64,000 bases of DNA from Alphaproteobacteria bacterium (lineage in GTDB: Bacteria; Pseudomonadota; Alphaproteobacteria; Caulobacterales; Aquidulcibacteraceae). The notes beneath the pieces were generated by a model. The model was not told where the DNA came from. It ran no database searches and was given only the letters and a program-made list of their open reading frames with translations. The position numbers were made by a program, and so were the translations under genes. The stretch spans positions 1 to 64,000 of the forward strand of contig JAGWZE010000005.1 in the NCBI GenBank assembly GCA_018969015.1. The letters are read 5' to 3'. Of this stretch, positions 1-64,000 are shown one piece after another (within the stretch, counting starts at the first letter, position 1; each line of letters starts with the position of its first letter).

Positions 1-2
1 CG

Positions 3-2300
3 CCGCCGCAGCCCGCCGCCGGGGCCCGGCCTGCTGCGCCCGCCCCCGCCGACACCGCCGCCGCCGCCGCGACCGCGCCAGCGGCCGCGCCAACAGCCGC
101 CGTCACACGCGGCAAGCCGATCGCCGATTGGCCCGCCGTTGGCGTCGCCGCCGCGATGACGCTCGTCTACGCGGGCGTGTGGGCCGCGGCGCAGGCCGCG
201 CCGACGCCGCTTGCGCCCGCGCCGATCGCGCTCGGGGTGATGGCCGGGATCGGGGCCCTGGCGCTCGGCGCGAGCCTGCGGCTTGGCCCTTGGTTCGTTC
301 TGCTCGGCCTCGCCCTTGCGTTCGCGGCGCCGGCGCTCGTCGCGCTCGCGCGGCCGGCGCCGGCCGCCCTGTTCGCCTATCTGGCCGCAATCACTGGAGC
401 CGCGCTGTTGATCGTGCGCGTGCGCGATTGGCGTCTGCTGCCCTGGTTCGCTTTGGCGGGGGCCCTGCTCTGGCCGACGCTCTGGCTCGCGTTCGCCTTC
501 ACCGGCGCGGCGCAGGTCGCGGTGTCGGTCTATCTCGTGGCGGTGGCCGCCATGTGCGTGGCGTTCGGCTGGCGCGACACGAAGCGCAGCGCGCTCACGG
601 CGCCCTCCGAAGCCGGCGCGACTGCCTCTGCGGGCGTGATCGGCGCGGGACTTCTGCTGCTTGGCCTGACGCATGTCACCGGCCACGGCGTTGCGCCTGC
701 GACCGGCGTGTTCGCGCTCGCCGCCGCCGTCATCGCCGCCGCCGCGTTCCGCGAAGGGCTGGTGTTCGCCGCGCTCGGCGCCGCGATCATCGCGCTCGCG
801 ACGCTGATCGATTGGCCCGCATTGCCGCCGATCGCGGGCGGCCTGCCGCACATCGTGCTCGGTGTGAACGGCCTCGTCTCCGCCGGCGCCGCGCTCGCGT
901 TCGCCGCGAGTGTCGGCGGCTGGGCGATGATGGCGCGCCACGAACGCCCCGTGATCGGCGCCGGCCTTTCCGCGCTCGGGCCGCCGCTCGTTCTCGCGGC
1001 GCTGCATTGGAAATCCGACGGCTTCGGTCCCGGCTGGGCGTGGGGCCTGATGGCGCTGACGCTCGCCGCCGTCACCGCATGGACGCTCGTGCAGATGCTG
1101 CGCCGCGCCGGGCGCGCGGACGACGCCGTGGGCCCCATCAACGCGTTCGCCGTCGGCGCCGCGATCTCCGCGGCCTGCGCCGTGGGCTTCGCGTTGTCGG
1201 GCTACCCGCTCGGCGCCGGCCTCGCGCTGCTGGCGCCCGCCTGCGCCTGGTTCGACCGCCAGTACGCCCTGCCCGCGCTGAAGGCGAGCGCCGCGATCGC
1301 GGCTGCCGCCGCCGTGATCTGGCTCGTCCCGCCGCTCGCGCTGCTGCACCCCGTCGGCGCGACACCGCTGCTCAACGCGCTGGCGCCGAGCTACATCGTC
1401 GCGGCCACCGCGCTCGCTTTGGCTGCACGGCTCTTCGATCAAACCGTCGGGCGTGACGACACCCTGCTCGTGCAGACACTCGAAGCCGCGGCGCTGCTGC
1501 TGGCCGCGGTGTTCCTGTCCGCGGAAGTGCGTCACCTCGCCAATGCCGGCGCGATGACCGCGCCCTACGCCACGCTCGCCGAAGTCGGCGGGCATACGCT
1601 GGCCTGGCTCGGCTTTGCGATCGCGCTGGCCTGGCGCTTCGGCCCGCAGCCGCGGCGCCTGTTGTTCGTCGCCGAGGCGCTCGCGTTCTGCGCGGCCCTG
1701 GCGAACGTCGCGATCATGGGCCTCGTCGTCGTCAATCCGTGGTGGGGGCTCAACCCAGCGCCCGCGCCGGGATGGCCGATCGCCAACGCGCTGGCGCTCG
1801 CCTTCGCGGCGCCCGCAGCGGCGCTTGCCCTTTACGCCGCGCTGCGCAGCAGCCAGGGCATGACGGGCCGCGCCGGCGCGGCCGCAGCGGCGGCGGTCGT
1901 GCTCGCGTTCGTCAATGTCACGCTGGAAGTGCGCCGCGCCGCCCATGGCCCGCTCGATCTGCAGACGCCGCCCGTCGGGATCGGCGAGGGCTGGACGATG
2001 CTGGCCGCCTGGGGCCTCGTGGTCGCGGCGCTGGCCGGTGTCGGCGTGTGGCGGCGCAGCCCGCTGATCCTGATCCTGTCGCTCGGCGGGGCCGCGCTGA
2101 CGATCGGCAAGGGCGCGCTCGTCGACGCCCCGGCGCTGGACGGCCTGTCGCGCGCCATCGCCTTTTTCGCGCTCGCCGCCGCGGCGTTGCTTGCGGCGTT
2201 CTTCTATCTGCGCGTCCTGGGCCCGCGCCCGGCGGCAGCGCCCGTCTATCGCGCCGCGGCCGGCGACCCCAACCTGTCCCCGCCGCAGGATGCGCGCTGA
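3..2300 (+). CDS. DUF2339 domain-containing polytopic membrane protein (5' truncated)
   Basis: The reading frame is open from the first bases of the window, so the start lies upstream; an internal Met at 156 is probably not the start. The visible protein begins with a Pro/Ala-rich stretch (about 35 residues) and continues as a long series of hydrophobic Ala/Leu/Val segments, more than 15 of them, separated by short charged turns. A Pro/Ala linker followed by a very long chain of helices, with turns such as FAYLAAITGAALLIVRVRDW, is typical of the DUF2339 family. Function is unknown; an inner-membrane location is inferred. The next gene, dapB, starts 20 bp downstream on the same strand, so the two may be co-transcribed. 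Confidence 0.75.
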   Translation, partial: PPQPAAGARPAAPAPADTAAAAATAPAAAPTAAVTRGKPIADWPAVGVAAAMTLVYAGVWAAAQAAPTPLAPAPIALGVMAGIGALALGASLRLGPWFVLLGLALAFAAPALVALARPAPAALFAYLAAITGAALLIVRVRDWRLLPWFALAGALLWPTLWLAFAFTGAAQVAVSVYLVAVAAMCVAFGWRDTKRSALTAPSEAGATASAGVIGAGLLLLGLTHVTGHGVAPATGVFALAAAVIAAAAFREGLVFAALGAAIIALATLIDWPALPPIAGGLPHIVLGVNGLVSAGAALAFAASVGGWAMMARHERPVIGAGLSALGPPLVLAALHWKSDGFGPGWAWGLMALTLAAVTAWTLVQMLRRAGRADDAVGPINAFAVGAAISAACAVGFALSGYPLGAGLALLAPACAWFDRQYALPALKASAAIAAAAAVIWLVPPLALLHPVGATPLLNALAPSYIVAATALALAARLFDQTVGRDDTLLVQTLEAAALLLAAVFLSAEVRHLANAGAMTAPYATLAEVGGHTLAWLGFAIALAWRFGPQPRRLLFVAEALAFCAALANVAIMGLVVVNPWWGLNPAPAPGWPIANALALAFAAPAAALALYAALRSSQGMTGRAGAAAAAAVVLAFVNVTLEVRRAAHGPLDLQTPPVGIGEGWTMLAAWGLVVAALAGVGVWRRSPLILILSLGGAALTIGKGALVDAPALDGLSRAIAFFALAAAALLAAFFYLRVLGPRPAAAPVYRAAAGDPNLSPPQDAR

Positions 2301-2320
2301 ACCGCCGTGAGGAGATCGAC

Positions 2321-3112
2321 ATGACGCGAGTTGCGATCGCCGGGGCCGCAGGCCGCATGGGCCGCGCGCTTGTGCGCGCCGCGAAGGACGCCGGCCTTTC
2401 CGTCGTCGCCGCGACCGAGCGCCCGGGCGCGCCCGACCTCGGCAAGGACGCGGGCGTCCTCGCCGGCCTCGACCCGCTTGGCGTTCCGCTCACGGACGAT
2501 CCCGCCGCCCTGCCCGCGTGCGACGCCTTCATCGACTTTACCACCCCGGCCGCGACGCGCGCCGCGCTCGCCGCACTGCCGCCGGGCGTCGCCGCCGTCA
2601 TCGGCACGACGGGCCTGGGCGCCGACGACGAAGCCGCGATCGCCGCGGCGGCGGGCGCGCGCGTGATCGTCAAGTCCGGCAATTTCAGCCTCGGCGTGAA
2701 TCTTCTCGCCGCGCTCGTCCGGCAGGCCGCGGCGCGGCTCGGGACGGACTGGGACATCGAAATCCTCGAAACCCACCATCGCATGAAGGTCGACGCGCCC
2801 TCCGGCACCGCGCTCCTGCTCGGCGAGGCCGCGGCCGAAGGCCGTGGCGCGCCGCTCTCCGACCTGCGCACTCCGCCTTATGACGGCCTCACCGGCCCGC
2901 GCCGCGCCGGCGCGATCGGCTTCGCCGTGCAACGCGGCGGCGGGGTGATCGGCGAGCATGACGTGACGTTCGCGACCGATGGGGAAGTGCTGCGCCTGTC
3001 GCACCAGGCGCTCGATCGCGCCTTGTTCGCGAAAGGCGCGCTGGCCGCCGCGCGCTGGGCGACGGGCAAGCCGCCCGGTGTCTATTCGATGCGCGACGTG
3101 CTGGCGCTCTGA
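2321..3112 (+). CDS. dapB: 4-hydroxy-tetrahydrodipicolinate reductase DapB
   Basis: Cytosolic NAD(P)H-dependent enzyme of lysine and meso-diaminopimelate synthesis, reducing (hydroxy)tetrahydrodipicolinate. The 263-residue protein has the N-terminal nucleotide-binding motif GAAGRMG (residues 8-14) and the family signature ETHHRMKVDAPSGTA, with catalytic His152/His153 and Lys156. Length is usual for alphaproteobacterial DapB. The ATG at 2321 follows a GAGGAGAT-type ribosome binding site. The 3' end overlaps the convergent DUF2244 gene by 31 bp. Confidence 0.97.
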   Translation: MTRVAIAGAAGRMGRALVRAAKDAGLSVVAATERPGAPDLGKDAGVLAGLDPLGVPLTDDPAALPACDAFIDFTTPAATRAALAALPPGVAAVIGTTGLGADDEAAIAAAAGARVIVKSGNFSLGVNLLAALVRQAAARLGTDWDIEILETHHRMKVDAPSGTALLLGEAAAEGRGAPLSDLRTPPYDGLTGPRRAGAIGFAVQRGGGVIGEHDVTFATDGEVLRLSHQALDRALFAKGALAAARWATGKPPGVYSMRDVLAL

Positions 3113-3621
3113 TCCGCCACGGGCCAGCGCTCCTCCCGCGCGCGCCGCAACGCCTGCGCCAACGCGCCGGCAAAATCCTCGCGCTCGTCCGGCGACAGGA
3201 ACGCCGCAACCGGAACGCTTTGCCCGCCCGCGGCCAGATTGACCGCGGTTTCGGCGGTCTCGACGCGCACCCAATGCGGATGCACGATCCAATGATCGGC
3301 AGCGCCTTTCGCGGGCACGCGCGCGACGTGCAGCCGATCTCCCGCGACGAGGACACGCTCACGCGCGCGGCCATCGCGGTAGCTGATCGCGAACGCCGCC
3401 CCGAACAGCACGACGTCCAGCCCCATGAACCCGGCCACCGGATAGGCCCCCGCCGCCACGAACCCGATCGCGACCACGAGGTTGATGAGCGCGAACGCGC
3501 CGAACACCAGCGCGAACGCTTTTTGGCTCAGCGAACGGTTCGGGCTCAGCTCGGCGTCCAGATAGACCGGCCCCGCGGCGGGCGCCGGCGCGGTCTCGAG
3601 GCGTGTCCATTGCGGCGACAT
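3082..3621 (-). CDS. DUF2244 domain-containing membrane protein
   Basis: A 179-residue protein from the ATG at 3621; an upstream in-frame Met would add 12 Arg/Ala-rich residues and looks unlikely. Two hydrophobic segments (about residues 31-50 and 56-75) are followed by a soluble domain with RVLVAGDRLHV and HPHWVRVE, as in DUF2244 proteins. The C-terminal region is an alpha-helical tail. Function is unknown; it is probably an inner-membrane protein. It is divergent from nth, whose ATG is at 3690, leaving a 68 bp shared promoter region, and convergent with dapB. Confidence 0.85.
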   Translation of the reverse strand: MSPQWTRLETAPAPAAGPVYLDAELSPNRSLSQKAFALVFGAFALINLVVAIGFVAAGAYPVAGFMGLDVVLFGAAFAISYRDGRARERVLVAGDRLHVARVPAKGAADHWIVHPHWVRVETAETAVNLAAGGQSVPVAAFLSPDEREDFAGALAQALRRAREERWPVADQSASTSRIE

Positions 3622-3689
3622 GGGACGAATGGTGGCGCGCCTTGCACGCCGCGCCAAGGGGCGCCACTGAACGTCGCAGAGCCAGACCT

Positions 3690-4478
3690 ATGCCCAACGC
3701 CGCCGCCGCCCCGCCCCTTCTGACGAAACGCGCCGCCGGCGCCCTTTATGGGCGGCTGGCCGAAGCCGATCCCGCGCCGAAGACGGAACTCGACTATTCC
3801 TCGCCCTACACGCTGCTCGTCGCCGTGGTGCTCAGCGCGCAGGCGACGGACAAGGGCGTCAACAAGGCCACCAAAGGCCTGTTCGCCGCGGCCGACACGC
3901 CGGCCAAGATGGTGGCGCTCGGCGAGGCCGGCATCGCCGCGCACGTGAAGACGATCGGGCTGTGGCGCAACAAGGCGAAGAACGTGCTCGCCCTCAGCCA
4001 GACGCTGCTGGACGAGCACGGCGGCGAGGTGCCGACCGAACGCGCCGCCCTGGAACGCCTGCCCGGCGTCGGCCGGAAGACGGCGAGCGTGGTGCTCGCC
4101 GAGGCGTTCGGCCAGGCCGCAATCGCCGTCGACACGCACGTCTTCCGCGTCGCCAACCGCACCGGGCTCGCCAACGCCAAGACGCCCGACGCCGTCGAAG
4201 ATCAGCTGATGGAGATCACGCCGAAGCGGTATCTCCATGGCGCTCACCACTGGCTGATCCTGCACGGCCGCTACACCTGCGTCGCCCGTACGCCGAAATG
4301 CCCGGAGTGTCCGATCCGGACGATCTGCCTCTATCCGGACAAGACGCCCGCGAAAGGCGCGGCCAAACCTGCCGCTGCGCGCGGCGGGAAGACTCAGGCC
4401 GGCGGCGCGTCCAAAGCCGCGACCAAGGCGCGCGCCAAGGCCGCGGCCGCCGGCGGCGCGAAGGTCAAGAACAAGTAG
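3690..4478 (+). CDS. nth: endonuclease III
   Basis: DNA N-glycosylase/AP lyase of base excision repair acting on oxidised pyrimidines. The protein is 262 aa from the ATG at 3690. The helix-hairpin-helix LERLPGVGRKTA carries catalytic Lys130, and VDTHVFRVANR carries catalytic Asp148. The C-terminal [4Fe-4S] motif C-X6-C-X2-C-X5-C uses Cys197, 204, 207 and 213. About 45 Lys/Ala/Gly-rich residues follow the cluster; this basic tail is longer than in E. coli Nth (211 aa). The 3' end overlaps the convergent ATP-grasp gene by 85 bp. Confidence 0.96.
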   Translation: MPNAAAAPPLLTKRAAGALYGRLAEADPAPKTELDYSSPYTLLVAVVLSAQATDKGVNKATKGLFAAADTPAKMVALGEAGIAAHVKTIGLWRNKAKNVLALSQTLLDEHGGEVPTERAALERLPGVGRKTASVVLAEAFGQAAIAVDTHVFRVANRTGLANAKTPDAVEDQLMEITPKRYLHGAHHWLILHGRYTCVARTPKCPECPIRTICLYPDKTPAKGAAKPAAARGGKTQAGGASKAATKARAKAAAAGGAKVKNK

Positions 4479-5293
4479 GGCTCAATCGCCTCGACCTCGA
4501 TCACGCGCGGGGCGCCGTCCTGCCCTTCCACGAGATCGACGCGCGCATAGAGCATCCCCCGCGGTGACGCCGCGACAGCCGCACGCGCGGCCTCCATCTG
4601 CGCCGCGCTCGCCACGCCCGGGCCGAACCGCGCGCCGTCCACGTTGGCGAACCACTTCCCCTCGGCGGGAAGCTTGTGGATCGTGTGCGCCACCGCGCCG
4701 CCGAACAGGAAGATCGACGTCTCGCCCGCCGTCTGGATCGACGGCAGGAACGGCTGCAGCATCGCCGGGCCCGTGGGCGCCGCGATCAGATCCGCCTCCG
4801 ACCACGCATTGCGGCGGATCCGGATCGTCGCCTGCGACCCCGCGCCGACCTGCGGCTTCACGACCAGCTCCGCCGCCTCGAACGTGTCGAAGGCGCGGAT
4901 CACGTCGTGCGGGGTCACACGCTCGGTCCATACCGTGGGGATGGTCGGCACGTCCTGCGCGGCGAGTTCCTGCAGGTAGGTCTTGCGCGCATTCCACGCC
5001 ACGACCGCGGACGGATTGAACAGCCGCAGCCCCTGCGCCTCGACCTCCGCGAGGCGCGCGCGAAACGCCGCGGCGCGCTGCGCGTAGTCCCATGTCGAGC
5101 GGATCAGCGCGCCGTCGAACCCGGCCTCGGCGAGATCGGGATCGTCCCAACGGCGGATCTCGAACGCGATCCCCGCCGCCCGCGCCGCGGGCTCGAGAAG
5201 CTTGTAGTCCTCGGCATCGGGGCCGGGGAGCTCGCCGAGCTGGAGGGGGCCGCCGCGCCACGACGCGCCCGTCAGATACGCCACACGCCGCAT
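4394..5293 (-). CDS. ATP-grasp domain-containing protein
   Basis: A 299-residue protein starting MRRVAYLTG. The middle shows an ATP-grasp layout: LVVKPQVGAGSQ (nucleotide-binding Lys and Gly-rich loop), ETSIFLFGGAVAHTIHK, and YARVDLVEGQDGAPRVIEVEAIEPYLFL, which supplies the acidic metal ligands near the C-terminus. Such proteins ligate a carboxylate to an amine or thiol; the substrates here cannot be read. Its ATG shares one base with the stop codon of the lipoprotein gene before it (TGATG), suggesting translational coupling. Its stop lies 85 bp inside the 3' end of convergent nth. Confidence 0.85.
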   Translation of the reverse strand: MRRVAYLTGASWRGGPLQLGELPGPDAEDYKLLEPAARAAGIAFEIRRWDDPDLAEAGFDGALIRSTWDYAQRAAAFRARLAEVEAQGLRLFNPSAVVAWNARKTYLQELAAQDVPTIPTVWTERVTPHDVIRAFDTFEAAELVVKPQVGAGSQATIRIRRNAWSEADLIAAPTGPAMLQPFLPSIQTAGETSIFLFGGAVAHTIHKLPAEGKWFANVDGARFGPGVASAAQMEAARAAVAASPRGMLYARVDLVEGQDGAPRVIEVEAIEPYLFLTFAPPAAAALARALVAALDAPPA

Positions 5294-5682
5294 CACGACC
5301 GCCCTTCCGCGACGCGCGCGCGCGCCTGCTCGGCGCACTGCGCCGGCGTGGGGATCGCCGCGCCGGGTTTCGGCGCATCGGCCTGCACGATGCGCAGCCG
5401 CAACCGCCCCTGCCCGTCGTCCGCGAAGCCCAACGCCAGTGCGCAGTCCGGCAGACGCCACGAAAGCATCGCGCCCACCCCTTCCCGGCGGTCGACGTCC
5501 GGTTTGCCGAGCGCCGCCACGAGCGCGTCCGGCCCCGGCGCATCCGGTCTCCCGGCCGCCGCCAAGAGAGACTCCGCCGACATCATCCGCGACGTGGTGG
5601 TGGAGACCGGCGTCGTCACGGCATAGCCGCCGCCGCACGCCGTCAGCGCCGCAGCGCCTGCAAGGGACAAGAACTTCCGCAT
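5293..5682 (-). CDS. putative lipoprotein
   Basis: A 129-residue protein with a lipoprotein signal peptide: Met-Arg-Lys, a short hydrophobic core, then the lipobox LTAC with Cys16 as the likely acylated residue. After the signal comes a Gly/Ala/Thr stretch and a small domain containing ALVAALGKPDVDRREGVGAMLSW and RLRIVQADAP, reminiscent of small SmpA/BamE-like or DUF-type lipoproteins, though I cannot assign it. It is the first gene of a two-gene operon with the ATP-grasp protein (TGATG overlap). It is divergent from the PfkB kinase, with 87 bp between starts. Confidence 0.7.
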   Translation of the reverse strand: MRKFLSLAGAAALTACGGGYAVTTPVSTTTSRMMSAESLLAAAGRPDAPGPDALVAALGKPDVDRREGVGAMLSWRLPDCALALGFADDGQGRLRLRIVQADAPKPGAAIPTPAQCAEQARARVAEGRS

Positions 5683-5769
5683 CGCGGCTTCCTGCCCCTG
5701 TCCGGGCCGCCGCGCAACACTCGGCCGCCACCCTTGCGCGCACGCGTTCGCCGTGAAACACGCTGCGCC

Positions 5770-6774
5770 ATGAGCACAACGCCCGCCTCCGCCGCCTACG
5801 ACGTCGTCGCCGTCGGCAACGCCATCGTCGATGTCCTCCATGCCGCGCCGGACGATTTCCTCGAAGCGCACGGCATCACGCGCGGCGCGATGACGCTGAT
5901 CGACGACGCCCGCGCGCTGTACCTTACGGACCTGTTCGCCGATCCGGTCGTCGCCGCTGGCGGATCCGCCGCCAACACGCAGACGGGCGTGGCCAGCTTC
6001 GGCGGGCGCGCCGCTTATATCGGCAAGGTCGCCGACGACGCGCTTGGCGAGCGCTTCACCACCGCCTTCCGCGCCGCCGGCGTCCAGTTCGCCACGCCCC
6101 CGCGCAAGGGCCCGCCCGGCACGGCGCGCAGCATCATCATCGTCTCGCCAGACGGCCAGCGCAGCATGAACACCTATCTCGGCGCCTCGACGCTGCTCGA
6201 ACGCGCCGACATCGACGCCGAGCTCATCCGCGCGTCGACCATCACGTTCCTCGAGGGCTATCTGTTCGACCGCGAGGAGGCGAAAGCCGCCTTCGTACTG
6301 GCCGCGGAGATCGCGCGGGCCGCCGGCCGAAAAGTCTCCCTGACGCTGTCGGACCTGTTCTGCGTCGATCGCCACCGCGACGCGTTCCGTCATCTCGTCG
6401 CCGGCCACGTCGACGTTTTGTTCGCGAACGAGCAGGAGATCCTCGCGCTCTACGAGACGCGCGATCTGGAGACGGCGATCGCCGCCGCACGCGCGGTGTG
6501 CCCCGTCGTCGCGGTCACGCGTTCGGAGAAAGGCTCGATCATCGCCGCCGGCGAAGACACCTTCGTCGTCACCGCGACGCCGGGCGTGAAGGTCGTCGAC
6601 ACGACCGGCGCCGGCGATCTCTACGCCGCCGGCTTCCTCTACGGCTACGCGACCGGCCGCACCCTCGACGTCTGCGGCCGCCTCGGTTCGATCGCCGCCG
6701 CCGAGGTGATCGGCCACATGGGCCCGCGGCCGGAGACATCCCTGGCGAAGCTGGCCGCCGACGTCGGGATTTAG
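5770..6774 (+). CDS. PfkB-family carbohydrate/adenosine kinase
   Basis: A 334-residue ribokinase-fold kinase. Signatures seen are the N-terminal AVGNAIVDV, the GGSAANT substrate/lid motif with GGRAAYIGKVADDALG (PfkB signature 1), and near the C-terminus VDTTGAGDLYAAGF with the catalytic base Asp283 and anion-hole GAGD. In alphaproteobacteria this subgroup is often annotated adenosine kinase; the substrate cannot be proven from sequence. The ATG at 5770 begins directly after a divergent promoter region shared with the lipoprotein gene. Confidence 0.9.
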   Translation: MSTTPASAAYDVVAVGNAIVDVLHAAPDDFLEAHGITRGAMTLIDDARALYLTDLFADPVVAAGGSAANTQTGVASFGGRAAYIGKVADDALGERFTTAFRAAGVQFATPPRKGPPGTARSIIIVSPDGQRSMNTYLGASTLLERADIDAELIRASTITFLEGYLFDREEAKAAFVLAAEIARAAGRKVSLTLSDLFCVDRHRDAFRHLVAGHVDVLFANEQEILALYETRDLETAIAAARAVCPVVAVTRSEKGSIIAAGEDTFVVTATPGVKVVDTTGAGDLYAAGFLYGYATGRTLDVCGRLGSIAAAEVIGHMGPRPETSLAKLAADVGI

Positions 6775-6791
6775 CCCGCAGGTCAGAGGCG

Positions 6792-6852
6792 CTTGTCATT
6801 TTGACAAGGACGCTTGACCAGACCCGATGGATGTGAGACAAGCCTCCTTGTC
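6792..6852. promoter_or_regulatory. operator-like palindromes upstream of the membrane protein/XRE operon
   Basis: CTTGTCA-TTT-TGACAAG (6792-6808) is a perfect 7+7 inverted repeat. GACAAG-CCTC-CTTGTC (6837-6852) is a second one with the same core in the opposite orientation. The first contains TTGACA (6801-6806), which could be a -35 box. Further CTTGAC half-sites occur at 6814 and just before the ATG at 6874. The spacing suggests a repressor site over the promoter; the XRE protein encoded downstream is the natural candidate (inference). Confidence 0.6.
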
Positions 6853-6873
6853 ACAAGGCAAGGGAAGCTTGAC

Positions 6874-7785
6874 ATGACCGCCACGAAGCCCCAGCCCGCC
6901 AGGTCAGGCCAGATGGCCATTACCGTCACGGGCCTCTTGATCTTCCTCTCCGCCACTGGCGCTGCCGCGCCCAAGACGGTCGGGCGTCTCCAGGGCCTGG
7001 GCATCGGCCTGACCGAGGCGCAAATCGTTCTGCACGTCGCGCCGGTTCTGATCGGCGCCGTCGCGGTCGTTCTGGCGCAAATGATCGCCGCCGGTCGCTC
7101 CACGCCCGTTCGTTTCGGCGTCTACGCCCTGCTTGGCGTATTCACCGGCTTCATCCTCGGCGCCGCCCTTGACCTGTTCGTCGGCGTCAGTGCGCTGATC
7201 ACGGCGGTGTTCGGCCCAGGGGAGATCCGGGACGAGCACGCGGTCGGCTGGGCCGTGACGGCGATGTGCATCGCGTGGGCGCTGATGATGGCCGCCATCG
7301 CGGTGTTCGGAACGCCGGCCGCACGTGCGCTCCAGGACGCGGGAGGCGATCCTGAATGCGCGGAGGTGCGCCCCCGTGACCGCGCCCTCTCGCGCGAAGG
7401 CGCATTGGGCATGGGCGCCCTCGGCGTCTCGACCGGCGCCTTGACGATCCTGTCGCAGACGGCCGCCAGCGGCGCTGCCGCGGCGGTCCTCGCCGCCGTC
7501 GCCGCCCTGGGATTCATCGGCTCGACCTGGGCTAGCTGGTCCATCTGGCGCCGTTCCGACGAGCTGCAGCAGCGTGCCGTGCTTCAGGCCTATACGGGGT
7601 CGGCGCTGATCGTGACCGCCGCGGTGTTCATTTGGGCGATCGCCACGAGCCTCGGCGCCCAACTCACGCTCTCGCCCTACGCGCTCTATATCGGCTTCAC
7701 GGTCGTGCAATTCGCGGCGGCGATCGCCGCCAACATCGGCTCGCAGATCGCGCTGTCCTCGTCGCCGCGGGGCCGCACGGCATGA
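6874..7785 (+). CDS. polytopic membrane protein paired with an XRE regulator
   Basis: A 303-residue protein with about eight hydrophobic segments (roughly residues 15-33, 53-72, 80-105, 122-146, 180-225, 240-262 and 268-293). A charged loop around residues 150-170 separates two four-helix halves. I recognise no enzyme motif. The start at 6874 follows AAGGGAAG; a longer form from 6814 would begin inside the operator region and is less likely. Its stop overlaps the start of the XRE gene (ATGA). Membrane proteins of this kind are often co-encoded with a short XRE regulator, but the role is unknown. Confidence 0.7.
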   Translation: MTATKPQPARSGQMAITVTGLLIFLSATGAAAPKTVGRLQGLGIGLTEAQIVLHVAPVLIGAVAVVLAQMIAAGRSTPVRFGVYALLGVFTGFILGAALDLFVGVSALITAVFGPGEIRDEHAVGWAVTAMCIAWALMMAAIAVFGTPAARALQDAGGDPECAEVRPRDRALSREGALGMGALGVSTGALTILSQTAASGAAAAVLAAVAALGFIGSTWASWSIWRRSDELQQRAVLQAYTGSALIVTAAVFIWAIATSLGAQLTLSPYALYIGFTVVQFAAAIAANIGSQIALSSSPRGRTA

Positions 7786-7997
7786 TGAACCGCCTGCGCG
7801 TGCTCCGCGCGGAACGCGCCTGGAGCCAGGCCGATCTCGCCGATCATCTCGGCGTCTCGCGCCAGACCATCAACGCCATCGAGGTCGGCAAGTACGATCC
7901 GTCCTTGCCCCTCGCCTTCAAGATCGCCCGTCTGTTCGGGCTCCGTATCGAGGAGATTTTCAGCGATGACAGCGCTGATGCGAAAGCCGCCGAGTAA
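7782..7997 (+). CDS. small XRE-family (YozG-like) transcriptional regulator
   Basis: A 71-residue protein that is almost entirely a helix-turn-helix domain: NRLRVLRAERAWSQADLADHL, then GVSRQTINAIEVGKYDPSLPLAFKIARLF, then a short acidic tail. This matches the small XRE/YozG class often found with membrane proteins. Two ATG codons (7782, 7785) are in frame; 7782 gives an ATGA overlap with the membrane-protein stop and the N-terminus usual in the family. It may bind the CTTGTCA/TGACAAG sites upstream of the operon. Confidence 0.9.
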   Translation: MMNRLRVLRAERAWSQADLADHLGVSRQTINAIEVGKYDPSLPLAFKIARLFGLRIEEIFSDDSADAKAAE

Positions 7998-8169
7998 CGG
8001 CGTGCGTCCGGTGGATGTCGCCACGCTAACCGACACCGAGAAGGCGATGCTCTTCGATGCGGCCATGGCCGCGGTGGCGGAGGGCGCGGCGCCGCCGTCC
8101 GCCCACGTCCTCGCCGCGTTCGCCCGCGCCTATGTGGCGATCCGCGATCGCGAGGACGGGATCGTCTGA
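7966..8169 (+). CDS. short hypothetical protein
   Basis: A 67-residue frame (or 63 from the ATG at 7978) that overlaps the end of the XRE gene by 32 bp. Beyond the overlap its codons have the very high G/C third positions typical of true genes here. The product has an Ala-rich helical segment (FDAAMAAVAEGAAPPSAHVLAAFARAYVAIRD). I recognise no family. The overlap suggests coupling to the XRE gene; phaC begins 67 bp further on. Confidence 0.45.
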   Translation: MTALMRKPPSNGVRPVDVATLTDTEKAMLFDAAMAAVAEGAAPPSAHVLAAFARAYVAIRDREDGIV

Positions 8170-8236
8170 CCGGGCGCGGCGATCTGTCCCGGCGCGTGGC
8201 TGCGGGACCGCCACTTTTCTCGGGCACACCCGCGCC

Positions 8237-10087
8237 ATGCCCGACACCCACCCCCCCGCCGCGATCGCGCAAACCGCGCCGCCAGCGCCAGCGAACGACA
8301 CCGGCCCACGCGCGCCCGCTTCGACCACGGCGCCTGCGCCGAGCGCGCCGACATCGCCCCCACCTCGTCCCGCCGGCCTCGCCACCTTCGATCGCGCAGT
8401 GCGCGCCGCGGAGGCGCGCCTCACCCATGGCGTCTCGCCGATCGCGCTGGCCGGCGCGATCGGCGACTGGGCCGCGCATCTGGCGCGCTCGCCCGGCAAG
8501 CAGATCGATCTCGCCGCGCGCGCCTGGGCGGACGCCACCCGCCTCGCGCTGTATGCCGGCCGCGCCGCGATGGGCCTCGAGCGCACGCCCGTCACGCCCG
8601 ACACTCCCGGCGATCACCGTTTCGCCGAAGACGACTGGCAGCGCTTCCCGTTCGACGTGATGGCCGAAACGGCGAAGGCTGCAGAAGCCTGGTGGACGGA
8701 AGCGACGACCGATGTCCACGGCCTGCCGCCGCGCCGTGCCGAACAGGTGCGCTTCCTCGCGCATCAGGCGCTTGACGTGCTCTCGCCGAGCGCCATCCCC
8801 GCGCTCAACCCGACCGTCTGGCGCCGGACGATCGAGGAGGGCGGCGCCAATCTCGTCCGCGGCGCCGCGAACGTCGTCGATGATCTCGAACGTGCGCTGA
8901 CGCATCGCCCGCCCGCCGGCGCAGAGGCGTTCGTCGTCGGTCGCGACGTCGCCGCCACGCCTGGCGCGGTGGTCTATCGCAACCACTTCATCGAGGTGAT
9001 CCGCTACGCGCCGCAGACGCCCGACGTCTATGCCGAGCCGGTGCTCATCATTCCGGCCTGGATCATGAAGTACTACATCCTCGATCTCTCGCCGGAGAAC
9101 TCGCTGGTGCGCTGGCTCGTCGCGCGCGGACACACCGTGTTCGTCGTGTCGTGGCGCAATCCGGATGCGGAGGATCGCGATTTCGGCCTCGACGATTACC
9201 GCCGCCTCGGCGTGATGGCCGCGCTCGACGCCGTGACGGCCGCGTGTCCGGGCGAGAAAATTCACGCGTGCGGGTACTGCCTCGGCGGCACGATCCTCGC
9301 CATCGCCGCCGCGACGATGGCGCGTGACGGCGACACCCGCCTCGCCTCCCTCACCCTGATCGCCGCGCAGACCGATTTCGCGCAAGCGGGCGAACTGATG
9401 CTGTTCGTCGACGAAAGCCAGCTCGCCACGCTCGAAGACCTGATGTGGTCGCAGGGATATCTGGACACCACGCAGATGGCGGGCGCCTTCCAGGCGCTGC
9501 GCTCGAATGATCTCGTGTGGTCCAAGCGCATCCGCGACTATTGGCTCGGCGAACGCGAGCCGATGAGCGATCTGATGGCCTGGAACGCCGACCAGACGCG
9601 CATGCCCGCGAAGATGCATGCGCAGTATCTGCGCGGGCTTTTCCTCGAAAACAGGCTGTCCACCGGACGCTTCGCCGTCGATGGCTGCGTGATCTCCTTG
9701 GGCGACATCCGCGCGCCGATCTTCGCCGTCGGCACGGAAAAGGACCACATCGCGCCGTGGCGATCGGTGTACAAGATCGCGCTTACCGCCAAGACGCCCG
9801 TGACCTTCGCGCTGACGACGGGTGGGCACAATGTCGGCATCGTCAATCCGCCCCCGGCGGATCCCGCCGACGCCGGCGGTCGCAGCTATCGGCTCGGTGC
9901 GCGCGAGACGTGTGATCCCTATCGAGATCCGGAGTCCTGGGCGGCGCAGGCGCCGCGCTTCGCCGGCTCATGGTGGACGGCCTGGGGCGATTGGCTCGCC
10001 GCGCACTCTTCGCCCGAGCGCGTGACGCCGCCGCCGATGGGCCCCGTGCTCGCCGCCGCGCCGGGAACCTACGTCTTCCAGCGATGA
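8237..10087 (+). CDS. phaC: class I poly(3-hydroxyalkanoate) synthase
   Basis: Polymerises (R)-3-hydroxyacyl-CoA into storage PHA on cytoplasmic granules. The protein is 616 aa. A Pro/Ala-rich N-terminal extension (about residues 1-46) precedes the synthase. The lipase-like box GYCLGG (346-351) holds the catalytic Cys348; the Asp in GTEKDHIAPW and the His in GGHNVGI complete the triad. SAIPALNPTVWRRTIEEGGANLVRG is the conserved N-terminal PhaC block. No phaA, phaB, phaR or phasin gene is adjacent. It is convergent with folD, with 7 bp between the ends. Confidence 0.96.
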   Translation: MPDTHPPAAIAQTAPPAPANDTGPRAPASTTAPAPSAPTSPPPRPAGLATFDRAVRAAEARLTHGVSPIALAGAIGDWAAHLARSPGKQIDLAARAWADATRLALYAGRAAMGLERTPVTPDTPGDHRFAEDDWQRFPFDVMAETAKAAEAWWTEATTDVHGLPPRRAEQVRFLAHQALDVLSPSAIPALNPTVWRRTIEEGGANLVRGAANVVDDLERALTHRPPAGAEAFVVGRDVAATPGAVVYRNHFIEVIRYAPQTPDVYAEPVLIIPAWIMKYYILDLSPENSLVRWLVARGHTVFVVSWRNPDAEDRDFGLDDYRRLGVMAALDAVTAACPGEKIHACGYCLGGTILAIAAATMARDGDTRLASLTLIAAQTDFAQAGELMLFVDESQLATLEDLMWSQGYLDTTQMAGAFQALRSNDLVWSKRIRDYWLGEREPMSDLMAWNADQTRMPAKMHAQYLRGLFLENRLSTGRFAVDGCVISLGDIRAPIFAVGTEKDHIAPWRSVYKIALTAKTPVTFALTTGGHNVGIVNPPPADPADAGGRSYRLGARETCDPYRDPESWAAQAPRFAGSWWTAWGDWLAAHSSPERVTPPPMGPVLAAAPGTYVFQR

Positions 10088-10094
10088 GGCGTGG

Positions 10095-10976
10095 TCAGAG
10101 GTCCGGCGTCGCCCAGCCGCGCCGCGCGCACGCCGCCAGCAGCGCATTGCGCAACAGGCACGCGATCGTCATCGGCCCGACGCCGCCGGGCACCGGCGTA
10201 ATCCACGCCGCGCGCTCCGCCGCCTCGGCATAGGCCACATCGCCGACGAGCTTCGTTTTGCCCTCGCCTTTCTCAGGCGCGGGCACGCGGTTGATGCCGA
10301 CATCGATCACCGTGGCGCCAGGCTTCACCCACGCGCCCTTGATCATCTCGGGACGGCCGATGGCCGGCACCAGAATGTCCGCCGAACGGCACACAGCAGC
10401 GAGATCGCGCGTGCGCGAATGGGCCATCGTCACCGTGCAGTTCTTCTCGAGGAACAGCTGCGCCGCCGGCTTGCCGACGAGGATCGAGCGCCCGATCACC
10501 ACGGCATGCGCGCCCGACAGATCGCCCAGCGCGTGCTCGGCGAGGATCACGCAGCCCACCGGCGTGCACGGCCGCAGCCCCGGCTTGCCGAGCGCGAGCC
10601 GCCCCGCGCCGATGTCGGTCAGGCCGTCCACGTCCTTGTCCGGATCGAGCGCGGCGAGCACGCGGTTGGCGTCCATGTGCGGCGGCAGCGGCATCTGCAC
10701 GAGGATGCCGTCCACGTCCGGGTCCTCGCTCAGCGCGCGCACGCGGGCGGTGACCTCCGCCTCCGGCGTGTCGCCCGGCAACTCGATATGGATCGAGCGC
10801 ATGCCCGCGGCGGTCGTCTGCTTGGCCTTGTTGCGCACATAGACCTGGCTGGCCGGATCCTCGCCGACGAGCACCACCGCCAGCGTCGGCTGGCCGGGTG
10901 CGGCCGCGACCGCCGCCGTGACGCGCGCCCGCAGCGCCGCCGCGATCGCGGTTCCATCGATGATCTGCGCCGTCAT
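10095..10976 (-). CDS. folD: bifunctional methylenetetrahydrofolate dehydrogenase/cyclohydrolase
   Basis: Interconverts 5,10-methylene-THF and 10-formyl-THF in one-carbon metabolism. The protein is 293 aa from the ATG at 10976. Family signatures seen are [16 protein letters not shown] (with the catalytic Lys region), [12 protein letters not shown], the NADP-binding GRSILVGKP, and the C-terminal [11 protein letters not shown]. It is the last gene of yggT-DUF167-folD, with a 4 bp overlap with the preceding gene. Confidence 0.97.
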
Positions 10977-11287
10977 GGCCCCTCTCCCGTCAGTTTGCGC
11001 TGCGCCGTCGCGACGTCGACCCCCGTCGCCGCGACCCACTTCACGCGCGCCGTATGGCCGCGCTCGATGCGCACCGCACTTTTGGCGACGCCCAGCGCCT
11101 TGGCGAGCAGGGCGACGAGCGCCGCATTGGCGGCCCCGTCCTCCGGCGCCGCGCGCACCCGTGCTTTGAGAAAGGCTTCGCCCGCTGCGTCAACCGCCAC
11201 GCCGTCGATCCGATCCGCGCCGCCCGCGGGCGTCAAGCGGATACGCAGGCGCACGCCGTTCTCGAACTCAACAATTGGCAGCTTCAA
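10973..11287 (-). CDS. DUF167 (YggU) family protein
   Basis: A 104-residue protein. It has the DUF167 pattern: [18 protein letters not shown] near the N-terminus and [24 protein letters not shown], followed by [14 protein letters not shown]. The start is TTG (11287), overlapping the yggT stop as TTGA; no ATG fits the family N-terminus. Function is unknown. The folD ATG overlaps its stop (ATGA), so the three genes look translationally coupled. Confidence 0.9.
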
Positions 11288-11556
11288 CCGGGAATGAGAC
11301 GGGAAATGAACCCGAGGCCCAAGATCAAAACCATCGGCGCGAAATCCAACCCGCCAACCGTGGGAATGACATTTCTGATCGGCCGCAGGAGGGGATCAGT
11401 TAGACGGGAAGTGACGTCCCAGGTCGTGGCCACAAAGCGGTTGCGCCTGCTCACAATATCGAAACCAACAAGCCAGGAGATTACCACGTTGATCACCAAG
11501 ATGATCAGTATGAGATTGATGATCTGCTGGACGAGCCAGAAAACAGCCTCGATCAT
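11284..11556 (-). CDS. YggT family integral membrane protein
   Basis: A 90-residue protein with two hydrophobic segments (about residues 6-28 and 68-88) flanking the conserved RLTDPLLRPIRNVIPTVGGLDFAPMV stretch of the YggT family. The role is poorly defined; relatives are linked to osmotic stress and, in other lineages, membrane or cell-division organisation. It is the first gene of the yggT-DUF167-folD operon. The ATG at 11556 follows a purine-rich sequence on the minus strand. Confidence 0.93.
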   Translation of the reverse strand: MIEAVFWLVQQIINLILIILVINVVISWLVGFDIVSRRNRFVATTWDVTSRLTDPLLRPIRNVIPTVGGLDFAPMVLILGLGFISRLIPG

Positions 11557-11664
11557 GGGTCTCCCGCGCGCGTAACCTGGGCCGCATGTAGCCCTCGCCC
11601 CCGGTGTCTACAAGGCGAAGGCTTAACCGCCCCTCCATGCCGGGCCCCAGCGCGCCACGCTCCC

Positions 11665-11694
11665 TTGACGCCGGCCCCCGCCCGCTTCTATAGA
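11665..11694 (+). promoter_or_regulatory. promoter of tRNA-Ala
   Basis: TTGACG (11665-11670) and TATAGA (11689-11694) are separated by 18 bp, matching the sigma70-type consensus well. They would start transcription near 11701, about 9 bases before the mature tRNA. Confidence 0.65.
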
Positions 11695-11709
11695 CCCGCT
11701 TCCCGCGGA

Positions 11710-11785
11710 GGGCCTGTAGCTCAGCTGGGAGAGCGCTACGTTCGCATCGTAGAGGTCAGCGGTTCGATCCCGCTCAGGTCCACCA
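11710..11785 (+). tRNA. tRNA-Ala (anticodon CGC)
   Basis: A 76-base cloverleaf. The acceptor stem GGGCCTG pairs with CAGGTCC (one G-U), the D arm contains TAGCTCAGCTGGGAGAGC, and the anticodon stem CTACG/CGTAG closes the loop TTCGCAT with anticodon CGC (reads GCG). The T arm AGCGG-TTCGATC-CCGCT is perfect, and the 3' CCA is encoded (11783-11785). Compositionally different DNA begins immediately downstream, consistent with the tRNA being an insertion site. Confidence 0.97.
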
Positions 11786-12443
11786 AGGCTCCCTTGAACT
11801 TTTCGACGCAGCCGGTTGGCTGATCGGTGTTCAAGATACCAGCAAGATACCAAGTGGGCGGTAACCCCTGCCAAGCCGTTCCCCTTGATTGCTGGTTTTG
11901 TTGGCCTCGAGCGCCGGCTGGTATCGCAGCCTATCGAGAGCGGCGGCCAAGGAGCGGTTACGTCGGCGATCCGGGCTGCTCAAGTCATTCTCGCATACCC
12001 ATCCCGTCGCGGGCTCGCGCGATGCTGGAGGAGATCAGCGTAGCTGCCCCCCGCAGAGGTATCGCGTTGGGATCCCGCCGAGGCCGCTGTTGCGACACAG
12101 ACGCACTAGGCGAAGACGACCGCGATGGCGGGCTCCCGTTGCGTTAAGGCAAACACTAACGCGAAGCGCGGAGATCTGGCAGCCAGCGAAGGTTGGCCAC
12201 AGGTTGTGGCGGCCGTATCCGGATGACCTCGATGGCCGACAGGCTAGGCAGCGCTATCAAGCGATTGGCGATGATGTCGGCCAACGTCCGCACTTGCTGA
12301 ACTGCCCTGCGAACGCGTTGCGGCGTTTCGGATGACCGCCTCAAGGCGCCAGTTACCGCTATCCGGACTTCGCGAAGACGGATGTCCGTGCGTGCTTGGA
12401 TCCAGATCGAGAGATCTGGGGACAGGCCCTTCGATCGGACGGA
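11786..12443. other. stretch without a recognisable gene, left part of a putative island
   Basis: About 660 bp directly after the tRNA. It is less GC-rich than its surroundings. Frames are short, have no consistent codon bias and show no recognisable family. No integrase, transposase or 3'-tRNA repeat was seen. Best read as decayed insertion DNA. Confidence 0.5.
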
Positions 12444-12728
12444 TCAAACGTCGCCGCGTATGACCGGCGCCGCCGCCGAGCAAGCTTCGCTCCGCAGAAC
12501 GTCCAGCGCCTCTGAGTAAATCCGATGGCTCAAAACCTCTATGGACACTCGGCTATCGCAGTCGCTCCGCGAGACATCTCCGACGATCACGACAGGGATT
12601 TGCATGGCTCTTATCCAATCGGCCCCACGTAGCCTCTCACTCGGAGGCCGCTCGCGCCGATCGATCTTTAGCGCCCGTTGTTCGTTCAAAAGATCACGTC
12701 GAAACGTGCGCGTCTTCGCAGTGACCAT
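12444..12728 (-). CDS. hypothetical protein, doubtful
   Basis: A 94-residue frame from the ATG at 12728 (an in-frame TTG at 12737 would add three residues). It is rich in Arg and charged residues (TFRRDLLNEQRALKIDRRERPPSERL), followed by IPVVIVGDVSRSDCDSRVSIEVL. I recognise no family. Third positions are mixed, as in the other island genes. No good ribosome binding site is visible. In its favour, a perfect copy of the island palindrome (12740-12753) lies 11 bp upstream of this ATG. Confidence 0.3.
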   Translation of the reverse strand: MVTAKTRTFRRDLLNEQRALKIDRRERPPSERLRGADWIRAMQIPVVIVGDVSRSDCDSRVSIEVLSHRIYSEALDVLRSEACSAAAPVIRGDV

Positions 12729-12739
12729 GCGTGGCAAAT

Positions 12740-12753
12740 GACTGAATTCAGTC
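12740..12753. promoter_or_regulatory. island operator copy 1 (perfect palindrome)
   Basis: GACTGAATTCAGTC is a perfect 14 bp palindrome. It is the best copy of a motif found four times in the island (also 12916, 13952 and 17020) and nowhere else noticed in the window. It lies just upstream of the minus-strand frame starting at 12728. The size and symmetry suit a TetR-type operator. Confidence 0.6.
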
Positions 12754-12915
12754 CGCCTCGGGGGTTAGACGCCAAGAGAGAAAACCGGTCCGATCCGAGT
12801 GCTGCTCCGTCCTCTGGTCGCTCCGCTGCGATCCATCGTCGGAGCGGTCGGTGGCGCCGCATGGGCTGGGCGGCGCCACCGTAGCCACGTGCGGGCATAA
12901 GCCACGTTACGAGAT

Positions 12916-12929
12916 GACTGAATGCAGTC
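12916..12929. promoter_or_regulatory. island operator copy 2
   Basis: GACTGAATGCAGTC matches the perfect copy at 12740 except for one central base. It sits in a gene-free stretch about 450 bp upstream of the TetR start, so its target gene, if any, is unclear. Confidence 0.45.
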
Positions 12930-13266
12930 TCCAACTTCGGTGCGGCAGTTGCGACGGCGGCAACATGAACCGCCACGATCGCGCATTGTCCGTCTTCGTG
13001 CCTCAAAGCGCCGCCGGGTTTGGCGCGCAGCCCCGGCGCCCGTCCCAGCGGGAAACTTCGCGATCCACCGCAAACTTGATCGAATCGCGCATGACCGCCG
13101 CGCAGACATCCATCGTCGCGACCGCGATCGGAGCGATTCTGAGACGAAACGGCACGCAACCGGCGACCTATGCAACGAGGCCACTGAAAGAGGCCGGGAG
13201 AATAGCCGACCTGACAGTGTAACCAATGCGAAATCATTCCGCGGCGAACCAAAGATTAGGCAATGT

Positions 13267-13286
13267 CACTTAAGTTCAAATAAGTG
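13267..13286. promoter_or_regulatory. inverted repeat in the TetR promoter region
   Basis: CACTTA and TAAGTG are perfect inverted arms separated by 8 bp, about 90 bp upstream of the TetR ATG and next to a possible -10 element TACTAT (13291-13296). It may be a separate regulator site or part of the promoter; evidence is weak. Confidence 0.3.
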
Positions 13287-13374
13287 GCCTTACTATGTCA
13301 AAGGCTGGTCGCCGCGGTTGCACGCGCCGAGGAATTCAGGAAGTCCCTCGCACGGGAAAACAGCTGGGTGGACA

Positions 13375-13953
13375 ATGGCGGAGTCTGTACGAAAAACACG
13401 CATACTTAAGGCATGCGTCGATGCGCTGCGACAGAAGTCGCCGCGGGACATCAAAATGCAGGACATCGCCGCGGCATCCCGATCGAGCAACGCGCTCGTG
13501 GTCCTTCACTTCAAATCCCTCGACTTGCTCCTCGTCGAGTCGTGCCTCGAAGTGTTCAGAACGATAGCACGCCGCTGCATAGATCAAATCTCGGCTACGC
13601 GTACACTTCAACCAGGGTCTCGACCGTACCCACTGTCGTACACGGATGCGGCCCGCATCGTGACGGACCTCGAGACCTGGGAGTTTCGGTGCGTCGCCTA
13701 TGCCGAACCACGCATGGTGGCGTCCAAAAAACTTCCAGAGTTTCAGTCAATCGTCCTCCCGATTTTGAGGCAGCTCGCCTCGGAAACCGGCATACTGGAT
13801 GGCGCGCCGCCAGACCGCGCGCAGATCTGCGCGGACATATTCGTTCCGTACTACTCCCACGCAACGCGGTTGGTCGTTGAAGGCGCACTCACAAAACAGG
13901 CGTTTGCGGAACGGCTTGTCGACATCGCGCAGTTGGTTCGAAAAGCGGACTGA
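13375..13953 (+). CDS. TetR family transcriptional regulator
   Basis: A 192-residue protein from the ATG at 13375 (preceded by GGTGGA). The N-terminal 55 residues follow the TetR DNA-binding fold: RILKACVDALRQ (helix 1), then KMQDIAAASRSSNALVVLHFKSLDLLLVESCLEVF, equivalent to the usual HTH with the Tyr-x-x-Phe stretch replaced by VLHFKS. The rest is a helical ligand-binding domain without a recognisable inducer signature. Its stop codon lies at the edge of operator copy 3. It is the likely reader of the ACTGAA-type palindromes (inference from class and location). Codon third positions are less GC-biased than in flanking core genes. Confidence 0.85.
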   Translation: MAESVRKTRILKACVDALRQKSPRDIKMQDIAAASRSSNALVVLHFKSLDLLLVESCLEVFRTIARRCIDQISATRTLQPGSRPYPLSYTDAARIVTDLETWEFRCVAYAEPRMVASKKLPEFQSIVLPILRQLASETGILDGAPPDRAQICADIFVPYYSHATRLVVEGALTKQAFAERLVDIAQLVRKAD

Positions 13954-13965
13954 CTGAATTTAGTC
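13952..13965. promoter_or_regulatory. island operator copy 3
   Basis: GACTGAATTTAGTC, one base from the perfect palindrome, with flanks that extend the symmetry (TGACTGAATTTAGTCA). It lies between the TetR gene and the DUF2158 gene, about 70 bp before the latter's start, and so is well placed to control it. Confidence 0.55.
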
Positions 13966-14034
13966 ACTCCGAAAGAATTATGAGGAAATCAACCACGACG
14001 CCCCATGCTCCGCTCATGAGCGAGGGAGATGGTC

Positions 14035-14283
14035 ATGACCAGCTACAGCGTCGGAGACCGGGTTGTCTTTGCAGGTGAAACGCTGACCGTCGTCGGCGTC
14101 GATGGCGAAATGGCCGTCTGCCGATGGTTTACGGTTGGGCTAGAACTTCGATCGGCGACCTTGCCAATAGCGGCGCTTACGCCTGCCCGACGCGGTCCGT
14201 CTCGGGACAGCGACAAAATCCCCTTTCGCCCATTCGGTCATCGGTCTGAGCAGGGCGCGCCGACGTGGCCCGCGAACCCCTGA
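14035..14283 (+). CDS. DUF2158-like small protein
   Basis: An 82-residue protein from the ATG at 14035, which is 6 bp after GAGGGAG; the ATG at 14029 would abut the ribosome binding site. The first half reads YSVGDRVVFAGETLTVVGVDGEMAVCRWFTVG, then LRSATLPIAALTP. This resembles DUF2158 (YodC-like) small beta proteins, which share a GDxVxLxxGxxxMTV and CxWF pattern. The last 30 residues are polar and probably unstructured. Function is unknown. An island operator copy lies just upstream. Confidence 0.65.
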   Translation: MTSYSVGDRVVFAGETLTVVGVDGEMAVCRWFTVGLELRSATLPIAALTPARRGPSRDSDKIPFRPFGHRSEQGAPTWPANP

Positions 14284-14308
14284 CGTTAGGGAAGTCCGCG
14301 AAAAATCA

Positions 14309-14347
14309 AAAGATAGCCAAGTCAATCGTCATCGCCGCGCTATCTTT
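14309..14347. promoter_or_regulatory. inverted repeat upstream of the response regulator
   Basis: AAAGATAGC (14309-14317) and GCTATCTTT (14339-14347) are perfect 9 bp inverted arms with a 21 bp interval, in the 137 bp gap before the response regulator. This could be a two-site operator or an RNA hairpin; no run of T follows, so it is not an obvious terminator. Confidence 0.4.
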
Positions 14348-14420
14348 GGATCAGCCCAAAAGAACGCCTTGACGGCGCCGCATTTGCTTAGGGCTGCGGG
14401 AGCACAACCGTGGCGCGACC

Positions 14421-15053
14421 ATGAGCGACGCCAACAGTTTCGGAGCGAGCACGATGCGCCTGCTTGTCGCCGACGACCACGCCGCCTTCGGCGACGCGCT
14501 CGCGGCCTATATCGAGGCCACGACTGGGGACATCGCAGTCACAATCGTCGAGGGCCTCGATGAAGCGACGTCCGTGCTTTCAGCGCGAGCGATCGACCAG
14601 TTGCTGATCGATATCCGCATGCCCGGCGTCGAAGGCGTGCGCCACATCGTCGATCGGTGCCGGGAGGTCTATTCGGGCCCGATCCTCCTGATTTCGGGCT
14701 CCCCCGTGAAGCGCGATGTCGAACTCGCATTGAGCCTTGGCGTGTCTGGTTTCGTGACGAAAACGATGTCGGCAAAAGCGATCGTCGCCGCCATTCGGCT
14801 CGTCTCCTCGGGCGAGCGGTTTTTTCCGCTCTCCCTCTTGGGGCAAGGCGACGCGCGAACCGGCCCCGATCTCACCGACCGCGAAGCCGTGGCGTTGAGA
14901 ATGATTTGCAGTGGCGCGCCCAATAAACTGATCGCCAAAGAACTCGGGCTCGAGTTGCCGACCATAAAGGCGATCGTTCGATCCCTGTGCATCAAGTTCA
15001 ATGCGTCTAACCGAACCGGCGTTGCGATCCGCGCCATTGAGCTTGGCCTATGA
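14421..15053 (+). CDS. LuxR/NarL-type response regulator
   Basis: A 210-residue two-domain regulator. The receiver has Asp18/Asp19 (VADDH), phosphoacceptor Asp64 (LLIDIRMPG) and Lys114 (FVTKT). The C-terminal domain LTDREAVALRMICSGAPNKLIAKEL with PTIKAIVRSLCIKFNASNRT is a LuxR helix-turn-helix. Its stop overlaps the start of the hybrid kinase by 4 bp (ATGA), so the two are almost certainly a cognate pair. Base composition is lower in GC than the surrounding core genome. Confidence 0.93.
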   Translation: MSDANSFGASTMRLLVADDHAAFGDALAAYIEATTGDIAVTIVEGLDEATSVLSARAIDQLLIDIRMPGVEGVRHIVDRCREVYSGPILLISGSPVKRDVELALSLGVSGFVTKTMSAKAIVAAIRLVSSGERFFPLSLLGQGDARTGPDLTDREAVALRMICSGAPNKLIAKELGLELPTIKAIVRSLCIKFNASNRTGVAIRAIELGL

Positions 15054-16582
15054 GTTCGGTCGAAAGCTACGCTATCCCGCGCGAACTTGCCGAACTGCAA
15101 TCCGCCGTCGACCTGCTGCACGATGGGCTGGCGATCACCGACAAGGATGGCTTGTTCATATACATGAACCCGTCGCACGCGACGCTGTTCGACTACTCGG
15201 GGCCCGCCGACCTCATCGGAAAGCCTTGGTCGACATTGTATCAAGCGGACGTCGCGGACTGGTTTGGTCGTTTCGTGATGCCGCGACTGTTCTCGAACGG
15301 CGCCTGGCGCGGCGAGGCTGAAGGTGTTTCTGCGACGGGCCGACCGGTGCCGCAGGAAGTTAGCCTTACCGTGAGCGCGTCCGGCGGGATCATTTGCGTG
15401 ACTCGAGACATCGCCGGCCGAAAGCGGGACGAGGCATTGCTGGGCAGGCTGCGGGACTGGCTCGCCGACGCAAGCCTCGAAGCGACTTTGCAGCGGAAAC
15501 TCGACCGCACCTGTCACGACATATCGAACTACTTGGCTGCAGCGGACGCCCGCCTGGCGACGGCGATCGCCTGCACCGCCGACCCGCGTATGGGCGCGCA
15601 TCTCGGCGCTGCAGCGCATGCGATCAAGGGCGCTCGAGACACCGCCGCGTCCGCGCGATCCGACTTCAGCCGCGAAGACACGACCCAGCCCGTTGATCTC
15701 GTGCCCCTTGTCCGGCGTGCTGCGCTTTTGCGGGCGAGCGATCAGAACCCCGCCGGATCGGTCAGATTCGATTGTGCCTTTGCTGTGGCCACATGCGACG
15801 TGGATCCACTCGTCTTCATGCGGGCGTTGACCAACTTGATCCACAATGCCTTCGAGGCGGGAAGCGGAGACGAAGTCCTTCTGACGCTTGCGCAAGAGCC
15901 CCCCGACTTCCAAGCGGACGCCTACACTTGGCGATCGGGCGATGGCCCATCAGGTCCGCGAATCGTCCTGTCCGTGCGCGATCGTGGCTGCGGTATTGCA
16001 CAAGAGAACATCAGCCAAATTTTCAACGCGTACTTTAGCACAAAAACCGGAAAGGCCGTTGCGACGCGCGGCCTGGGTCTGGATGCCGTGATGGAGCTCG
16101 TGGCGCGTGCGCGTGGGGCGGTCAAAGTGTCGAGCGCACCCAACCTCGGATCTCAATTCGACATTCTGCTGCCGGCCTCGGAAATCGTGGGACTCGCCGC
16201 GACCAGACCGGCGCCTGCCACCCGTCGAATCAAGAGCGTCATCCTGGTCGACGACGATCCTGATTGGCTGGATCGCATGAGCGCGGCGTTCGACGACCAG
16301 TCCATCGCGGTCTCGAAATTCAGCTCGGCGCGCGACGTCGTCGACGATCTCTCGCGCTCCGGCCTGGAATCCGACGCCATCATTATCGACCGGTTTTTGG
16401 GGCCAGGCGGCGATGGCCTCTCGCTGGGCGGCCTCCTTCGCCGGCGCTATCCGGCATCTCGGCTCATCTGCCTGTCATCAGCGCCGCCGGAGCCCGCAAT
16501 AGCCGCAGACTTCGACGCCATTCTCGACAAATCGGATGGCATTGATGCGGCCGTCGCGGCGATTGTCGGCCGCCAAGCCTGA
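15050..16582 (+). CDS. PAS-containing hybrid sensor histidine kinase
   Basis: A soluble 510-residue kinase without membrane segments. A PAS domain occupies about residues 15-125 (LLHDGLAITDKDGLFIYMNP). The dimerisation box LDRTCHDISNYLAAADARL has phosphoacceptor His156 in an HDxxN context. The ATPase domain shows the N box (Asn266 in LIHNAFEAG), DRGCGI (311-316), the F box and RGLGL (340-344). A receiver (about 395-508) has DDD 401-403, phosphoacceptor Asp447 and Lys494. No HPt domain is present. It is coupled to the response regulator upstream (ATGA). A cytosolic signal is implied. Confidence 0.92.
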   Translation: MSSVESYAIPRELAELQSAVDLLHDGLAITDKDGLFIYMNPSHATLFDYSGPADLIGKPWSTLYQADVADWFGRFVMPRLFSNGAWRGEAEGVSATGRPVPQEVSLTVSASGGIICVTRDIAGRKRDEALLGRLRDWLADASLEATLQRKLDRTCHDISNYLAAADARLATAIACTADPRMGAHLGAAAHAIKGARDTAASARSDFSREDTTQPVDLVPLVRRAALLRASDQNPAGSVRFDCAFAVATCDVDPLVFMRALTNLIHNAFEAGSGDEVLLTLAQEPPDFQADAYTWRSGDGPSGPRIVLSVRDRGCGIAQENISQIFNAYFSTKTGKAVATRGLGLDAVMELVARARGAVKVSSAPNLGSQFDILLPASEIVGLAATRPAPATRRIKSVILVDDDPDWLDRMSAAFDDQSIAVSKFSSARDVVDDLSRSGLESDAIIIDRFLGPGGDGLSLGGLLRRRYPASRLICLSSAPPEPAIAADFDAILDKSDGIDAAVAAIVGRQA

Positions 16583-16590
16583 GGCTCTCC

Positions 16591-16609
16591 AACTAGGGAT
16601 TTCCTAGTT
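16591..16609. terminator. hairpin between convergent kinase and receiver genes
   Basis: AACTAGG-GATTT-CCTAGTT is a perfect 7 bp stem with a 5-base loop. It sits in the 21 bp gap between two convergent genes and overlaps the receiver gene's stop codon. It is probably a bidirectional terminator, although there is no T-run. Confidence 0.5.
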
Positions 16610-16972
16610 CGGTTCGTGCCCGAGAACGTCGACGGCCCGCAAGGCTATGACGAGCGCCTCCGCATCCAAGGGCTTCCACAGCGCCCAGTCGAACCCAGCC
16701 TCAAAAAAAGCGAGCCTCGATAGATCGGTGCGCGACGTCAGCGCGATAACGATCGTCTCGGGAGAAACCGCACGGATCTCGCGGATCAGATCGAAGCCGG
16801 ACTTTTCGCCCATCTCGATGTCCGTAATGATCAAATCATGATCGGCCGCGTTGAACGCCGTCAGCGCCTCGTCGACATTCGCCGCGCATTCGACTTCCGC
16901 GCCAATAGCCACGATGAGTGACGCAGCCATGCGTCTCATGTTCTCGTTATCGTCGACGATCAATACACGCAT
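16604..16972 (-). CDS. stand-alone receiver (CheY-like) protein
   Basis: A 122-residue single-domain response regulator. It has Asp7/Asp8 (IVDDN), phosphoacceptor Asp51 (IITDIEMG), Thr79 and Lys100 (ALWKPL). There is no output domain, so it probably acts by protein contact or as a phosphate sink for the neighbouring hybrid kinase (inference). Operator copy 4 lies 48 bp upstream of its ATG. It is convergent with the kinase gene. Confidence 0.92.
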   Translation of the reverse strand: MRVLIVDDNENMRRMAASLIVAIGAEVECAANVDEALTAFNAADHDLIITDIEMGEKSGFDLIREIRAVSPETIVIALTSRTDLSRLAFFEAGFDWALWKPLDAEALVIALRAVDVLGHEPN

Positions 16973-17352
16973 GCTGCAGGCATAGCAGACATCACGATCG
17001 GCGACCGGCCCTATCAGCCGACTGAACTCAGTAACCCTAATTGCATCGGCTGCGTAGCTCGCAGCGAATACGATTGAGGGCCTGACCTAGCCCGCCAGGC
17101 CCTCAAGGTATGTTACGCAGCAGGCTGGGTGGGGGACGACTGCGCAACGATCGTGGATGCTTTATGCCGAAACGATAGGCGCTATTGGCCGCCTCGTCTC
17201 GGCATCTTCCGTCCATTCACGCTGACTTTGGATATCTCTGAGAAGGGAGCGAACAAGACCAGCGCACGCGCCAAAAGATATGCCCGCTCTCGGAAGATCA
17301 TTAGCATCCGGCTCTGCAGGGAGGTCATCCTTTCGGAAAAAGGGAGCGTCGA
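16973..17352. other. 380 bp stretch without a convincing gene
   Basis: Holds operator copy 4 near its left end and the promoter region of the receiver gene. One Cys/Arg-rich frame (17129-17443) runs through it but overlaps the better-supported small membrane-protein gene and has no family features. Confidence 0.5.
17020..17033. promoter_or_regulatory. island operator copy 4
   Basis: GACTGAACTCAGTA keeps both ACTGA/CAGT arms of the motif with one central mismatch. It is positioned 48-61 bp upstream of the receiver gene start on the minus strand, a plausible repressor position. Confidence 0.5.
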
Positions 17353-17562
17353 ATGTCGACGATTGAGCAACCTTGTCTCGCGAACGCATTGCCGCCATTG
17401 CGCGCCGTCGAGAATTCGATGCCGACCGCCAGTTCGTACTTAAGAACTGGCCCTATTCCCGACGATGGCGACCGGCGCTGGATACTTCCCGGTTACGCCG
17501 CCGCGACATTGTGCTCCGTCGGACTCTGGCTTGCTGCCTTCCGAGCTCTTGGCGCCCTTTAG
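17353..17562 (+). CDS. small putative membrane protein
   Basis: A 69-residue product. The N-terminal 40 residues are polar; the C-terminal part WILPGYAAATLCSVGLWLAA is a single hydrophobic segment ending in RALGAL. The ATG at 17353 follows AGGGAG at a 6 bp distance, which is good support for translation. No family recognised. It lies in the island, 143 bp before another membrane-anchored protein gene. Confidence 0.5.
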   Translation: MSTIEQPCLANALPPLRAVENSMPTASSYLRTGPIPDDGDRRWILPGYAAATLCSVGLWLAAFRALGAL

Positions 17563-17705
17563 ATTCGCGGTTCGCATGAACCGCGTGTGATAAATGAGGT
17601 ACGACGTCGCCGCTCGACGAACCGCCGCGCGCGCCGGCGGAAGTACGCCTTGGACGACCCGAGAACGGCGCCGTACGCTGAGGTCCCGCGACACTGGAGG
17701 ACGGC

Positions 17706-18218
17706 ATGCAAATCCAGCCGTTCGTCTACACCCAAGCCTACGCACTCGTTCGTGATTTTGGCGGGCAAGTCCTGAATTCGATCCTCGTCGGCGGAGTCGT
17801 GGCCTGGATCTTGTCTCTCGGTCGCGAACGGGAAAAAAGAGCTGCGCGCGCCCAGGTGGCCGAGCAGCTTTGCCGGGTCTTCGGCATGCGGCTGTTTCGG
17901 TCCCGAACCACCAAAAAGCTCGAACTCGAACCTCTGGCCGGCCAATCCCTGCAGGGCTGGGCGTCACTCGATCGGCTTCAGTGGAACCTCGATCTGCACC
18001 GCGCGGACATCAACACGAGAGAGCTGACGATCGTGCAGGGCGTCATCGAAGACTTGATGAGGATCAAAGCCAACCAATTCACAGCCGAACTGCACATCCT
18101 CGACGACTATCTGCCAGCAGCCGCAAAGGCCTTTCTGCCGCCTCGACTTCGGGCGCAGTTTCTGGAGCAGGCCAAATACGTGGGACTGCCGAGCCTCATC
18201 GACGCGCCTCCACGATAG
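17706..18218 (+). CDS. hypothetical membrane-anchored protein
   Basis: A 170-residue protein with a good ribosome binding site (GGAGGA). One hydrophobic segment (about residues 21-40, LNSILVGGVVAWILSLG) is followed by a basic stretch and a helical cytosolic domain with regularly spaced Leu/Ile (QWNLDLHRADINTRELTIVQGVIEDLMRI). No family recognised. It is the last gene of the compositionally distinct island and is convergent with the acyl-CoA ligase gene, 34 bp away. Confidence 0.65.
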   Translation: MQIQPFVYTQAYALVRDFGGQVLNSILVGGVVAWILSLGREREKRAARAQVAEQLCRVFGMRLFRSRTTKKLELEPLAGQSLQGWASLDRLQWNLDLHRADINTRELTIVQGVIEDLMRIKANQFTAELHILDDYLPAAAKAFLPPRLRAQFLEQAKYVGLPSLIDAPPR

Positions 18219-18252
18219 GCGTGTTCCCGGTAGCGCGACGGGCGCGCCTCCC

Positions 18253-19872
18253 TCACCCCGTCAGCAGCGCCTTGTACCGCTCCCGCAGCACCTTCTTGTC
18301 GATCTTGCCCGTCGCCGTGAGCGGGACGGTATCGAACACGACGGCGTCCGGCGTCCACCATTTCACGATGCGCGGCTGCAGGAAGGCGAGGACGTCCTCC
18401 GCGGTGATCGCCGCGCCCTCGTGGGGCTCGATGACCAGCACCGGGCGCTCCTCCCATTTGGGATGCGGCGCGCCGATGACGGCGGCGATCTTCACGCCCG
18501 GGCAGGCGACGGCGACGTTCTCCAGATCGATCGAGGAGATCCACTCGCCGCCGGACTTGATCACATCCTTTTTGCGATCGGTGATCCGCATGAAGCCGAA
18601 CGAGTCGAGCGTGGCGATGTCGCCGGTGTCGAACCAGCCGTCGGCGTCGGCGACGTCCTTGGCGCCGCGGAAATAGCGCTGGATCGTCCACGGGCCGCGC
18701 ACCATCAGCGCGCCGGAGGTCTCGCCGTCGCGCGGCGCGTCCTCGCCCTCGTCCGTCACGACGCGCAGTTCGATGCCGAATTGCAGCCGCCCCTGGCGCG
18801 TCCAGATCGCGTCGTCCAGCTTGTCCTCGCCGAGCGCGGCGAGCGCGGGCGTCGCGGTGGCCACGACACCGAGCGGCGTCGTCTCCGTCATGCCCCAGAT
18901 CTGCAGCACCTGCACGCCGTAGGCGGTCTTGAACGTCTCGGCCATCGCGCGCGGCACCGCGGAGCCGCCGATCACCACGCGCGCGAGCTTGCCCGGCCGC
19001 TGCCCCGTTTGCTGCAGGTGGGCGAGGTACATCGTCCAGATCGTCGGCACGCCGCCGGAGAACGTGACGCCCTCCGAAACGATCAGCTCCTGGAGGCTTG
19101 CGCCGTCCATCTTTTCGCAGGGCAGAACCAGCTTGCAGCCGTTGATCGGCGCCGCGAACGGCAGGCCCCAGGCCGTCGCGTGGAACATCGACGAGCACGG
19201 CATCACCACGTCGAACGCCGAGAAGCCGAAGGCGCTCGCGAGGCCCGAGGCCATCGCGTGCAGAACCACCGCCCGGTGGGAATAAAGCACGCCCTTGGGA
19301 TCGCCCGTCGTGCCCGAGGTGTAGCAGAGCACCGCACCGGCGTTCTCGTCGACGGTGGGCCAAACGAACCCGTCCTGCTCGGCGGCGATCAGAGCCTCGT
19401 AGCACAGCGCGCCGACCGCGCCGGCCGCATGGGCGCCCTCACCGCTCAGCATCACGAACGTGCGCACGTGCGTGAGCTGCGGGGCCAGCCGCTCCACCAG
19501 CGGCAGGAACGTCTTGTCGAACAGGAGCACGCGCGCTTCGGCGTGGTTGAGGATGTAGACGATCTGCTCGTCGAACAGGCGCGGGTTGACGGTGTTGAGC
19601 ACAGCGCCGAGGCCCGGAACCGCATAGAACAGCTCGAAATGGCGGTGCGTGTTCCAGGCCAGCGTCGCCACCCGATCGCCCGACCGCACCCCCAGCTTCT
19701 GCAGCGCCTTCGCGCAGCGCTCCGTGCGCGCCATCTCGGCCCCATAGGAGGAGCGGACGATCGGCTCGTCCACGAGGCGCGACACGATCTCGACGCCGGC
19801 ATGGGCGGTCGCGGCGAACTTCAGAATGTCGATGATCTGCAGCGGCCTCGGCTGCATCAGGCCAGGGATCAT
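18253..19872 (-). CDS. acyl-CoA ligase (AMP-binding, AlkK/DmdB-like)
   Basis: Activates a medium- or long-chain carboxylic acid to its CoA thioester via an acyl-AMP. The protein is 539 aa from the ATG at 19872 (MIPGLMQPRPLQ, the N-terminus usual in this subfamily); an ATG at 19902 would add ten residues. Motifs seen are the P-loop YTSGTTGDPKGV, IWGMTETTPLG, GWFDTGDIATLD with the adenylate-binding Asp, and the catalytic C-terminal Lys in PLTATGKIDKK. Substrate is not readable; homologues act on fatty acids or methylmercaptopropionate. It is divergent from the dehalogenase gene. Confidence 0.92.
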   Translation of the reverse strand: MIPGLMQPRPLQIIDILKFAATAHAGVEIVSRLVDEPIVRSSYGAEMARTERCAKALQKLGVRSGDRVATLAWNTHRHFELFYAVPGLGAVLNTVNPRLFDEQIVYILNHAEARVLLFDKTFLPLVERLAPQLTHVRTFVMLSGEGAHAAGAVGALCYEALIAAEQDGFVWPTVDENAGAVLCYTSGTTGDPKGVLYSHRAVVLHAMASGLASAFGFSAFDVVMPCSSMFHATAWGLPFAAPINGCKLVLPCEKMDGASLQELIVSEGVTFSGGVPTIWTMYLAHLQQTGQRPGKLARVVIGGSAVPRAMAETFKTAYGVQVLQIWGMTETTPLGVVATATPALAALGEDKLDDAIWTRQGRLQFGIELRVVTDEGEDAPRDGETSGALMVRGPWTIQRYFRGAKDVADADGWFDTGDIATLDSFGFMRITDRKKDVIKSGGEWISSIDLENVAVACPGVKIAAVIGAPHPKWEERPVLVIEPHEGAAITAEDVLAFLQPRIVKWWTPDAVVFDTVPLTATGKIDKKVLRERYKALLTG

Positions 19873-19995
19873 GGCGCCGCTCCGGCTTGAGGACGTCGCC
19901 ATCCTGCGTCAAGCCGCGGCGCTTGTCAGGCCCGCCCGAAATTGACACGGCGCACGCCATAATCCACGCTGCCCGCAACCAGGGAGAGACGACGC

Positions 19996-20994
19996 ATGGA
20001 CGTTCTGCGCACGCCGGACGCGCGCTTCGAGGGGCTCGACGGCTACCCCTTCGCGCCGCGCTACGTGGAGGTCCGCGCGGCCGACGGGACCTCCCTTCGC
20101 ATGCATTATCTGGACGAAGGCCCACGAGACGCGCCGGTGATCCTGTGCGTCCACGGCCAGCCGGCCTGGTCCTACTTATACCGCAAGATGATCCCGCTGC
20201 TCACGGCCGCGGGCTTTCGCGTCGTCGCGCCGGACCTGATCGGCTTCGGCCGCTCGGACAAGCCTGTGCGCCGCGAGGACTATACCTACGCGGCCCATGT
20301 CGAATGGCTCGCGCAATGGCTCGAGCTCGTGGACCTGCGCGAGGCCACGTTCGTCGGCCAGGACTGGGGCGGGCTGATCGGGCTTCGGGTCGTCGCGCAG
20401 GCGCCGGACCGCTTCGCGCGGATCGTCGTCGCCAATACCGGCCTGCCGGATTCGAAGATGGTGCCGGAGCCGGTTTCACAGATGCTCGGCCAGATGTACC
20501 CGGCCATGCCCGTCCCCTACGCCGCGGACGTGCGGCAGGCGTTCCAGAACGGCGGCCCCGGGGCGTTCCTGTATTGGGTAAAGTACGCGGCGGAGTGCCC
20601 GGAGTTTTCCGTGGGCGAGGTTTTCGGCCTGCTTGCCGGAATCGAAGATCCGGCCGTGCTCGCCGGCTACACCGCGCCGTTCCCGGATGATCGCTACATC
20701 GCCGGCGCGCGGCAGTTCCCTTCCCTCGTGCCGCTCTTGCCCCACCATGCGCCGGATCGCGCCGCCAACGACGCCGCCTGGGCGGTGCTCGAAACCTGGA
20801 AGAAGCCGCTGCTCACCGCCTTCACCGACGACGATCCCGTGACCCGCGGCGGCGAGGTCGTTTTCCAGACGCGCGTGCCCGGCGCCAAAGGCCGCACGCA
20901 TCCCACGATCAAAGGCGGCGGCCACTTCCTGCAGGAAATGCAGCCGGCCGCGTTCAGCGACGCCATCATCCAGTTCATCCGCGAAACCGCCTGA
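19996..20994 (+). CDS. haloalkane dehalogenase-like alpha/beta hydrolase
   Basis: A 332-residue hydrolase of the HLD-I type. The oxyanion motif is HGQPAW (53-58) and the nucleophile motif VGQDWGG has Asp123 with Trp124 as a likely halide-stabilising residue. The acid lies in FTDDDP (277-279) and the base is His309 in GGGHFLQE. The N-terminus RTPDARFEGLDGYPFAP and PDLIGFGRSDKPVRREDYTY are characteristic of the family. Such enzymes hydrolyse carbon-halogen bonds, but natural substrates are often unknown. It begins a three-gene unit with DUF1330 and a TetR regulator. Confidence 0.9.
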   Translation: MDVLRTPDARFEGLDGYPFAPRYVEVRAADGTSLRMHYLDEGPRDAPVILCVHGQPAWSYLYRKMIPLLTAAGFRVVAPDLIGFGRSDKPVRREDYTYAAHVEWLAQWLELVDLREATFVGQDWGGLIGLRVVAQAPDRFARIVVANTGLPDSKMVPEPVSQMLGQMYPAMPVPYAADVRQAFQNGGPGAFLYWVKYAAECPEFSVGEVFGLLAGIEDPAVLAGYTAPFPDDRYIAGARQFPSLVPLLPHHAPDRAANDAAWAVLETWKKPLLTAFTDDDPVTRGGEVVFQTRVPGAKGRTHPTIKGGGHFLQEMQPAAFSDAIIQFIRETA

Positions 20995-21005
20995 GGGGAG
21001 CCGTC

Positions 21006-21470
21006 ATGCAGGTCATCAACGAGGTCTTCCCGACCGATCCGGAGCAGGTGCGCGAGCTCATGCAGAAGGGCCCCGACGGCCCGATCTTCATGGTCAACCT
21101 GCTGAAGTTCAAAGACCGCGCCGAATATGACGACGGCCGCGCCACCGATCTTTCCGGGCGCGACGCCTACATGATCTATGGCCGCGCGGTGATGCAGCTT
21201 TTGCCGAAATTCGGCGGCAAGGGCGTGTTCGCGGCGGACGTCACCCACCTCTCGCTCGGCAAGGTCGAGGAGCTGTGGGACGAGATCGCGATCGCCATGT
21301 ATCCGAACCGCCGCGCCATGGTGGAAATGTCGATGTCGGAGGAATGGCGGACGATCGCCGTTCACCGCTCCGCCGGGCTCAAAGGCCAGCTCAACATCGA
21401 GTGCGTCGCCAACAAGGACGGCGATGGCGACGGCGCCATGGCCAAGCTGATGGCCGCGCTGCTAGCCTAG
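21006..21470 (+). CDS. DUF1330-type protein
   Basis: A 154-residue protein with PDGPIFMVNLLKFKDRAEY near the N-terminus and a second half with a ferredoxin-like pattern (EELWDEIAIAMYPNRRAMVEMSMSEEW), as in DUF1330 dimeric alpha-beta barrels. Function is unknown; such folds often bind or oxidise small hydrophobic molecules. It starts 11 bp after the dehalogenase stop and ends 4 bp before the TetR gene, so the three form an operon. Confidence 0.75.
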   Translation: MQVINEVFPTDPEQVRELMQKGPDGPIFMVNLLKFKDRAEYDDGRATDLSGRDAYMIYGRAVMQLLPKFGGKGVFAADVTHLSLGKVEELWDEIAIAMYPNRRAMVEMSMSEEWRTIAVHRSAGLKGQLNIECVANKDGDGDGAMAKLMAALLA

Positions 21471-21474
21471 GGGC

Positions 21475-22065
21475 ATGGCCACGTTCGAGCCGCCCCTCGA
21501 GACCGACGGTCGCCGCCTGCGCGCGGTGCGCTCGCGCGATCAGATCGTGGAGGCCATGCTGGCGCTCGTCGGCGAAGGCGAGATGAACCCCAGCGCCGCC
21601 CAGGTGGCGGAGCGCGCGCGGGTGGGCCTGCGCAGCGTGTTCCGGCACTACGAGGACATGGACGCGCTCTATTGCGAGATGAGCGCCCGGATCGAAGCGG
21701 AAATCCTCCCGCTCATCTCTGCGCCCTTCCAGGCGCGCGACTGGCGCGGACGGCTCGGCGAACTCCTCGCCCGCCGGGCGCAGATCTACGAGCGGCTCAT
21801 GCCCTTCCGTGTGGCCGGCGCGGTGCGCCGGTTCCAGTCCGCCTACCTGATGCAGGATCAGGCCCGCATGCGGGCGCTCGAAACGGAAACGCTGCGCGCC
21901 ATCGTGCCCCGCAGCATCATCGGCGACGCCGCCTTGTTCGCCTCGCTGGACCTCGCCGCCGGGTTCGAGGCCTGGCGCGCGCTGCGCCAGGACCAGGGAC
22001 TGCCGCGCAAACGGGCCGAAGAGGCCGTCCGCCGCCTCGTGGAAGGGCTGGTGGGCCAACTGTGA
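21475..22065 (+). CDS. TetR family transcriptional regulator
   Basis: A 196-residue regulator. The N-terminal domain [49 protein letters not shown] shows the TetR helix-turn-helix with the Phe-Arg-His-Tyr ending. The C-terminal domain is helical. As the last gene of the dehalogenase operon it probably regulates that operon or the divergent acyl-CoA ligase (inference). Confidence 0.88.
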
Positions 22066-22126
22066 CCCGTACCCGGCCGGTCTGCGCCTTTCCCAAACGC
22101 ACGCACAGCGCTACATTGACCGCTCG

Positions 22127-23212
22127 ATGAGCACACCCTCGTCTGCGTCCGCCCTTGCCCAGCTCGACGCGCGCTCGCGCGAGATCTTCCGCGAAATCGT
22201 CGAGGCCTATCTCGAAACCGGCGAAGCCATCGGCTCGCGCACGCTGTCGCGCCGCGGCCATACCGGCCTCTCCCCCGCCTCGATCCGGAACACGATGGCG
22301 GATCTGGCGAGCCTCGGCCTGCTCGATTCGCCGCACGCGATGGCTGGCCGCCGCCCCACCCATCTGGGCCTGCGCTTCTTCGTCGACAGCCTTCTGGAGA
22401 TCGGCGGCCTCGACGACGCCGACCGCACCGACATCGAAGGCCGCATCGCCTCCGCCGGCCGCGCCCGCGAGGACGTCCTCGGCGCGGCGTCCGACCTCCT
22501 CTCCGGCCTCGCGGGGGGCGCCGGCATCGTCATGACGCCCCGGCGCGAGGAAGCCGCGCTGAAGCACGCCGAGTTCGTGGCGATCGGCGGCGGCCAGGCC
22601 CTGTGCGTGCTGGTGTTCGAGGACGGCTCCGTCGAGAACCGCCTCCTGCGGACGCCGCCCGGCATGACGCCCTCCGCGCTGATGGAGGCCACCAATTTCC
22701 TCGCCGCCCGGTTCAAGGGGCGCACCCTGGCCGAGGCCCAGGCCGAAGTGGCCGCCGAAATCGACCGCGAGCGCGCCCGCCTCGACGCCGCCGCCGCCGC
22801 CCTGGTCAAGCAGGGCCTCGTGGAATGGTCCGGCGAGGATCCGGGGCTTGGCCGCTCGCTGATCGTCCGCGGCCGCGCCAATCTGCTCCAAGACGCCCAG
22901 GCGCAAGGCGATCTCGAGCGCGTCCGCCAGTTGTTCGAAGATCTCGAGAAGTCCCGCGAGCTCGTCCAGCTGCTCGACTTGGCCCGCGACGCGGAGTCCG
23001 TGCGCATTTTCATCGGGGCCGAGAACGCTCTTTTTTCGCTCTCGGGGTCGAGCGTGATCGTGGCTCCCTATATGAACGCCGAACGCAAGGTGATCGGGGC
23101 CCTGGGCGTGATCGGTCCGACGCGGCTGAACTACGCCCGCGTCATCCCCGTGGTGGACTATACGGCGCGCGTCGTCGGCCGTTTGCTTGACGGACGCTCG
23201 CCCGATCGGTGA
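22127..23212 (+). CDS. hrcA: heat-inducible transcription repressor HrcA
   Basis: Represses chaperone genes by binding CIRCE elements, with GroEL as co-regulator. The 361-residue protein has the N-terminal winged helix [28 protein letters not shown] and [18 protein letters not shown]. The C-terminal domain contains [23 protein letters not shown] and [24 protein letters not shown], all HrcA signatures. No CIRCE repeat was seen directly upstream in the window. grpE starts 10 bp downstream. Confidence 0.97.
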
Positions 23213-23222
23213 CGAGAAGACG

Positions 23223-23831
23223 ATGAGCACGACCGAATCGAACGAAACGCCTGAACCTCAAGCGGAAGCGGCCGGCGCCGCGCCCGTTTCTCCGGAAATC
23301 CGCATCGCCGAGCTCGAAGCGGCGCTCGCCCACATGCGGGACGAGCAGCTGCGCGCGCTCGCGGAGGTCGAGAACGTCCGCCGCCGGGGCGAGCGGCAGG
23401 TCCAGGAGGCCCGCCTGTTCGCAATCGACCGCTTCGCCCGCGACCTGCTGCAGATCGCCGACAGCCTCGGCAAGGCGCTCGAAGTCGCCCCCGCGACCGA
23501 GGACCCTGCCCTCAAGACGCTGATCGACGGGGTCGCCATCACGGAAAAGACGCTGCTCGACGTGTTCGCCCGCCACGGGCTCGCGCGGGTGGGCGCCAAG
23601 GGTGAGAAGTTCGATCCGAACATCCACAACGCCGTGGCGCAGATCCCGTCCGAAGCCCCGGTGGGCGCTGTCGCGGAAGTGTTCCAGCCCGGCTACACGC
23701 TCGCCGAACGCACGCTGCGCGCGGCCATGGTGGCGGTGTCTCTCGGCGGCGGCGGCGCAGCCGAAGCGCCCAAGCCCGCCGCCGACCAGTCCGGCGACGG
23801 CGCGGGCGCGACGATCGACATCAAGGTCTGA
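23223..23831 (+). CDS. grpE: nucleotide exchange factor GrpE
   Basis: Co-chaperone that releases ADP from DnaK. The 202-residue protein from the ATG at 23223 (after GAGAAG) has a long N-terminal helix (residues about 25-75) and the conserved core KTLLDVFARHGLARVGAKGEKFDPNIHNAV. The C-terminal beta domain reads VFQPGYTLAERTLRAAMVAVS. The Ala/Gly-rich tail is typical of high-GC alphaproteobacteria. It forms an operon with hrcA. Confidence 0.97.
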   Translation: MSTTESNETPEPQAEAAGAAPVSPEIRIAELEAALAHMRDEQLRALAEVENVRRRGERQVQEARLFAIDRFARDLLQIADSLGKALEVAPATEDPALKTLIDGVAITEKTLLDVFARHGLARVGAKGEKFDPNIHNAVAQIPSEAPVGAVAEVFQPGYTLAERTLRAAMVAVSLGGGGAAEAPKPAADQSGDGAGATIDIKV

Positions 23832-23837
23832 CGGGCG

Positions 23838-24305
23838 TCAGGACGTCCCACGCCGCTCTGCGCGCCATTGCCAGGGCGGCGTGAACTCCGTGGCCCACGC
23901 CCCGGCGCGCGCGGCCCGCGCGGCCGCCTCGTCGCCCACATAGGCGCGGCTGTACTTCACGTAGGCGAGCGCCCAGCCGGCCCTCACCAGCGCCTTGCCG
24001 AGGTCGCGGCCGCCAACGCTGCATGTCGCGACGGCGCGGCCATAGCGGTCGGTATCGGTCTGCCGGCACACCACCAGCGCGCCGGCGACGAACCGCTCCG
24101 TGAAAGCGGCCGCCTCGCGCCCGCACGCCACGGCGCCGCAGCTCTGCCGCCGCTCGAAGGCGTCGACGCCCTCGATGCGGATCGAGCGCCCGTCGATGCG
24201 GATCGTATCGCCGTCGACGGCCTGCGCCGGACCGGAGATCGTCGCATTCGACGCGAAGGCCGACGGCGCGGCGAGAAGGGCAAAGGCCAGAACGAGAGCA
24301 CGCAT
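23838..24305 (-). CDS. thermonuclease (SNase-like) family protein
   Basis: A 155-residue protein with a signal peptide (about residues 1-19, ending AFA-SNA), hence probably periplasmic or secreted. The staphylococcal-nuclease fold is indicated by AVDGDTIRIDG, IRIEGVDAFE and DRYGRAVA. Arg43, Glu51 and Arg87 match the catalytic Arg/Glu/Arg set, with Asp31/Asp33 as calcium ligands. The C-terminal EFTPPWQWR is common in alphaproteobacterial members. Two Cys pairs could form disulfides. It is convergent with grpE, 6 bp apart. Confidence 0.88.
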   Translation of the reverse strand: MRALVLAFALLAAPSAFASNATISGPAQAVDGDTIRIDGRSIRIEGVDAFERRQSCGAVACGREAAAFTERFVAGALVVCRQTDTDRYGRAVATCSVGGRDLGKALVRAGWALAYVKYSRAYVGDEAAARAARAGAWATEFTPPWQWRAERRGTS

Positions 24306-24370
24306 GCTCCCGACCAGCCGGCCGAATCGGTTGCGAGGGAATTAACGAGGGCGTGAGAAGCGACGCCAAC

Positions 24371-24510
24371 GGTCCCTCTCCCCTTGTGGGAGAGGGTGGA
24401 TCGGCGGCGCAGCCGCCGAGACGGGTGAGGGGTGTCAGGAGCGGCGCAGGGCGGCGTTTCACCCCTCATCCGGGCGCTTCGCGCCACCTTCTCCCACAAG
24501 GGGAGAAGGA
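24371..24510. repeat. intergenic foldback repeat, CTCCCC type
   Basis: The outer arms CCCTCTCCCCTTGTGGGAG (from 24374) and CTCCCACAAGGGGAGAAGG (to 24509) are near-perfect inverted repeats. Inner arms GGGTGAGGGGTG and CACCCCTCATCC also pair. The whole would fold into a long hairpin. It occupies the gap between the thermonuclease and DUF6065 genes. A related element is at 54880. Confidence 0.7.
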
Positions 24511-24523
24511 CGACCAAACGCCC

Positions 24524-25273
24524 CTATTCCCCCGGCTCCGCCTTGCGTAGCGGGTTCAGCCGTCGGCGGTGGATGTGCTCGCCCGCGCCGGGTGCGCCGC
24601 CGACCTTCTCGCCCTTGAAGTAATGGCGTTGCCAGCCCTGCTTCACGGCGTTCTCGTCATTGGCGGAGAGCTTGTCGAGGAAGCTCGTCCGGCTTTCGGA
24701 CCAGGCGACATAATCGCCGTACAGCTCGGCGTCCTCACGCAGCTTTTTCCGGATCGGCTGCATGTCGTCGTAGGCCTGATGCGGCACCGGCATGACAAAG
24801 CAGAACGGCTCGCCCTTCTTGAACTGGATCGAGCCGGGGCGCGTGAAGTGCCAGTTCATCGTGAAGGGGAACGGCAGCCAGCTCGTCTCGACGACGCCGG
24901 TCAGCGGCTGGATGCCGTCCTTGATGTGGTTCGGCGGACCGCCCACCCAGAGGTCCCAGTCCGGCTCGGTGCGGAACAGGTAGCCGGTGTGGAACGTCAG
25001 CGTGCCGCCGCCGAAATGCGACGTGACGAGGCGCGCGAGGTCCGGATAGTCGTCGTCCTTGTCGAGGCGGATGTCCTCCATCCGCGTGCCGCCGGTCCAC
25101 GTCGCGGTGAAGGTCGCGGGCGAGATGATTTCCCACCCCGTCGTGTTGGCGATGACGAGCGGCAGGCAGCGGTACGGGTGGCGCGCGCCGAAGGCGTCCA
25201 TCCAGTCGCGGTCAGGCCCGCCGGGCCGAAGTTCGTGGCCGTCGTCGTCGATCGTGTAGCAGGTGATCTTCAT
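24524..25273 (-). CDS. DUF6065 family protein
   Basis: A 249-residue protein starting MKITCYTIDDDGHELRPGG. The conserved features YRCLPLVIANTTGWEI, FTATWTGG, GGGTLTFHTGYLFRT and WVGGPPNHIKDGIQPLTG match the family annotated as DUF6065. Several Trp/His residues suggest a small-molecule binding or oxygenase-like fold, but no function is known. It is divergent from the YbaK-type gene, with 24 bp between starts, so promoters must overlap. Confidence 0.75.
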   Translation of the reverse strand: MKITCYTIDDDGHELRPGGPDRDWMDAFGARHPYRCLPLVIANTTGWEIISPATFTATWTGGTRMEDIRLDKDDDYPDLARLVTSHFGGGTLTFHTGYLFRTEPDWDLWVGGPPNHIKDGIQPLTGVVETSWLPFPFTMNWHFTRPGSIQFKKGEPFCFVMPVPHQAYDDMQPIRKKLREDAELYGDYVAWSESRTSFLDKLSANDENAVKQGWQRHYFKGEKVGGAPGAGEHIHRRRLNPLRKAEPGE

Positions 25274-25297
25274 GGCGCGCAGGTGTAGACGACGCGC

Positions 25298-25870
25298 ATG
25301 GACGCCGCCAGATCGCCGCTCACGGAAGACGACCTCTATGCCCGCTTCGACGCGCTGGGCATCGCCTATGTGACGCACCGCCACCGCCCGATCTTCACGG
25401 TCGAGGAGGGCCGCGACCTAAAGGCCGCCCTCCCCGGCGGCCACTCGAAGAACCTGTTCCTGAAGGACAAGAAGGGCCGGCTCGCCCTCCTGTGCGCCAG
25501 GGGCGAGACCCGGATCGACCTCACCGCGTTTTCCAAGGCTGTGGGCGCCGCCGGCCGGTTCAGTTTCGGCTCGGCCGAACTCCTGGAGGCGACGCTCGGC
25601 GTGCGCCCCGGATCGGTGACGATTTTTGCGCTGATCAATGATCCGGCCGCCACCGTGACGCTTTATCTGGACGAGGCCCTCCTGGCCTGCGATCCCGTGA
25701 ACTTCCATCCGCTGCGCAACGACGCCACGACCGCCATCAGCCCCGAAGACCTCGCCCGCTTCGTGGCCTCCACGGGCCGGACGTGGCGGCGGGTCGCTTT
25801 CGATCCCGACGGCGCGCCGCGCCTTATTGATGACGACGCCGCCTCCGCCCACATTGGCGCCACACACTGA
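25298..25870 (+). CDS. YbaK/ProX-type aminoacyl-tRNA deacylase
   Basis: A 190-residue protein homologous to the editing domain associated with prolyl-tRNA synthetase. It has GHSKNLFLKDKKGRLALLCARGE with the conserved catalytic-site Lys, then GAAGRFSFGSAELLEATLGVRPGSVTIFALIND. Members of this branch (ProX/PrdX) hydrolyse mischarged Ala-tRNA(Pro). Its stop lies 13 bp before the cnoX-like gene, suggesting co-transcription. Confidence 0.9.
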   Translation: MDAARSPLTEDDLYARFDALGIAYVTHRHRPIFTVEEGRDLKAALPGGHSKNLFLKDKKGRLALLCARGETRIDLTAFSKAVGAAGRFSFGSAELLEATLGVRPGSVTIFALINDPAATVTLYLDEALLACDPVNFHPLRNDATTAISPEDLARFVASTGRTWRRVAFDPDGAPRLIDDDAASAHIGATH

Positions 25871-25883
25871 CGAGGTTTCCCGC

Positions 25884-26792
25884 ATGGCCGCCCCCGCTCC
25901 CGACGCCTGGATCAAGGACGCGACCGATCAGAGCTTCATGGCCGATGTCGTCGAGGCCTCGCGCGCGACGCCGGTGATCGTCGATTTCTGGGCCCCCTGG
26001 TGCGGCCCCTGCCGCCAGCTTTCGCCGCCGCTGGAAAAGGCCGTGAAGGCCGCCGGCGGCAAGGTGCGCCTCGTGAAGATCAACATCGACGAGAACCCGG
26101 CGATCGCCGGCCAGCTCGGCGTGCGTTCGATCCCGGCCGTCTATGCGTTCGACCGCGGCCGCCCCGTCGACGGGTTCGTCGGCCTGCTGCCGGAAAGCCA
26201 GCTCAAGATGTTCGTCGACCGGCTTGCCGGCGGCGGCGCGCCCGGTGACGCCGGCGGCGCCGAGGAAGCGATCGCCGAACTTCTCGCCCAGGCGGACGAA
26301 AGCCTCGCCCTGGGCGATCTCGGCGGCGCGGCGCAAGCCTACGCCACGATCCTCAGCGTCGATCCCGAGCACGTGAAGGCCATCGCCGGATTAGCGCGCG
26401 CCTATCTCGCGAGCGGCGACGCGGCGCGGGCGGAGGAAACGCTCTCGCTCGTTCCGGACGACAAGAAATCCGCGCCCGAGATCGTCAGTGTGCGGACGGC
26501 GCTCGATCTCGCCGCGCAGGCTGCCGAAGCCGGCGATGCCGCCCCGCTCCTCGCCGCCGTCGAAAAGAACCCGAACGATCACCAAGCCCGCTTTGATCTC
26601 GCAAACGCCTATGTTGCGCGCGGCGATCTGGCCAAGGCCGTCGATCAGCTGCTGATCCTGATCGAGAAGGATCGCGCGTGGAACGAAGAGGCCGCGCGCA
26701 AGCAGCTGCTCAAGGTGTTCGAGGCCGCGGGCCCAACCTCCGACATCGTCAAGGCCGGCCGGCGTCGCCTGTCGGCGATCCTGTTCTCGTAG
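25884..26792 (+). CDS. cnoX: thioredoxin-TPR co-chaperone (CnoX/YbbN type)
   Basis: A 302-residue protein. The N-terminal thioredoxin domain has FWAPWCGPC with redox Cys40 and Cys43. A Gly/Ala linker leads to a C-terminal tetratricopeptide-like region with helical repeats (AELLAQADESLALGDLGGAAQAYATIL; RFDLANAYVARGDLAKAVDQLLILIEKD). E. coli CnoX has lost the CxxC, while Caulobacter-type CnoX keeps CGPC, as here. It protects substrates from over-oxidation and hands them to chaperones. First of a run cnoX-LonN-Trm112-DUF971. Confidence 0.88.
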   Translation: MAAPAPDAWIKDATDQSFMADVVEASRATPVIVDFWAPWCGPCRQLSPPLEKAVKAAGGKVRLVKINIDENPAIAGQLGVRSIPAVYAFDRGRPVDGFVGLLPESQLKMFVDRLAGGGAPGDAGGAEEAIAELLAQADESLALGDLGGAAQAYATILSVDPEHVKAIAGLARAYLASGDAARAEETLSLVPDDKKSAPEIVSVRTALDLAAQAAEAGDAAPLLAAVEKNPNDHQARFDLANAYVARGDLAKAVDQLLILIEKDRAWNEEAARKQLLKVFEAAGPTSDIVKAGRRRLSAILFS

Positions 26793-26801
26793 GGGCGGCG
26801 C

Positions 26802-27455
26802 TTGGGCGCGTTCGGCTATCGCAAGGTGCAGGACCTTCCGCGGTCCTTCCCCGTGTTCCCGCTGACAGGCGCGATCCTGTTTCCGCGCGGCGGTCTGCCG
26901 CTCAACATCTTCGAGCCGCGCTATCTCAACATGATCGACGATGCGATCGCCAGCGAGCGCATCATCGGCATGATCCAGCCCTCGCCGCGCACGGTCGATC
27001 AGCAGAAGCCGCCGCTCTCGGCCGTTGGCTGCGCGGGCCGGATCACGAGCTTTGCCGAGACCGACGACGGTCGCTACCTCATCACGCTCACCGGCATGGC
27101 GCGCTTCCGCGTCGTGCGCGAGCTGGACATCGCGCTCCCCTACCGCAAGGTCGAAGCGGAGTTCGGCGAGTTCGCGGACGATCTGCAGGCGCCGGGCGCA
27201 GCCTATGCAATCGACCGCACGCGCCTGACGAAGGCGCTGCGCCGCTATGTCGAAGTCAACGGCTATCAGGTCGACTGGTCCGCGGTGGACGACGCCGCGC
27301 CGGAAGTCCTCGTCAACGCCGTCGCCACGCTGTGCCCGTTCGAGCCGGCCGAAAAGCAGGCGCTGCTAGAAACCGTTCGTCTCGACGAGCGCTGCGCCGC
27401 CCTCGTCACGCTGCTCGAGCTGAACACCGGCTCCGGCGACCGCCCCGTGCAATAG
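26802..27455 (+). CDS. LON peptidase substrate-binding domain protein
   Basis: A 217-residue protein consisting only of the LON N-terminal domain: [31 protein letters not shown] at the start and [29 protein letters not shown] in the middle. There is no ATPase or protease domain. Such proteins probably bind substrate proteins or assist quality control. The start is TTG at 26802, 9 bp after the cnoX stop; no in-frame ATG fits the conserved N-terminus. Its neighbours suggest a protein-quality operon. Confidence 0.85.
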
Positions 27456-27465
27456 AGGCCTGCCG

Positions 27466-27666
27466 ATGTCCAACGCCGAGTCCGCCGACCTCGACCCGCG
27501 CTTGCTGGAGATCCTCGTGTGCCCGCACTCGCGCGGCCCCCTGCGCTACGACCGCGAGAAACAGGAGCTCGTCAGCGAACAGGCCGGCCTCGCCTATCCG
27601 ATCCGCGACGGTGTGCCGGTGCTCCTGATCGACGAAGCGCGCGCGCTCGGCCCGGACGATCAATGA
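27466..27666 (+). CDS. Trm112 family (YcaR-like) protein
   Basis: A 66-residue protein: [51 protein letters not shown]. This is the YcaR/Trm112 fold. Only one Cys remains (VCPHSRG), where zinc-binding relatives have more, so metal binding is doubtful. Its stop overlaps the DUF971 start (ATGA). Confidence 0.9.
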
Positions 27667-28010
27667 ACGAGTCACGGACGCAGGCCGTCGATCTCGACTT
27701 CCGCCGCGGCGCGCGCGTGCTGCACATCACGTTCGCCGACGGCGCCGTCTTCGACATCCCGTTCGAGCTGCTGCGTGTGGAAAGCCCCTCCGCCGAAGTG
27801 CGGGGCCACGGCGGCGTTCCCCTGCTCGTCCGCGGCAAGGAGAATGTCGGCGTGCGCGACGCCAAGCCCGTCGGCCGCTACGCCGTGCGCATCGAGTTCG
27901 ACGACGGACACTCCACGGGCATCTACCCCTGGGCCCTCCTCCGCCGCTTCGGCGAGGAGCGCGACGCCCTCATGGCCGCCTACCGCGCACGCGTGGCGGC
28001 GGCGGGGTAG
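27663..28010 (+). CDS. DUF971 domain-containing protein
   Basis: A 115-residue protein with the DUF971 (gamma-butyrobetaine hydroxylase-like N-terminal) pattern: [42 protein letters not shown], then [28 protein letters not shown]. The domain is linked to iron-sulfur protein maturation in related contexts. It is the last gene of the cnoX operon; a foldback repeat follows. Confidence 0.9.
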
Positions 28011-28022
28011 GAAGATGCCTCC

Positions 28023-28114
28023 GTCATCCTCGGCGCGCCGAAGGCGTGCCGGGGATCCAGGGATGCAGCCCTTATGCTGGATCCCCGCCCGCGCTACGCG
28101 CGGCCGAGGATGAC
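28023..28114. repeat. intergenic palindromic repeat, copy 1 (GTCATCCTCG family)
   Basis: Bounded by GTCATCCTCG and its complement CGAGGATGAC, with internal GGGGATCCAG and CTGGATCCCC arms, so it folds into a nested hairpin. Variable 15-20 bp segments sit between the arms. It lies between the convergent DUF971 and UbiH-type genes. Other copies start at 41629, 48787 (half), 51304, 56681 and 58405. Confidence 0.85.
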
Positions 28115-28139
28115 GCAAGGACAGGGCGCCCCCATCCCG

Positions 28140-29411
28140 CTACGCCGCCAGCGCCTCCCCGCGCAGCAGCTTCGGCAGCGCGCCCGCGGCGCCGCCGGCG
28201 TAGGTCATGAAGAAGCGCCGCGCGGGGCCGATGCGGTTGACGAGCGCGAGACCGACCCCGCGCGCGAGCCGCAGCGGCGCGATGTCGTTCGAGAACAGGC
28301 GATCGAAGAAGTCCGTCGCGAGGCCCATAGCGACATTGTCGAGGCGGCGCCAGCGCTGGTAGCGCTCCAACACGTGCGGATCGCCGAGATCGAGGCCGAG
28401 CGCGGCGGCGTCCGCCAGCACTTCCGCAAGGGCCGCCACGTCCTTCAGGCCCATGTTCAGCCCCTGCCCCGCGATCGGGTGAACGCCGTGCGCCGAGTCG
28501 CCCGCCAGCGCGACGCGCGGCGCGATCATGCGTTCGGCCAGCTGCAGCGACAGCGGATACCCGAAGCGCGGCCCTTCGAGACGCACGTCGCCGAGGAAGT
28601 CGCCGAAGCGACGCTTCAGTTCGGCGAGGAAGGCGGCCTCCGGCATCGCCAGCAGCGCGCGCGAGACGGCGTGCTTCTCCATCCACACCACGTTCGCGCG
28701 ATTGCCGACGAGCGGCAGGATCGCGAACGGGCCTTCCGGCAGGAAGAACTCGTGTGCGACGCCGCCATGCGGTTTCTCGTGCGCGACGGTGCAGACGATT
28801 GCCGTAACGGGATACGGCCAGCCGACGGTGCGGATCCCGGCCTGGCGCCGTACGAGCGAGCCGCGGCCATCGCAGCCGATCAGCAGCGGCGCGCGCAGCG
28901 TGCGGCCGTCCGTGAGCGTCACGGTGGCGCCCGTGGCGTCGACTTCGGTTTTGGCCACACCCATCGGCGCGATGACGCGGACGCGCGAGCGCTCGCGGAT
29001 CGCCTTGTCGAGCGCGAGGCGGATGTAGCGGTTCTCGAGCATGTAGCCGAGCGGCTCGCCCTCGGGTCCGGGCGAGATCTCTTCGCGGTCGAAGTGCAGA
29101 TGAAGCAGCGACGGCCCGCCGCGGCGCACGCCGCCCATCGGGCGGCCGTCGGTGACCATAATCTCTTCGATCGGCTGCGCGACCGGCTCGAGATCGGCGC
29201 CGAGGCCGAGCGCCTTCCACATGCGGAACGACGCGAACGCGATCGCGAAGGCGCGGCCGTCGAAATGGGGCGCGAGCGTCGTCGAAGGGGCCTGGGCGTC
29301 GGCCACCACCACGTCGAGGCCGGCCTGGTCGAGCGCCAGGGCGAGCGTGAGGCCGGCCATGCCGCCGCCGGCGATGAAAACGTCGCAGTCGGGAGGGGTC
29401 GTCGCGGTCAT
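28140..29411 (-). CDS. UbiH/UbiF/Coq6-family FAD-dependent hydroxylase
   Basis: A 423-residue aromatic hydroxylase of ubiquinone synthesis. The FAD-binding dinucleotide motif is VFIAGGGMAGLTLALAL near the N-terminus, and LLIGCDGRGSLVRR is the second FAD/NADPH-type motif. ALAGDSAHGVHPIAGQGLNMGLKD is the ubiH/COQ6 signature. Which ring position it modifies cannot be told from sequence. Localisation is cytosolic or peripheral to the inner membrane. It is divergent from amtB. Confidence 0.92.
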   Translation of the reverse strand: MTATTPPDCDVFIAGGGMAGLTLALALDQAGLDVVVADAQAPSTTLAPHFDGRAFAIAFASFRMWKALGLGADLEPVAQPIEEIMVTDGRPMGGVRRGGPSLLHLHFDREEISPGPEGEPLGYMLENRYIRLALDKAIRERSRVRVIAPMGVAKTEVDATGATVTLTDGRTLRAPLLIGCDGRGSLVRRQAGIRTVGWPYPVTAIVCTVAHEKPHGGVAHEFFLPEGPFAILPLVGNRANVVWMEKHAVSRALLAMPEAAFLAELKRRFGDFLGDVRLEGPRFGYPLSLQLAERMIAPRVALAGDSAHGVHPIAGQGLNMGLKDVAALAEVLADAAALGLDLGDPHVLERYQRWRRLDNVAMGLATDFFDRLFSNDIAPLRLARGVGLALVNRIGPARRFFMTYAGGAAGALPKLLRGEALAA

Positions 29412-29649
29412 GCCGCCGACATAGGCCGGACTTGGGCCGCCGTCGATGCGGCGTTTGCGGGCGCCCGCATGCTCAGCGCCGAGGCGCCCTGTCGCCGCCT
29501 TTTTGGGCGCCTGCGAAAAGCGAGGTGCAGCGCGAGACGCACAGCTTGCGGTGGCGCGCCCCCGGTCAATTCATTGGCCCCGTGTGCAGCAGCCGGCGCG
29601 GCCGGGTGAACCGCGCGGACGGCCAACGGCCGTCGAACGGGGGAGTACG
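29412..29649. other. divergent promoter region of the ubiH-type gene and amtB
   Basis: A 238 bp gap with two inverted repeats. AGGCGCCC (29482-29489) pairs with GGGCGCCT (29505-29512). GACGGCC-AAC-GGCCGTC (29618-29634) lies 15 bp before the amtB ATG and could affect its translation. I did not find a convincing sigma54 -24/-12 promoter, which nitrogen-regulated amtB genes usually have. Confidence 0.4.
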
Positions 29650-31251
29650 ATGACAACACCACGCGTTTCGTCTCAACGGCCGACTTTCTGGGCCGCCATC
29701 CGCGGGGCGCTCGCCGCCGCGGCCTTGGGGGTGGCGCTGTTCGCCGCCGCGCCGCCGGAAGCGTTCGCGCAAGCCGCGGCCGCGCCCGTCGCCGAAGCCG
29801 CTGCGGCTCCGGCCGAAGCCGCCGCGGCAGCAGCGCCGGCAGAAGCCGCCGCGCCCGCGGAAGAGGCCAAGAAGGAAGCCACGCTCCCGGAGAAGGTCGT
29901 CGACAAGGGCGACGTCACCTGGATGATGGTCTCCACCCTTCTCGTCCTGCTCATGATCGTGCCCGGCCTCGCCCTGTTCTACGGCGGCCTGGTGCGCACC
30001 AAGAACATGCTCTCGATGCTGATGGGCGTTACGACCGTCACCGTCATCGGCATGATCTGCTACGTGCTGTGGGGCTACAGCCTGTCGTTCACGACCGGCT
30101 CGTGGCCGATCGGCGGTGATCTCTTCCTGGGCGGGTTCGACCGCATCGGGCTGAAAGGCCTCGACGCGACCAGCCTCGTCGCAACCTTCTCGACCGGCAT
30201 TTATCTGCCTGAGCTCGTGTTCGTCGTCTTCCAGATGACCTTCGCCTGCATCACCGCCGCGCTCGTGCTGGGCGGCGTGGCCGAACGCATGAAGTTCCTC
30301 GGCGTCTGCATCTTCGCGGTGCTGTGGCCGCTGCTGAGCTACTATCCGATGGCGCACATGGTCTGGTGGTGGCCGGGGCCGGACAGCCTCGCGGCGGCTT
30401 CCTATCAAGGTGACGCCACCACGAACGGCCTGATCTGGGGCTTTGGCGCCCTCGACTTCGCCGGCGGCACGGTCGTCCACATCAACGCCGGTGTCGCGGC
30501 GCTCGTTGGCGCGATCATTCTCGGCGCGCGCTCTGGCTACCGCAACGAGCCGATGGCCCCCCACTCGCTGACGCTGACCTATGTCGGCGCCGGCCTGCTG
30601 TGGGTCGGCTGGTTCGGCTTCAACGCCGGCTCCAATCTCGAGTCGAACTACTACTCGGTGCTCGCCATGATGAACACGCTGATCGCCACGGCGGCGGCGG
30701 GCTTCTCGTGGATCCTCGTCGAGTGGGTGACGCGCAAACACCCGAGCATGCTCGGCATGGCCTCGGGCATCGTCGCCGGCCTCGTGGCGGTGACGCCCGC
30801 GGCGGGCTTCGCCGGCCCGATCGGCGCGCTCATCCTCGGCCTCGTGGTCAGCCCGATCTGCATCATCTTCTGCTCGATCGTGAAGAACGCGCTGAAGTAC
30901 GACGACAGCCTGGACGCCTTCGGCATCCACGCGGTCGGCGGCATCGTCGGCGCCATCGGCACCGGGATCGTCGTGTCGCCGGCGCTCGGCGGCGCGGGCA
31001 TCGTGGACTACACGACCTGCTTCGACAGCGCGGGCGTCATCAAGGCGTCGTGCGACGCGCTCGCCTACGACATGGGCACGCAGGTGATGGCGCAGGCCAA
31101 AGCCGTTGGCGTCGCCATCGTGTGGTCTGCGGTCGCCAGCGCGATCGTGTTCGGCCTGATCAAGGTCATCGGCCAGCTGCGCGTCAGCAAAGAGGTCGAA
31201 GACGAAGGCCTCGACATCACCGAACACGGCGAGCGGGCCTATCACCCGTAA
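29650..31251 (+). CDS. amtB: ammonium transporter AmtB
   Basis: An inner-membrane channel for NH3/NH4+. The precursor is 533 aa. A signal sequence (about residues 1-41) precedes an unusually Ala/Glu/Pro-rich periplasmic segment (42-80), then eleven hydrophobic segments. The pore twin histidines are His277 (VVHINAG) and His427 (FGIHAVGG); LDFAGG with Asp269 is the Amt signature. Start ATG 29650 follows GGGGGAG. A glnK gene normally sits next to amtB, but none is seen here. Strong hairpins follow the stop. Confidence 0.95.
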   Translation: MTTPRVSSQRPTFWAAIRGALAAAALGVALFAAAPPEAFAQAAAAPVAEAAAAPAEAAAAAAPAEAAAPAEEAKKEATLPEKVVDKGDVTWMMVSTLLVLLMIVPGLALFYGGLVRTKNMLSMLMGVTTVTVIGMICYVLWGYSLSFTTGSWPIGGDLFLGGFDRIGLKGLDATSLVATFSTGIYLPELVFVVFQMTFACITAALVLGGVAERMKFLGVCIFAVLWPLLSYYPMAHMVWWWPGPDSLAAASYQGDATTNGLIWGFGALDFAGGTVVHINAGVAALVGAIILGARSGYRNEPMAPHSLTLTYVGAGLLWVGWFGFNAGSNLESNYYSVLAMMNTLIATAAAGFSWILVEWVTRKHPSMLGMASGIVAGLVAVTPAAGFAGPIGALILGLVVSPICIIFCSIVKNALKYDDSLDAFGIHAVGGIVGAIGTGIVVSPALGGAGIVDYTTCFDSAGVIKASCDALAYDMGTQVMAQAKAVGVAIVWSAVASAIVFGLIKVIGQLRVSKEVEDEGLDITEHGERAYHP

Positions 31252-31261
31252 GCCAGAGTTT

Positions 31262-31287
31262 GCGGGCCGCGCCGAAGCGCGGCCCGC
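31262..31287 (+). terminator. hairpin downstream of amtB
   Basis: GCGGGCCGCGC and GCGCGGCCCGC form a perfect 11 bp stem around the loop CGAA, 10 bp after the amtB stop. There is no T-run; it may stabilise the transcript end or act with the next hairpin. Confidence 0.6.
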
Positions 31288-31321
31288 TCCCGAGCCCACA
31301 CCGTGGGGTCCTCCTCCCCTC

Positions 31322-31353
31322 AGGCCGCGGCACACGCCGCGGCCTTTTTCTTT
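31322..31353 (+). terminator. rho-independent terminator
   Basis: AGGCCGCGG-CACACG-CCGCGGCCT followed by a T-rich run (TTTTTCTTT). A classical intrinsic terminator separating amtB from the DUF4188 gene. Confidence 0.8.
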
Positions 31354-31411
31354 GACGCGGCAATCCGCTACGCTCCCATGCGGGCACAGGGCGGTCGCGA
31401 GTGGACGACAC

Positions 31412-31915
31412 ATGACGGCGATCATTCCCGAGCGCATGACCGTCAAGCTGGAGGGCGACTTCGTCGTTTTCCTCATCGGCATGCGCGTGAATCGGTGGTG
31501 GAAGGTCTGGAAGTGGGCGCCCGTGGCGGCGGCGATGCCCCGCATGCTGACCGAACTCGGCCGCCACCCCGAACTCGGGCTGCTTCATGCGCGAACGTTC
31601 TTCGGATTCCCGAACATCTTCGTTCTTCAGTATTGGCGCAGCTTCGAAGCGCTGCACGCCTATGCGACCGCCAAGGACCGCGCGCATCTGCCGGCATGGC
31701 GAGAATTCAACCGCGCCGTCGCAACGAACGGCGACGTCGGCATCTGGCACGAGACCTTCCTCGTGAAGGACGGCCAGCACGAATCCGTCTACGCGAACAT
31801 GCCGCGCTGGGGCCTCGCGATGGCCGGTGAGCCTGTTCCTGCGGCGGGCCAGAGGCGGTCCGCGAAAGGCAGACTCGGACGCTCCGAAGGGCAAGACCAC
31901 CCGCCCGAAGCGTGA
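31412..31915 (+). CDS. DUF4188 family (monooxygenase-like) protein
   Basis: A 167-residue protein with the family pattern [59 protein letters not shown] and [28 protein letters not shown]. The fold is a dimeric alpha-beta barrel related to heme-degrading and antibiotic monooxygenases; the real activity is unknown. ATG at 31412; an upstream in-frame start at 31352 would overlap the terminator of amtB. Confidence 0.85.
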
Positions 31916-32102
31916 TCGCGCCCGCGAGGGCGACACCCTGCTCCGCGGCCCGGCGCACGCGCGACAACAGCCGCCGCGGCCAAGAATACAAAGGGTCGTT
32001 CCGCGGCCGGAATGTTTTTTCCACAGACCCGGCCGCGGTGTTCACACTCCCTTTACCGCTGCGGCCAAGATTCGCCCTCAGCTCCAGCAGCCGAGCGGAT
32101 TG

Positions 32103-34571
32103 ATGCCCCAAGACACGACGACGTTCGAAGCGGCCCACGAGGCCCTGGCCCCGGCGTCGAACAAACTGACGCTGCGACGCGTCGGCGCGACGATCGCGGC
32201 GGCCGCCGGCGGGGCCTATGGGCTCGGCGCGGTCGTTTCCTATTCGCCGCTCGACCCGAGCCTCAACGTCGCCACCGACGCGGACCCGACGAACCTGTTC
32301 GGCGCGCCCGGCGCCGTGTTCGCCGATCTCGCGATCCAATCCGTGGGCGCCGCCGCGCCGGCCGCCCTCACCGCCCTGCTCGCCGCCGGCGCGATCCGCA
32401 TCGCCCGCAAGCGCGCCGCCTCGCCGATCAGCCCGGCGCGCCTGATGTCGGGCGCCGCGGGCGTCGCGCTGCTGGCGGGGCTTGTCTCCTACGTGCCGAC
32501 GCCGGGCGCCTGGCTTCTCGGCTCCGGGTTCGGCGGCGTCATCGGCGACGTCGTCGCCGGCGCGACCTCCGGTCTCTACACCGTCGCCGGCCTGCCGCTG
32601 CCGGACGTCTGGAGCGGCCTCTCGCTCGCCGCCCTGTCTGCGCTGTCTTTCGGCTTCGCGTTCCGCGTGAAGAAGGAAGAGGCGATGGCGGCCGCCAACG
32701 CCGCGGGCCGCGCCGCGATCCGCGCGGGCGCCTCCGCGCAGACGATGCTGGCCAATCTCGCCGAGCGGTCGCGCCAGCGCGCGGCGCTCGTGCCGCCCGA
32801 GACCGATGCCGACGCCGACGACGCCTACGCCCTCACCGACGGATCAGCCGCGCCGCACTATGCGCCGACGCCCGTCGCGCCGGCGCCGCGCGTCACGGCC
32901 CCGCGCCTCACGCCGATGCCGGCCGACATGGAGCCGATGCGCCCGGCCGCGCCCGCCGCCGCGCCGCAGCCCGCGCCGATGGCCGCACAGCCCGCCGCCC
33001 GCAAGCCCCGCGCCGCAGCCGGCGCCGGCGCGCAGCAGGGCGAGCTCTCGTTCATGCGGCAGCGCCAGTTCCGCCTGCCGCCGCTCGATCTGCTCTCCCC
33101 GCCCCGCCCGCGCGCCGCGCAGGCCGACGGGGCCGCGCTCAAAGCCGCCTCGCAGCGCCTCGCCGCGACGCTGGTGGACTTCGGCGTGCAGGGCGAAATC
33201 GTCGCCGCGCGTCCGGGCCCGGTCGTCACGCTGTTCGAACTCGAGCCCGCGCCGGGCGTGAAGAGCGCGCGCGTCGTGAGCCTCGCCGACGACATCGCGC
33301 GCTCGATGAGCGCCAACGCCGCGCGCGTCGCCGTCATCCCGGGCCGCAACGCGATCGGCATCGAACTCCCGAACCCGAAGCGCGAAACGGTGTTCCTGCG
33401 CTCGCTGATGGCCTCGAACGCCTTCGTGGGCAGCCAGGGCGGCCTGCCGCTGGCGCTCGGAGAGACGATCGAAGGCGAGCCCTTCGCCGCCGACCTGGCG
33501 AAGATGCCCCACCTGCTCATCGCCGGCACCACCGGCTCGGGCAAATCCGTCGGCATCAACGCGATGATCCTGTCGCTGCTCTATCGTCTGACGCCGGAGC
33601 AGTGCCGCTTCATCATGATCGATCCGAAGATGCTGGAATTGTCCGTGTACGAGGGCATTCCACACCTGCTGGCGCCGGTCGTGACCGATCCGAAAAAGGC
33701 CGTCGTCGCGCTGAAATGGACCGTGCGCGAGATGGAAGAGCGCTATCGCCGCATGGCGAAGCTCGGCGTGCGCAACATCCAGGGCTACAACGACCGCATC
33801 GCCGAGGCCGCAGCCTCCGGCGAGCCTATCGAGCGCTCCGTGCACACCGGCTTCGACGCCGATGGCGAGCCGATCATCGAGACCGAAGCGCTCGCGCTCG
33901 AACCGATGCCGTACATCGTCGTCGTCATCGACGAGATGGCCGATCTCATGCTCACGGCGGGCAAGGAAATCGAAGCCGCCGTGCAGCGCCTCGCACAGAT
34001 GGCGCGCGCCGCGGGCATCCACGTGATCATGGCGACGCAGCGCCCCTCGGTCGACGTCATCACCGGCACGATCAAGGCCAACTTCCCGACGCGCATCAGC
34101 TACTCGGTCACCTCCAAGATCGACAGCCGCACGATCCTCGGCGAGCAAGGCGCCGAGCAGCTGCTGGGCATGGGCGATCTCCTGTTCATGGCCGGCGGCG
34201 GCAAGATCCGCCGTCTGCACGGGCCGTTCGTTTCGGACACCGAAGTCGAGCGCGTCGTCGCCACGCTCAAGGCCCAGGGCCAGCCGAGCTACCGCGCCGA
34301 CATCCTCGAAGATCCGGACGCGCCGCGCGAAGAGGACGACGAAGCGCTCTACGAATCGATGCCCGAGGCCAGCGGCGACGACCTGTTCGATCGCGCCGTG
34401 CAGATCGTCCTGCGCGACCGCAAGGCCTCGACGTCCTATCTCCAGCGTCGTCTGCAGGTCGGCTACAACCGCGCCGCCAGCCTCATCGAGCGCATGGAGA
34501 AGGAAGGCATCATCTCCAACGCGAACCACGCCGGAAAGCGGGAGATCCTCTCGCCGCCCGTGGCGGACTAG
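32103..34571 (+). CDS. ftsK: DNA translocase FtsK
   Basis: Septal DNA pump coordinating chromosome segregation with division. The protein is 822 aa. An N-terminal membrane region (about 25-190) has four to five hydrophobic segments, followed by a Pro/Ala-rich linker (about 240-320). The ATPase has Walker A GTTGSGKS (475-482) and Walker [12 protein letters not shown]. The C-terminal gamma winged-helix domain ([33 protein letters not shown]) recognises KOPS. The start at 32103 gives the usual short cytosolic N-terminus. A hairpin follows at 34583. Confidence 0.96.
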
Positions 34572-34582
34572 GCGCGGCGCCT

Positions 34583-34602
34583 GGTGTGACCACCGTCACA
34601 CC
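34583..34602. terminator. hairpin after ftsK
   Basis: GGTGTGAC-CACC-GTCACACC is a perfect 8 bp stem with a 4-base loop, 11 bp after the ftsK stop. There is no T-run. It is either a terminator-like structure or, given its symmetry, a regulator site for the downstream small gene. Confidence 0.5.
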
Positions 34603-34675
34603 GGGCCCGGCCACCGCCCGATAAGGTCTTTCCATCGACACCGGGGGCCCGCCCCCACCGACCGGAGAGACCGCC

Positions 34676-34768
34676 ATGATCCGCTTCGCTTCCCTCGCTG
34701 TCGCGACCGTTCTGGTTTCCGCGTTTGCGCTCCCGCTGCTCTCGAAGGCCGCCCTGCTGGTCGCCTGA
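34676..34768 (+). CDS. 30-residue putative small membrane peptide
   Basis: An ATG preceded by CGGAGAGA at good spacing opens a 31-codon frame whose product is nearly all hydrophobic (MIRFASLAVATVLVSAFALP, then LLSKAALLVA). It would form a single membrane helix, or a cleaved signal-like peptide. Nothing else is encoded between ftsK and lolA. No family recognised. Confidence 0.45.
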   Translation: MIRFASLAVATVLVSAFALPLLSKAALLVA

Positions 34769-34871
34769 ACCCGCCCGCGCCGCCCGGCATGACGCCGAGA
34801 TGAACGACGACGCCGCGCGGACGCCCAACCCGCCTCTTTCTTTCGCCGCACGCGGCGGGCATGTGAGCGTC

Positions 34872-35555
34872 ATGAACCGCTCGATCGCTTTCGCCGCCCT
34901 CGCCGCCGCGCTTGCCGGCGCCGCCCTCGCCGCTCCGGCGCTCGCGCAGACGACCGCCGCCCCGGTCGTCGCCGCCGCGACCGCGCCGGTCGAGCTCACG
35001 GGCGCGGCGCGCAGCCAGGCCCTCGCCGCCGCCTCCCGCGCGCTCGACAGCGTCCGCGCGCTGCAGGGCCGGTTCCGCCAACTCTCCCCCACCGGCACGG
35101 TGCAGACGGGCGCGTTCTACCTGCAGCGCCCCGGCCGGCTGCGGTTCGAGTACGACGCGCCGAGCCCGCTGACGATCGTCTCCGATGGCGCATCGCTCGC
35201 GATCAGTGACCGCGCGATGCGCACGACGGACCAGCTGCCGCTGCGCGCGACGCCGCTCTACTTCGTCCTGAAATCCACAATCAATTTGGAGAAGGACACG
35301 CGCATCACGCGCGTCGCCCAGCAAGATAAAGAGCTCGCGATTACTGCACGCGACAAGTCAGGGCAAACGGACGGCGAGATTACTCTGGTCCTCGACGCGT
35401 CGACGAAAGCTTTGAAGCGGTGGCGCATCATCGATGGCCAAGGACAGGTCACGCAGCTGACTTTGGTCGACGTGCGGCCGACCGGAAAGATCGATCCGAA
35501 ATTGTTCGTCATCGACGCGAAAAACGATCCGACATCGCGTCGTCGCGGCGGCTGA
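34872..35555 (+). CDS. lolA: outer-membrane lipoprotein carrier LolA
   Basis: A periplasmic chaperone that carries lipoproteins from LolCDE to the outer membrane. The precursor is 227 aa from the ATG at 34872. The signal peptide MNRSIAFAALAAALAGAALA ends at APALA-Q. The mature part has the LolA pattern: LQGRFRQLSPTG, GAFYLQRPGRLRFEYDAPSPLTIVSDG, and a C-terminal FVID strand. In-frame Met codons further upstream (34725) are not preceded by signal-like sequence and were rejected. Confidence 0.92.
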   Translation: MNRSIAFAALAAALAGAALAAPALAQTTAAPVVAAATAPVELTGAARSQALAAASRALDSVRALQGRFRQLSPTGTVQTGAFYLQRPGRLRFEYDAPSPLTIVSDGASLAISDRAMRTTDQLPLRATPLYFVLKSTINLEKDTRITRVAQQDKELAITARDKSGQTDGEITLVLDASTKALKRWRIIDGQGQVTQLTLVDVRPTGKIDPKLFVIDAKNDPTSRRRGG

Positions 35556-35601
35556 GTTCGAACTTGCGGCAATCCTGCAAGATTTTTCATCATAGCAATC
35601 A

Positions 35602-35630
35602 TTGTTTTTCGGGCCGTTGTGGCGTATATG
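35602..35630 (+). promoter_or_regulatory. sigma70-type promoter of a possible small RNA
   Basis: TTGTTT (35602-35607) and TATATG (35625-35630) are separated by exactly 17 bp, in a locally AT-rich stretch between lolA and xthA. Transcription would start near 35637. Confidence 0.5.
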
Positions 35631-35636
35631 CAACTG

Positions 35637-35780
35637 GTCGGTCGTCGACACTCTTCGGGCCAGCGTCGTCCCCCCGCTGACCGGCTCGAAGCGGCGATCG
35701 CGCCGGATCGATCCCCTCCCGGCGCGCGCTGAAAAGCGCATGGACGCCCGGTCGCACTCCCCCGCGACCGGGCGTCTTTG
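35637..35780 (+). ncRNA. candidate small noncoding RNA
   Basis: A GC-rich segment of about 144 bases between a good promoter (35602-35630) and a strong intrinsic terminator (35743-35776 stem, then TTTG). It has no convincing frame or ribosome binding site. Short internal arms (for example CCAGCG/CGCTG) could pair. I do not recognise 6S, SRP, RNase P or tmRNA motifs. Alternatively it could be the xthA leader, but the terminator lies about 77 bp before the xthA start. Confidence 0.45.
35743..35780 (+). terminator. strong intrinsic terminator
   Basis: GACGCCCGGTCGC pairs perfectly (13 bp) with GCGACCGGGCGTC around an 8-base loop, followed by TTTGCGTTT. It would end transcription coming from lolA or from the candidate small RNA. 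Confidence 0.75.
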
Positions 35781-35856
35781 CGTTTGGGTCCTCGCACGTG
35801 CGGCACAAACGCAGAGACCGCTATCGCCGGACGCGGATCGGTCCTAAGCCGGGCCG

Positions 35857-36642
35857 ATGCGTATCGCGACTTGGAACATCAACTCCGTCCGCTTGAGGAT
35901 CGCCCACATCACGCGCTTCGTGATCGACGCGAAGCCGGACGTCCTGTGCCTGCAGGAAATCAAATGCCGTGACGGCGAGTTTCCGCTCGGCGCCTTCGCC
36001 GACGCGGGGCTGCGTCACGTCTCCGTCGTCGGGCAAAAGGGCTGGCACGGCGTGGCGATCGCCTCGCGCAAACCGATCGAGCGCCTGCCGCCGCCGCCGA
36101 TCTGCCCACGCAACGAGGCGCGGTCCGTGGCGGTTCGCACGGGCGGCGTCGAGATCCACACGCTGTACGTCCCCGCGGGCGGCGACGAACCGGACGTCGC
36201 GACCAACCCGAAATTCGCGCACAAGCTCGACGTGCTGGCGCAGATGAAAACCTACTACGCCAGCCGGAAAGGCCGCGGGCCGCTGATCGTGACGGGAGAC
36301 CTCAACGTCGCGCCCGGCGAGCATGACGTCTGGAGCCACAAGCAGCTTCTCAATGTGGTGAGCCACACGCCGGCGGAAACGAGCGCGCTCGAAGCGGCGC
36401 GCACCGCGGGCGGGCTCGTCGATCTCGCGCGCGTGCACCATCCCGCCGACGAGAAGGTCTATACGTGGTGGAGCTACCGCAATTCGGATTGGGCAAAGTC
36501 GAACCGCGGTCGGCGTCTCGATCACATCTGGACGACGCCCGAGCTCGCCGCCGCCTCGTCGAAGTTCACGGTGCACGCGGCCTGCCGCGACTGGGAAAAG
36601 CCCAGCGACCACGCGCCCGTGTCGGTGACGATCAACATCTGA
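35857..36642 (+). CDS. xthA: exodeoxyribonuclease III
   Basis: AP endonuclease and 3'-5' exonuclease of DNA repair. The 261-residue protein has the family order ATWNINSVRLR, LCLQEIKCRDGEFP (metal-binding Glu), GDLNVAPGEHDVW (catalytic Asp/Asn), RRLDHIWTT, and the C-terminal SDHAPVSV with the catalytic His. Length is normal. It is convergent with cenR, 7 bp apart. Confidence 0.96.
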   Translation: MRIATWNINSVRLRIAHITRFVIDAKPDVLCLQEIKCRDGEFPLGAFADAGLRHVSVVGQKGWHGVAIASRKPIERLPPPPICPRNEARSVAVRTGGVEIHTLYVPAGGDEPDVATNPKFAHKLDVLAQMKTYYASRKGRGPLIVTGDLNVAPGEHDVWSHKQLLNVVSHTPAETSALEAARTAGGLVDLARVHHPADEKVYTWWSYRNSDWAKSNRGRRLDHIWTTPELAAASSKFTVHAACRDWEKPSDHAPVSVTINI

Positions 36643-36649
36643 GCCGCGC

Positions 36650-37345
36650 TCAGCCGCGCGGGTTCAGGCAATAGCCGCCCTGCTCCGTGATGATGATGCT
36701 CGCCGCCTCGGGGTTCAGGTCGACCTTCTGGCGCAGGCGATAGATGTGCGTCTCAAGCGTGTGGGTCGTGACGTTGGCGTTGTAGCCCCACACTTCGCGC
36801 AGAAGCTCCTCACGCGCCACCGGCTTGTCGCCCGAGCGATAGAGGTACTTGAGGATGTTCGTCTCCTTGTCGGTGAGACGGATTTCCTTGCGCTTGTCGC
36901 TCGTGAGCGTCTTCGCGGCCGGGCGGAATTCGTAGCCGCCGATCTGCAGCACCGCGTCCATGCTGCTTTCATGGATGCGCAGCTGGGTGCGGATGCGCGC
37001 GAGCAGCGAGTCGAATTTGAACGGCTTCGTGATGTAGTCGTTTGCGCCCGAGTCGAGACCGCGGACCTCGTCCTTTTCGGCGTCGTGGCCGGTGAGCATG
37101 ATGATCGGCGTGGTGATCCCCGCGGCGCGCATGTCGCGGCAGGCGTCGCGTCCGTCGCCATCGGGCAGGTCCACGTCCAGGATGATCACCGACGCCCGGC
37201 CGGCCTCGGCGAGCGCGCGACCGTCCTTGATGGTCCCGGCGCTTTCGACGGAGAAGCCTTCGGCTGACTCGAGCTGCTCGATTAGGGCCTGGCGAAGATC
37301 AACGTCGTCGTCGATCAGGAGAAGCGGGGTCTTCCGGTGGGTCAT
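36650..37345 (-). CDS. cenR: OmpR-family response regulator, CenR type
   Basis: A 231-residue receiver plus winged-helix regulator. The receiver has DDD 12-14, phosphoacceptor Asp57 (IILDVDLPDGDG) and Lys in YITKPFKF. The C-terminal domain IRLTDKETNILKYLYRSGDKPVAREELLREVWGYNANVTTHTLETHIYRLRQK is very close, from memory, to Caulobacter CenR, an essential cell-envelope regulator paired with CenK. No kinase gene is adjacent here. The start ATG at 37345 gives the usual short MTHRKT N-terminus. Confidence 0.88.
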   Translation of the reverse strand: MTHRKTPLLLIDDDVDLRQALIEQLESAEGFSVESAGTIKDGRALAEAGRASVIILDVDLPDGDGRDACRDMRAAGITTPIIMLTGHDAEKDEVRGLDSGANDYITKPFKFDSLLARIRTQLRIHESSMDAVLQIGGYEFRPAAKTLTSDKRKEIRLTDKETNILKYLYRSGDKPVAREELLREVWGYNANVTTHTLETHIYRLRQKVDLNPEAASIIITEQGGYCLNPRG

Positions 37346-37428
37346 GCGCGTGTGTTGTCCTCGGCGGCGCTACAACGTCAAGGTTCGCCCGGAGACATGG
37401 GCGGCGTCGAAGCGAAGAGGAAGAACCC

Positions 37429-37935
37429 GTGATCGTTTTTTCGGCCGGACCGGATGGGGTGTTTCGCGGCCCGGGCATCGAGTCGCGGTGCGCGATCGGC
37501 AAAGGCGGCGTGCGGCCGGCGGCCGAGAAACGGGAGGGCGATGGCGCCTCTCCGATCGGCCTGTGGTCGCTCAAACGCGTTTTGTACCGCCCAGACCGGG
37601 TAGAACGGCCGCGCACTGGTCTTCCGGTGGCGGAAATCGCGCCCAATGACGGCTGGTGCGACGCCCCGGACGATCCGGCCTACAACCGCCCGGTCACGCT
37701 GCCCTACCCCGCCAGCGCCGAAAACCTGTGGCGGGACGATCATGTGTATGACGTGATCGTGATCCTCGGCCACAACGACGACCCTGTCGTTCCAGGCGCT
37801 GGCAGCGCGATTTTCTGGCACCTGGCGCGCCCGGACTTCCGGCCGACCGAGGGCTGCGTGGCCGTGCCGCTCGACGTGATGCTCGAGGCGCTGGCGGCCG
37901 CGAAGCCCGGCGACGCGCTCGAAATCAAAGCCTAG
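37429..37935 (+). CDS. L,D-transpeptidase (YkuD) family protein
   Basis: A 168-residue protein with the YkuD catalytic pattern: IFWHLARPDFRPTEGCVAVP, with His131 and nucleophile Cys143. RPAAEKREGDGASPIGLWSL is the conserved N-terminal half. There is no obvious signal peptide, which is unusual for an enzyme acting on peptidoglycan; the short GTG-initiated form (37429, after GAGGAAG) is the only start with a good ribosome binding site. It is convergent with the yggS gene (4 bp overlap). Confidence 0.88.
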   Translation: MIVFSAGPDGVFRGPGIESRCAIGKGGVRPAAEKREGDGASPIGLWSLKRVLYRPDRVERPRTGLPVAEIAPNDGWCDAPDDPAYNRPVTLPYPASAENLWRDDHVYDVIVILGHNDDPVVPGAGSAIFWHLARPDFRPTEGCVAVPLDVMLEALAAAKPGDALEIKA

Positions 37936-38612
37936 TCGCGCGCGCCGAACAGCGCCGAGCCGACGCGCACCATCGTCGCGCCGAACGTGACCGCGCGCTC
38001 GAAGTCGTCGCTCATGCCCATGCTGATCTCGGGCAGCCCGTTGCGCGCGGCGATCTTGGCGAGCAGCGCGAAATGCATCGCGGGCTCCTCGTCCACTGGC
38101 GGGATGCACATCACGCCGCGCACCGGCAGGTTCAGCGTGTCGCGCGCGAGGGCGATCAGCGCGTCCGCCTCGGCGGGCGCGACACCGGCCTTCTGCGGCT
38201 CCTCGCCGGTGTTGACCTGAATCAGCACGTCGGGCCGGCGACCGAGCTTCGCCATGGCGGCGGCGAGCGCGTGCGCAAGCTTCGGCCGATCGACGCTGTC
38301 GATGGCGTCGAACAGGGCGACGGCGTCCTCGGCCTTGTTGGTCTGCAGCGGGCCGATCAGGCGCAGGTGAAGATCCGGCGCGCCCGCGCGCCGCGGGCCC
38401 CAGCGGGCCTGGGCTTCCTGCACGCGGTTCTCGCCGAACACACGAAGACCCGCGGCGAGCGCGGCGTCGATGCGGTCGTCCGGCTGCTGCTTGGAGACGG
38501 CGACGAGGCGCACCTGCGCCGGGTCGCGGCCGGCGACGCGGGCGGCAGCGCCGATCCGATCGAGGATTTCGGCGCGGCGTGCAGTGATGTCGGCGGTGAG
38601 CGCGTGAGACAT
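37932..38612 (-). CDS. YggS family pyridoxal phosphate protein
   Basis: A 226-residue single-domain PLP-binding protein related to the alanine racemase N-terminal domain. Lys41 in LVAVSKQQPDD is the PLP lysine. GLRVFGENRVQEAQARW, LIGPLQTNK, VLIQVNTGEEPQKAG and the C-terminal ISMGMSDDFERAVTFGATMVRVGSALFG are family signatures. It functions in PLP homeostasis, not racemisation. It is divergent from the ThiE-like gene. Confidence 0.95.
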   Translation of the reverse strand: MSHALTADITARRAEILDRIGAAARVAGRDPAQVRLVAVSKQQPDDRIDAALAAGLRVFGENRVQEAQARWGPRRAGAPDLHLRLIGPLQTNKAEDAVALFDAIDSVDRPKLAHALAAAMAKLGRRPDVLIQVNTGEEPQKAGVAPAEADALIALARDTLNLPVRGVMCIPPVDEEPAMHFALLAKIAARNGLPEISMGMSDDFERAVTFGATMVRVGSALFGARD

Positions 38613-38691
38613 TCGGCCGGTCTAGGAGCCGCGGGCCGCAGCGACAAGCGGGCGGCTTGCCTCTGCGGACGCGGCGCGTTTGGGTGCGGGC

Positions 38692-39312
38692 ATGAGCGCC
38701 GCCCGCCGTCTCGCGATCCTTGCCCGCCGCTTGCGGAGGGGCGCCCGCGCGGACACGCCGCCGCTTTTGGCGTTCACCGATCCGGACCGCGGCGGCGCGA
38801 GCCTTGCGCTCGTGGCGGCCCTCCCCCGCGGCGCGGCGCTGGTGTTTCGGGCGTTCGGGGCGGCGGACGCGCCGGCGCAGGCGCGGGCCCTGGCCGGCGC
38901 CTGTCGGCGGCGCGGGGTGCGGCTGCTGATCGGCGCGGACGTGCAGCTCGCGAAAGCGGTGCGGGCCGACGGCGTGCATCTGCCGGAGCGGGCGCTCGCC
39001 TCTGGCCGCGCGAGGCGCCGCTGGCCGAAACAATGGCCGAAGACATGGATCGTGACCGCAGCCGCGCATGATCAGGGAGCGCTCGCGCGGGCGCGACGGG
39101 CGGGCGTGGATGCGGCGGTGCTTTCGCCCGTGTTCGCGAGCCGGAGCGCTTCGGCGGGAACGCCGCTCGGCGTGCGGCGGGCGCGGCTCTGGGCGGCGCG
39201 CGCGGGGCTGCCGGTCTATGCGCTGGGCGGGGTGACGGCGCGCACGGCGCGGCGCTTGCCGCGCGGCGTGTTCGCGGGCGTGGCGGCCGTGGACGGCCTC
39301 GTCAGAACTTGA
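38692..39312 (+). CDS. thiamine phosphate synthase-like (TMP/TENI) protein
   Basis: A 206-residue TIM-barrel protein. It shows PLLAFTDPDRGG near the start, VRLLIGADVQLAKAVRADGVHLPE, TAAAHDQGALARARRAGVDAAVLSPVFASRSASAGTPLGV and VYALGGVTARTARRL. This follows the ThiE/TenI plan, although the Arg/Ala-rich character and short length make true synthase activity uncertain. ATG 38692; an upstream TTG (38680) is in frame. Its 3' end overlaps the convergent ntrZ-like gene by 11 bp. Confidence 0.75.
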   Translation: MSAARRLAILARRLRRGARADTPPLLAFTDPDRGGASLALVAALPRGAALVFRAFGAADAPAQARALAGACRRRGVRLLIGADVQLAKAVRADGVHLPERALASGRARRRWPKQWPKTWIVTAAAHDQGALARARRAGVDAAVLSPVFASRSASAGTPLGVRRARLWAARAGLPVYALGGVTARTARRLPRGVFAGVAAVDGLVRT

Positions 39313-39712
39313 AGGCGGACTCGAGCTTCACGCCGGCGGCGGGCTGATCCTGGGCCGTCGGCAGGCGCGTGGTGATCGGCTGGCCGGCGACGCTGACCTG
39401 ACCGCCGACGCGAAAGCGCGGGGACACGTTGTAGAACGCGCCGAAGGAGGTTTCGTCCTTCGGGGCGGCCGTGACCGTGCGATCGGCATTCTGCAGGTTC
39501 AGCGTGACGCCCCACTTCGCCGAGGGGGCAAAGGACAGGGCCATGCGGCTTTCGGAGGCGGTAAACCCCTTGTCCTGGTCGGACAGGCCGGCGCTGGCGG
39601 TGAACCGGTCATACCAGGGGCGATCCGATTTCTCGGGCGTCGTCTCGGCATGGGCCGCAGAAGCGAACGCCGATACGGCGATAAACCCTGCAATGGCGAA
39701 CGGTACGCGCAC
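39302..39712 (-). CDS. ntrZ: NtrZ-like periplasmic protein
   Basis: A 136-residue precursor. The signal peptide MRVPFAIAGFIAVSAFASAA ends at AHA-ET. The mature part reads KSDRPWYDRFTASAG, WGVTLNLQN, FGAFYNVSPRFRVGGQVSVAG and the C-terminal VKLESAFKF. This resembles Caulobacter NtrZ, a periplasmic protein reported to influence the NtrY sensor kinase. The start is GTG, preceded by GGGGGAG. No ntrYX genes are in the window. Identification is from memory of the family. Confidence 0.65.
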   Translation of the reverse strand: MRVPFAIAGFIAVSAFASAAHAETTPEKSDRPWYDRFTASAGLSDQDKGFTASESRMALSFAPSAKWGVTLNLQNADRTVTAAPKDETSFGAFYNVSPRFRVGGQVSVAGQPITTRLPTAQDQPAAGVKLESAFKF

Positions 39713-39730
39713 GGAACTCCCCCTGGCCCT

Positions 39731-39742
39731 GCTTATATAAGC
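39731..39742. promoter_or_regulatory. AT-rich palindrome upstream of the ntrZ-like gene
   Basis: GCTTATATAAGC is a perfect 12 bp palindrome 19 bp before the gene's GTG start. It contains TATATA and may be the -10 region or a regulator site. Confidence 0.35.
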
Positions 39743-39773
39743 GCATTCTCCTGCGGGAGGTGTGAACTTTCCG

Positions 39774-40898
39774 TCACAGGTCTAAAGAGAATTCTAATTT
39801 CGCCCCATCGACACGGGATTTCTCGGGCGTCACAGCCCCGTCCACGCGGTCACCCCAGCTCCCGACAACGGCAAAAGTCGCGGTATCGGAAAGAGATCGG
39901 CGCGCCGCGAGGGTCGCCGTCCGCAGGGTGATCGGTGCGACCTCATCGCGCATCCGTGCAGCCGAAGCCTCGAAGGCCCAGGCGCCGCGCTCGTACGTGG
40001 CGCCTGCCGCGAGAGAGCGGGTTTCGCCCCGTGGCGCCACGTCCTCGCGGGCGGTGCGCCCGGCCACCCCGAAGCTGAGACCGCCGCCGCCGACGCGGGC
40101 GCCCCAGCTCGTCATTTCGACGTCGCCGAAAGCCGGGCCGCCTGCGCCGCGGGCCCAGCCGACGCCGACCGTCGTCTGCAGACCCGACCGCCAGGTGCGA
40201 TCGAACGAGAGGCCCGCCTCGCCGATATCGCGCCCCCGAAACCGCGGCGCCGCCGACTTCACGGGCGGATCGTCGAGGTTCGTCCCCTCGGTCCGCGGCG
40301 TGTACGAGCCGCCGACCCGGACCCCGAGCCACCGCGGCGAGACGACGGACGCCTTCGCCGAGGGGCCGGACAGGTCGGCGCGGATGCGGACGCCGCCCAG
40401 GCCGGTCGGATCGATCAGCGGATCGACGGTCGTCGCTGCGCGCAGAATGGTGGGCGGCGGCAGGCTGAACCGGGCGGCGACGCCGACGTCCCGGCCGACG
40501 CTCGCCTCCCCCCACCCGCCGCGCACGGCCAGATAGGCCTCCTCGAGCGCCGCCCGGCCGGACCCGGCGCGCGCCGCGGGATCGGCGGCCAGGCGGGTCG
40601 CGGGGGAAAGGCGCGGCCCGGCGACGGCCGCCGCCGCCGGGGCCCAGCCGCCCCGTCGGGGCTCGGCCTCGAGCGCGCCGCCCAGGACGGCGTCGATAGC
40701 AACGCCGCTGTCGAGCAGCCAGGATGCGGTGACGCCCGCCTCGATCCGCGCGGCCGGGCCGGCGACGGCGCGTCCTTCGGCGTCCAGCGGGCCGCCCGAA
40801 ATGCGAACGGCGGCGCGCGGCGTGACGTCCGGCGCCAGCGCCTGCGCGGAGCCCGTGGCCCCCAGCAAAGCCGTGGCCATGGCGGCAATTGACCTCAT
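39774..40898 (-). CDS. porin-like outer-membrane beta-barrel protein
   Basis: A 374-residue precursor with a signal peptide (MRSIAAMATALLGATGSAQA, cleavage near QALA). The mature part is dominated by alternating hydrophobic strands rich in Gly, Arg and aromatic residues (ASVGRDVGVAARFSLPPPT; LGVRVGGSYTPRTEG; TTVGVGWARGAGG) and ends in EFSLDL, consistent with a porin. It is unusually Ala-rich. Substrate unknown. It is divergent from the DUF3576 lipoprotein gene. Confidence 0.7.
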   Translation of the reverse strand: MRSIAAMATALLGATGSAQALAPDVTPRAAVRISGGPLDAEGRAVAGPAARIEAGVTASWLLDSGVAIDAVLGGALEAEPRRGGWAPAAAAVAGPRLSPATRLAADPAARAGSGRAALEEAYLAVRGGWGEASVGRDVGVAARFSLPPPTILRAATTVDPLIDPTGLGGVRIRADLSGPSAKASVVSPRWLGVRVGGSYTPRTEGTNLDDPPVKSAAPRFRGRDIGEAGLSFDRTWRSGLQTTVGVGWARGAGGPAFGDVEMTSWGARVGGGGLSFGVAGRTAREDVAPRGETRSLAAGATYERGAWAFEASAARMRDEVAPITLRTATLAARRSLSDTATFAVVGSWGDRVDGAVTPEKSRVDGAKLEFSLDL

Positions 40899-41048
40899 CG
40901 CGCTTCCCCCTGGTCGACGCAGAAGCGCATGCTATACAGCGCTTCGCGACGGTTCGGCGCGGGCGACGCCCAGCGCGGCCACAATACCGCCGCAGCCGCC
41001 GTCGAAGAGCGGCAAGGCGAAGACGCGACGAGGCGTGAGGAGAAGCAG

Positions 41049-41567
41049 ATGAGCATTCGCGGGCGCACCATCCTGACCGTGGCGATTGCAGCGACGGCCG
41101 CGGCCACGCTCGCGGGCTGCGCGTCCAACAAGGGCGGGGCGCAGGAAGCCTCCTCGGGCGTCTCCCGGACCGGCGTTGACGATCGCAACGGCGGCATCCG
41201 CCTGTTCGGCGGCGGCGACAAGAAAGCCGCCAAGGACCAGGCGGGCATCGGCGTGAACGCCTTCCTGTGGCGCGCGACGCTCGACGTCCTGAGCTTCATG
41301 CCGCTCTCCTCGGCCGATCCGTACGGCGGCGTCGTCACGACGGACTGGTACGCCAACCCCGACAAGCCGAACGAACGCTTCAAGGCGACGGTCTACATCC
41401 TGGATTCGCGCCTGCGGGCCGACGGCATCAAGGTCGCGATCTTCAAGGAACAGCTGACGGCCAATGGCTGGTCGACGGCCCCGACCGATCCCGACACCGC
41501 GATCCAGATCGAAAACGCGATCCTCACGAAGGCGCGCCAGTTCAAGCTCGCGACCGTCGGCGGCTGA
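41049..41567 (+). CDS. DUF3576 domain-containing lipoprotein
   Basis: A 172-residue precursor. The signal peptide has the lipobox LAGC with Cys24. The mature domain GIGVNAFLWRATLDVLSFMPLSSADPYGGVVTTDWYANPDKPNERFKATVYILDSRLRADGIKVAIFKE matches DUF3576, a family of alphaproteobacterial envelope lipoproteins of unknown role. Start ATG 41049 follows GAGGAG. Followed by a palindromic repeat and leuS. Confidence 0.88.
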   Translation: MSIRGRTILTVAIAATAAATLAGCASNKGGAQEASSGVSRTGVDDRNGGIRLFGGGDKKAAKDQAGIGVNAFLWRATLDVLSFMPLSSADPYGGVVTTDWYANPDKPNERFKATVYILDSRLRADGIKVAIFKEQLTANGWSTAPTDPDTAIQIENAILTKARQFKLATVGG

Positions 41568-41628
41568 GCCTCCGCCGGCAGAGGGTCTGGCGCGGCTCAG
41601 TCTTGAAGTCAGTCCCGCCAACTCTGCC

Positions 41629-41717
41629 GTCATCCTCGTCCGAGCGTAGCGAGGGCGGGGATCCAGGATATCCGACACGCTGGATCCCCGGCACGCCTGC
41701 GGCGCGCCGAGGATGAC
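41629..41717. repeat. intergenic palindromic repeat, copy 2 (GTCATCCTCG family)
   Basis: GTCATCCTCG at 41629 and CGAGGATGAC ending at 41717 are exact inverted ends; GGGGATCCAG and CTGGATCCCC lie inside. It fills the gap between the DUF3576 gene and leuS. Confidence 0.85.
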
Positions 41718-41805
41718 GGACACATAAACGGACAGGATCACGGCGACCTAAGCCCATTTGACCGCGCCATTGGCGAACGCCGCGCGGCAGCGCTAAGAGA
41801 GCGCC

Positions 41806-44454
41806 ATGTCCAAAGAGCCCACTCGTTACAATCATCGCGAAGCCGAGCCGAAATGGCGGCGGCGCTGGGCGGAAGCCCGCGTGTTCGAGGCCCTGCCGCC
41901 CGAGAAAGCCGGCGATCGCCCGAAATACTACGTGCTCGAGATGTTCCCCTACCCTTCGGGGCGCATCCATGTGGGCCACGCGCGCAACTACACCATGGGC
42001 GACGTGGTGGCGCGCTACAAACGCACGCGCGGCTTCAACGTGCTGCACCCGATGGGCTGGGACGCGTTCGGCCTGCCAGCGGAGAACGCCGCGATCGACC
42101 GCGGGGCGCATCCGGGCCAATGGACCTACGCCAACATCGCGACGATGAAAGGCCAGCTCGAGCTTCTGGGCCTCGACATCGACTGGGCGCGCGAGCTCGC
42201 GACCTGTTCGCCGGACTACTACAAGCACCAGCAGGCGATGTTCCTGGCCTTCTGGAAGAAGGGCCTCGCCTATCGCCGCAAGCAGAAGGTGAACTGGGAT
42301 CCTGTCGATCAGACCGTGCTCGCCAACGAGCAGGTCGTCGACGGCAAAGGTTGGCGCTCGGGCGCGCCGGTGGAGACGCGCGAGCTGGAGCAATGGTGCT
42401 TCAAGGTCACCGCCTATGGCGATGATCTCCTGGCGGCGCTCGAGACGCTGAACCGCTGGCCCGACAAGGTCCGCACGATGCAGACCAACTGGATCGGGCG
42501 CTCGGAAGGCGCCCGTGTCTGGTGGCCGATCGCGTCGGCGCCGGACTTCCTGCCGCGCGTGACGCCCGGCGGCGGGCCGAACCACGCAACCGATCCGATC
42601 GAGGTGTTCACCACGCGCCCGGACACGCTGTTCGGCGCCAGCTTCATCGCGCTCGCCCCCGATCATCCGCTGACGAAGACGATCGCGGCGCATCGGCCCG
42701 AAGTGGCCGAGTTCGTCGCGGCGTGCGCGCGGCTCGGCACCTCCGAAGCCGACATCGAGAAGGCCGAGAAGATCGGGATCGATCTCGGCGTGCGCGTGCG
42801 CCACCCGTTCGACGCGTCGCGCGAATTGCCCGTCTATGGCGCGAATTTCGTGCTCTCGACGTACGGCTCGGGCGCCATCTTCGGCTGCCCCGCACACGAT
42901 CAGCGCGACCTCGACTTCGCGCGCAAGTACGGCCTGCCCGTCACGCCCGTGGTGCTGCCGCCGGACGGTGACGCGGCGACGTTCGCCGTCGGCGACGAGG
43001 CCTATACGGGGCCGGGACGCATCTACAATTCGGCCTTCCTCGACGGGCTCGACGTCGACGCGGCGAAATCCGCGGCGATCGCCAGGCTCGTCGCGCAGAA
43101 GGACGGCGAAGGCACCGTGCAGTACCGCCTGCGCGACTGGGGCGTCTCGCGCCAGCGCTACTGGGGCTGCCCGATCCCCGCGATCCACTGCGCCGCCTGC
43201 GGCGTCATTCCGGTTCCGGAAGATCAGCTGCCGGTGCAACTGCCGGAGGACGTGACGTTCGACGGCGCGGGCAACCCGCTCGCCAAGCATCCGACTTGGA
43301 AGCACGTGCCCTGCCCCGCCTGCGGCAAACCCGCAGAACGCGAGACGGACACGATGGACACGTTCGTCGATTCCTCGTGGTACTTCGCGCGCTTCACCGA
43401 TCCGCAGAACGCTGCGGCGCCGTTCGATCCGAAGCTCGCCGCCTACTGGCTGCCCGTCGACCAGTATGTCGGCGGCATCGAGCACGCGGTGCTGCACCTG
43501 CTCTATTCGCGCTTCTTCACGCGGGCGATGCGCGATTGCGGCTTCCTTGATCTGCCGAGCGGCGAGCCGTTCGCCGGCCTGTTCACGCAGGGCATGGTCA
43601 CGCACGAGACGTACAAATCGGCCGAGGGCAAATGGCTCGGGCCGGAAGAGGTCGAGCGGCGCGACGGTGCGGTAGTGCAGATTTCCACGGGCGCGCCCGT
43701 GGAGGTCGGCGCGATCGAGAAGATGTCGAAGTCGAAGCGCAACGTCGTCGATCTCGACGAGTTCGTGCGTGATTTCGGCGCCGACGTCGCGCGGTGGTTC
43801 GTGCTGAGCGACAGCCCGCCCGAACGCGACGTGCAATGGACGGCCTCGGGCGTCGAAGGCGCCTGGCGCTTCGTCGGCCGCGTGTGGGGCGCCGTCGAGG
43901 CGTATGGAGACGCCGCGCCCGCCGCCGGCGCGACGCCCCCGCCCGGTGCGGATCAGGGTGACGCGCTCGCTCTACGCCAGGCCGCGCACCGCGCGATCGC
44001 CGGCGTGACGGACGACATCGAAGGCTTCCGCTTCAACAGCGCCGTCGCCAAGCTCTACGGCCTGGTGAACGCGATCGGCAAAGCCAAGGCCGAGGATTCG
44101 GCTGCCCTGCGGTTCGCCCGCGGCGAGGCGCTGCGCATCCTGTGCCAGCTGATCGCGCCGTTCATGCCGCACCTCGCCGAGGAGTGCTGGGAAAAGCTCG
44201 GCCTCGCGCCGTTCGTTTCGACCGCACCCTGGCCGACGCCAGACCCGGCGCTGACCGCGCAATCGACGGTCACCCTCCCCATCCAGGTCAACGGCAAGAA
44301 GCGCGGCGAGATCGCCGCCGCCAAGGGCCTCCCGGCCGGCGAGGTCGAGGCGCTGGCCCTGGCGCATCCCGACGTGGCGGCTTTCGTCAGCGGCAAGACG
44401 GTGCGCAAGGTTGTCGTGGTGCCGGACCGCATCGTAAACATCGTCGTGGACTGA
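41806..44454 (+). CDS. leuS: leucyl-tRNA synthetase
   Basis: Charges tRNA-Leu. The 882-residue class I synthetase has the HIGH-type motif HVGH (55-58) in [15 protein letters not shown] and the signature KMSKS (639-643). The CP1 editing domain is represented by [40 protein letters not shown] and neighbours. The anticodon-binding and C-terminal domains complete a normal-length bacterial LeuS. First gene of leuS-lptE-holA. Confidence 0.98.
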
Positions 44455-44490
44455 GGCGGCGGAGCCTGAACCGGGCTCGGGAGACCTTTC

Positions 44491-45015
44491 ATGCGCAGGG
44501 CTGCTGCAGGACTTCTGGTGGGCATGCTGGCGCTCGGCGTCACGGGCTGCGGCTTCACGCCGGTCTACGCGCCGACGGTGAAGGGCGGCCCGACGCTGGG
44601 GCCCATCCTCGTCGGCGAGGTCAAGGGCAAGTCCGGCCACGAGCTCACCGTCGCGCTCGACCGCATGCTGGGCGCCGAGCGCGGCACGGCGGCGGCGCCG
44701 CGGCGCATCGAGGTTTCGCTATCGGAGTACGTCGCCGGGCTGGGCTACCGCCTCGACGAATCCGCATCGCGCGCCGACCTCGTGCTGATCGCCTCCTACA
44801 CCGTGTACGAGCCCGATGGCCGCGAGTCGCTTAAGGGCACCGCGAACGCGCAGGCGAGCTATGACATCCCGCAATCGGCCTATGGGGAAGTCGCGGCCCA
44901 GAACGCCGCGCGCACCCGCGCCGCCGACGTGCTGGCCGAGCGCATCCGCGCCGATCTCCTGATGCGCCTCAAGCGCGCGGACGGCGCCGCGGCCCCCGTC
45001 ACCGACGCCCGCTGA
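44491..45015 (+). CDS. lptE: LPS-assembly lipoprotein LptE
   Basis: A 174-residue outer-membrane lipoprotein that plugs the LptD barrel in lipopolysaccharide export. The signal peptide ends in the lipobox GVTGC (Cys20), followed by GFTPVYAP, the usual LptE beginning. The rest follows the LptE fold (FTPVY, then LTVALDRML and ADVLAERIRADLLMRLKR). The position between leuS and holA is the conserved locus for lptE. Confidence 0.92.
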   Translation: MRRAAAGLLVGMLALGVTGCGFTPVYAPTVKGGPTLGPILVGEVKGKSGHELTVALDRMLGAERGTAAAPRRIEVSLSEYVAGLGYRLDESASRADLVLIASYTVYEPDGRESLKGTANAQASYDIPQSAYGEVAAQNAARTRAADVLAERIRADLLMRLKRADGAAAPVTDAR

Positions 45016-45022
45016 GCCCCCG

Positions 45023-46060
45023 ATGCAGCTGAAACCGGCCGAAGCGGCGCGGTTCCTGCGCAAGCCCGATCCATCCGCACGCGCGTTCATGGCGTTCGGC
45101 CCGGACCGCGCGCGCGTCGAGGACGCCGCCGGCGTGCTGACGCGCTTCGCGCTCGGCGCCGATCCCGACCCGCTGAATCTCACGCGCCTGGGCGAGGACG
45201 ACCTGCGCCGCGACAAGGCGCGGCTCGCCGACGAGGTCATGGCGCAGTCCCTGCTCGGGGGCGCGCGCGTCGTGCGCTTGCGGATCGAGGGCGACACGCA
45301 TGCCGATCAGATCCTGCCGCTGCTTGCCGAGATCGGCGACGGCGCGCCGATGGGCGCGGTGCTGGTGATCGAAGGCGGCGACCTCAAAGGCGGCTCGAAA
45401 ATCCGCAAGGCCTTCGAGGACACACGCCACTGCGTGTCGATGGTGTTCTACGAGGAGAGCGCAGAGGAGCTCGGCGCCTTCGCGCAAAGCCTGATCGCCG
45501 AGGCCGGGCTCGAGTTCGAGCCGGCCGCGCGCGAAGCCTTCGTCGCCGCCCTCCCCGACGACCGCGGCGGCATCCGCGGCGAGATCGAGAAGATGGCGAC
45601 GTTCGCGCATGGCCTCGGCCGCGCGCTCGACGAAGCGGACGTGCGGGCGCTTTCGGTAGCGGCGAGCGAGAGCGAATTGGACGAGGCCGCGATGGCGGCG
45701 CTCGCGGGGCGTGGCGACGTGGCGGCGCGCACACTCGATCGCGTGGGCGCAACGAACGGCGTGACGCTGCTCAAGGCGCTCGAACGCAAGCTGCTGCGTC
45801 TGGCGGAAGCGCAGGTGCTGGTGGCGCAGGGCGTCAGCCGCACCGAGGCCGGCGGCAAGCTGCGCCCGCCGGTGTTCTGGAAAGAGCGCGATGCGTTCGC
45901 CCAGCAGCTCGGCGTGTGGTCGGCGGCGCGCGTCCAGGCGGGATTGGCGCGGCTGTGGGCGGCCGAAGTCGCGTGCAAAGCCGCGGGCGCGCCTTCGGTG
46001 CTGATCGCCGCGCAGTGTTTCGCGGAGATCGCGCGGCTGGCTAGTTCAGCCCGCCGTTGA
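45023..46060 (+). CDS. holA: DNA polymerase III subunit delta
   Basis: Clamp-loader delta subunit that opens the beta sliding clamp. The 345-residue protein has MAFGPDRARVEDAA (degenerate P-loop region), DDLRRDKARLADEVMAQSLLGGARVVRLR, VLVIEGGDLKGGSKIRKAFE, and the C-terminal helical collar domain. It starts 7 bp after lptE. Its last 20 bp overlap the convergent parB 3' end. Confidence 0.95.
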   Translation: MQLKPAEAARFLRKPDPSARAFMAFGPDRARVEDAAGVLTRFALGADPDPLNLTRLGEDDLRRDKARLADEVMAQSLLGGARVVRLRIEGDTHADQILPLLAEIGDGAPMGAVLVIEGGDLKGGSKIRKAFEDTRHCVSMVFYEESAEELGAFAQSLIAEAGLEFEPAAREAFVAALPDDRGGIRGEIEKMATFAHGLGRALDEADVRALSVAASESELDEAAMAALAGRGDVAARTLDRVGATNGVTLLKALERKLLRLAEAQVLVAQGVSRTEAGGKLRPPVFWKERDAFAQQLGVWSAARVQAGLARLWAAEVACKAAGAPSVLIAAQCFAEIARLASSARR

Positions 46061-47183
46061 GGCGGCGCACGATGTCGTCGAGCTGATCGAGCCGCTTGTA
46101 CACGATGCGGATCTCGCCGCCCGCTTCGCCCTTGTGCGTGATCGTCACCGGCAGGCCGAGCTGCTGCGCGAGCTGATGCTCGAGCTGGCGGGTGTCGGCG
46201 TCCTTCTCGGGTTTGTCCGCCGTGACGCGCACGCCGTCGCGCTCGGTCTTGGCGTTCGCGGCCATCTTCTCGATTTCGCGCACGCTGAGCGCATTCGCGA
46301 TCGCGAGGCGCGCGAGGCCGAGCGGATCGGGCGCCGTGAGGATCGCACGCGCGTGGCCGGCGGAAAGGCGACCATCGCGCACCATGTCCTGGATCTCGCC
46401 CGGCAGCGCGAGCAGGCGCAGCGTGTTGGCGATGTGCGGCCGGCTCTTGCCGACCTGATCGGCGATGTCCTGCTGCGTGTGGCCGAAGCGGTCGATCAGC
46501 GCCTGATAGCCCTGCGCTTCTTCGAGCGGGTTGAGATCCGTGCGCTGCACGTTCTCGATGATCGCGATCTCGAGGACCTGCGCCTCTTCGAGCTCGCGCA
46601 CGAGCGCGGGCACGGTGTGCAGGCCCGCGCGCTGCGCGGCGCGCCAACGACGCTCACCGGCGACGATCTCGAACTCACCGGCGCCGCGCGGGCGCACGAG
46701 GATCGGCTGCAGCACGCCGTGCGCGCGGATCGAGGCGGCGAGCTCGTTGAGATCGGCTTCGTCGAAATGACGGCGCGGCTGATCCGGGTTGCGGTGGATC
46801 AGATCGATCGGGAGCATGCGCGGTCCACCCTCCCCCGCCGCAGCGGCGGCGGGCGGGGCGGGTTGGGGCGCGGCCGCGACCGGCGGCGGCGTCACGACGG
46901 GCGGTGCAATCGGCGGCGCGATCGGCGCAGCCGCGGAGGGCGGCGGCGCGGTCAAAGCGCTGGGCGTCGGGAACGGCGTGACGACGGCGGCCGGGGCCGG
47001 CGCGGGCGCAGGCGTCGGGGCGACCGTCGGCGGTGTGTAGGTGGGAACGGGATCCGGGCGCGGGCTGTAGGCCGGTTGCGCCGCAGTCGAGGCCGGCGCG
47101 GCCGGCGTGTCCACCCGCACGGGATCGCCGCCGAGAAGGGCCGAAAGACCACGCCCGAGGCCGCGTCGCGCCAGATCGTTCAT
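46041..47183 (-). CDS. parB: chromosome partitioning protein ParB
   Basis: CTP-dependent DNA clamp that loads at parS and spreads to organise the origin region. The 380-residue protein has the N-terminal ParA-activating peptide RRGLGRGLSALLG (7-19). The ParB core includes VLQPILVRP, GERRWRAAQRAG and ENVQRTDLNPLEEAQGY, followed by the helix-turn-helix TQQDIADQVGKSRPHIANTLRLL and a C-terminal dimerisation domain. A Pro/Ala-rich linker of about 100 residues (22-120) separates the first two, much longer than in Caulobacter ParB. The gene lies 82 bp after parA. Confidence 0.97.
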   Translation of the reverse strand: MNDLARRGLGRGLSALLGGDPVRVDTPAAPASTAAQPAYSPRPDPVPTYTPPTVAPTPAPAPAPAAVVTPFPTPSALTAPPPSAAAPIAPPIAPPVVTPPPVAAAPQPAPPAAAAAGEGGPRMLPIDLIHRNPDQPRRHFDEADLNELAASIRAHGVLQPILVRPRGAGEFEIVAGERRWRAAQRAGLHTVPALVRELEEAQVLEIAIIENVQRTDLNPLEEAQGYQALIDRFGHTQQDIADQVGKSRPHIANTLRLLALPGEIQDMVRDGRLSAGHARAILTAPDPLGLARLAIANALSVREIEKMAANAKTERDGVRVTADKPEKDADTRQLEHQLAQQLGLPVTITHKGEAGGEIRIVYKRLDQLDDIVRRLNGGLN

Positions 47184-47265
47184 TTGGAAGCCCTCGAAGG
47201 TCGGGGGTCCGATTCGGACCCGTGCAGTCACGATGCGGAAATCTTGGTTACCGAGACGTTTCCAA

Positions 47266-48078
47266 TCACGCCGCGGCGCGGAGGATTCGCTCACGCTCGA
47301 TCAGTTCGCGCGCGAGCGCCAGATAGGCCTGCGAGCCGGGCGCCTTGATGTCGTAGATGATCGCCGGCTTGCCGAAGCTCGGCGCCTCGGACAGGCGCAC
47401 GTTCCGCGGGATGACGGTCTCGTAGACCTTCGGCCCGAAATAGCCGCGGACTTCGTCCGTCACCTGCTGGCTCAGCTTTGTGGTCTTGTCGTGCATCGTG
47501 AGCACGATGCCCTGGATATCGAGCGTCGGGTTCAGGTTGGACCGAACCGCCTCGACCGTGCGCATCAGCTGGGCGACGCCTTCGAGCGCGAAGAATTCGC
47601 ACTGCAGCGGCACGAGCACGGCGTCCGCCGCGGTGAGGGCGTTGACCGTGAGGATGTTGAGCGAGGGCGGGCAGTCGATCAGCAGATAGTCGAACGCCCC
47701 ACCCCCGTTCTCGGCGCGGTAGGCCGTGACGGCGTCGCGCAGGCGATGCTGCGGCCGCAGGCCCGCCATCAATTCCGTTTCGAGACCGGACAGGTTGGCG
47801 TCGCCGGGCACGATCGACAGGCCGGGCACTTCCGTCGGCATCAGCGCGGCGGAGAGCGGTCGCTCCCCGATCAGAACGTCATAGCTCGAGACCAGACGCT
47901 GCTCCGGCGCGATGTTGAGGCCGGTCGCCGCGTTGCCCTGCGGGTCGGTGTCGAAGATCAGCACGCGCTGGCCGGTGGCGGCGAGGGCCGTGCCGAGATT
48001 GATGGCCGTCGTCGTCTTGCCCACCCCGCCCTTCTGGTTGGCGATGGCGAACGTGCGCAGGGGGCCGGGTGTGGTCAT
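47266..48078 (-). CDS. parA: chromosome partitioning ATPase ParA
   Basis: Deviant Walker ATPase that drives segregation of ParB-parS complexes. The 270-residue protein has the Walker A KGGVGKTT (16-23), with the signature Lys16, the switch region FDTDPQGNAATGL, and YLLIDCPPSLNILTVNAL as Walker B. It lies in the conserved order rsmG-parA-parB. Confidence 0.98.
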   Translation of the reverse strand: MTTPGPLRTFAIANQKGGVGKTTTAINLGTALAATGQRVLIFDTDPQGNAATGLNIAPEQRLVSSYDVLIGERPLSAALMPTEVPGLSIVPGDANLSGLETELMAGLRPQHRLRDAVTAYRAENGGGAFDYLLIDCPPSLNILTVNALTAADAVLVPLQCEFFALEGVAQLMRTVEAVRSNLNPTLDIQGIVLTMHDKTTKLSQQVTDEVRGYFGPKVYETVIPRNVRLSEAPSFGKPAIIYDIKAPGSQAYLALARELIERERILRAAA

Positions 48079-48103
48079 CGGTGGGTCCTCAGCGTCGGCG
48101 GCG

Positions 48104-48733
48104 TCACCGTCGCGCTGACGTGACCCGCAGGATGCGGCCGCGCGGATCGGAGAGGCTCTCGAACGTTTCCGCGTCGAGCGTCCATCCGGCCGCCTCGGTG
48201 GCGGCCCGCTCGCTGTCGAGATCGGCCCCCTTCAGGAACAGACCGACGGCGCCGCGGCTCAAAACCGGTCTGGCGTAGTCCATGATTCGAGGCAAGGGCG
48301 CGAACGCACGTGCCGTCACCACGTCCACCGGCCCGGCCCGGCGCACGACGTCCTCGGCGCGGCCATGCAGCACGGTGGCGGGCACGCCCATGACCTGGAT
48401 CGCCTCGCGCAGGAAGGCCGTCTTCTTGCCGATCGACTCCACGAGCGTGACGTGCGCACCGGGCGCGTCCGCCAGGATCGCGGCCACGATCAGGCCCGGG
48501 AACCCCGCCCCTGCGCCGAGATCGAGCCAGCGGCGCGAGGCGGGCGCGAGGCGGACGAGCTGGGCGGAGTCCAGCGCATGCCGGCGCCAGTAGTGGTCGA
48601 GCTCTTTCGGCCCAACGAGGTTCATGCGCTGCGACCACTCGGCCAGAAGCGCGCGGTGGGCCTCGATGCGGGCGAGCGCGGCGGCGGAGAGGTCAAGGTC
48701 GCGGCGGAGGTCGTCGGGGCCGTAATCGGACAT
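48104..48733 (-). CDS. rsmG: 16S rRNA (guanine-N7) methyltransferase RsmG
   Basis: Methylates G527 of 16S rRNA using S-adenosylmethionine. The 209-residue protein from the ATG at 48733 has WLDLGAGAGFPGLIVA (SAM-binding motif I) and VTLVESIGKKTAFLREA, then VTARAFAPLPRIMDYA, all typical of RsmG (GidB). The stop lies 25 bp before parA. Confidence 0.96.
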   Translation of the reverse strand: MSDYGPDDLRRDLDLSAAALARIEAHRALLAEWSQRMNLVGPKELDHYWRRHALDSAQLVRLAPASRRWLDLGAGAGFPGLIVAAILADAPGAHVTLVESIGKKTAFLREAIQVMGVPATVLHGRAEDVVRRAGPVDVVTARAFAPLPRIMDYARPVLSRGAVGLFLKGADLDSERAATEAAGWTLDAETFESLSDPRGRILRVTSARR

Positions 48734-48786
48734 GAGGCTGAGGTACAGCGGCGCGGCGGCGGCGTCACCCTTGCCCCCGCGCATCC

Positions 48787-48824
48787 GTCATCCTCGACGC
48801 GCCGGCGGCGCGGCGGGGATCCAG
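48787..48824. repeat. half copy of the GTCATCCTCG palindromic repeat
   Basis: Only the left half (GTCATCCTCG through GGGGATCCAG) is present between rsmG and the DUF3088 gene; the complementary right half is absent. Probably a degraded copy. Confidence 0.65.
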
Positions 48825-48851
48825 AGGAGGCCGCGCGCCCGCGCACGAGAC

Positions 48852-49199
48852 TCACGGATGCGGCGCGACGCCGCCATAGCGCGCGGCGAGCGCAATCGCG
48901 ATCTCGGCGCCGCCTTTCAGGAACGCATGGCCGTTGGCCGTTCGGGCCCCTTGGGGCGCCGTAGCGGGATCGGCGAACACCAGCGTCGGCAGGCTCTGCT
49001 CCGCCTCGCCCACCAGCGCGACCACCTCGGCGCGCGGACGCGGAAACGCGACGCGCTTCACCTTCACCTGCGCGGCCCAATGCGGATTGAGCTGCAGCGC
49101 GATCTCGACGACGGCGCAATGCGGGCAGAACCACTGCGCCTCCCCGAGCTTCGCATCGACGAACGGCGCCGCGAGCAGGAAGAGCTGATCCTTCGCCAT
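48852..49199 (-). CDS. DUF3088 family protein
   Basis: A 115-residue protein: [15 protein letters not shown], then WFCPHCAVVEIALQLNP with a thioredoxin-like CPHC motif, then KVKRVAFPRPRAEVVALVGEAEQSLPTLVFAD. This matches DUF3088, small proteins with a glutaredoxin-like fold. Its ATG shares a base with the mnmG stop (TGATG), so the two are coupled. It is inserted between mnmG and rsmG, which are adjacent in many bacteria. Confidence 0.85.
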   Translation of the reverse strand: MAKDQLFLLAAPFVDAKLGEAQWFCPHCAVVEIALQLNPHWAAQVKVKRVAFPRPRAEVVALVGEAEQSLPTLVFADPATAPQGARTANGHAFLKGGAEIAIALAARYGGVAPHP

Positions 49200-51079
49200 C
49201 ACGCCCTCTTCTTCTTCACGTGCGCCAACAGCGCGGTGAGCGCCCCGCTCGTCACGCCCTCGATGCGGCTCGCCTGGCCGAGCGTGACCGGGCGCGCGGC
49301 GGCGAGCTTCTGGCGCACTTCCGCCGAGAGCCCGCCGATCGCGGCATAGTCCAGATCCGGATCGATGCGCAGGTCCTCGTCGCGGCGGAAGGCGACGATG
49401 TCGGCTTCCTGCCGCTCAAGGTAGCCCGCGTACATCGCCTCGATTTCCAGCTGCTCGCGCACCGCCGGCGTAATCGCTCCGAGTTCGGACCAGATGCGGG
49501 CGAGGTCGTCGAAGGCGATGGACGGATATGCCAGCAGCTGCAGCGCGTCGCGGCGCTGGCCGTCATGGTTCACTCTCAATCCGCGATCGTTCGCTTCCTT
49601 CGGCGTGAGCGTGAGGCTGCGCGCGAGGCGGCGCCCCTGCTCGATCGCCTGCATTTTCGCGGCAAAAGCCTGCGCCCGCGCCCCGCCGACGCACCCCGCC
49701 TCGATCCCCTTCGGCGTCAGGCGCTGGTCAGCGTTGTCGGCGCGCAGCGTGAGACGGTACTCGGCGCGGCTCGTGAACATGCGATAGGGCTCGGTGACGC
49801 CGCGCGTGACGAGATCGTCGATCAGCACGCCGAGATAGCCCTCGGCGCGCGTCACCTCGAATGGCGCCCCGCCCCCGGCCGCGCGCGCGGCGTTGAGGCC
49901 CGCGATCAGTCCCTGCGCCGCCGCCTCCTCGTAGCCGGTCGTGCCGTTGATCTGGCCCGCGAGGTAGAGCCCAGGCAGGCGCTTGGTCTCCAGCGTCGGC
50001 AACAGCTCGCGCGGGTCCACGTAGTCGTACTCGATCGCGTAGGCATGGCGCTTGATCGTCACGCGCTCCAGCCCCGGGATCGTGCGGATGAAGCGCTCCT
50101 GCACCTCCTCTGGCAGCGAAGTCGAGATGCCGTTCGGATAGACGGTGTCGTCGTCGAGCCCCTCCGGCTCGAGGAAGACCTGGTGCTGCGCCTTGTCGGC
50201 GAAGCGCACGACCTTGTCCTCGATCGAGGGGCAATAGCGCGGCCCCCGCCCGGCGATCGCGCCGGAATAGACGGCGGACTGATCCAGGCTCGCGGCGATG
50301 ATCCGGTGGGTGTCGGGCGTCGTCCAGGTGATGCCGCACGACACCTGCGGCGTGGTGATCCGGTCCGTCAGAAACGAGAACGGCGTCGGCGGGTCGTCGC
50401 CCGGCTGCATTTCGAGGCTGGCCCAGTCGATCGTGCGGCCATCCAGGCGGGCCGGGGTGCCGGTCTTGAGGCGACCCATGGCGAAGCCCAGCGCGTAGAG
50501 CCGGTCGGACAGGCCGATGGCCGGGGCCTCGTCGACGCGGCCCGCGGGAATGCGCTTGGCCCCGATATGGATCACGCCCTTCAGGAAGGTGCCGGTCGTG
50601 AGCACGACGCGCGGGGCGCGGTAGGTCGCGCCGGAGGCGCAGACGACGCCCTGAGCTGCGGCGGGGCGGCCTTCGCCTGGATCGGAGACGAGCACGTCCT
50701 CCACGGCCTCGGCCCGAATGGTGAGGTTCGGCGTGGCGGCCAGGGCCGCCTGCATGGCCTGGCGGTAGAGCTTGCGGTCAGACTGGGCGCGGGGGCCGCG
50801 AACGGCCGGGCCCTTGGACCGGTTGAGCAGGCGGAACTGGATGCCGGCGACGTCGGCCACCCGGCCCATGACGCCGTCGAGGGCGTCGATCTCGCGGACG
50901 AGGTGGCCCTTGCCGATGCCCCCGATGGCCGGGTTGCAGGACATCTCGCCGATCGTTTCGAGCTTGTGGGTCAGGAGCAGGGTGCGCGCGCCGGCCCGGG
51001 CCGCCGCGGCCGCCGCTTCGCAGCCGGCATGGCCGCCGCCGATGACGATAACGTCGAACGCTTGGGAGGTGAAAGTCAT
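49199..51079 (-). CDS. mnmG: tRNA uridine 5-carboxymethylaminomethyl modification enzyme MnmG
   Basis: FAD-binding partner of MnmE that modifies U34 of several tRNAs. The 626-residue protein from the ATG at 51079 has [20 protein letters not shown] (FAD-binding), [23 protein letters not shown], the signature [15 protein letters not shown], and [19 protein letters not shown]. The longer frame to 51193 would run through parS-like sites and was rejected. Coupled to the DUF3088 gene. Confidence 0.98.
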
Positions 51080-51118
51080 GCCCGCCTCATACCCGAAAAG
51101 GCCCAACGAGGGGTAGGC

Positions 51119-51134
51119 GGTTCCACGTGAAACC
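51119..51134. promoter_or_regulatory. parS-like site 1
   Basis: GGTTCCACGTGAAACC is a near-perfect 16 bp palindrome matching the bacterial parS consensus (GTTYCACGTGRAAC core). Located 40 bp upstream of mnmG. Confidence 0.9.
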
Positions 51135-51162
51135 GAATTGGGCGGATTGTCCGGAATCGGAC

Positions 51163-51176
51163 GTTTCCCGTGGAAC
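51163..51176. promoter_or_regulatory. parS-like site 2
   Basis: GTTTCCCGTGGAAC differs from the consensus core at one central position. The 17 bp ACGTTTCCCGTGGAACG around it recurs exactly at 54276-54292. Confidence 0.75.
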
Positions 51177-51222
51177 GTGCTAACGGGCGGCAAGATTTAC
51201 TTGGGCTTTACTTGGTCCCCAG

Positions 51223-51236
51223 GTTTCACGTGGAAC
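51223..51236. promoter_or_regulatory. parS-like site 3
   Basis: GTTTCACGTGGAAC matches the parS core apart from one asymmetric base. It is the third site within 120 bp between mnmG and mnmE. Confidence 0.85.
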
Positions 51237-51303
51237 TACAGGGCTTTGTGGGGGCCTTTGGCGAGGGCTCCTGGCAGCCCCGACGGGGCGTTCCAGCAAT
51301 TGC

Positions 51304-51393
51304 GTCATCCTCGTCCGAGCAGAGCAAGGGCGGGGATCCAGGGCCGCCGCGAGCCGCTTCTGGATCCCCGCCGCCTGCGGCGGCGAGGATGAC
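51304..51393. repeat. intergenic palindromic repeat, copy 3 (GTCATCCTCG family)
   Basis: Ends GTCATCCTCG and CGAGGATGAC with internal GGGGATCCAG and CTGGATCCCC. It lies between the parS cluster and the 3' end of mnmE. Confidence 0.85.
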
Positions 51394-51435
51394 GGGCGCG
51401 GGCTGGAAAAGCCGGCCGAGACCGCCGCCCCGCCC

Positions 51436-52809
51436 TCATTTGCCAATGCAGAAGCTCGAGAAGATCTCGCCCAGGACGTCCTCGACGTCGATGCGGCCGA
51501 CGAGGCGGCCAAGCGCGTGGGCGGCCACGCGGAGGTCCTCGCCGGCCAGCTCTGGGGCCCCCGCCAGGGCGGTGCGGGCGCGGGCCAGGGCTTCGGCCGC
51601 GTCGGCCACGAGGGCCTGGTGGCGCGCCCGCGTCAGGGCCGGCGCCGCGGCCCCGCCCAGCGCCGCGGCGACGCGCGCGGCGAGGCGATCGAGCAGCGCG
51701 GCGACGCCCTCGCCCGTCCGCGCCGAGACGGCGAGATCAGAGCGCAGGGCGCCCGCCTCCGCCTCGCCCTGGCCCGCGCCGGCGAGATCGGATTTCGAGC
51801 GCAGCACGAGATCGCCGTCGCGCAGCGTTGCGAGAAGCGCCGGATCCGGACGATCGCCCGGCGCGACGAGTGCGAGACGCAGATCGGCCTCTTCCGCGCG
51901 CGCCAGAGCGCGCCGCACGCCCTCCGCCTCGATCGCATCGGCGGCTTCGCGCAGGCCCGCCGTATCCGCGATCCACACCGGAAAACCCGCCAAAACGAGG
52001 CGAATCTCGATCACGTCGCGCGTGGTGCCGGGGATGTCGGAGACGATCGCCGCCTCGCGCCCGGCGAGCGCGTTGAGCAGGCTCGACTTGCCGGCGTTCG
52101 GCGCCCCGAGGATCGCGATCCGGTAGCCGTCACGCACGCGGGCGCCGCGCGTCGCGTCCGCGAGTTCGGCGCGCATGTCGGCCTCGAGCGCGGCGAGGAT
52201 CGGCGCGGCCTGCGCCGAGACGCCGCCCGGCACGTCCTCGTCGGGAAAGTCGATCTCGGCCTCGACCAGCGCCATCGCGCGCAGGAGGTCGTCGCGCCAG
52301 CCGGCGACGCGGGCCCCCAGCGCGCCCTCCATCTGGCGCAGCGCCTGGCGACGTTGCCCCTCGGTTTCGGCGTCGATCAGGTCGGCGAGGCCTTCGGCCT
52401 GGGCGAGGTCGAGCTTGCCGTTCTCGAAGGCGCGGCGGGTGAATTCGCCCGGCTCGGCGAGGCGGAGGCCAGGGATGGCGGCCAGGGCCGCGGCGAGGGC
52501 CGCGACCACCGCGGGCCCGCCATGGACGTGGAGCTCGGCGACGTCCTGGCCGGTGAAGCTTGCGGGGGCGGGAAACCAGAGGACCAGGGCGTCATCGAGC
52601 GCGACGCCCGTCTTTGGATCCGTCAGGCGACGCAGGACGGCCTGACGGGGCTTGGGACGGGGCTTCGGGCGGGGGCTGGCGGGGCGGCCGGCGAGCGCAT
52701 CCAGCGCAGGCCCCGCTTCCGGCCCGGAAATTCGCAGCACGGCCACGCCTGCCCGCCCTGCGCCGGACGCCAGGGCGAAGATGGTGGTCGGCCGTGCGCT
52801 CAGGCTCAC
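51436..52809 (-). CDS. mnmE: tRNA modification GTPase MnmE
   Basis: Works with MnmG on U34 of tRNA. The 457-residue protein starts with GTG (52809). The N-terminal folate-binding domain has TIFALASGAGRAGVAVLRISGP. The G domain has GAPNAGKSSLLNAL (G1), PGTTRD (G2) and DTAGLREA (G3). The C-terminus is SSFCIGK with the essential Cys. It starts one base after the stop of the DUF6489 gene. The downstream gap to mnmG holds the parS cluster. Confidence 0.97.
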   Translation of the reverse strand: MSLSARPTTIFALASGAGRAGVAVLRISGPEAGPALDALAGRPASPRPKPRPKPRQAVLRRLTDPKTGVALDDALVLWFPAPASFTGQDVAELHVHGGPAVVAALAAALAAIPGLRLAEPGEFTRRAFENGKLDLAQAEGLADLIDAETEGQRRQALRQMEGALGARVAGWRDDLLRAMALVEAEIDFPDEDVPGGVSAQAAPILAALEADMRAELADATRGARVRDGYRIAILGAPNAGKSSLLNALAGREAAIVSDIPGTTRDVIEIRLVLAGFPVWIADTAGLREAADAIEAEGVRRALARAEEADLRLALVAPGDRPDPALLATLRDGDLVLRSKSDLAGAGQGEAEAGALRSDLAVSARTGEGVAALLDRLAARVAAALGGAAAPALTRARHQALVADAAEALARARTALAGAPELAGEDLRVAAHALGRLVGRIDVEDVLGEIFSSFCIGK

Positions 52810-52810
52810 G

Positions 52811-53062
52811 TCAGTCGCCGCCCATCATCTTGCTGGCGTTCTGGGCCGTGGAGGTCATGAGCTTCATGAAGGCGTCCTGCGCCTGGGTGCCGACGCTGAA
52901 CCACGAGCGCATCATCTGGTCCGGGGCCATCATCTGCACGTTCTGCTCCATGCGGGCGCCCATCTCGCGCACGAGCATTTCGTTGATGGGCGTGACGTCC
53001 GGAAGGCCGACGAACCGACGGGCCTCTTCCGGCGAGCACTCGACTTCGATCGTGAATTTCAT
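52811..53062 (-). CDS. DUF6489 family small protein
   Basis: An 83-residue protein: MKFTIEVECSPEEARRFVGLPDVTPINEMLVREMGARM, then a Met-rich helical part ending TSTAQNASKMMGGD. I recognise the N-terminal CSPEEARRFVGLPDV pattern of DUF6489. Function unknown. It is directly upstream of mnmE (1 bp gap) and probably heads the mnmE operon. Confidence 0.75.
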   Translation of the reverse strand: MKFTIEVECSPEEARRFVGLPDVTPINEMLVREMGARMEQNVQMMAPDQMMRSWFSVGTQAQDAFMKLMTSTAQNASKMMGGD

Positions 53063-53181
53063 GGGCGTCGCTCCTGGTGGGGTCTTATAACCCTTCGCGG
53101 CCGATCCCGGACAGGGTTCGACGCCGAACGCAAGACACGAGACACGGCCGGGCGGCCCGCCCGGCGCTAAGGGAGCCTTCC

Positions 53182-53880
53182 ATGAGCAGCACGTGGCGCG
53201 ACATCCAGGTGGCCGACGGTTCGTTCAAGGCCTACGTCGCCCAGCCGAGCGGCACGCCCAAAGGCGGCGTGGTCGTGATCCAGGAGATTTTCGGCGTCAA
53301 CGAGGGCATCCGCGGCAAGGCGGACTGGCTGGCCTCGGAAGGGTACCTGGCGATCGCGCCGGACCTGTTCTGGCGGCTCGAGCCGGGCGTCCAGCTCACC
53401 GACAAGAGCGAGGCCGAATGGGCCAAGGCGTTCGACCTGATGAAGCGCTTCGACGGCGGCAAGGGCGTCGGCGACATCCAGGCGACGCTGACGTTTGCGC
53501 GGCAGGCGTTCGGCCTGAAGAAGGTCGGCGCGATGGGCTACTGCCTCGGCGGCCTGCTCGCGTACCTCTCGGGCTGCAACACCGACAGCGACGCGAGCGT
53601 CGGCTACTACGGCGTCTCGATCGAACAACAGCTCGCCGGCGCGGCGAACGCCAAGCACCCCGTGATGCTGCACATCGCCGGCAAGGACCAGTTCGTGCCG
53701 CCGGCGGCGCAGGAGCAGATCAAGGCCGGCCTTTCGGGCAATCCGCTCTTCACGGTGCACGTCTATCCGGAGCAGGACCACGCGTTCACGCGCGTCGGCG
53801 GCGCGCACTACGACGCCGACGCGGCGAAGGTCGCGGATGCACGCACCGTCGCGTTCTTCAACCAGCACTTGGCGTCGTGA
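53182..53880 (+). CDS. dienelactone hydrolase family protein
   Basis: A 232-residue alpha/beta hydrolase. GAMGYCLGGLLAYL carries the nucleophile Cys typical of dienelactone hydrolases; AGKDQFVP supplies the Asp and EQDHAFTR the His. VIQEIFGVNEGIRGKADWLASEGY is the family's N-terminal signature. The true substrate is unknown. ATG 53182 follows GGGAG. Its stop overlaps the quinone oxidoreductase start (TGATG). Confidence 0.92.
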   Translation: MSSTWRDIQVADGSFKAYVAQPSGTPKGGVVVIQEIFGVNEGIRGKADWLASEGYLAIAPDLFWRLEPGVQLTDKSEAEWAKAFDLMKRFDGGKGVGDIQATLTFARQAFGLKKVGAMGYCLGGLLAYLSGCNTDSDASVGYYGVSIEQQLAGAANAKHPVMLHIAGKDQFVPPAAQEQIKAGLSGNPLFTVHVYPEQDHAFTRVGGAHYDADAAKVADARTVAFFNQHLAS

Positions 53881-54848
53881 TGCGCAGCGTCCGTATCGAG
53901 TCGACGGGCGGGCCGGAGGTGATCCGGCTCGTCGACGTCGCGACGCCGACGCCGGGGCCCGGCCAGGTCCTGATCCGGCAGACCGCCATCGGCGTGAACT
54001 TCATCGACACCTACCATCGCACGGGCCTCTACCCGATCCCGCTGCCGAGCGGCCTCGGCCTCGAGGGCGCGGGCGTGGTCGAGGCGGTCGGCGAGGGCGT
54101 GACGCGGGTGAAGCCGGGCGATCGCGCGGGCTTCTGCTCGGGCCCGATCGGCGCCTATGCGGAGCGCCACGTCGTCGCCGCGGACAGGATCGTGACGATC
54201 CCGGACGATGTCTCGGACTCGATCGCGGCGGCGTCGATGCTCAAGGGCATGACCGCTCGTTATCTTCTCAGAAAGACGTTTCCCGTGGAACGCGGCACGG
54301 TCTGTGTCGTGCACGCGGCGGCGGGCGGCGTGGGCCAAATCCTCGTGCAATGGGCCAAAACGCTGGGCGCGACGGTGATCGCCGTCGTCGGATCGGACGA
54401 GAAGGCCGAGATCGCCAAACGTCTGGGTTCGGATCATGTGATCGTCAGTACGCGGACGGATATCGCCAAGGCCGTGCGCGAGATCACGGGCGAGGGGGCG
54501 GACGTCGTGTACGACAGCGTCGGCAAGGACACGTTCGAGGCCTCGCTCGACAGCCTCAAGCCGCTCGGCATGTTCGTGAGCTACGGCAACGCCTCGGGGC
54601 CGTCCCCCGCGGTGGTCCCGGGTGTCCTGTCGGCGAAGGGCTCGCTGTTCTTCACCCGCCCGACGCTCTTCCACTACACGCGCACGCCGCAGCTATTGCA
54701 GGAGACGGCCGACGATCTGTGGGCCGCGGTTCAGACGGGCGCGGTGAAGATCGCCGAACCGAAGCGCTACGCTCTCGCGGACGCCGCCCAGGCCCACCGC
54801 GACCTCGAAGCGCGACGCACGACGGGGAGCGTGATCCTGGAGCCTTGA
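53880..54848 (+). CDS. NADPH:quinone oxidoreductase (zinc-free MDR family)
   Basis: A 322-residue medium-chain reductase of the QOR type. It has GVNFIDTYHRTGLYPIPLPSGLGLEGAGVV near the start, the Rossmann motif VVHAAAGGVGQILVQWAKTLGATVI, and VYDSVGKDTFEASLDSLKPLGMFVSYGNASG. It is coupled to the dienelactone hydrolase gene by a one-base overlap. Its coding sequence contains a parS-like site at 54278. Confidence 0.93.
   Translation: MRSVRIESTGGPEVIRLVDVATPTPGPGQVLIRQTAIGVNFIDTYHRTGLYPIPLPSGLGLEGAGVVEAVGEGVTRVKPGDRAGFCSGPIGAYAERHVVAADRIVTIPDDVSDSIAAASMLKGMTARYLLRKTFPVERGTVCVVHAAAGGVGQILVQWAKTLGATVIAVVGSDEKAEIAKRLGSDHVIVSTRTDIAKAVREITGEGADVVYDSVGKDTFEASLDSLKPLGMFVSYGNASGPSPAVVPGVLSAKGSLFFTRPTLFHYTRTPQLLQETADDLWAAVQTGAVKIAEPKRYALADAAQAHRDLEARRTTGSVILEP
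54278..54291. promoter_or_regulatory. parS-like site 4, inside the quinone oxidoreductase gene
   Basis: GTTTCCCGTGGAAC, identical with its flanks (17 bp) to site 2 at 51163. It encodes part of KTFPVERG in the reductase, so it lies within coding sequence about 3 kb from the main cluster. Confidence 0.65.
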
Positions 54849-54879
54849 GGGGCTCGGCGATCACGGAGCGACAGCCCAT

Positions 54880-54992
54880 GCTCCCCCGCCTGCGGGGGAG
54901 CTGTCAGCCGCAGGCTGACTGAGGGGGGCGCGGGCGCAACGCACGACGCCCCCCTTCGGCCCTTCGGGCCAATTCCTCCGCAAGCGGGAGAA
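54880..54992. repeat. intergenic foldback repeat, CTCCCC type
   Basis: GCTCCCCCGCCTGCGGGGGAGC forms a hairpin, CAGCCGCAGGCTG a second, and CGCCCCCCTTCGG with CCGGGAG-type arms continue the element. It resembles the 24371 element in its outer CTCCCC/GGGAG ends. Situated between the quinone oxidoreductase and GST genes. Confidence 0.55.
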
Positions 54993-55048
54993 GAGAGGGC
55001 TTCCGCGGCGACCTGGCGCCCGGCCCGCCAGGCATGTGCGCTCGCCGC

Positions 55049-55660
55049 CTAAACAACCGCCGCGCGCTGATACGCCGGGCGATCCGAAAGCCGCTTCCAA
55101 TAGGCCTGGACGTCCGCCGGCGCGCCGGCGACGAGGCCCATCAGCGCGCCGAGATGCAGCGCATAGCCCACCATCACGTCGGCGGCGGTGAAGTCGTCGC
55201 CGAGGAGATAGTGGCGACCGCCAAGCACGTGGGCGAGCACGCGCATGCGGGACAGGAAGGTCTCGGCGGCTTCCGCGGCGACGAGCGAAATGCGGCGCTC
55301 CGGCGGACGGATCATCGTGTGCTGGGCGAGCGCGGCGAGCGGCGGGGTCAGCGTGGCCTCGCCGGCGTGGATCCACTGCAGGTATTGCGGGTAATCGGGA
55401 TCGCCGAGCGTGCGCTTGAACGGGTGCTTGCCGTACTTCTCGGTGAGGTACTGGCAGATCGCGCCGCTCTCCGTCATGCGCGTCCCGCCGTCCTCGATCG
55501 CGGGCAACGCGCCGAACGGATTGACCGCGAGGAACTCGTCCGATTGCAGCGCGGCGGGATCGAACGGCGTGTGCTTGATCTCGTAGTGCACGCCCAGCTC
55601 TTCCGCGGTCCAGACGACCCGGAGCGAGCGACTGTGCTTGGCGTGGTGGATCTTCAGCAT
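55049..55660 (-). CDS. glutathione S-transferase family protein
   Basis: A 203-residue cytosolic GST. The N-terminal thioredoxin-like domain has HHAKHSRSLRVVWTAEELGV and NPFGALPAIEDGGTRMTESGAICQYL, the latter being the glutathione-binding cis-Pro and ESxAI motif. The C-terminal helical domain has YLLGDDFTAADVMVGYAL. Physiological substrate unknown. Confidence 0.93.
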   Translation of the reverse strand: MLKIHHAKHSRSLRVVWTAEELGVHYEIKHTPFDPAALQSDEFLAVNPFGALPAIEDGGTRMTESGAICQYLTEKYGKHPFKRTLGDPDYPQYLQWIHAGEATLTPPLAALAQHTMIRPPERRISLVAAEAAETFLSRMRVLAHVLGGRHYLLGDDFTAADVMVGYALHLGALMGLVAGAPADVQAYWKRLSDRPAYQRAAVV

Positions 55661-55800
55661 CGGGCGTCCTCCGGGGTCTTGATCTCGTCGCGTCCATCGG
55701 ACTGTGCGGGCAGGCGGGGGTCAAGGCCGGAGGGCGGTCGATGCCGTCGACGCCGCATGCGGCCCTGAGGCGCAGGGGCGTCGACGGCCGCCTCGTTTGG

Positions 55801-56610
55801 CTAGGGGCGCGCTTCGCCGGTGCGCTGGAGTGCAGCGAGCGCCTGCTGCAGGAACGCCCAATGCGTGGGGTTCATTTGCCCCTGCGCCGAGGCGGCGGGG
55901 TCCTTGAACGCCTCCTGCCAGAAGCGCGCGGCGCCGTTCCACCGCTCCTGCGTGCCCCGCGTGAAGGCCTGGATGAGCGCGAGCGCGCGCCGGCCGATCG
56001 CGAGGGCGGCGGGAGATGTGGCGTCCGCGCCGGGCCCTAGGGCGTCGATGTCGGCGAACACGCGGGCCCACTCCGCCGAAACGCGGGCGTGCTCCTCGTC
56101 GGTCGGCTGGGGCTCTCGGGCGAACGCCTCGAGCTGTTCGGGCGTATAGACGCGCTTGGCGACGTCCTCGAAGGCCGGGGGCCAGCTGGGTCCTTTGGTC
56201 ATCATGGTTCTCCGGGTCAGGGTGGCGAGGTCGTCCGGAGAGAGGCGATCGCCGCGGGCCAGAGCCCGGCGCGCGCTGCGGATCGCGGCGAGGGCGCGTG
56301 TGGCCCGCTCCCGCGTCTGGGCGAGCGCCGCTTCCTGCACGGCGAGCACGGCGTCGAGATCGACGCCGGGCGCTTCGAGCAGGGTGCGGATTCGCTGCAG
56401 CGAGAGCCCGAGATCCTTGAGCGCAAGGACGGCCGCGAGGCGTTCGGCGCAGGCCGCGTCGTACACCCGCCAGCCGGCCTGTGTGCGGTGCGGCCGGATG
56501 AGGCCGGCCCGCTCGTAGACGCGCAGCGCCTTCACAGACACGCCCATGCGCGCGGCGAACGCGGCAGGCGCGTCGTCGGGCTTGCGGGGCGGGCGGTGTG
56601 ATGCGGGCAT
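55801..56610 (-). CDS. MerR-family regulator with TipAS-like C-terminal domain
   Basis: A 269-residue regulator from the ATG at 56610. The N-terminal MerR helix-turn-helix (about residues 15-80) reads FAARMGVSVKALRVYERAGLIRPHRTQAGWRVY and LKDLGLSLQRIRTLLEAPG. A coiled-coil-like region follows. The C-terminal part (about 155-260) has EQLEAFAREPQPTDEEHARVSAEWARVFADIDAL and FTRGTQERWNGAARFWQEAF, as in TipAS domains that bind thiopeptide-like or other bulky ligands. Target unknown. Confidence 0.87.
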   Translation of the reverse strand: MPASHRPPRKPDDAPAAFAARMGVSVKALRVYERAGLIRPHRTQAGWRVYDAACAERLAAVLALKDLGLSLQRIRTLLEAPGVDLDAVLAVQEAALAQTRERATRALAAIRSARRALARGDRLSPDDLATLTRRTMMTKGPSWPPAFEDVAKRVYTPEQLEAFAREPQPTDEEHARVSAEWARVFADIDALGPGADATSPAALAIGRRALALIQAFTRGTQERWNGAARFWQEAFKDPAASAQGQMNPTHWAFLQQALAALQRTGEARP

Positions 56611-56680
56611 AGCGCTCTCCTGGACCCGGAGAGCTAGCAGGCCGGACCTTGGGGACGGCGCAAGAGGAATGTGCGCCGAC

Positions 56681-56767
56681 GTCATCGTCGGCTGTGCGGC
56701 AGCCGGGGATCCTGGCTGGCAGCTTTACGTCTGGATCCCGACGCGCCTTCGGCGCATCGAGGATGAC
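56681..56767. repeat. intergenic palindromic repeat, copy 4 (GTCATCCTCG family, diverged)
   Basis: GTCATCGTCG and CGAGGATGAC ends with GGGGATCCTGG and CTGGATCCCG arms; a few substitutions relative to other copies. Between the MerR-type gene and rho. Confidence 0.75.
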
Positions 56768-56839
56768 GGAAGCGGGGACGTCAGAACGCCGCAAGGCAGT
56801 CCCGGACCGGCGGCGGCGCCGCCGTCCGGGCTGGCGAGA

Positions 56840-58132
56840 TCACGCGTTCATCGACTGGAAGAATTCCTCGTTCGACTTCGTGCCGCGGAGCTTGTCCTGC
56901 AGGAAGTCGATCGCGTCGTTCGTGCCCATCGGCGCGAGGATGCGGCGCAGCACGTACATTTTCTGCATGTGCTCGCGCGGCGTGATGAGCTCTTCCTTAC
57001 GGGTGCCGGACTTGAGGATGTCCATCGCCGGGAAGGTGCGCTTGTCGGCGACCTTCCGATCCAGGACGATTTCCGAGTTACCCGTGCCCTTGAACTCTTC
57101 GAAGATGACTTCGTCCATCCGCGAGCCCGTATCGATCAGGGCGGTGGCGATGATGGTCAGCGAACCGCCTTCCTCGAGGTTCCGCGCCGCGCCGAAGAAG
57201 CGCTTCGGGCGCTGCAGGGCGTTGGCGTCGACACCGCCGGTGAGCACCTTGCCGGAAGAGGGCACGACCGTGTTGTAGGCGCGGCCAAGGCGCGTGACGC
57301 TGTCGAGCAGGATGACGACGTCGTGGCCGTGCTCGGCCAGGCGCTTGGCCTTTTCGATGACCATTTCGGCCACCTGCACGTGGCGCGTCGCCGGTTCGTC
57401 GAACGTGGAGGACACGACCTCGCCCTTCACGGTGCGCTGCATGTCCGTCACTTCCTCAGGGCGCTCGTCGATGAGGAGCACCATGAGATAGACCTCGGGG
57501 TGATTGGCCTCGATCGATTTGGCGATGTTCTGCAGAAGCACGGTTTTGCCGGTGCGCGGCGGCGCGACGATCAGCGCGCGCTGGCCCTTGCCGATCGGGG
57601 CGACGATGTCGATCACGCGGCCCGAGCGATCCTTCAGCGTCGGGTCCTCGATCTCCATCTTCAGCCGCTTGTTCGGATAGAGCGGGGTGAGGTTGTCGAA
57701 GTGCGTCTTGTGGCGGACGCGCTCGGGATCCTCGAAATTGATGGTGTTGACCTTCACCAGCGCGAAGTAGCGCTCGCCGTCCTTCGGCGCGCGGATTTGG
57801 CCGTCCACCGTGTCACCGGTGCGCAGGCCGAAACGGCGGATCTGCGAGGGCGAAACGTAGATGTCGTCCGGGCCCGGAAGATAGTTCGAGCGCGGCGAAC
57901 GCAGGAAGCCGAACCCGTCGGGCAGGATCTCGATAACGCCGTCGCCGCCGATCTCGGCGCCGCGCTCCGCGAGATGCTTGAGGATCGCGAACATCAGCTC
58001 CTGCGAGCGCATCGTGTTCGCGTTCTCGACCTGCAGGCCTTCGGCAAACGCGAGAAGCTCGGTCGGCGGTTTGCGCTTGAGCTCCTGGAGCGTCAGCGAT
58101 GTCAGCCCTTCGAGGGCCTGTTGTTCGGTCAT
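56840..58132 (-). CDS. rho: transcription termination factor Rho
   Basis: Hexameric RNA helicase terminating untranslated transcripts. The 430-residue protein has the N-terminal RNA-binding region ([55 protein letters not shown]). The ATPase has Walker [33 protein letters not shown] and the Q/R-loop region. Length and order are standard. rho follows the hem genes on the same strand. Confidence 0.98.
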
Positions 58133-58404
58133 GGGCGGTGTCCTGGTCTGTTCGTTCGTCTGGAAATGAGAGGCTGTCTCGAAGGGGATTTGGTCCCGAA
58201 GGGCCTGGCCAGGGGCCGGGGCTGAGACGCGGACTGCGCGCCTGGAGGGACATGCGACGGGTGAGGTGGGATGTGAGGCGCCGTCGCGCGCCTGCGCCGT
58301 TCAGGCGCTGGCGTATGGCAACCATATTCGGGTCGCGCCCGTCAAGATGGGGACGGGGTGGCGGGTTGTGGAGAGGGCAGGACCTTCGGCTCCCCCCTTA
58401 CCCC
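58133..58404. other. rho 5' leader and promoter region
   Basis: About 270 bp between rho and a palindromic repeat. No gene is visible. Long rho leaders are used for autoregulation in other bacteria; no specific structure is claimed here. Confidence 0.4.
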
Positions 58405-58500
58405 GTCATCCTCGGCTCGCACACGGTGCGAGCCGGGGATCCAGAGGCCGGAGCCACTCCGTCTGGATCCCCGCCGCGCCTCCGGCGCGACGAGGATGAC
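58405..58500. repeat. intergenic palindromic repeat, copy 5 (GTCATCCTCG family)
   Basis: GTCATCCTCG and CGAGGATGAC exact ends, GGGGATCCAG and CTGGATCCCC inside, plus an extra GGCTCGCAC/GTGCGAGCC stem. It lies 14 bp after the hemJ stop and may end the hem transcript. Confidence 0.85.
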
Positions 58501-58514
58501 GGAAAGGCATCGGA

Positions 58515-58958
58515 CTACCCGAACCGCGGCTCGAGTGTCGCGAGCAGCACGATCGCGATGGCCATCACGAACGGGGCCTCGTTGATCAACCGCCAGAACT
58601 TCTCCGAATAGGGCCGCTCGCCCCGCGCGAATTTGCGGGCCGTGGCGACGAAGAAGCCGTGCAGGCCCGACATGCCGATGACGAGCGCCAGCTTGCCGAT
58701 CAGCCACGGCTCCTTGAGCATGCCGCTGTCGTAGACGACGAGCAGATAGCCGCCGAACACCCAGGCCGCGATCAAGGCGGGCGTCAGGATGATCTTCGCC
58801 AGCCGGCCAGCCGCTTCCGTCATTTTGCGGTCGAGATCGCCGCCCGGGACGGCCCCGTATTGGTAGATGAAGAACCGGGGCAGCATCAGCATCCCGGCCA
58901 TCCATGCGATCACCGAGAGGATGTGAAGGCCGCGGACCAGGTCGTAGGGAAGCGTCAT
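58515..58958 (-). CDS. hemJ: protoporphyrinogen oxidase HemJ
   Basis: A 147-residue inner-membrane protein with four hydrophobic segments. It matches HemJ: LVRGLHILSVIAWMAGMLMLPRFFIYQYG with conserved His12, WLIGKLALVIGMSGLHGFF with the conserved Lys, and a C-terminal NEAPFVMAIAIVLLA. HemJ converts protoporphyrinogen IX to protoporphyrin IX, the step before HemH, in keeping with the adjacent genes. Confidence 0.92.
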   Translation of the reverse strand: MTLPYDLVRGLHILSVIAWMAGMLMLPRFFIYQYGAVPGGDLDRKMTEAAGRLAKIILTPALIAAWVFGGYLLVVYDSGMLKEPWLIGKLALVIGMSGLHGFFVATARKFARGERPYSEKFWRLINEAPFVMAIAIVLLATLEPRFG

Positions 58959-58971
58959 GCGCGGGGCCTCG

Positions 58972-60036
58972 TCAGGCTGATTTGGCGGGCATCGGGCACA
59001 GGCCGAACTGGCCCGGGCAGATGCGGGCGCCCGTCTCGGAGTGAGGTCCGTGCGGGGCCGTCAGGGCCTTGTCCACCAGTTGGGCGAGCGCCGCAATGAA
59101 TCCTTCCGCCGCACTCAGGGCCGGAGCGCGGATGTAGAACGGCACGCCCTTTTCCTCGGCCAGCTCGCCATACTCGTGGTCGAGCTCCACCAGCGTTTCG
59201 ATGTGCTCGGAGACGAACGCGATCGGCGAGACGATGACGCCGACGCCATCGGCCCCCGCGCGCTCGATCTCGGCGGGCGTGTCCGGGCCGATCCATTGCA
59301 GCGGGCCGACGCGCGACTGGTAGCAGACCTGATGGTCCCAATCGGCGGGGAGGAGAGGGCGCACGGCCTCGACGGTGCGCTCCACCTGCCACTGGTAGGG
59401 GTCGCCGCGGTCGATCGTGCGCTGGGGCAGGCCGTGGGCCGAGAACAGGACGCGCGGCTTGGGCGGGGCCCCTGCGGCCTGCCACGCCTGGAGGATGGCG
59501 TCGGCATGGGCCTGCGCGAAGCGCGCCCCGGCGGGGTAGCAGCAGACCGTGCGGGTCGGCTTGCGCCAGACCTTGGCCCAGGCCTCGGCTGCGGACGCGG
59601 TCGTGGTCGACGAGAACTGCGGGTAGAGCGGGAGAAGGATGGCCTCGTCGGCGCCCCACGCGGCGGCCGCAGCGGCGACTTCGGCCGCGAACGGATGCCA
59701 GTAGCGCATGCCGATGAAGACCTTGAACTCCGCCGCCGCGTGGCCGGCGAGCGCGGCTTCGAGCGCCACCGCCTGCTTCGTGGTCTCCGGCACGATCGGG
59801 GAGCCGCCGCCCATCATGGCGTAGTTGGCCTGGGCGCTTTTCGTGCGCGTGGTGGAGATCAGGGCCGCAATGGCCGCGCGCACGGGTTGCGGCGCGGCGA
59901 TGATCCACTTGTCGTTGAAGAGGTTGAACAGGAACGGGCGCACGGCCTCCGGGCGGTCGGGCCCGCCCAGGTTGAACAGCACGACCGCGATCTTGCGCCG
60001 GCCAACCCCCGCAGCCGACCCCTCCGAAGCACTCAC
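58972..60036 (-). CDS. hemH: ferrochelatase
   Basis: Inserts ferrous iron into protoporphyrin IX. The 354-residue protein starts with GTG (60036). It has VVLFNLGGPDRPEAVRPFL, MRYWHPFAAE, LLPLYPQFSSTTTASA, LFSAHGLPQRTIDRGDPY with the catalytic His, and SPIAFVSEHIETLVELD, all family signatures. The C-terminus carries two Cys residues. It lies between hemE (10 bp upstream) and hemJ (13 bp downstream). Confidence 0.97.
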   Translation of the reverse strand: MSASEGSAAGVGRRKIAVVLFNLGGPDRPEAVRPFLFNLFNDKWIIAAPQPVRAAIAALISTTRTKSAQANYAMMGGGSPIVPETTKQAVALEAALAGHAAAEFKVFIGMRYWHPFAAEVAAAAAAWGADEAILLPLYPQFSSTTTASAAEAWAKVWRKPTRTVCCYPAGARFAQAHADAILQAWQAAGAPPKPRVLFSAHGLPQRTIDRGDPYQWQVERTVEAVRPLLPADWDHQVCYQSRVGPLQWIGPDTPAEIERAGADGVGVIVSPIAFVSEHIETLVELDHEYGELAEEKGVPFYIRAPALSAAEGFIAALAQLVDKALTAPHGPHSETGARICPGQFGLCPMPAKSA

Positions 60037-60046
60037 GACTCCCCCT

Positions 60047-61102
60047 TCACGCCGCGCTCGTCACCAGGCGGACGAGCGTTTCGACGTTCTCGATCTTGGC
60101 CTCGGGGGTGATCCCGTGGCCGAGATTGAAGACATGGGGCGATCCGGCGAATCCGGCCAGCACGTCGCGAACACCCTTTTCCAGGGCGGCCCCGCCGGCG
60201 ACCAGCAGTTGGGGATCGAGATTGCCCTGCAGGGCCTGGCCCGGGCGGGCGGCGGCGCGAGCGAAGGCCGGGGGCACGGCCGTATCGAGGCCAAGCCCGT
60301 TGCACGGGACGGCTTCGGCGAAGTCCCGGAGGAGGGCGCCGGCCCCGCGCGGGAAGCAGACGATCGGCACGGTGACGTTCCGGGCCCGCAACGTTTCCAC
60401 CAGCTTCCGGTTCGGCTCCGAAACGACCCGATGGAAGAGCGCGGGCGGAAGGCCCTCGGCCCAGCTCTCGAAAATCTGCACGGCCTGCGCCCCGGCGGCG
60501 ACCTGCGCGGCGAGGTGCTGGGCCGTCGCCTCCACCAGCAGGTCGAGCAGGGCGTCCACATCGGCCGGGCGCTGATAGGCGGCACGCCGCGCGCGGTCTT
60601 TTTCGCCGCCTTCGCCCTGGAGCATGTACGTCGCGACCGTCCAGGGCGCGCCGGCAAAGCCGATCAGGGCGACGGAGGGATCGAGCGCCGCGCGGATGCG
60701 CTCAACGGCTTCGTAAACAGGCGTCAACCGCTGCACGACACGGGCAGGATCTTCAAACCGCCATGTCGTCTCCTCGATCAGGGGATCGAGACGCGGACCT
60801 TCGCCTTCGACGAACCGGACGTTCCGGCCCAGCGCGTCCGGCACGACGAGAATGTCGGAAAACAGGATCGCCGCATCCAGCGGGAAGCGCCGCAAGGGCT
60901 GCAACGTCGCCTCGACGGCCAAAGCCGGGGCATAGCAGAAATCCAGAAAGGTCTTCGCCCGGGTCCGGAGCTCCCGGTACTCCGGGAGATAACGTCCAGC
61001 CTGACGCATGATCCAGATCGGGGGACGATCGGTCACCTCGCCATTCAAGGCCCGGAGGTACCGCGGGGTCCCGGTCTCGCCATCCTTCTTACTGAGACTC
61101 AT
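60047..61102 (-). CDS. hemE: uroporphyrinogen decarboxylase
   Basis: Converts uroporphyrinogen III to coproporphyrinogen III. The 351-residue protein has PIWIMRQAGRYLPEYRELR (signature 1), ILFSDILVVPDALG, LIGFAGAPWTVATYML (signature 2), and the C-terminal NLGHGITPEAKIENVETLV. In Caulobacter hemE borders the replication origin; here its ATG faces the 300 bp gap that I propose as oriC. Confidence 0.97.
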   Translation of the reverse strand: MSLSKKDGETGTPRYLRALNGEVTDRPPIWIMRQAGRYLPEYRELRTRAKTFLDFCYAPALAVEATLQPLRRFPLDAAILFSDILVVPDALGRNVRFVEGEGPRLDPLIEETTWRFEDPARVVQRLTPVYEAVERIRAALDPSVALIGFAGAPWTVATYMLQGEGGEKDRARRAAYQRPADVDALLDLLVEATAQHLAAQVAAGAQAVQIFESWAEGLPPALFHRVVSEPNRKLVETLRARNVTVPIVCFPRGAGALLRDFAEAVPCNGLGLDTAVPPAFARAAARPGQALQGNLDPQLLVAGGAALEKGVRDVLAGFAGSPHVFNLGHGITPEAKIENVETLVRLVTSAA

Positions 61103-61402
61103 GATTCAGGAATCCAAAAAAGGCGTGGCTGTAGAGGGCCGTGAGCGGGAGCAACTCGCTCTTCACACGCCATTCACAGACCTGTCCAGGGCTTGACGGC
61201 GGGCTGGGTCAAAAAGCGCGGGCCGAGTCGTGGCGTTGCTCAGATTACTCGGGTTTCATGAACTCAACGCAAGGGGTGTGGAGGCCGATGTGGACAACGG
61301 GCGCATGAACACGGGTCGACGAGGCTGTCAGCGGCTGCCCCAGGCTTGGTCCGCCGTTCTCAACAGCTTGCTCAACGGGGCGATCCTGCGCACGGTGCCG
61401 GC
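61103..61402. other. putative chromosomal replication origin (oriC)
   Basis: A 300 bp gap between divergent hemE and the PPDK regulatory gene, the position of Cori in Caulobacter. It begins with a short AT-rich stretch (GATTCAGGAATCCAAAAAAG). DnaA-box-like 9-mers are TGTGGACAA (61289-61297, one mismatch from TGTGGATAA), CCATTCACA (61170-61178) and CTCTTCACA (61159-61167), the last two with two mismatches; a further TGTGGA core is at 61277. No perfect DnaA box or full CtrA site (TTAA-N7-TTAA) was seen. Confidence 0.6.
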
Positions 61403-62239
61403 ATGATCACGTCTCCCTTCGGCGTCTATTTCAACGTCCACCTGGTCTCGGACTCGACCGGCGAGACGCTGGCCGGGATCATGCGCGCCGCCTCGGCCCA
61501 GTTCGACAACATCCTGCCGATCGAGCACTCCTATTATCTGGTGCGTTCGCCGCGCCAGCTGGAGCGGGTGCTGCGCGAGATCGAGACGGCGCCCGGCGTC
61601 GTCATGTTCACGATCTCCAATATGGAGCTCCGGGGCCGGCTCGAGCAGCGCTGCAAGGAGCTCGGCATGCCGGCGGTCGCGGTGCTCGACCCCGTGCTCG
61701 ACATGCTGTCGCGCTATCTCGGCATGGAGCTGAACCAGAAAATCGGCGCGGGGCGCGTGCTCGACGCCGACTATTTCCGCCGCATCGACGCCCTCAACTA
61801 CGCCATGGGCCATGATGACGGGCAGGGTGGGGGCGAGCTCGCCACGGCGGACGTCATCCTCGTCGGCGTCAGCCGAACCTCCAAAACGCCGACCTGCGTC
61901 TATCTCGCCAACCGCGGGGTGAAGGCGGCGAACGTGCCGATCGTGATGACGGCGCCGATGCCGGACCTCCTGTTCAGGCCGGGCGCCCCGCTGATCGTCG
62001 GCCTCACGATCTCGCCCGATCGCCTGCAGCACATCCGCCGCAACCGCCTCGCCGCCATGAACGAGACGCGGGATTCGAGCTATGTCGACGAAGACCAGAT
62101 CCGGCAGGAGATCATCTTCGCCTCGCGGCTCTACGAAAAACACGGCTGGCCGGTGATCGACGTCTCGCGCCGCTCGATCGAAGAAACCGCCGCGGCGGTG
62201 CTGAACCTGCTCGCGGAGCGCCGGAGCGCCACGCCGTGA
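61403..62239 (+). CDS. pyruvate,phosphate dikinase/PEP synthase regulatory protein (DUF299)
   Basis: A 278-residue bifunctional ADP-dependent kinase/phosphorylase that switches PPDK or PEP synthase. It has FNVHLVSDSTGETL near the N-terminus, LNQKIGAGRVLDADYFRRIDALNYAMGHDDGQ, and the P-loop-like GVSRTSKTPTCVYLANRGVKAANVPIV. Which target enzyme it acts on cannot be read. ATG 61403. It is the first gene right of the putative origin and overlaps maf by 4 bp (GTGA). Confidence 0.95.
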   Translation: MITSPFGVYFNVHLVSDSTGETLAGIMRAASAQFDNILPIEHSYYLVRSPRQLERVLREIETAPGVVMFTISNMELRGRLEQRCKELGMPAVAVLDPVLDMLSRYLGMELNQKIGAGRVLDADYFRRIDALNYAMGHDDGQGGGELATADVILVGVSRTSKTPTCVYLANRGVKAANVPIVMTAPMPDLLFRPGAPLIVGLTISPDRLQHIRRNRLAAMNETRDSSYVDEDQIRQEIIFASRLYEKHGWPVIDVSRRSIEETAAAVLNLLAERRSATP

Positions 62240-62829
62240 GCGGGATCATCCTCGCGTCCGGCAGCGCGATCCGCGCGCAGGTTCTGCGCAATGCGGGCGT
62301 GCCGTTCGATGTCGTGCGGCCGAGCGTTGACGAAGAGGCGGTTAAGGTCGGCCTGCGCGCCGAAGGCCTCGCGCCGCGGGATCAGGCGGACGCGTTGGCC
62401 GAAGTGAAGGCGCTGTCGGTCTCGCGCCGCATCGGCGGGTTCGTGCTCGGCGCGGATCAAATGCTCGAGTGCGACGGGATCGTTTTCGACAAGCCCGAGG
62501 GCCGCGCCGGCGCTGTCCGCCATTTGCAGACACTGCGCGGCAAGACGCACCGGCTGATCAGCGCCGCGGTCGTCGCGAAAGACGGCGCGGTGATCTGGCG
62601 CCACATCGAAACGCCGAAGCTGACGATGCGCATGTTCGACGACACGTTCATCGAGGCCTATCTCGATCGCGTCGGACCCGAGTTGGAGAAGAGCGTCGGC
62701 GCCTACCAGCTGGAAGGCGAGGGCGTTCAGCTCTTCGAACGCATCGAAGGCGACTATTTCTCCATCCTCGGCCTGCCGCTTCTGCCTCTGCTCGCGCTGC
62801 TGCGGCGGCACGGCGTGATCCCGACATGA
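62236..62829 (+). CDS. maf: Maf-like nucleotide pyrophosphatase
   Basis: A 197-residue septum-associated/house-cleaning pyrophosphatase. It has IILASGSAIRAQVLRNAGVPFDVVRPSVDE (SxSxxR motif and conserved Glu), GADQMLECDG, and GAYQLEGEGVQLFERIEGDYFSILGLPLLPLLALLR. The start is GTG at 62236, overlapping the previous stop. Its stop overlaps the aroE ATG (ATGA). Confidence 0.94.
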   Translation: MSGIILASGSAIRAQVLRNAGVPFDVVRPSVDEEAVKVGLRAEGLAPRDQADALAEVKALSVSRRIGGFVLGADQMLECDGIVFDKPEGRAGAVRHLQTLRGKTHRLISAAVVAKDGAVIWRHIETPKLTMRMFDDTFIEAYLDRVGPELEKSVGAYQLEGEGVQLFERIEGDYFSILGLPLLPLLALLRRHGVIPT

Positions 62830-63665
62830 GCGGGCGCGTCATCACCGGGCGGACGAAAGTGCTCGCGGTCCTGGGCAATCCGATCGCGCACTCGCTTTCG
62901 CCCCCGATGCACAACGCCTGGCTGGCGGCGGCCGGGATCGACGCGACCTATGTGGCGCTGCCGATCGAGGGCGACGTGTTCGCCGCGCTGCCATCCTTCG
63001 GGCTTTACGGCGCGAACGTCACGGTGCCCCATAAGGAGCGGGCGGCCGCCATCGCGACGCAAAGGGACGAGGCGGTCGCGAGGCTCGGCGCGGCGAACGT
63101 GCTCCGCTTCGGGCCGAACGGCGTGGCCGCGTTCAACACGGATGCGCCGGGGTTCGTGGCGAGCCTCGACGAGGCCGCCCCGGGCTGGCGGGATCGCGTG
63201 AAAACGGCCCTCGTGATCGGCGCCGGCGGCGCCGCGCGGGCGATCGCCTGGGGCCTCGCCGCGGCAGGCGTGGAGAAGCTCCTCGTCAGCAACCGCACGG
63301 AAGCGCGCGCGCTGGAGGTGTGCGCAGTGTGCCCGCGCGCGGCGCCCTGGCCCTGGGCTTATCTTGGTGATGCTTTCGCGAAGGCGGACCTGATCGTCAA
63401 CGCAACGTCGCTGGGACTTGCCGGCGGGCCTTCGCCGGACTGGCCGATCGAGGCGGCCGCGCCGCACGCGCTGGTCGTCGACGCCGTGTACAAGCCGCTC
63501 GAGACGCCGCTGCTCGCCCAGGCGCGGGCGCGCGGACTCGCCACGGTGGACGGGCTCGGCATGTTGATCCATCAAGGAGCGCTGGCGTTCGAGATCTGGT
63601 TCGGCGTGAAGCCGGACACACGCGCCGCGCGAGGCCTGTTGAACGAACTGCTTGCGCGGGGCTGA
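62826..63665 (+). CDS. aroE: shikimate dehydrogenase
   Basis: Reduces 3-dehydroshikimate with NADPH in aromatic amino-acid synthesis. The 279-residue protein has VLGNPIAHSLSPPMHNAWL (shikimate site), YGANVTVPHKERAA with the catalytic Lys, NTDAPGF, ALVIGAGGAARAI (NADP motif), and VVDAVYKPLETPLL. It is coupled to maf and followed by coaE. Confidence 0.97.
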   Translation: MSGRVITGRTKVLAVLGNPIAHSLSPPMHNAWLAAAGIDATYVALPIEGDVFAALPSFGLYGANVTVPHKERAAAIATQRDEAVARLGAANVLRFGPNGVAAFNTDAPGFVASLDEAAPGWRDRVKTALVIGAGGAARAIAWGLAAAGVEKLLVSNRTEARALEVCAVCPRAAPWPWAYLGDAFAKADLIVNATSLGLAGGPSPDWPIEAAAPHALVVDAVYKPLETPLLAQARARGLATVDGLGMLIHQGALAFEIWFGVKPDTRAARGLLNELLARG

Positions 63666-63686
63666 GCAGAGGGGAAGGGGCGGCCG

Positions 63687-64000
63687 ATGATCATTCTCGG
63701 GCTCACCGGCTCGATCGGCATGGGCAAATCCACCACGGCGCAGATGTTCGCCGAGGAGGGCGTGCCGGTGTATGACGCGGACGCCGCGGTCCATGCGCTC
63801 TACGAACCGGGCGGCGCGGCTGTGGACCCCGTCGGCGCGGCGTTTCCCGGCGTCGTCAAGGACGGCGCGATCGATCGCGCGGCGCTCGGCCAGGCGGTGT
63901 TCGGCAACGCCGAGGCGATCAAGCGGCTCGAGACGATCGTGCATCCGCTTGTGCGCGAGGCGCAGGCGCAATTCCTGCGGCGCAACTTGGAGCGGAAATC
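63687..64000 (+). CDS. coaE: dephospho-CoA kinase (3' truncated)
   Basis: Last step of coenzyme A synthesis. The ATG at 63687 follows GAGGGGAAGGGG. The first 104 residues are visible: [20 protein letters not shown] with the P-loop GSIGMGKS, then [18 protein letters not shown] with the conserved DAD, and [17 protein letters not shown]. The gene runs off the window. In Caulobacter coaE also follows aroE. Confidence 0.96.

Follow-up and report, generated by a model that had tools for sequence, protein, structure and literature searches.

Similar palindromes scattered among signalling genes raise the question of whether those genes are switched together and, if so, by which protein. This question arises in an alphaproteobacterial stretch of 64,000 nucleotides (hereafter the window), for which a first-pass annotation had described four copies of a palindrome confined to one island and had proposed a private regulon under a TetR protein. 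All four copies are present where they had been placed. Site 1 (12740..12753, GACTGAATTCAGTC) is a perfect 14-bp palindrome, and site 2 (12916..12929, GACTGAATGCAGTC), site 3 (13952..13965, GACTGAATTTAGTC) and site 4 (17020..17033, GACTGAACTCAGTA) deviate from it by 1, 1 and 2 bases, respectively. The pattern ACTGAAnnnAGT starts at 12741, 12917, 13953 and 17021, and the symmetry of site 3, as read from the sequence, continues into its flanks to cover 13947-13970. Duplication together with flanking DNA is ruled out as the origin of the four copies, given that the repeat family is only 16 bases long.

The sites lie ahead of reading frames. Specifically, site 3 is 63 bp before an ATG at 14029, and site 4 is 47 bp from the ATG of a stand-alone receiver gene. 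By codon use, the sites at 12740 and 12916 adjoin doubtful frames only. Site 1 is 11 bp from a minus-strand ATG (12728), and the corresponding frame (12444-12737) has a non-coding-like score of -0.088. Site 2 is followed after 35 bp by a doubtful plus-strand ATG (frame 12965-13222) and after 445 bp by the TetR ATG. A search of the region for sigma-70-like promoters found 0 where 1.5 are expected, an Rfam search of 11500-18500 returned nothing except tRNA, and no receiver remnants were found in the non-coding DNA at 11786-13375 and 17034-17706.

The genes that surround these sites encode regulators and signalling proteins. A TetR-type regulator of 192 amino acids (13375..13953, plus strand), whose helix-turn-helix is weakly recognised, is followed on the same strand by a small protein of 84 amino acids (14029..14283), a NarL/FixJ (LuxR)-type response regulator (14421..15053) and a hybrid kinase with PAS, histidine kinase ATPase and receiver parts (15050..16582). 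The stand-alone receiver (16604..16972; Response_reg, 1.4e-20) is on the minus strand. Both the receiver and GerE (LuxR) domains of the response regulator exceed their Pfam cut-offs (Response_reg, 8.1e-15; GerE, 2.7e-9), and its gene is partnered with that of the hybrid kinase through a 4-base overlap. The receiver part of the kinase scores 28.9 bits, slightly below the Pfam cut-off of 30.2. The small protein had been named a DUF2158 protein, an identification that finds no Pfam match at E values up to 5; it is predicted to form a five-strand small barrel, its codon use is neutral, and a fold search gave nothing significant (best E 0.056). A 137-bp gap then intervenes before the start of the response regulator, and this gap contains an 11-bp inverted repeat of its own, read from the sequence at 14307..14349 (CAAAAGATAGC ... 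GCTATCTTTGG, 10/11 complementary with a 21-nt gap). To the left of the island is a tRNA-Ala(CGC) gene (11710..11785, plus strand), which sits beside yggT/folD in 7 of the 10 relatives fetched; none of these seven carries the island after the tRNA.

The 3.4-Mb genome holds the ACTGAAnnnAGT pattern in five places, four of them on the island. When the 14-mer is allowed up to 2 mismatches, only seven places are found, namely those five and two matches on contigs C38 and C53 that fall within long reading frames. The fifth copy, at position 8590 of contig C6 and next to a tRNA-like 3' remnant, ends 61 bp upstream of a degenerate receiver gene (C6:8664-9035), such that the gaps between site and ATG for the three best targets are 63, 47 and 61 bp. 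With a profile built from 31 receivers of the same genome, the C6 product scores 22.4 bits, compared with 5.3 bits for the best of 200 shuffles. Its Pfam match to AmiR_N (5.4e-4) is below the cut-off of that model, it was not reported in a genome search with the Pfam receiver model at E values up to 1, and it lacks the acidic pair and the lysine of a receiver. At the level of sequence, this site is an independent check on the operator reading, since it again precedes a receiver-like gene. The palindrome is not a general companion of receiver genes; this idea is rejected for the loci seen, as the 14-mer occurs within 2 mismatches at 0 of 30 receiver loci (taken among 67 matches listed, with two loci, L079 and L080, being duplicates and the island receivers kept apart). 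The nearest of these, L048, has 3 mismatches, and the C6 locus (L078) has 2.

Thus, the proposed private regulon survives as the best reading, in that the site is concentrated at the member genes and scarce in the remaining genome, unlinked copies in large number are not seen, and the only copy of the pattern outside the island has a receiver-like gene after it. The C6 site removes the claim that the palindrome is confined to a single island. Both islands look foreign, and we infer that they were acquired.

A scan of the order for the 14-mer (up to 1 mismatch), as suggested by the first-pass annotation, agrees with this reading: among the matches listed, copies lie close together in 1 of 398 genomes, which is the genome studied here. 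Two or three matches are found in each of four other genomes, again among those listed, and these lie on separate contigs or 0.4 Mb or more from one another. In a set of 60 genomes the motif is found in 11 (own included) and its backward control in 4. Ten single matches in the family's other genomes are located within the longest reading frames (7/10) or outside them (3/10), and none adjoins a gene with convincing homology to one on the island; at one of the single-match loci (L038), one 41-residue match to an island gene has an E value of 0.003. The island proteins themselves are similarly sparse. No TetR orthologue was found in 60 relatives at 1e-5, and 298 other genomes of the order gave one match at 1e-4 (32% over 62 residues); there was none in the genome_contigs collection (six peptide patterns) or in plasmids. 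The kinase has relatives at 1e-20 in 5 of 100 relatives (29-35% identity), none at 1e-45 in 384 other genomes of the class (3 candidates scored per genome), and none in plasmids at 1e-20. The response regulator matches three actinobacterial loci in genome_contigs (26-33%) and nothing in viral contigs, and the small protein has no match in plasmids. These searches yielded no close relative of the module in which motif and regulator could be compared. A literature search located ACTGAATTCAGT in one paper, the accessible part of which deals with another subject.

Could such a cluster arise by chance, through a motif chosen after the fact within an AT-richer stretch? Simulated islands of the same composition contain a mean of 0.0145 ACTGAAnnnAGT matches and never more than 1 (n=2000), versus four sites in 4.3 kb, and shuffles of the window yield 0.08 matches where 5 are observed (the perfect palindrome being counted once per strand), a value reached in 0 of 100 shuffles. 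A looser control, in which the 14-mer may carry up to 3 mismatches, gives a weaker contrast: the window holds 4 matches where 1.13 are expected, and 4 are attained in 2 of 100 shuffles. To account for the post hoc choice of motif, simulations were scored for any perfect palindrome with four such relatives in 6.4 kb. This outcome was obtained in 3 of 1500 for 12-mers (up to 1 mismatch) and in 3 of 1500 for 14-mers (up to 2 mismatches), whereas the loosest definition (12-mers, up to 2 mismatches) is satisfied in 11 of 400 by any palindrome and in 1 of 400 by palindromes with at most 6 G+C. Moreover, families of at least four similar palindromes occur in 11 of 14 tiles of the GC-rich remaining window, and because such families are common there, clustering by itself is not extraordinary. 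These tile families are GC-rich, however, and palindromes with at most 6 G+C never have more than one member per tile (0/14 tiles). The location of the fifth copy, furthermore, played no part in the choice of motif, and we regard chance as improbable. The least probable account takes the palindromes for sites at which a former mobile element recombined, replicated or was partitioned. Each island does have a tRNA gene or a tRNA-like 3' remnant next to it, and the sites at 12740 and 12916 are in apparently non-coding DNA, but no recombinase or partition genes were recognised among the island proteins scanned, and three of the five sites are 47-63 bp ahead of better-supported frames. It is also unlikely, though less so, that the sites are operators for a regulator encoded elsewhere in the genome. 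The unproven status of both local candidates, the fifth site on a different contig, and a motif that turns up in the order somewhat more often than its backward control does (84/398 versus 35/398 genomes, counted from the table) would all fit such a regulator. A chromosomal protein of this kind should nevertheless have sites beyond the two islands, where the only 14-mer matches within 2 mismatches are the two in long reading frames, and among the matches listed the copies in relatives are single or widely scattered.

The main rival to TetR is the response regulator, which is on the same island and as local to the sites. Phosphorylated by the hybrid kinase, it would activate the operon that encodes it as well as the stand-alone receiver and the C6 pseudo-receiver, thereby creating positive feedback together with phosphate sinks. 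We consider this possible but rather unlikely. The sites indeed lie ahead of its own unit and of other receiver genes, NarL and VraR are the solved structures nearest to it in sequence, and the available parts of two papers describe NarL/FixJ proteins that bind palindromes, some of which autoregulate (PMC5069765; PMC7191749). Similarity to DevR/OsdR, LiaR/VraR and NarL extends to the combination of receiver and GerE domain, the overlapping kinase gene and the upstream palindromes. As given in those parts, the OsdR consensus is AGGGCCGATCGGCCCT, devR has an autoregulatory site (PMC5069765), and the LiaR site is ATAcGACtcccgGTCtTAT (PMC7191749); the half-site spacing of the island sites, which are putative targets, matches neither pattern. 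The inverted repeat at 14307-14349, directly upstream of the response regulator, is a different sequence and could be its own operator. Finally, four pairs of a PAS hybrid kinase and a LuxR-type regulator from the same order (L029-L032) have adjacent genes, with 29-35% identity in the kinase and 34-38% in the regulator, but the stretches examined at these pairs contain no ACTGAAnnnAGT and no TetR match at E 0.01, and the kinase precedes the regulator whereas on the island it follows. Palindrome families around related kinase pairs are GC-rich words only, among the matches listed.

We therefore return to TetR, which is tentatively the leading candidate to read the sites. Among the scanned frames, TetR is the sole one-component regulator that was recognised, and its stop codon shares bases with site 3. 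Short continuous palindromes are typical targets of TetR proteins, and autoregulation is frequent among these regulators. The family assignment comes from the helix-turn-helix alone and is below the Pfam cut-off (TetR_N, E=0.036, 14.3 bits versus 24). The NCBIfam BetI model, which of the named profiles comes nearest, matches residues 3-74 with E=6.8e-5 and 22.6 bits against a cut-off of 201, the TetR structure 3egq matches residues 7-65 with E=3.3e-4, and an AlphaFold model of the protein alone is all helical with a pLDDT of 38.9, which is not usable. Local repressor circuits of BetI and other TetR-family proteins resemble the island in the BetI-like helix-turn-helix and in short continuous palindromes near the regulator gene. 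They differ in that no choline genes were recognised in the island frames scanned and in that the start of the island TetR is without a site. A partial site had been described just upstream of this start, and here the claim fails, as the best local match has 6 mismatches in 14; the nearest site is the one 445 bp away. The half-sites of the BetI box are close to ATTGAA, with two more bases between them than in the island palindrome. The available part of PMC6560143 gives no site sequence. The small protein that follows site 3 also counts against the TetR explanation, having neutral codon use and no family, and if it is no gene, the distance from site 3 to the response-regulator start becomes 455 bp. 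TetR and the response regulator are not separated as readers because no orthologue was found for an analysis of co-occurrence.

The best explanation as a whole, to which we assign a probability of about 0.4, is that TetR reads the sites as the operators of a small regulon spread over two acquired islands. A dimeric regulator encoded on the island would bind ACTGAATTCAGT-type sites at its target promoters, which we place at these sites. The targets would be the unit 14029-16582, presumably a single transcript for the small protein, response regulator and hybrid kinase; the stand-alone receiver (16972-16604); the degenerate receiver on C6; and possibly a transcript running into the TetR gene. 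If the reader is TetR, repressing until some ligand releases it, then the phospho-signalling set would be produced only when this ligand is present.

A genome-rare palindrome before several signalling genes of two islands probably serves to switch a small private circuit. Usual targets of TetR regulators are a transporter or an enzyme. The phosphate-receiving proteins here include a response regulator, a hybrid kinase, an intact stand-alone receiver and a second-island receiver without acidic pair and lysine. It is a rather unlikely extension that one operator joins two separate islands in a regulon almost only of phosphate-receiving proteins, such that a one-component regulator doses a whole phosphorelay along with decoys. 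All of the kinds of parts are familiar, and interest is therefore moderate. If the main reading is right, it would offer a clean test system with five sites, two candidate readers and three target units. It would also represent a compact case of acquired signalling genes that bring their own switch, and would show that two islands can be linked through a common operator.

The first-pass annotation had claimed four palindromes in the island, the low-G+C stretch of signalling genes, and all four are present: site 1 at 12740 (GACTGAATTCAGTC, a perfect palindrome), site 2 at 12916 (GACTGAATGCAGTC), site 3 at 13952 (GACTGAATTTAGTC) and site 4 at 17020 (GACTGAACTCAGTA). The symmetry of site 3, which overlaps the TetR stop codon, reaches 24 bp (13947-13970) with one break outside the core. 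The short palindromic pattern ACTGAAnnnAGT is observed 5 times in the window, with the perfect palindrome counted once per strand, versus 0.08 expected, and none of 100 window shuffles reaches 5. Simulated islands yield a mean of 0.0145 matches and a maximum of 1 (2000 simulations). The excess is smaller for the 14-mer of site 1 with up to 3 mismatches (4 versus 1.13 expected; 2 of 100 shuffles reach 4).

Because the motif was noticed before testing, a fairer test considers any perfect palindrome with four such relatives in 6.4 kb, which arose in 3 of 1500 simulations under each of two definitions. A looser palindrome-family definition gave 11 of 400, a figure that fell to 1 of 400 when the palindromes could hold no more than 6 G+C. 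Elsewhere in the window, where the DNA is GC-rich, families of at least 4 similar palindromes are common (11 of 14 tiles), and thus clustering alone is weak evidence. The case for the motif rests on its genomic scarcity and its position.

Throughout the organism's own genome (3,398,043 bases, 69 contigs), the pattern occurs at five places: the four in the island and a fifth at position 8590 of contig C6. A backward control, the reversed pattern, also gives five matches, so the genome total is at chance level but the local density is above it. Allowing the 14-mer up to 2 mismatches yields seven places, the extra two inside long reading frames. With at most 1 mismatch, a place turns up in 11 of 60 genomes of the family, this one being the sole genome with two or more; the control matches 4 of 60. 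At the order level, 84 of 398 genomes have a place versus 35 for the control, as counted from the table. Among the matches listed, this genome alone carries several close together, and four others carry two or three that are far apart or on separate contigs.

The island encodes a TetR-type regulator (13375-13953), a small barrel protein (14029-14283), a response regulator (14421-15053), a hybrid kinase (15050-16582) and a stand-alone receiver (16972-16604). Codon use supports the response regulator (0.28), kinase (0.19) and receiver (0.29). The small protein has a neutral score (-0.01) and a minus-strand frame at 12444 a negative one (-0.09); the TetR frame, scored only together with its upstream extension, gives -0.04. 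A 170-residue frame at 17706-18218 scores well (0.309) and lacks a significant family match.

Island G+C is 58-64%, versus 67-74% in the flanks. To the left lie tRNA-Ala(CGC), yggT and folD; to the right is a gene we label acyl-CoA-ligase-like, whose closest copies, in two genomes, are on a different contig from folD. The tRNA-Ala is near folD in 7 of 10 relatives fetched. Sequence 3′ of it differs from that of the window, and none of the seven has island genes there, bar one 31% match to the stand-alone receiver, a stretch about 1.6 kb past the tRNA in relative G026 (folD-region locus L126, 8645-8983). The window holds no exact repeat of the tRNA end of at least 13 bases, and no integrase was recognised among the frames scanned. 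Near the tRNA end in both islands is a doubled short word, GATACCAGCAAGATACCA (window ~11835-11852) and TCTGGCACACTTCTGGCACAC (~8312-8332 of L028, the C6 stretch with the second island), reminiscent of integrase arm sites.

The C6 site (GACTAAATTCAGTT) ends 61 bp upstream of the ATG of a 123-residue frame whose product resembles the island's stand-alone receiver (28%, E=5e-5 against 8 sequences). It matches Pfam AmiR_N at 5.4e-4, under the cut-off, and scores 22.4 bits against a profile of 31 receivers of its own genome, where 200 shuffles score at most 5.3; among 134 other window frames, four pass this profile, each overlapping a real receiver. A search of the genome with the Pfam receiver model at E up to 1 left this product out, and comparison with solved structures added no information. 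Since the profile alignment shows another residue in place of the conserved lysine and the product, which starts MHVLIMSPD, lacks the N-terminal acidic pair, we call it a pseudo-receiver. The site offers independent support because its receiver-like downstream gene played no part in choosing the motif. A sequence resembling a tRNA-Lys 3′ half, read by eye at L028 ~8139-8183 (minus) and reported by neither ARAGORN nor Rfam, lies about 0.4 kb before the site. An FAD-binding monooxygenase-like gene (L028 9141-10280) follows the pseudo-receiver and is a possible second-island partner.

Which regulator reads the sites is weighed here by judgement rather than computation. TetR is our leading candidate, at a probability of roughly 0.4; its family typically reads short continuous palindromes. 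The nearest named profile is BetI, with the helix-turn-helix part alone matching, and the BetI box has similar half-sites at wider spacing. Less probable is the response regulator, although NarL/FixJ proteins bind palindromes and some autoregulate, according to PMC5069765, PMC7191749 and PMC5829831 (RcsB). The half-site spacing here fits neither NarL/FixJ pattern taken from the first two, and the motif is missing from the stretches examined around related kinase-regulator pairs of the order. Some other regulator is an unlikely reader, and smaller shares fall to mobile-element sites and to chance.

Local regulons with palindromic operators are already well known; a limited open-licence literature search found none of such make-up in two islands. 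For the three best targets, the site-to-ATG gaps are 63, 47 and 61 bp, a spacing common for promoter operators. The 63 bp of site 3 is counted to the small protein; the response regulator starts 455 bp past this site, beyond a 137-bp gap holding an inverted repeat, and a single transcript from site 3 is therefore an assumption. That repeat (14307-14349; 11 bp, 10 of 11 complementary, 21-nt gap), directly upstream of the response-regulator gene and unrelated to the palindrome, is possibly a separate operator. Sites 1 and 2 stand upstream of doubtful frames only, and site 2 may serve a transcript running into tetR, 445 bp further on.
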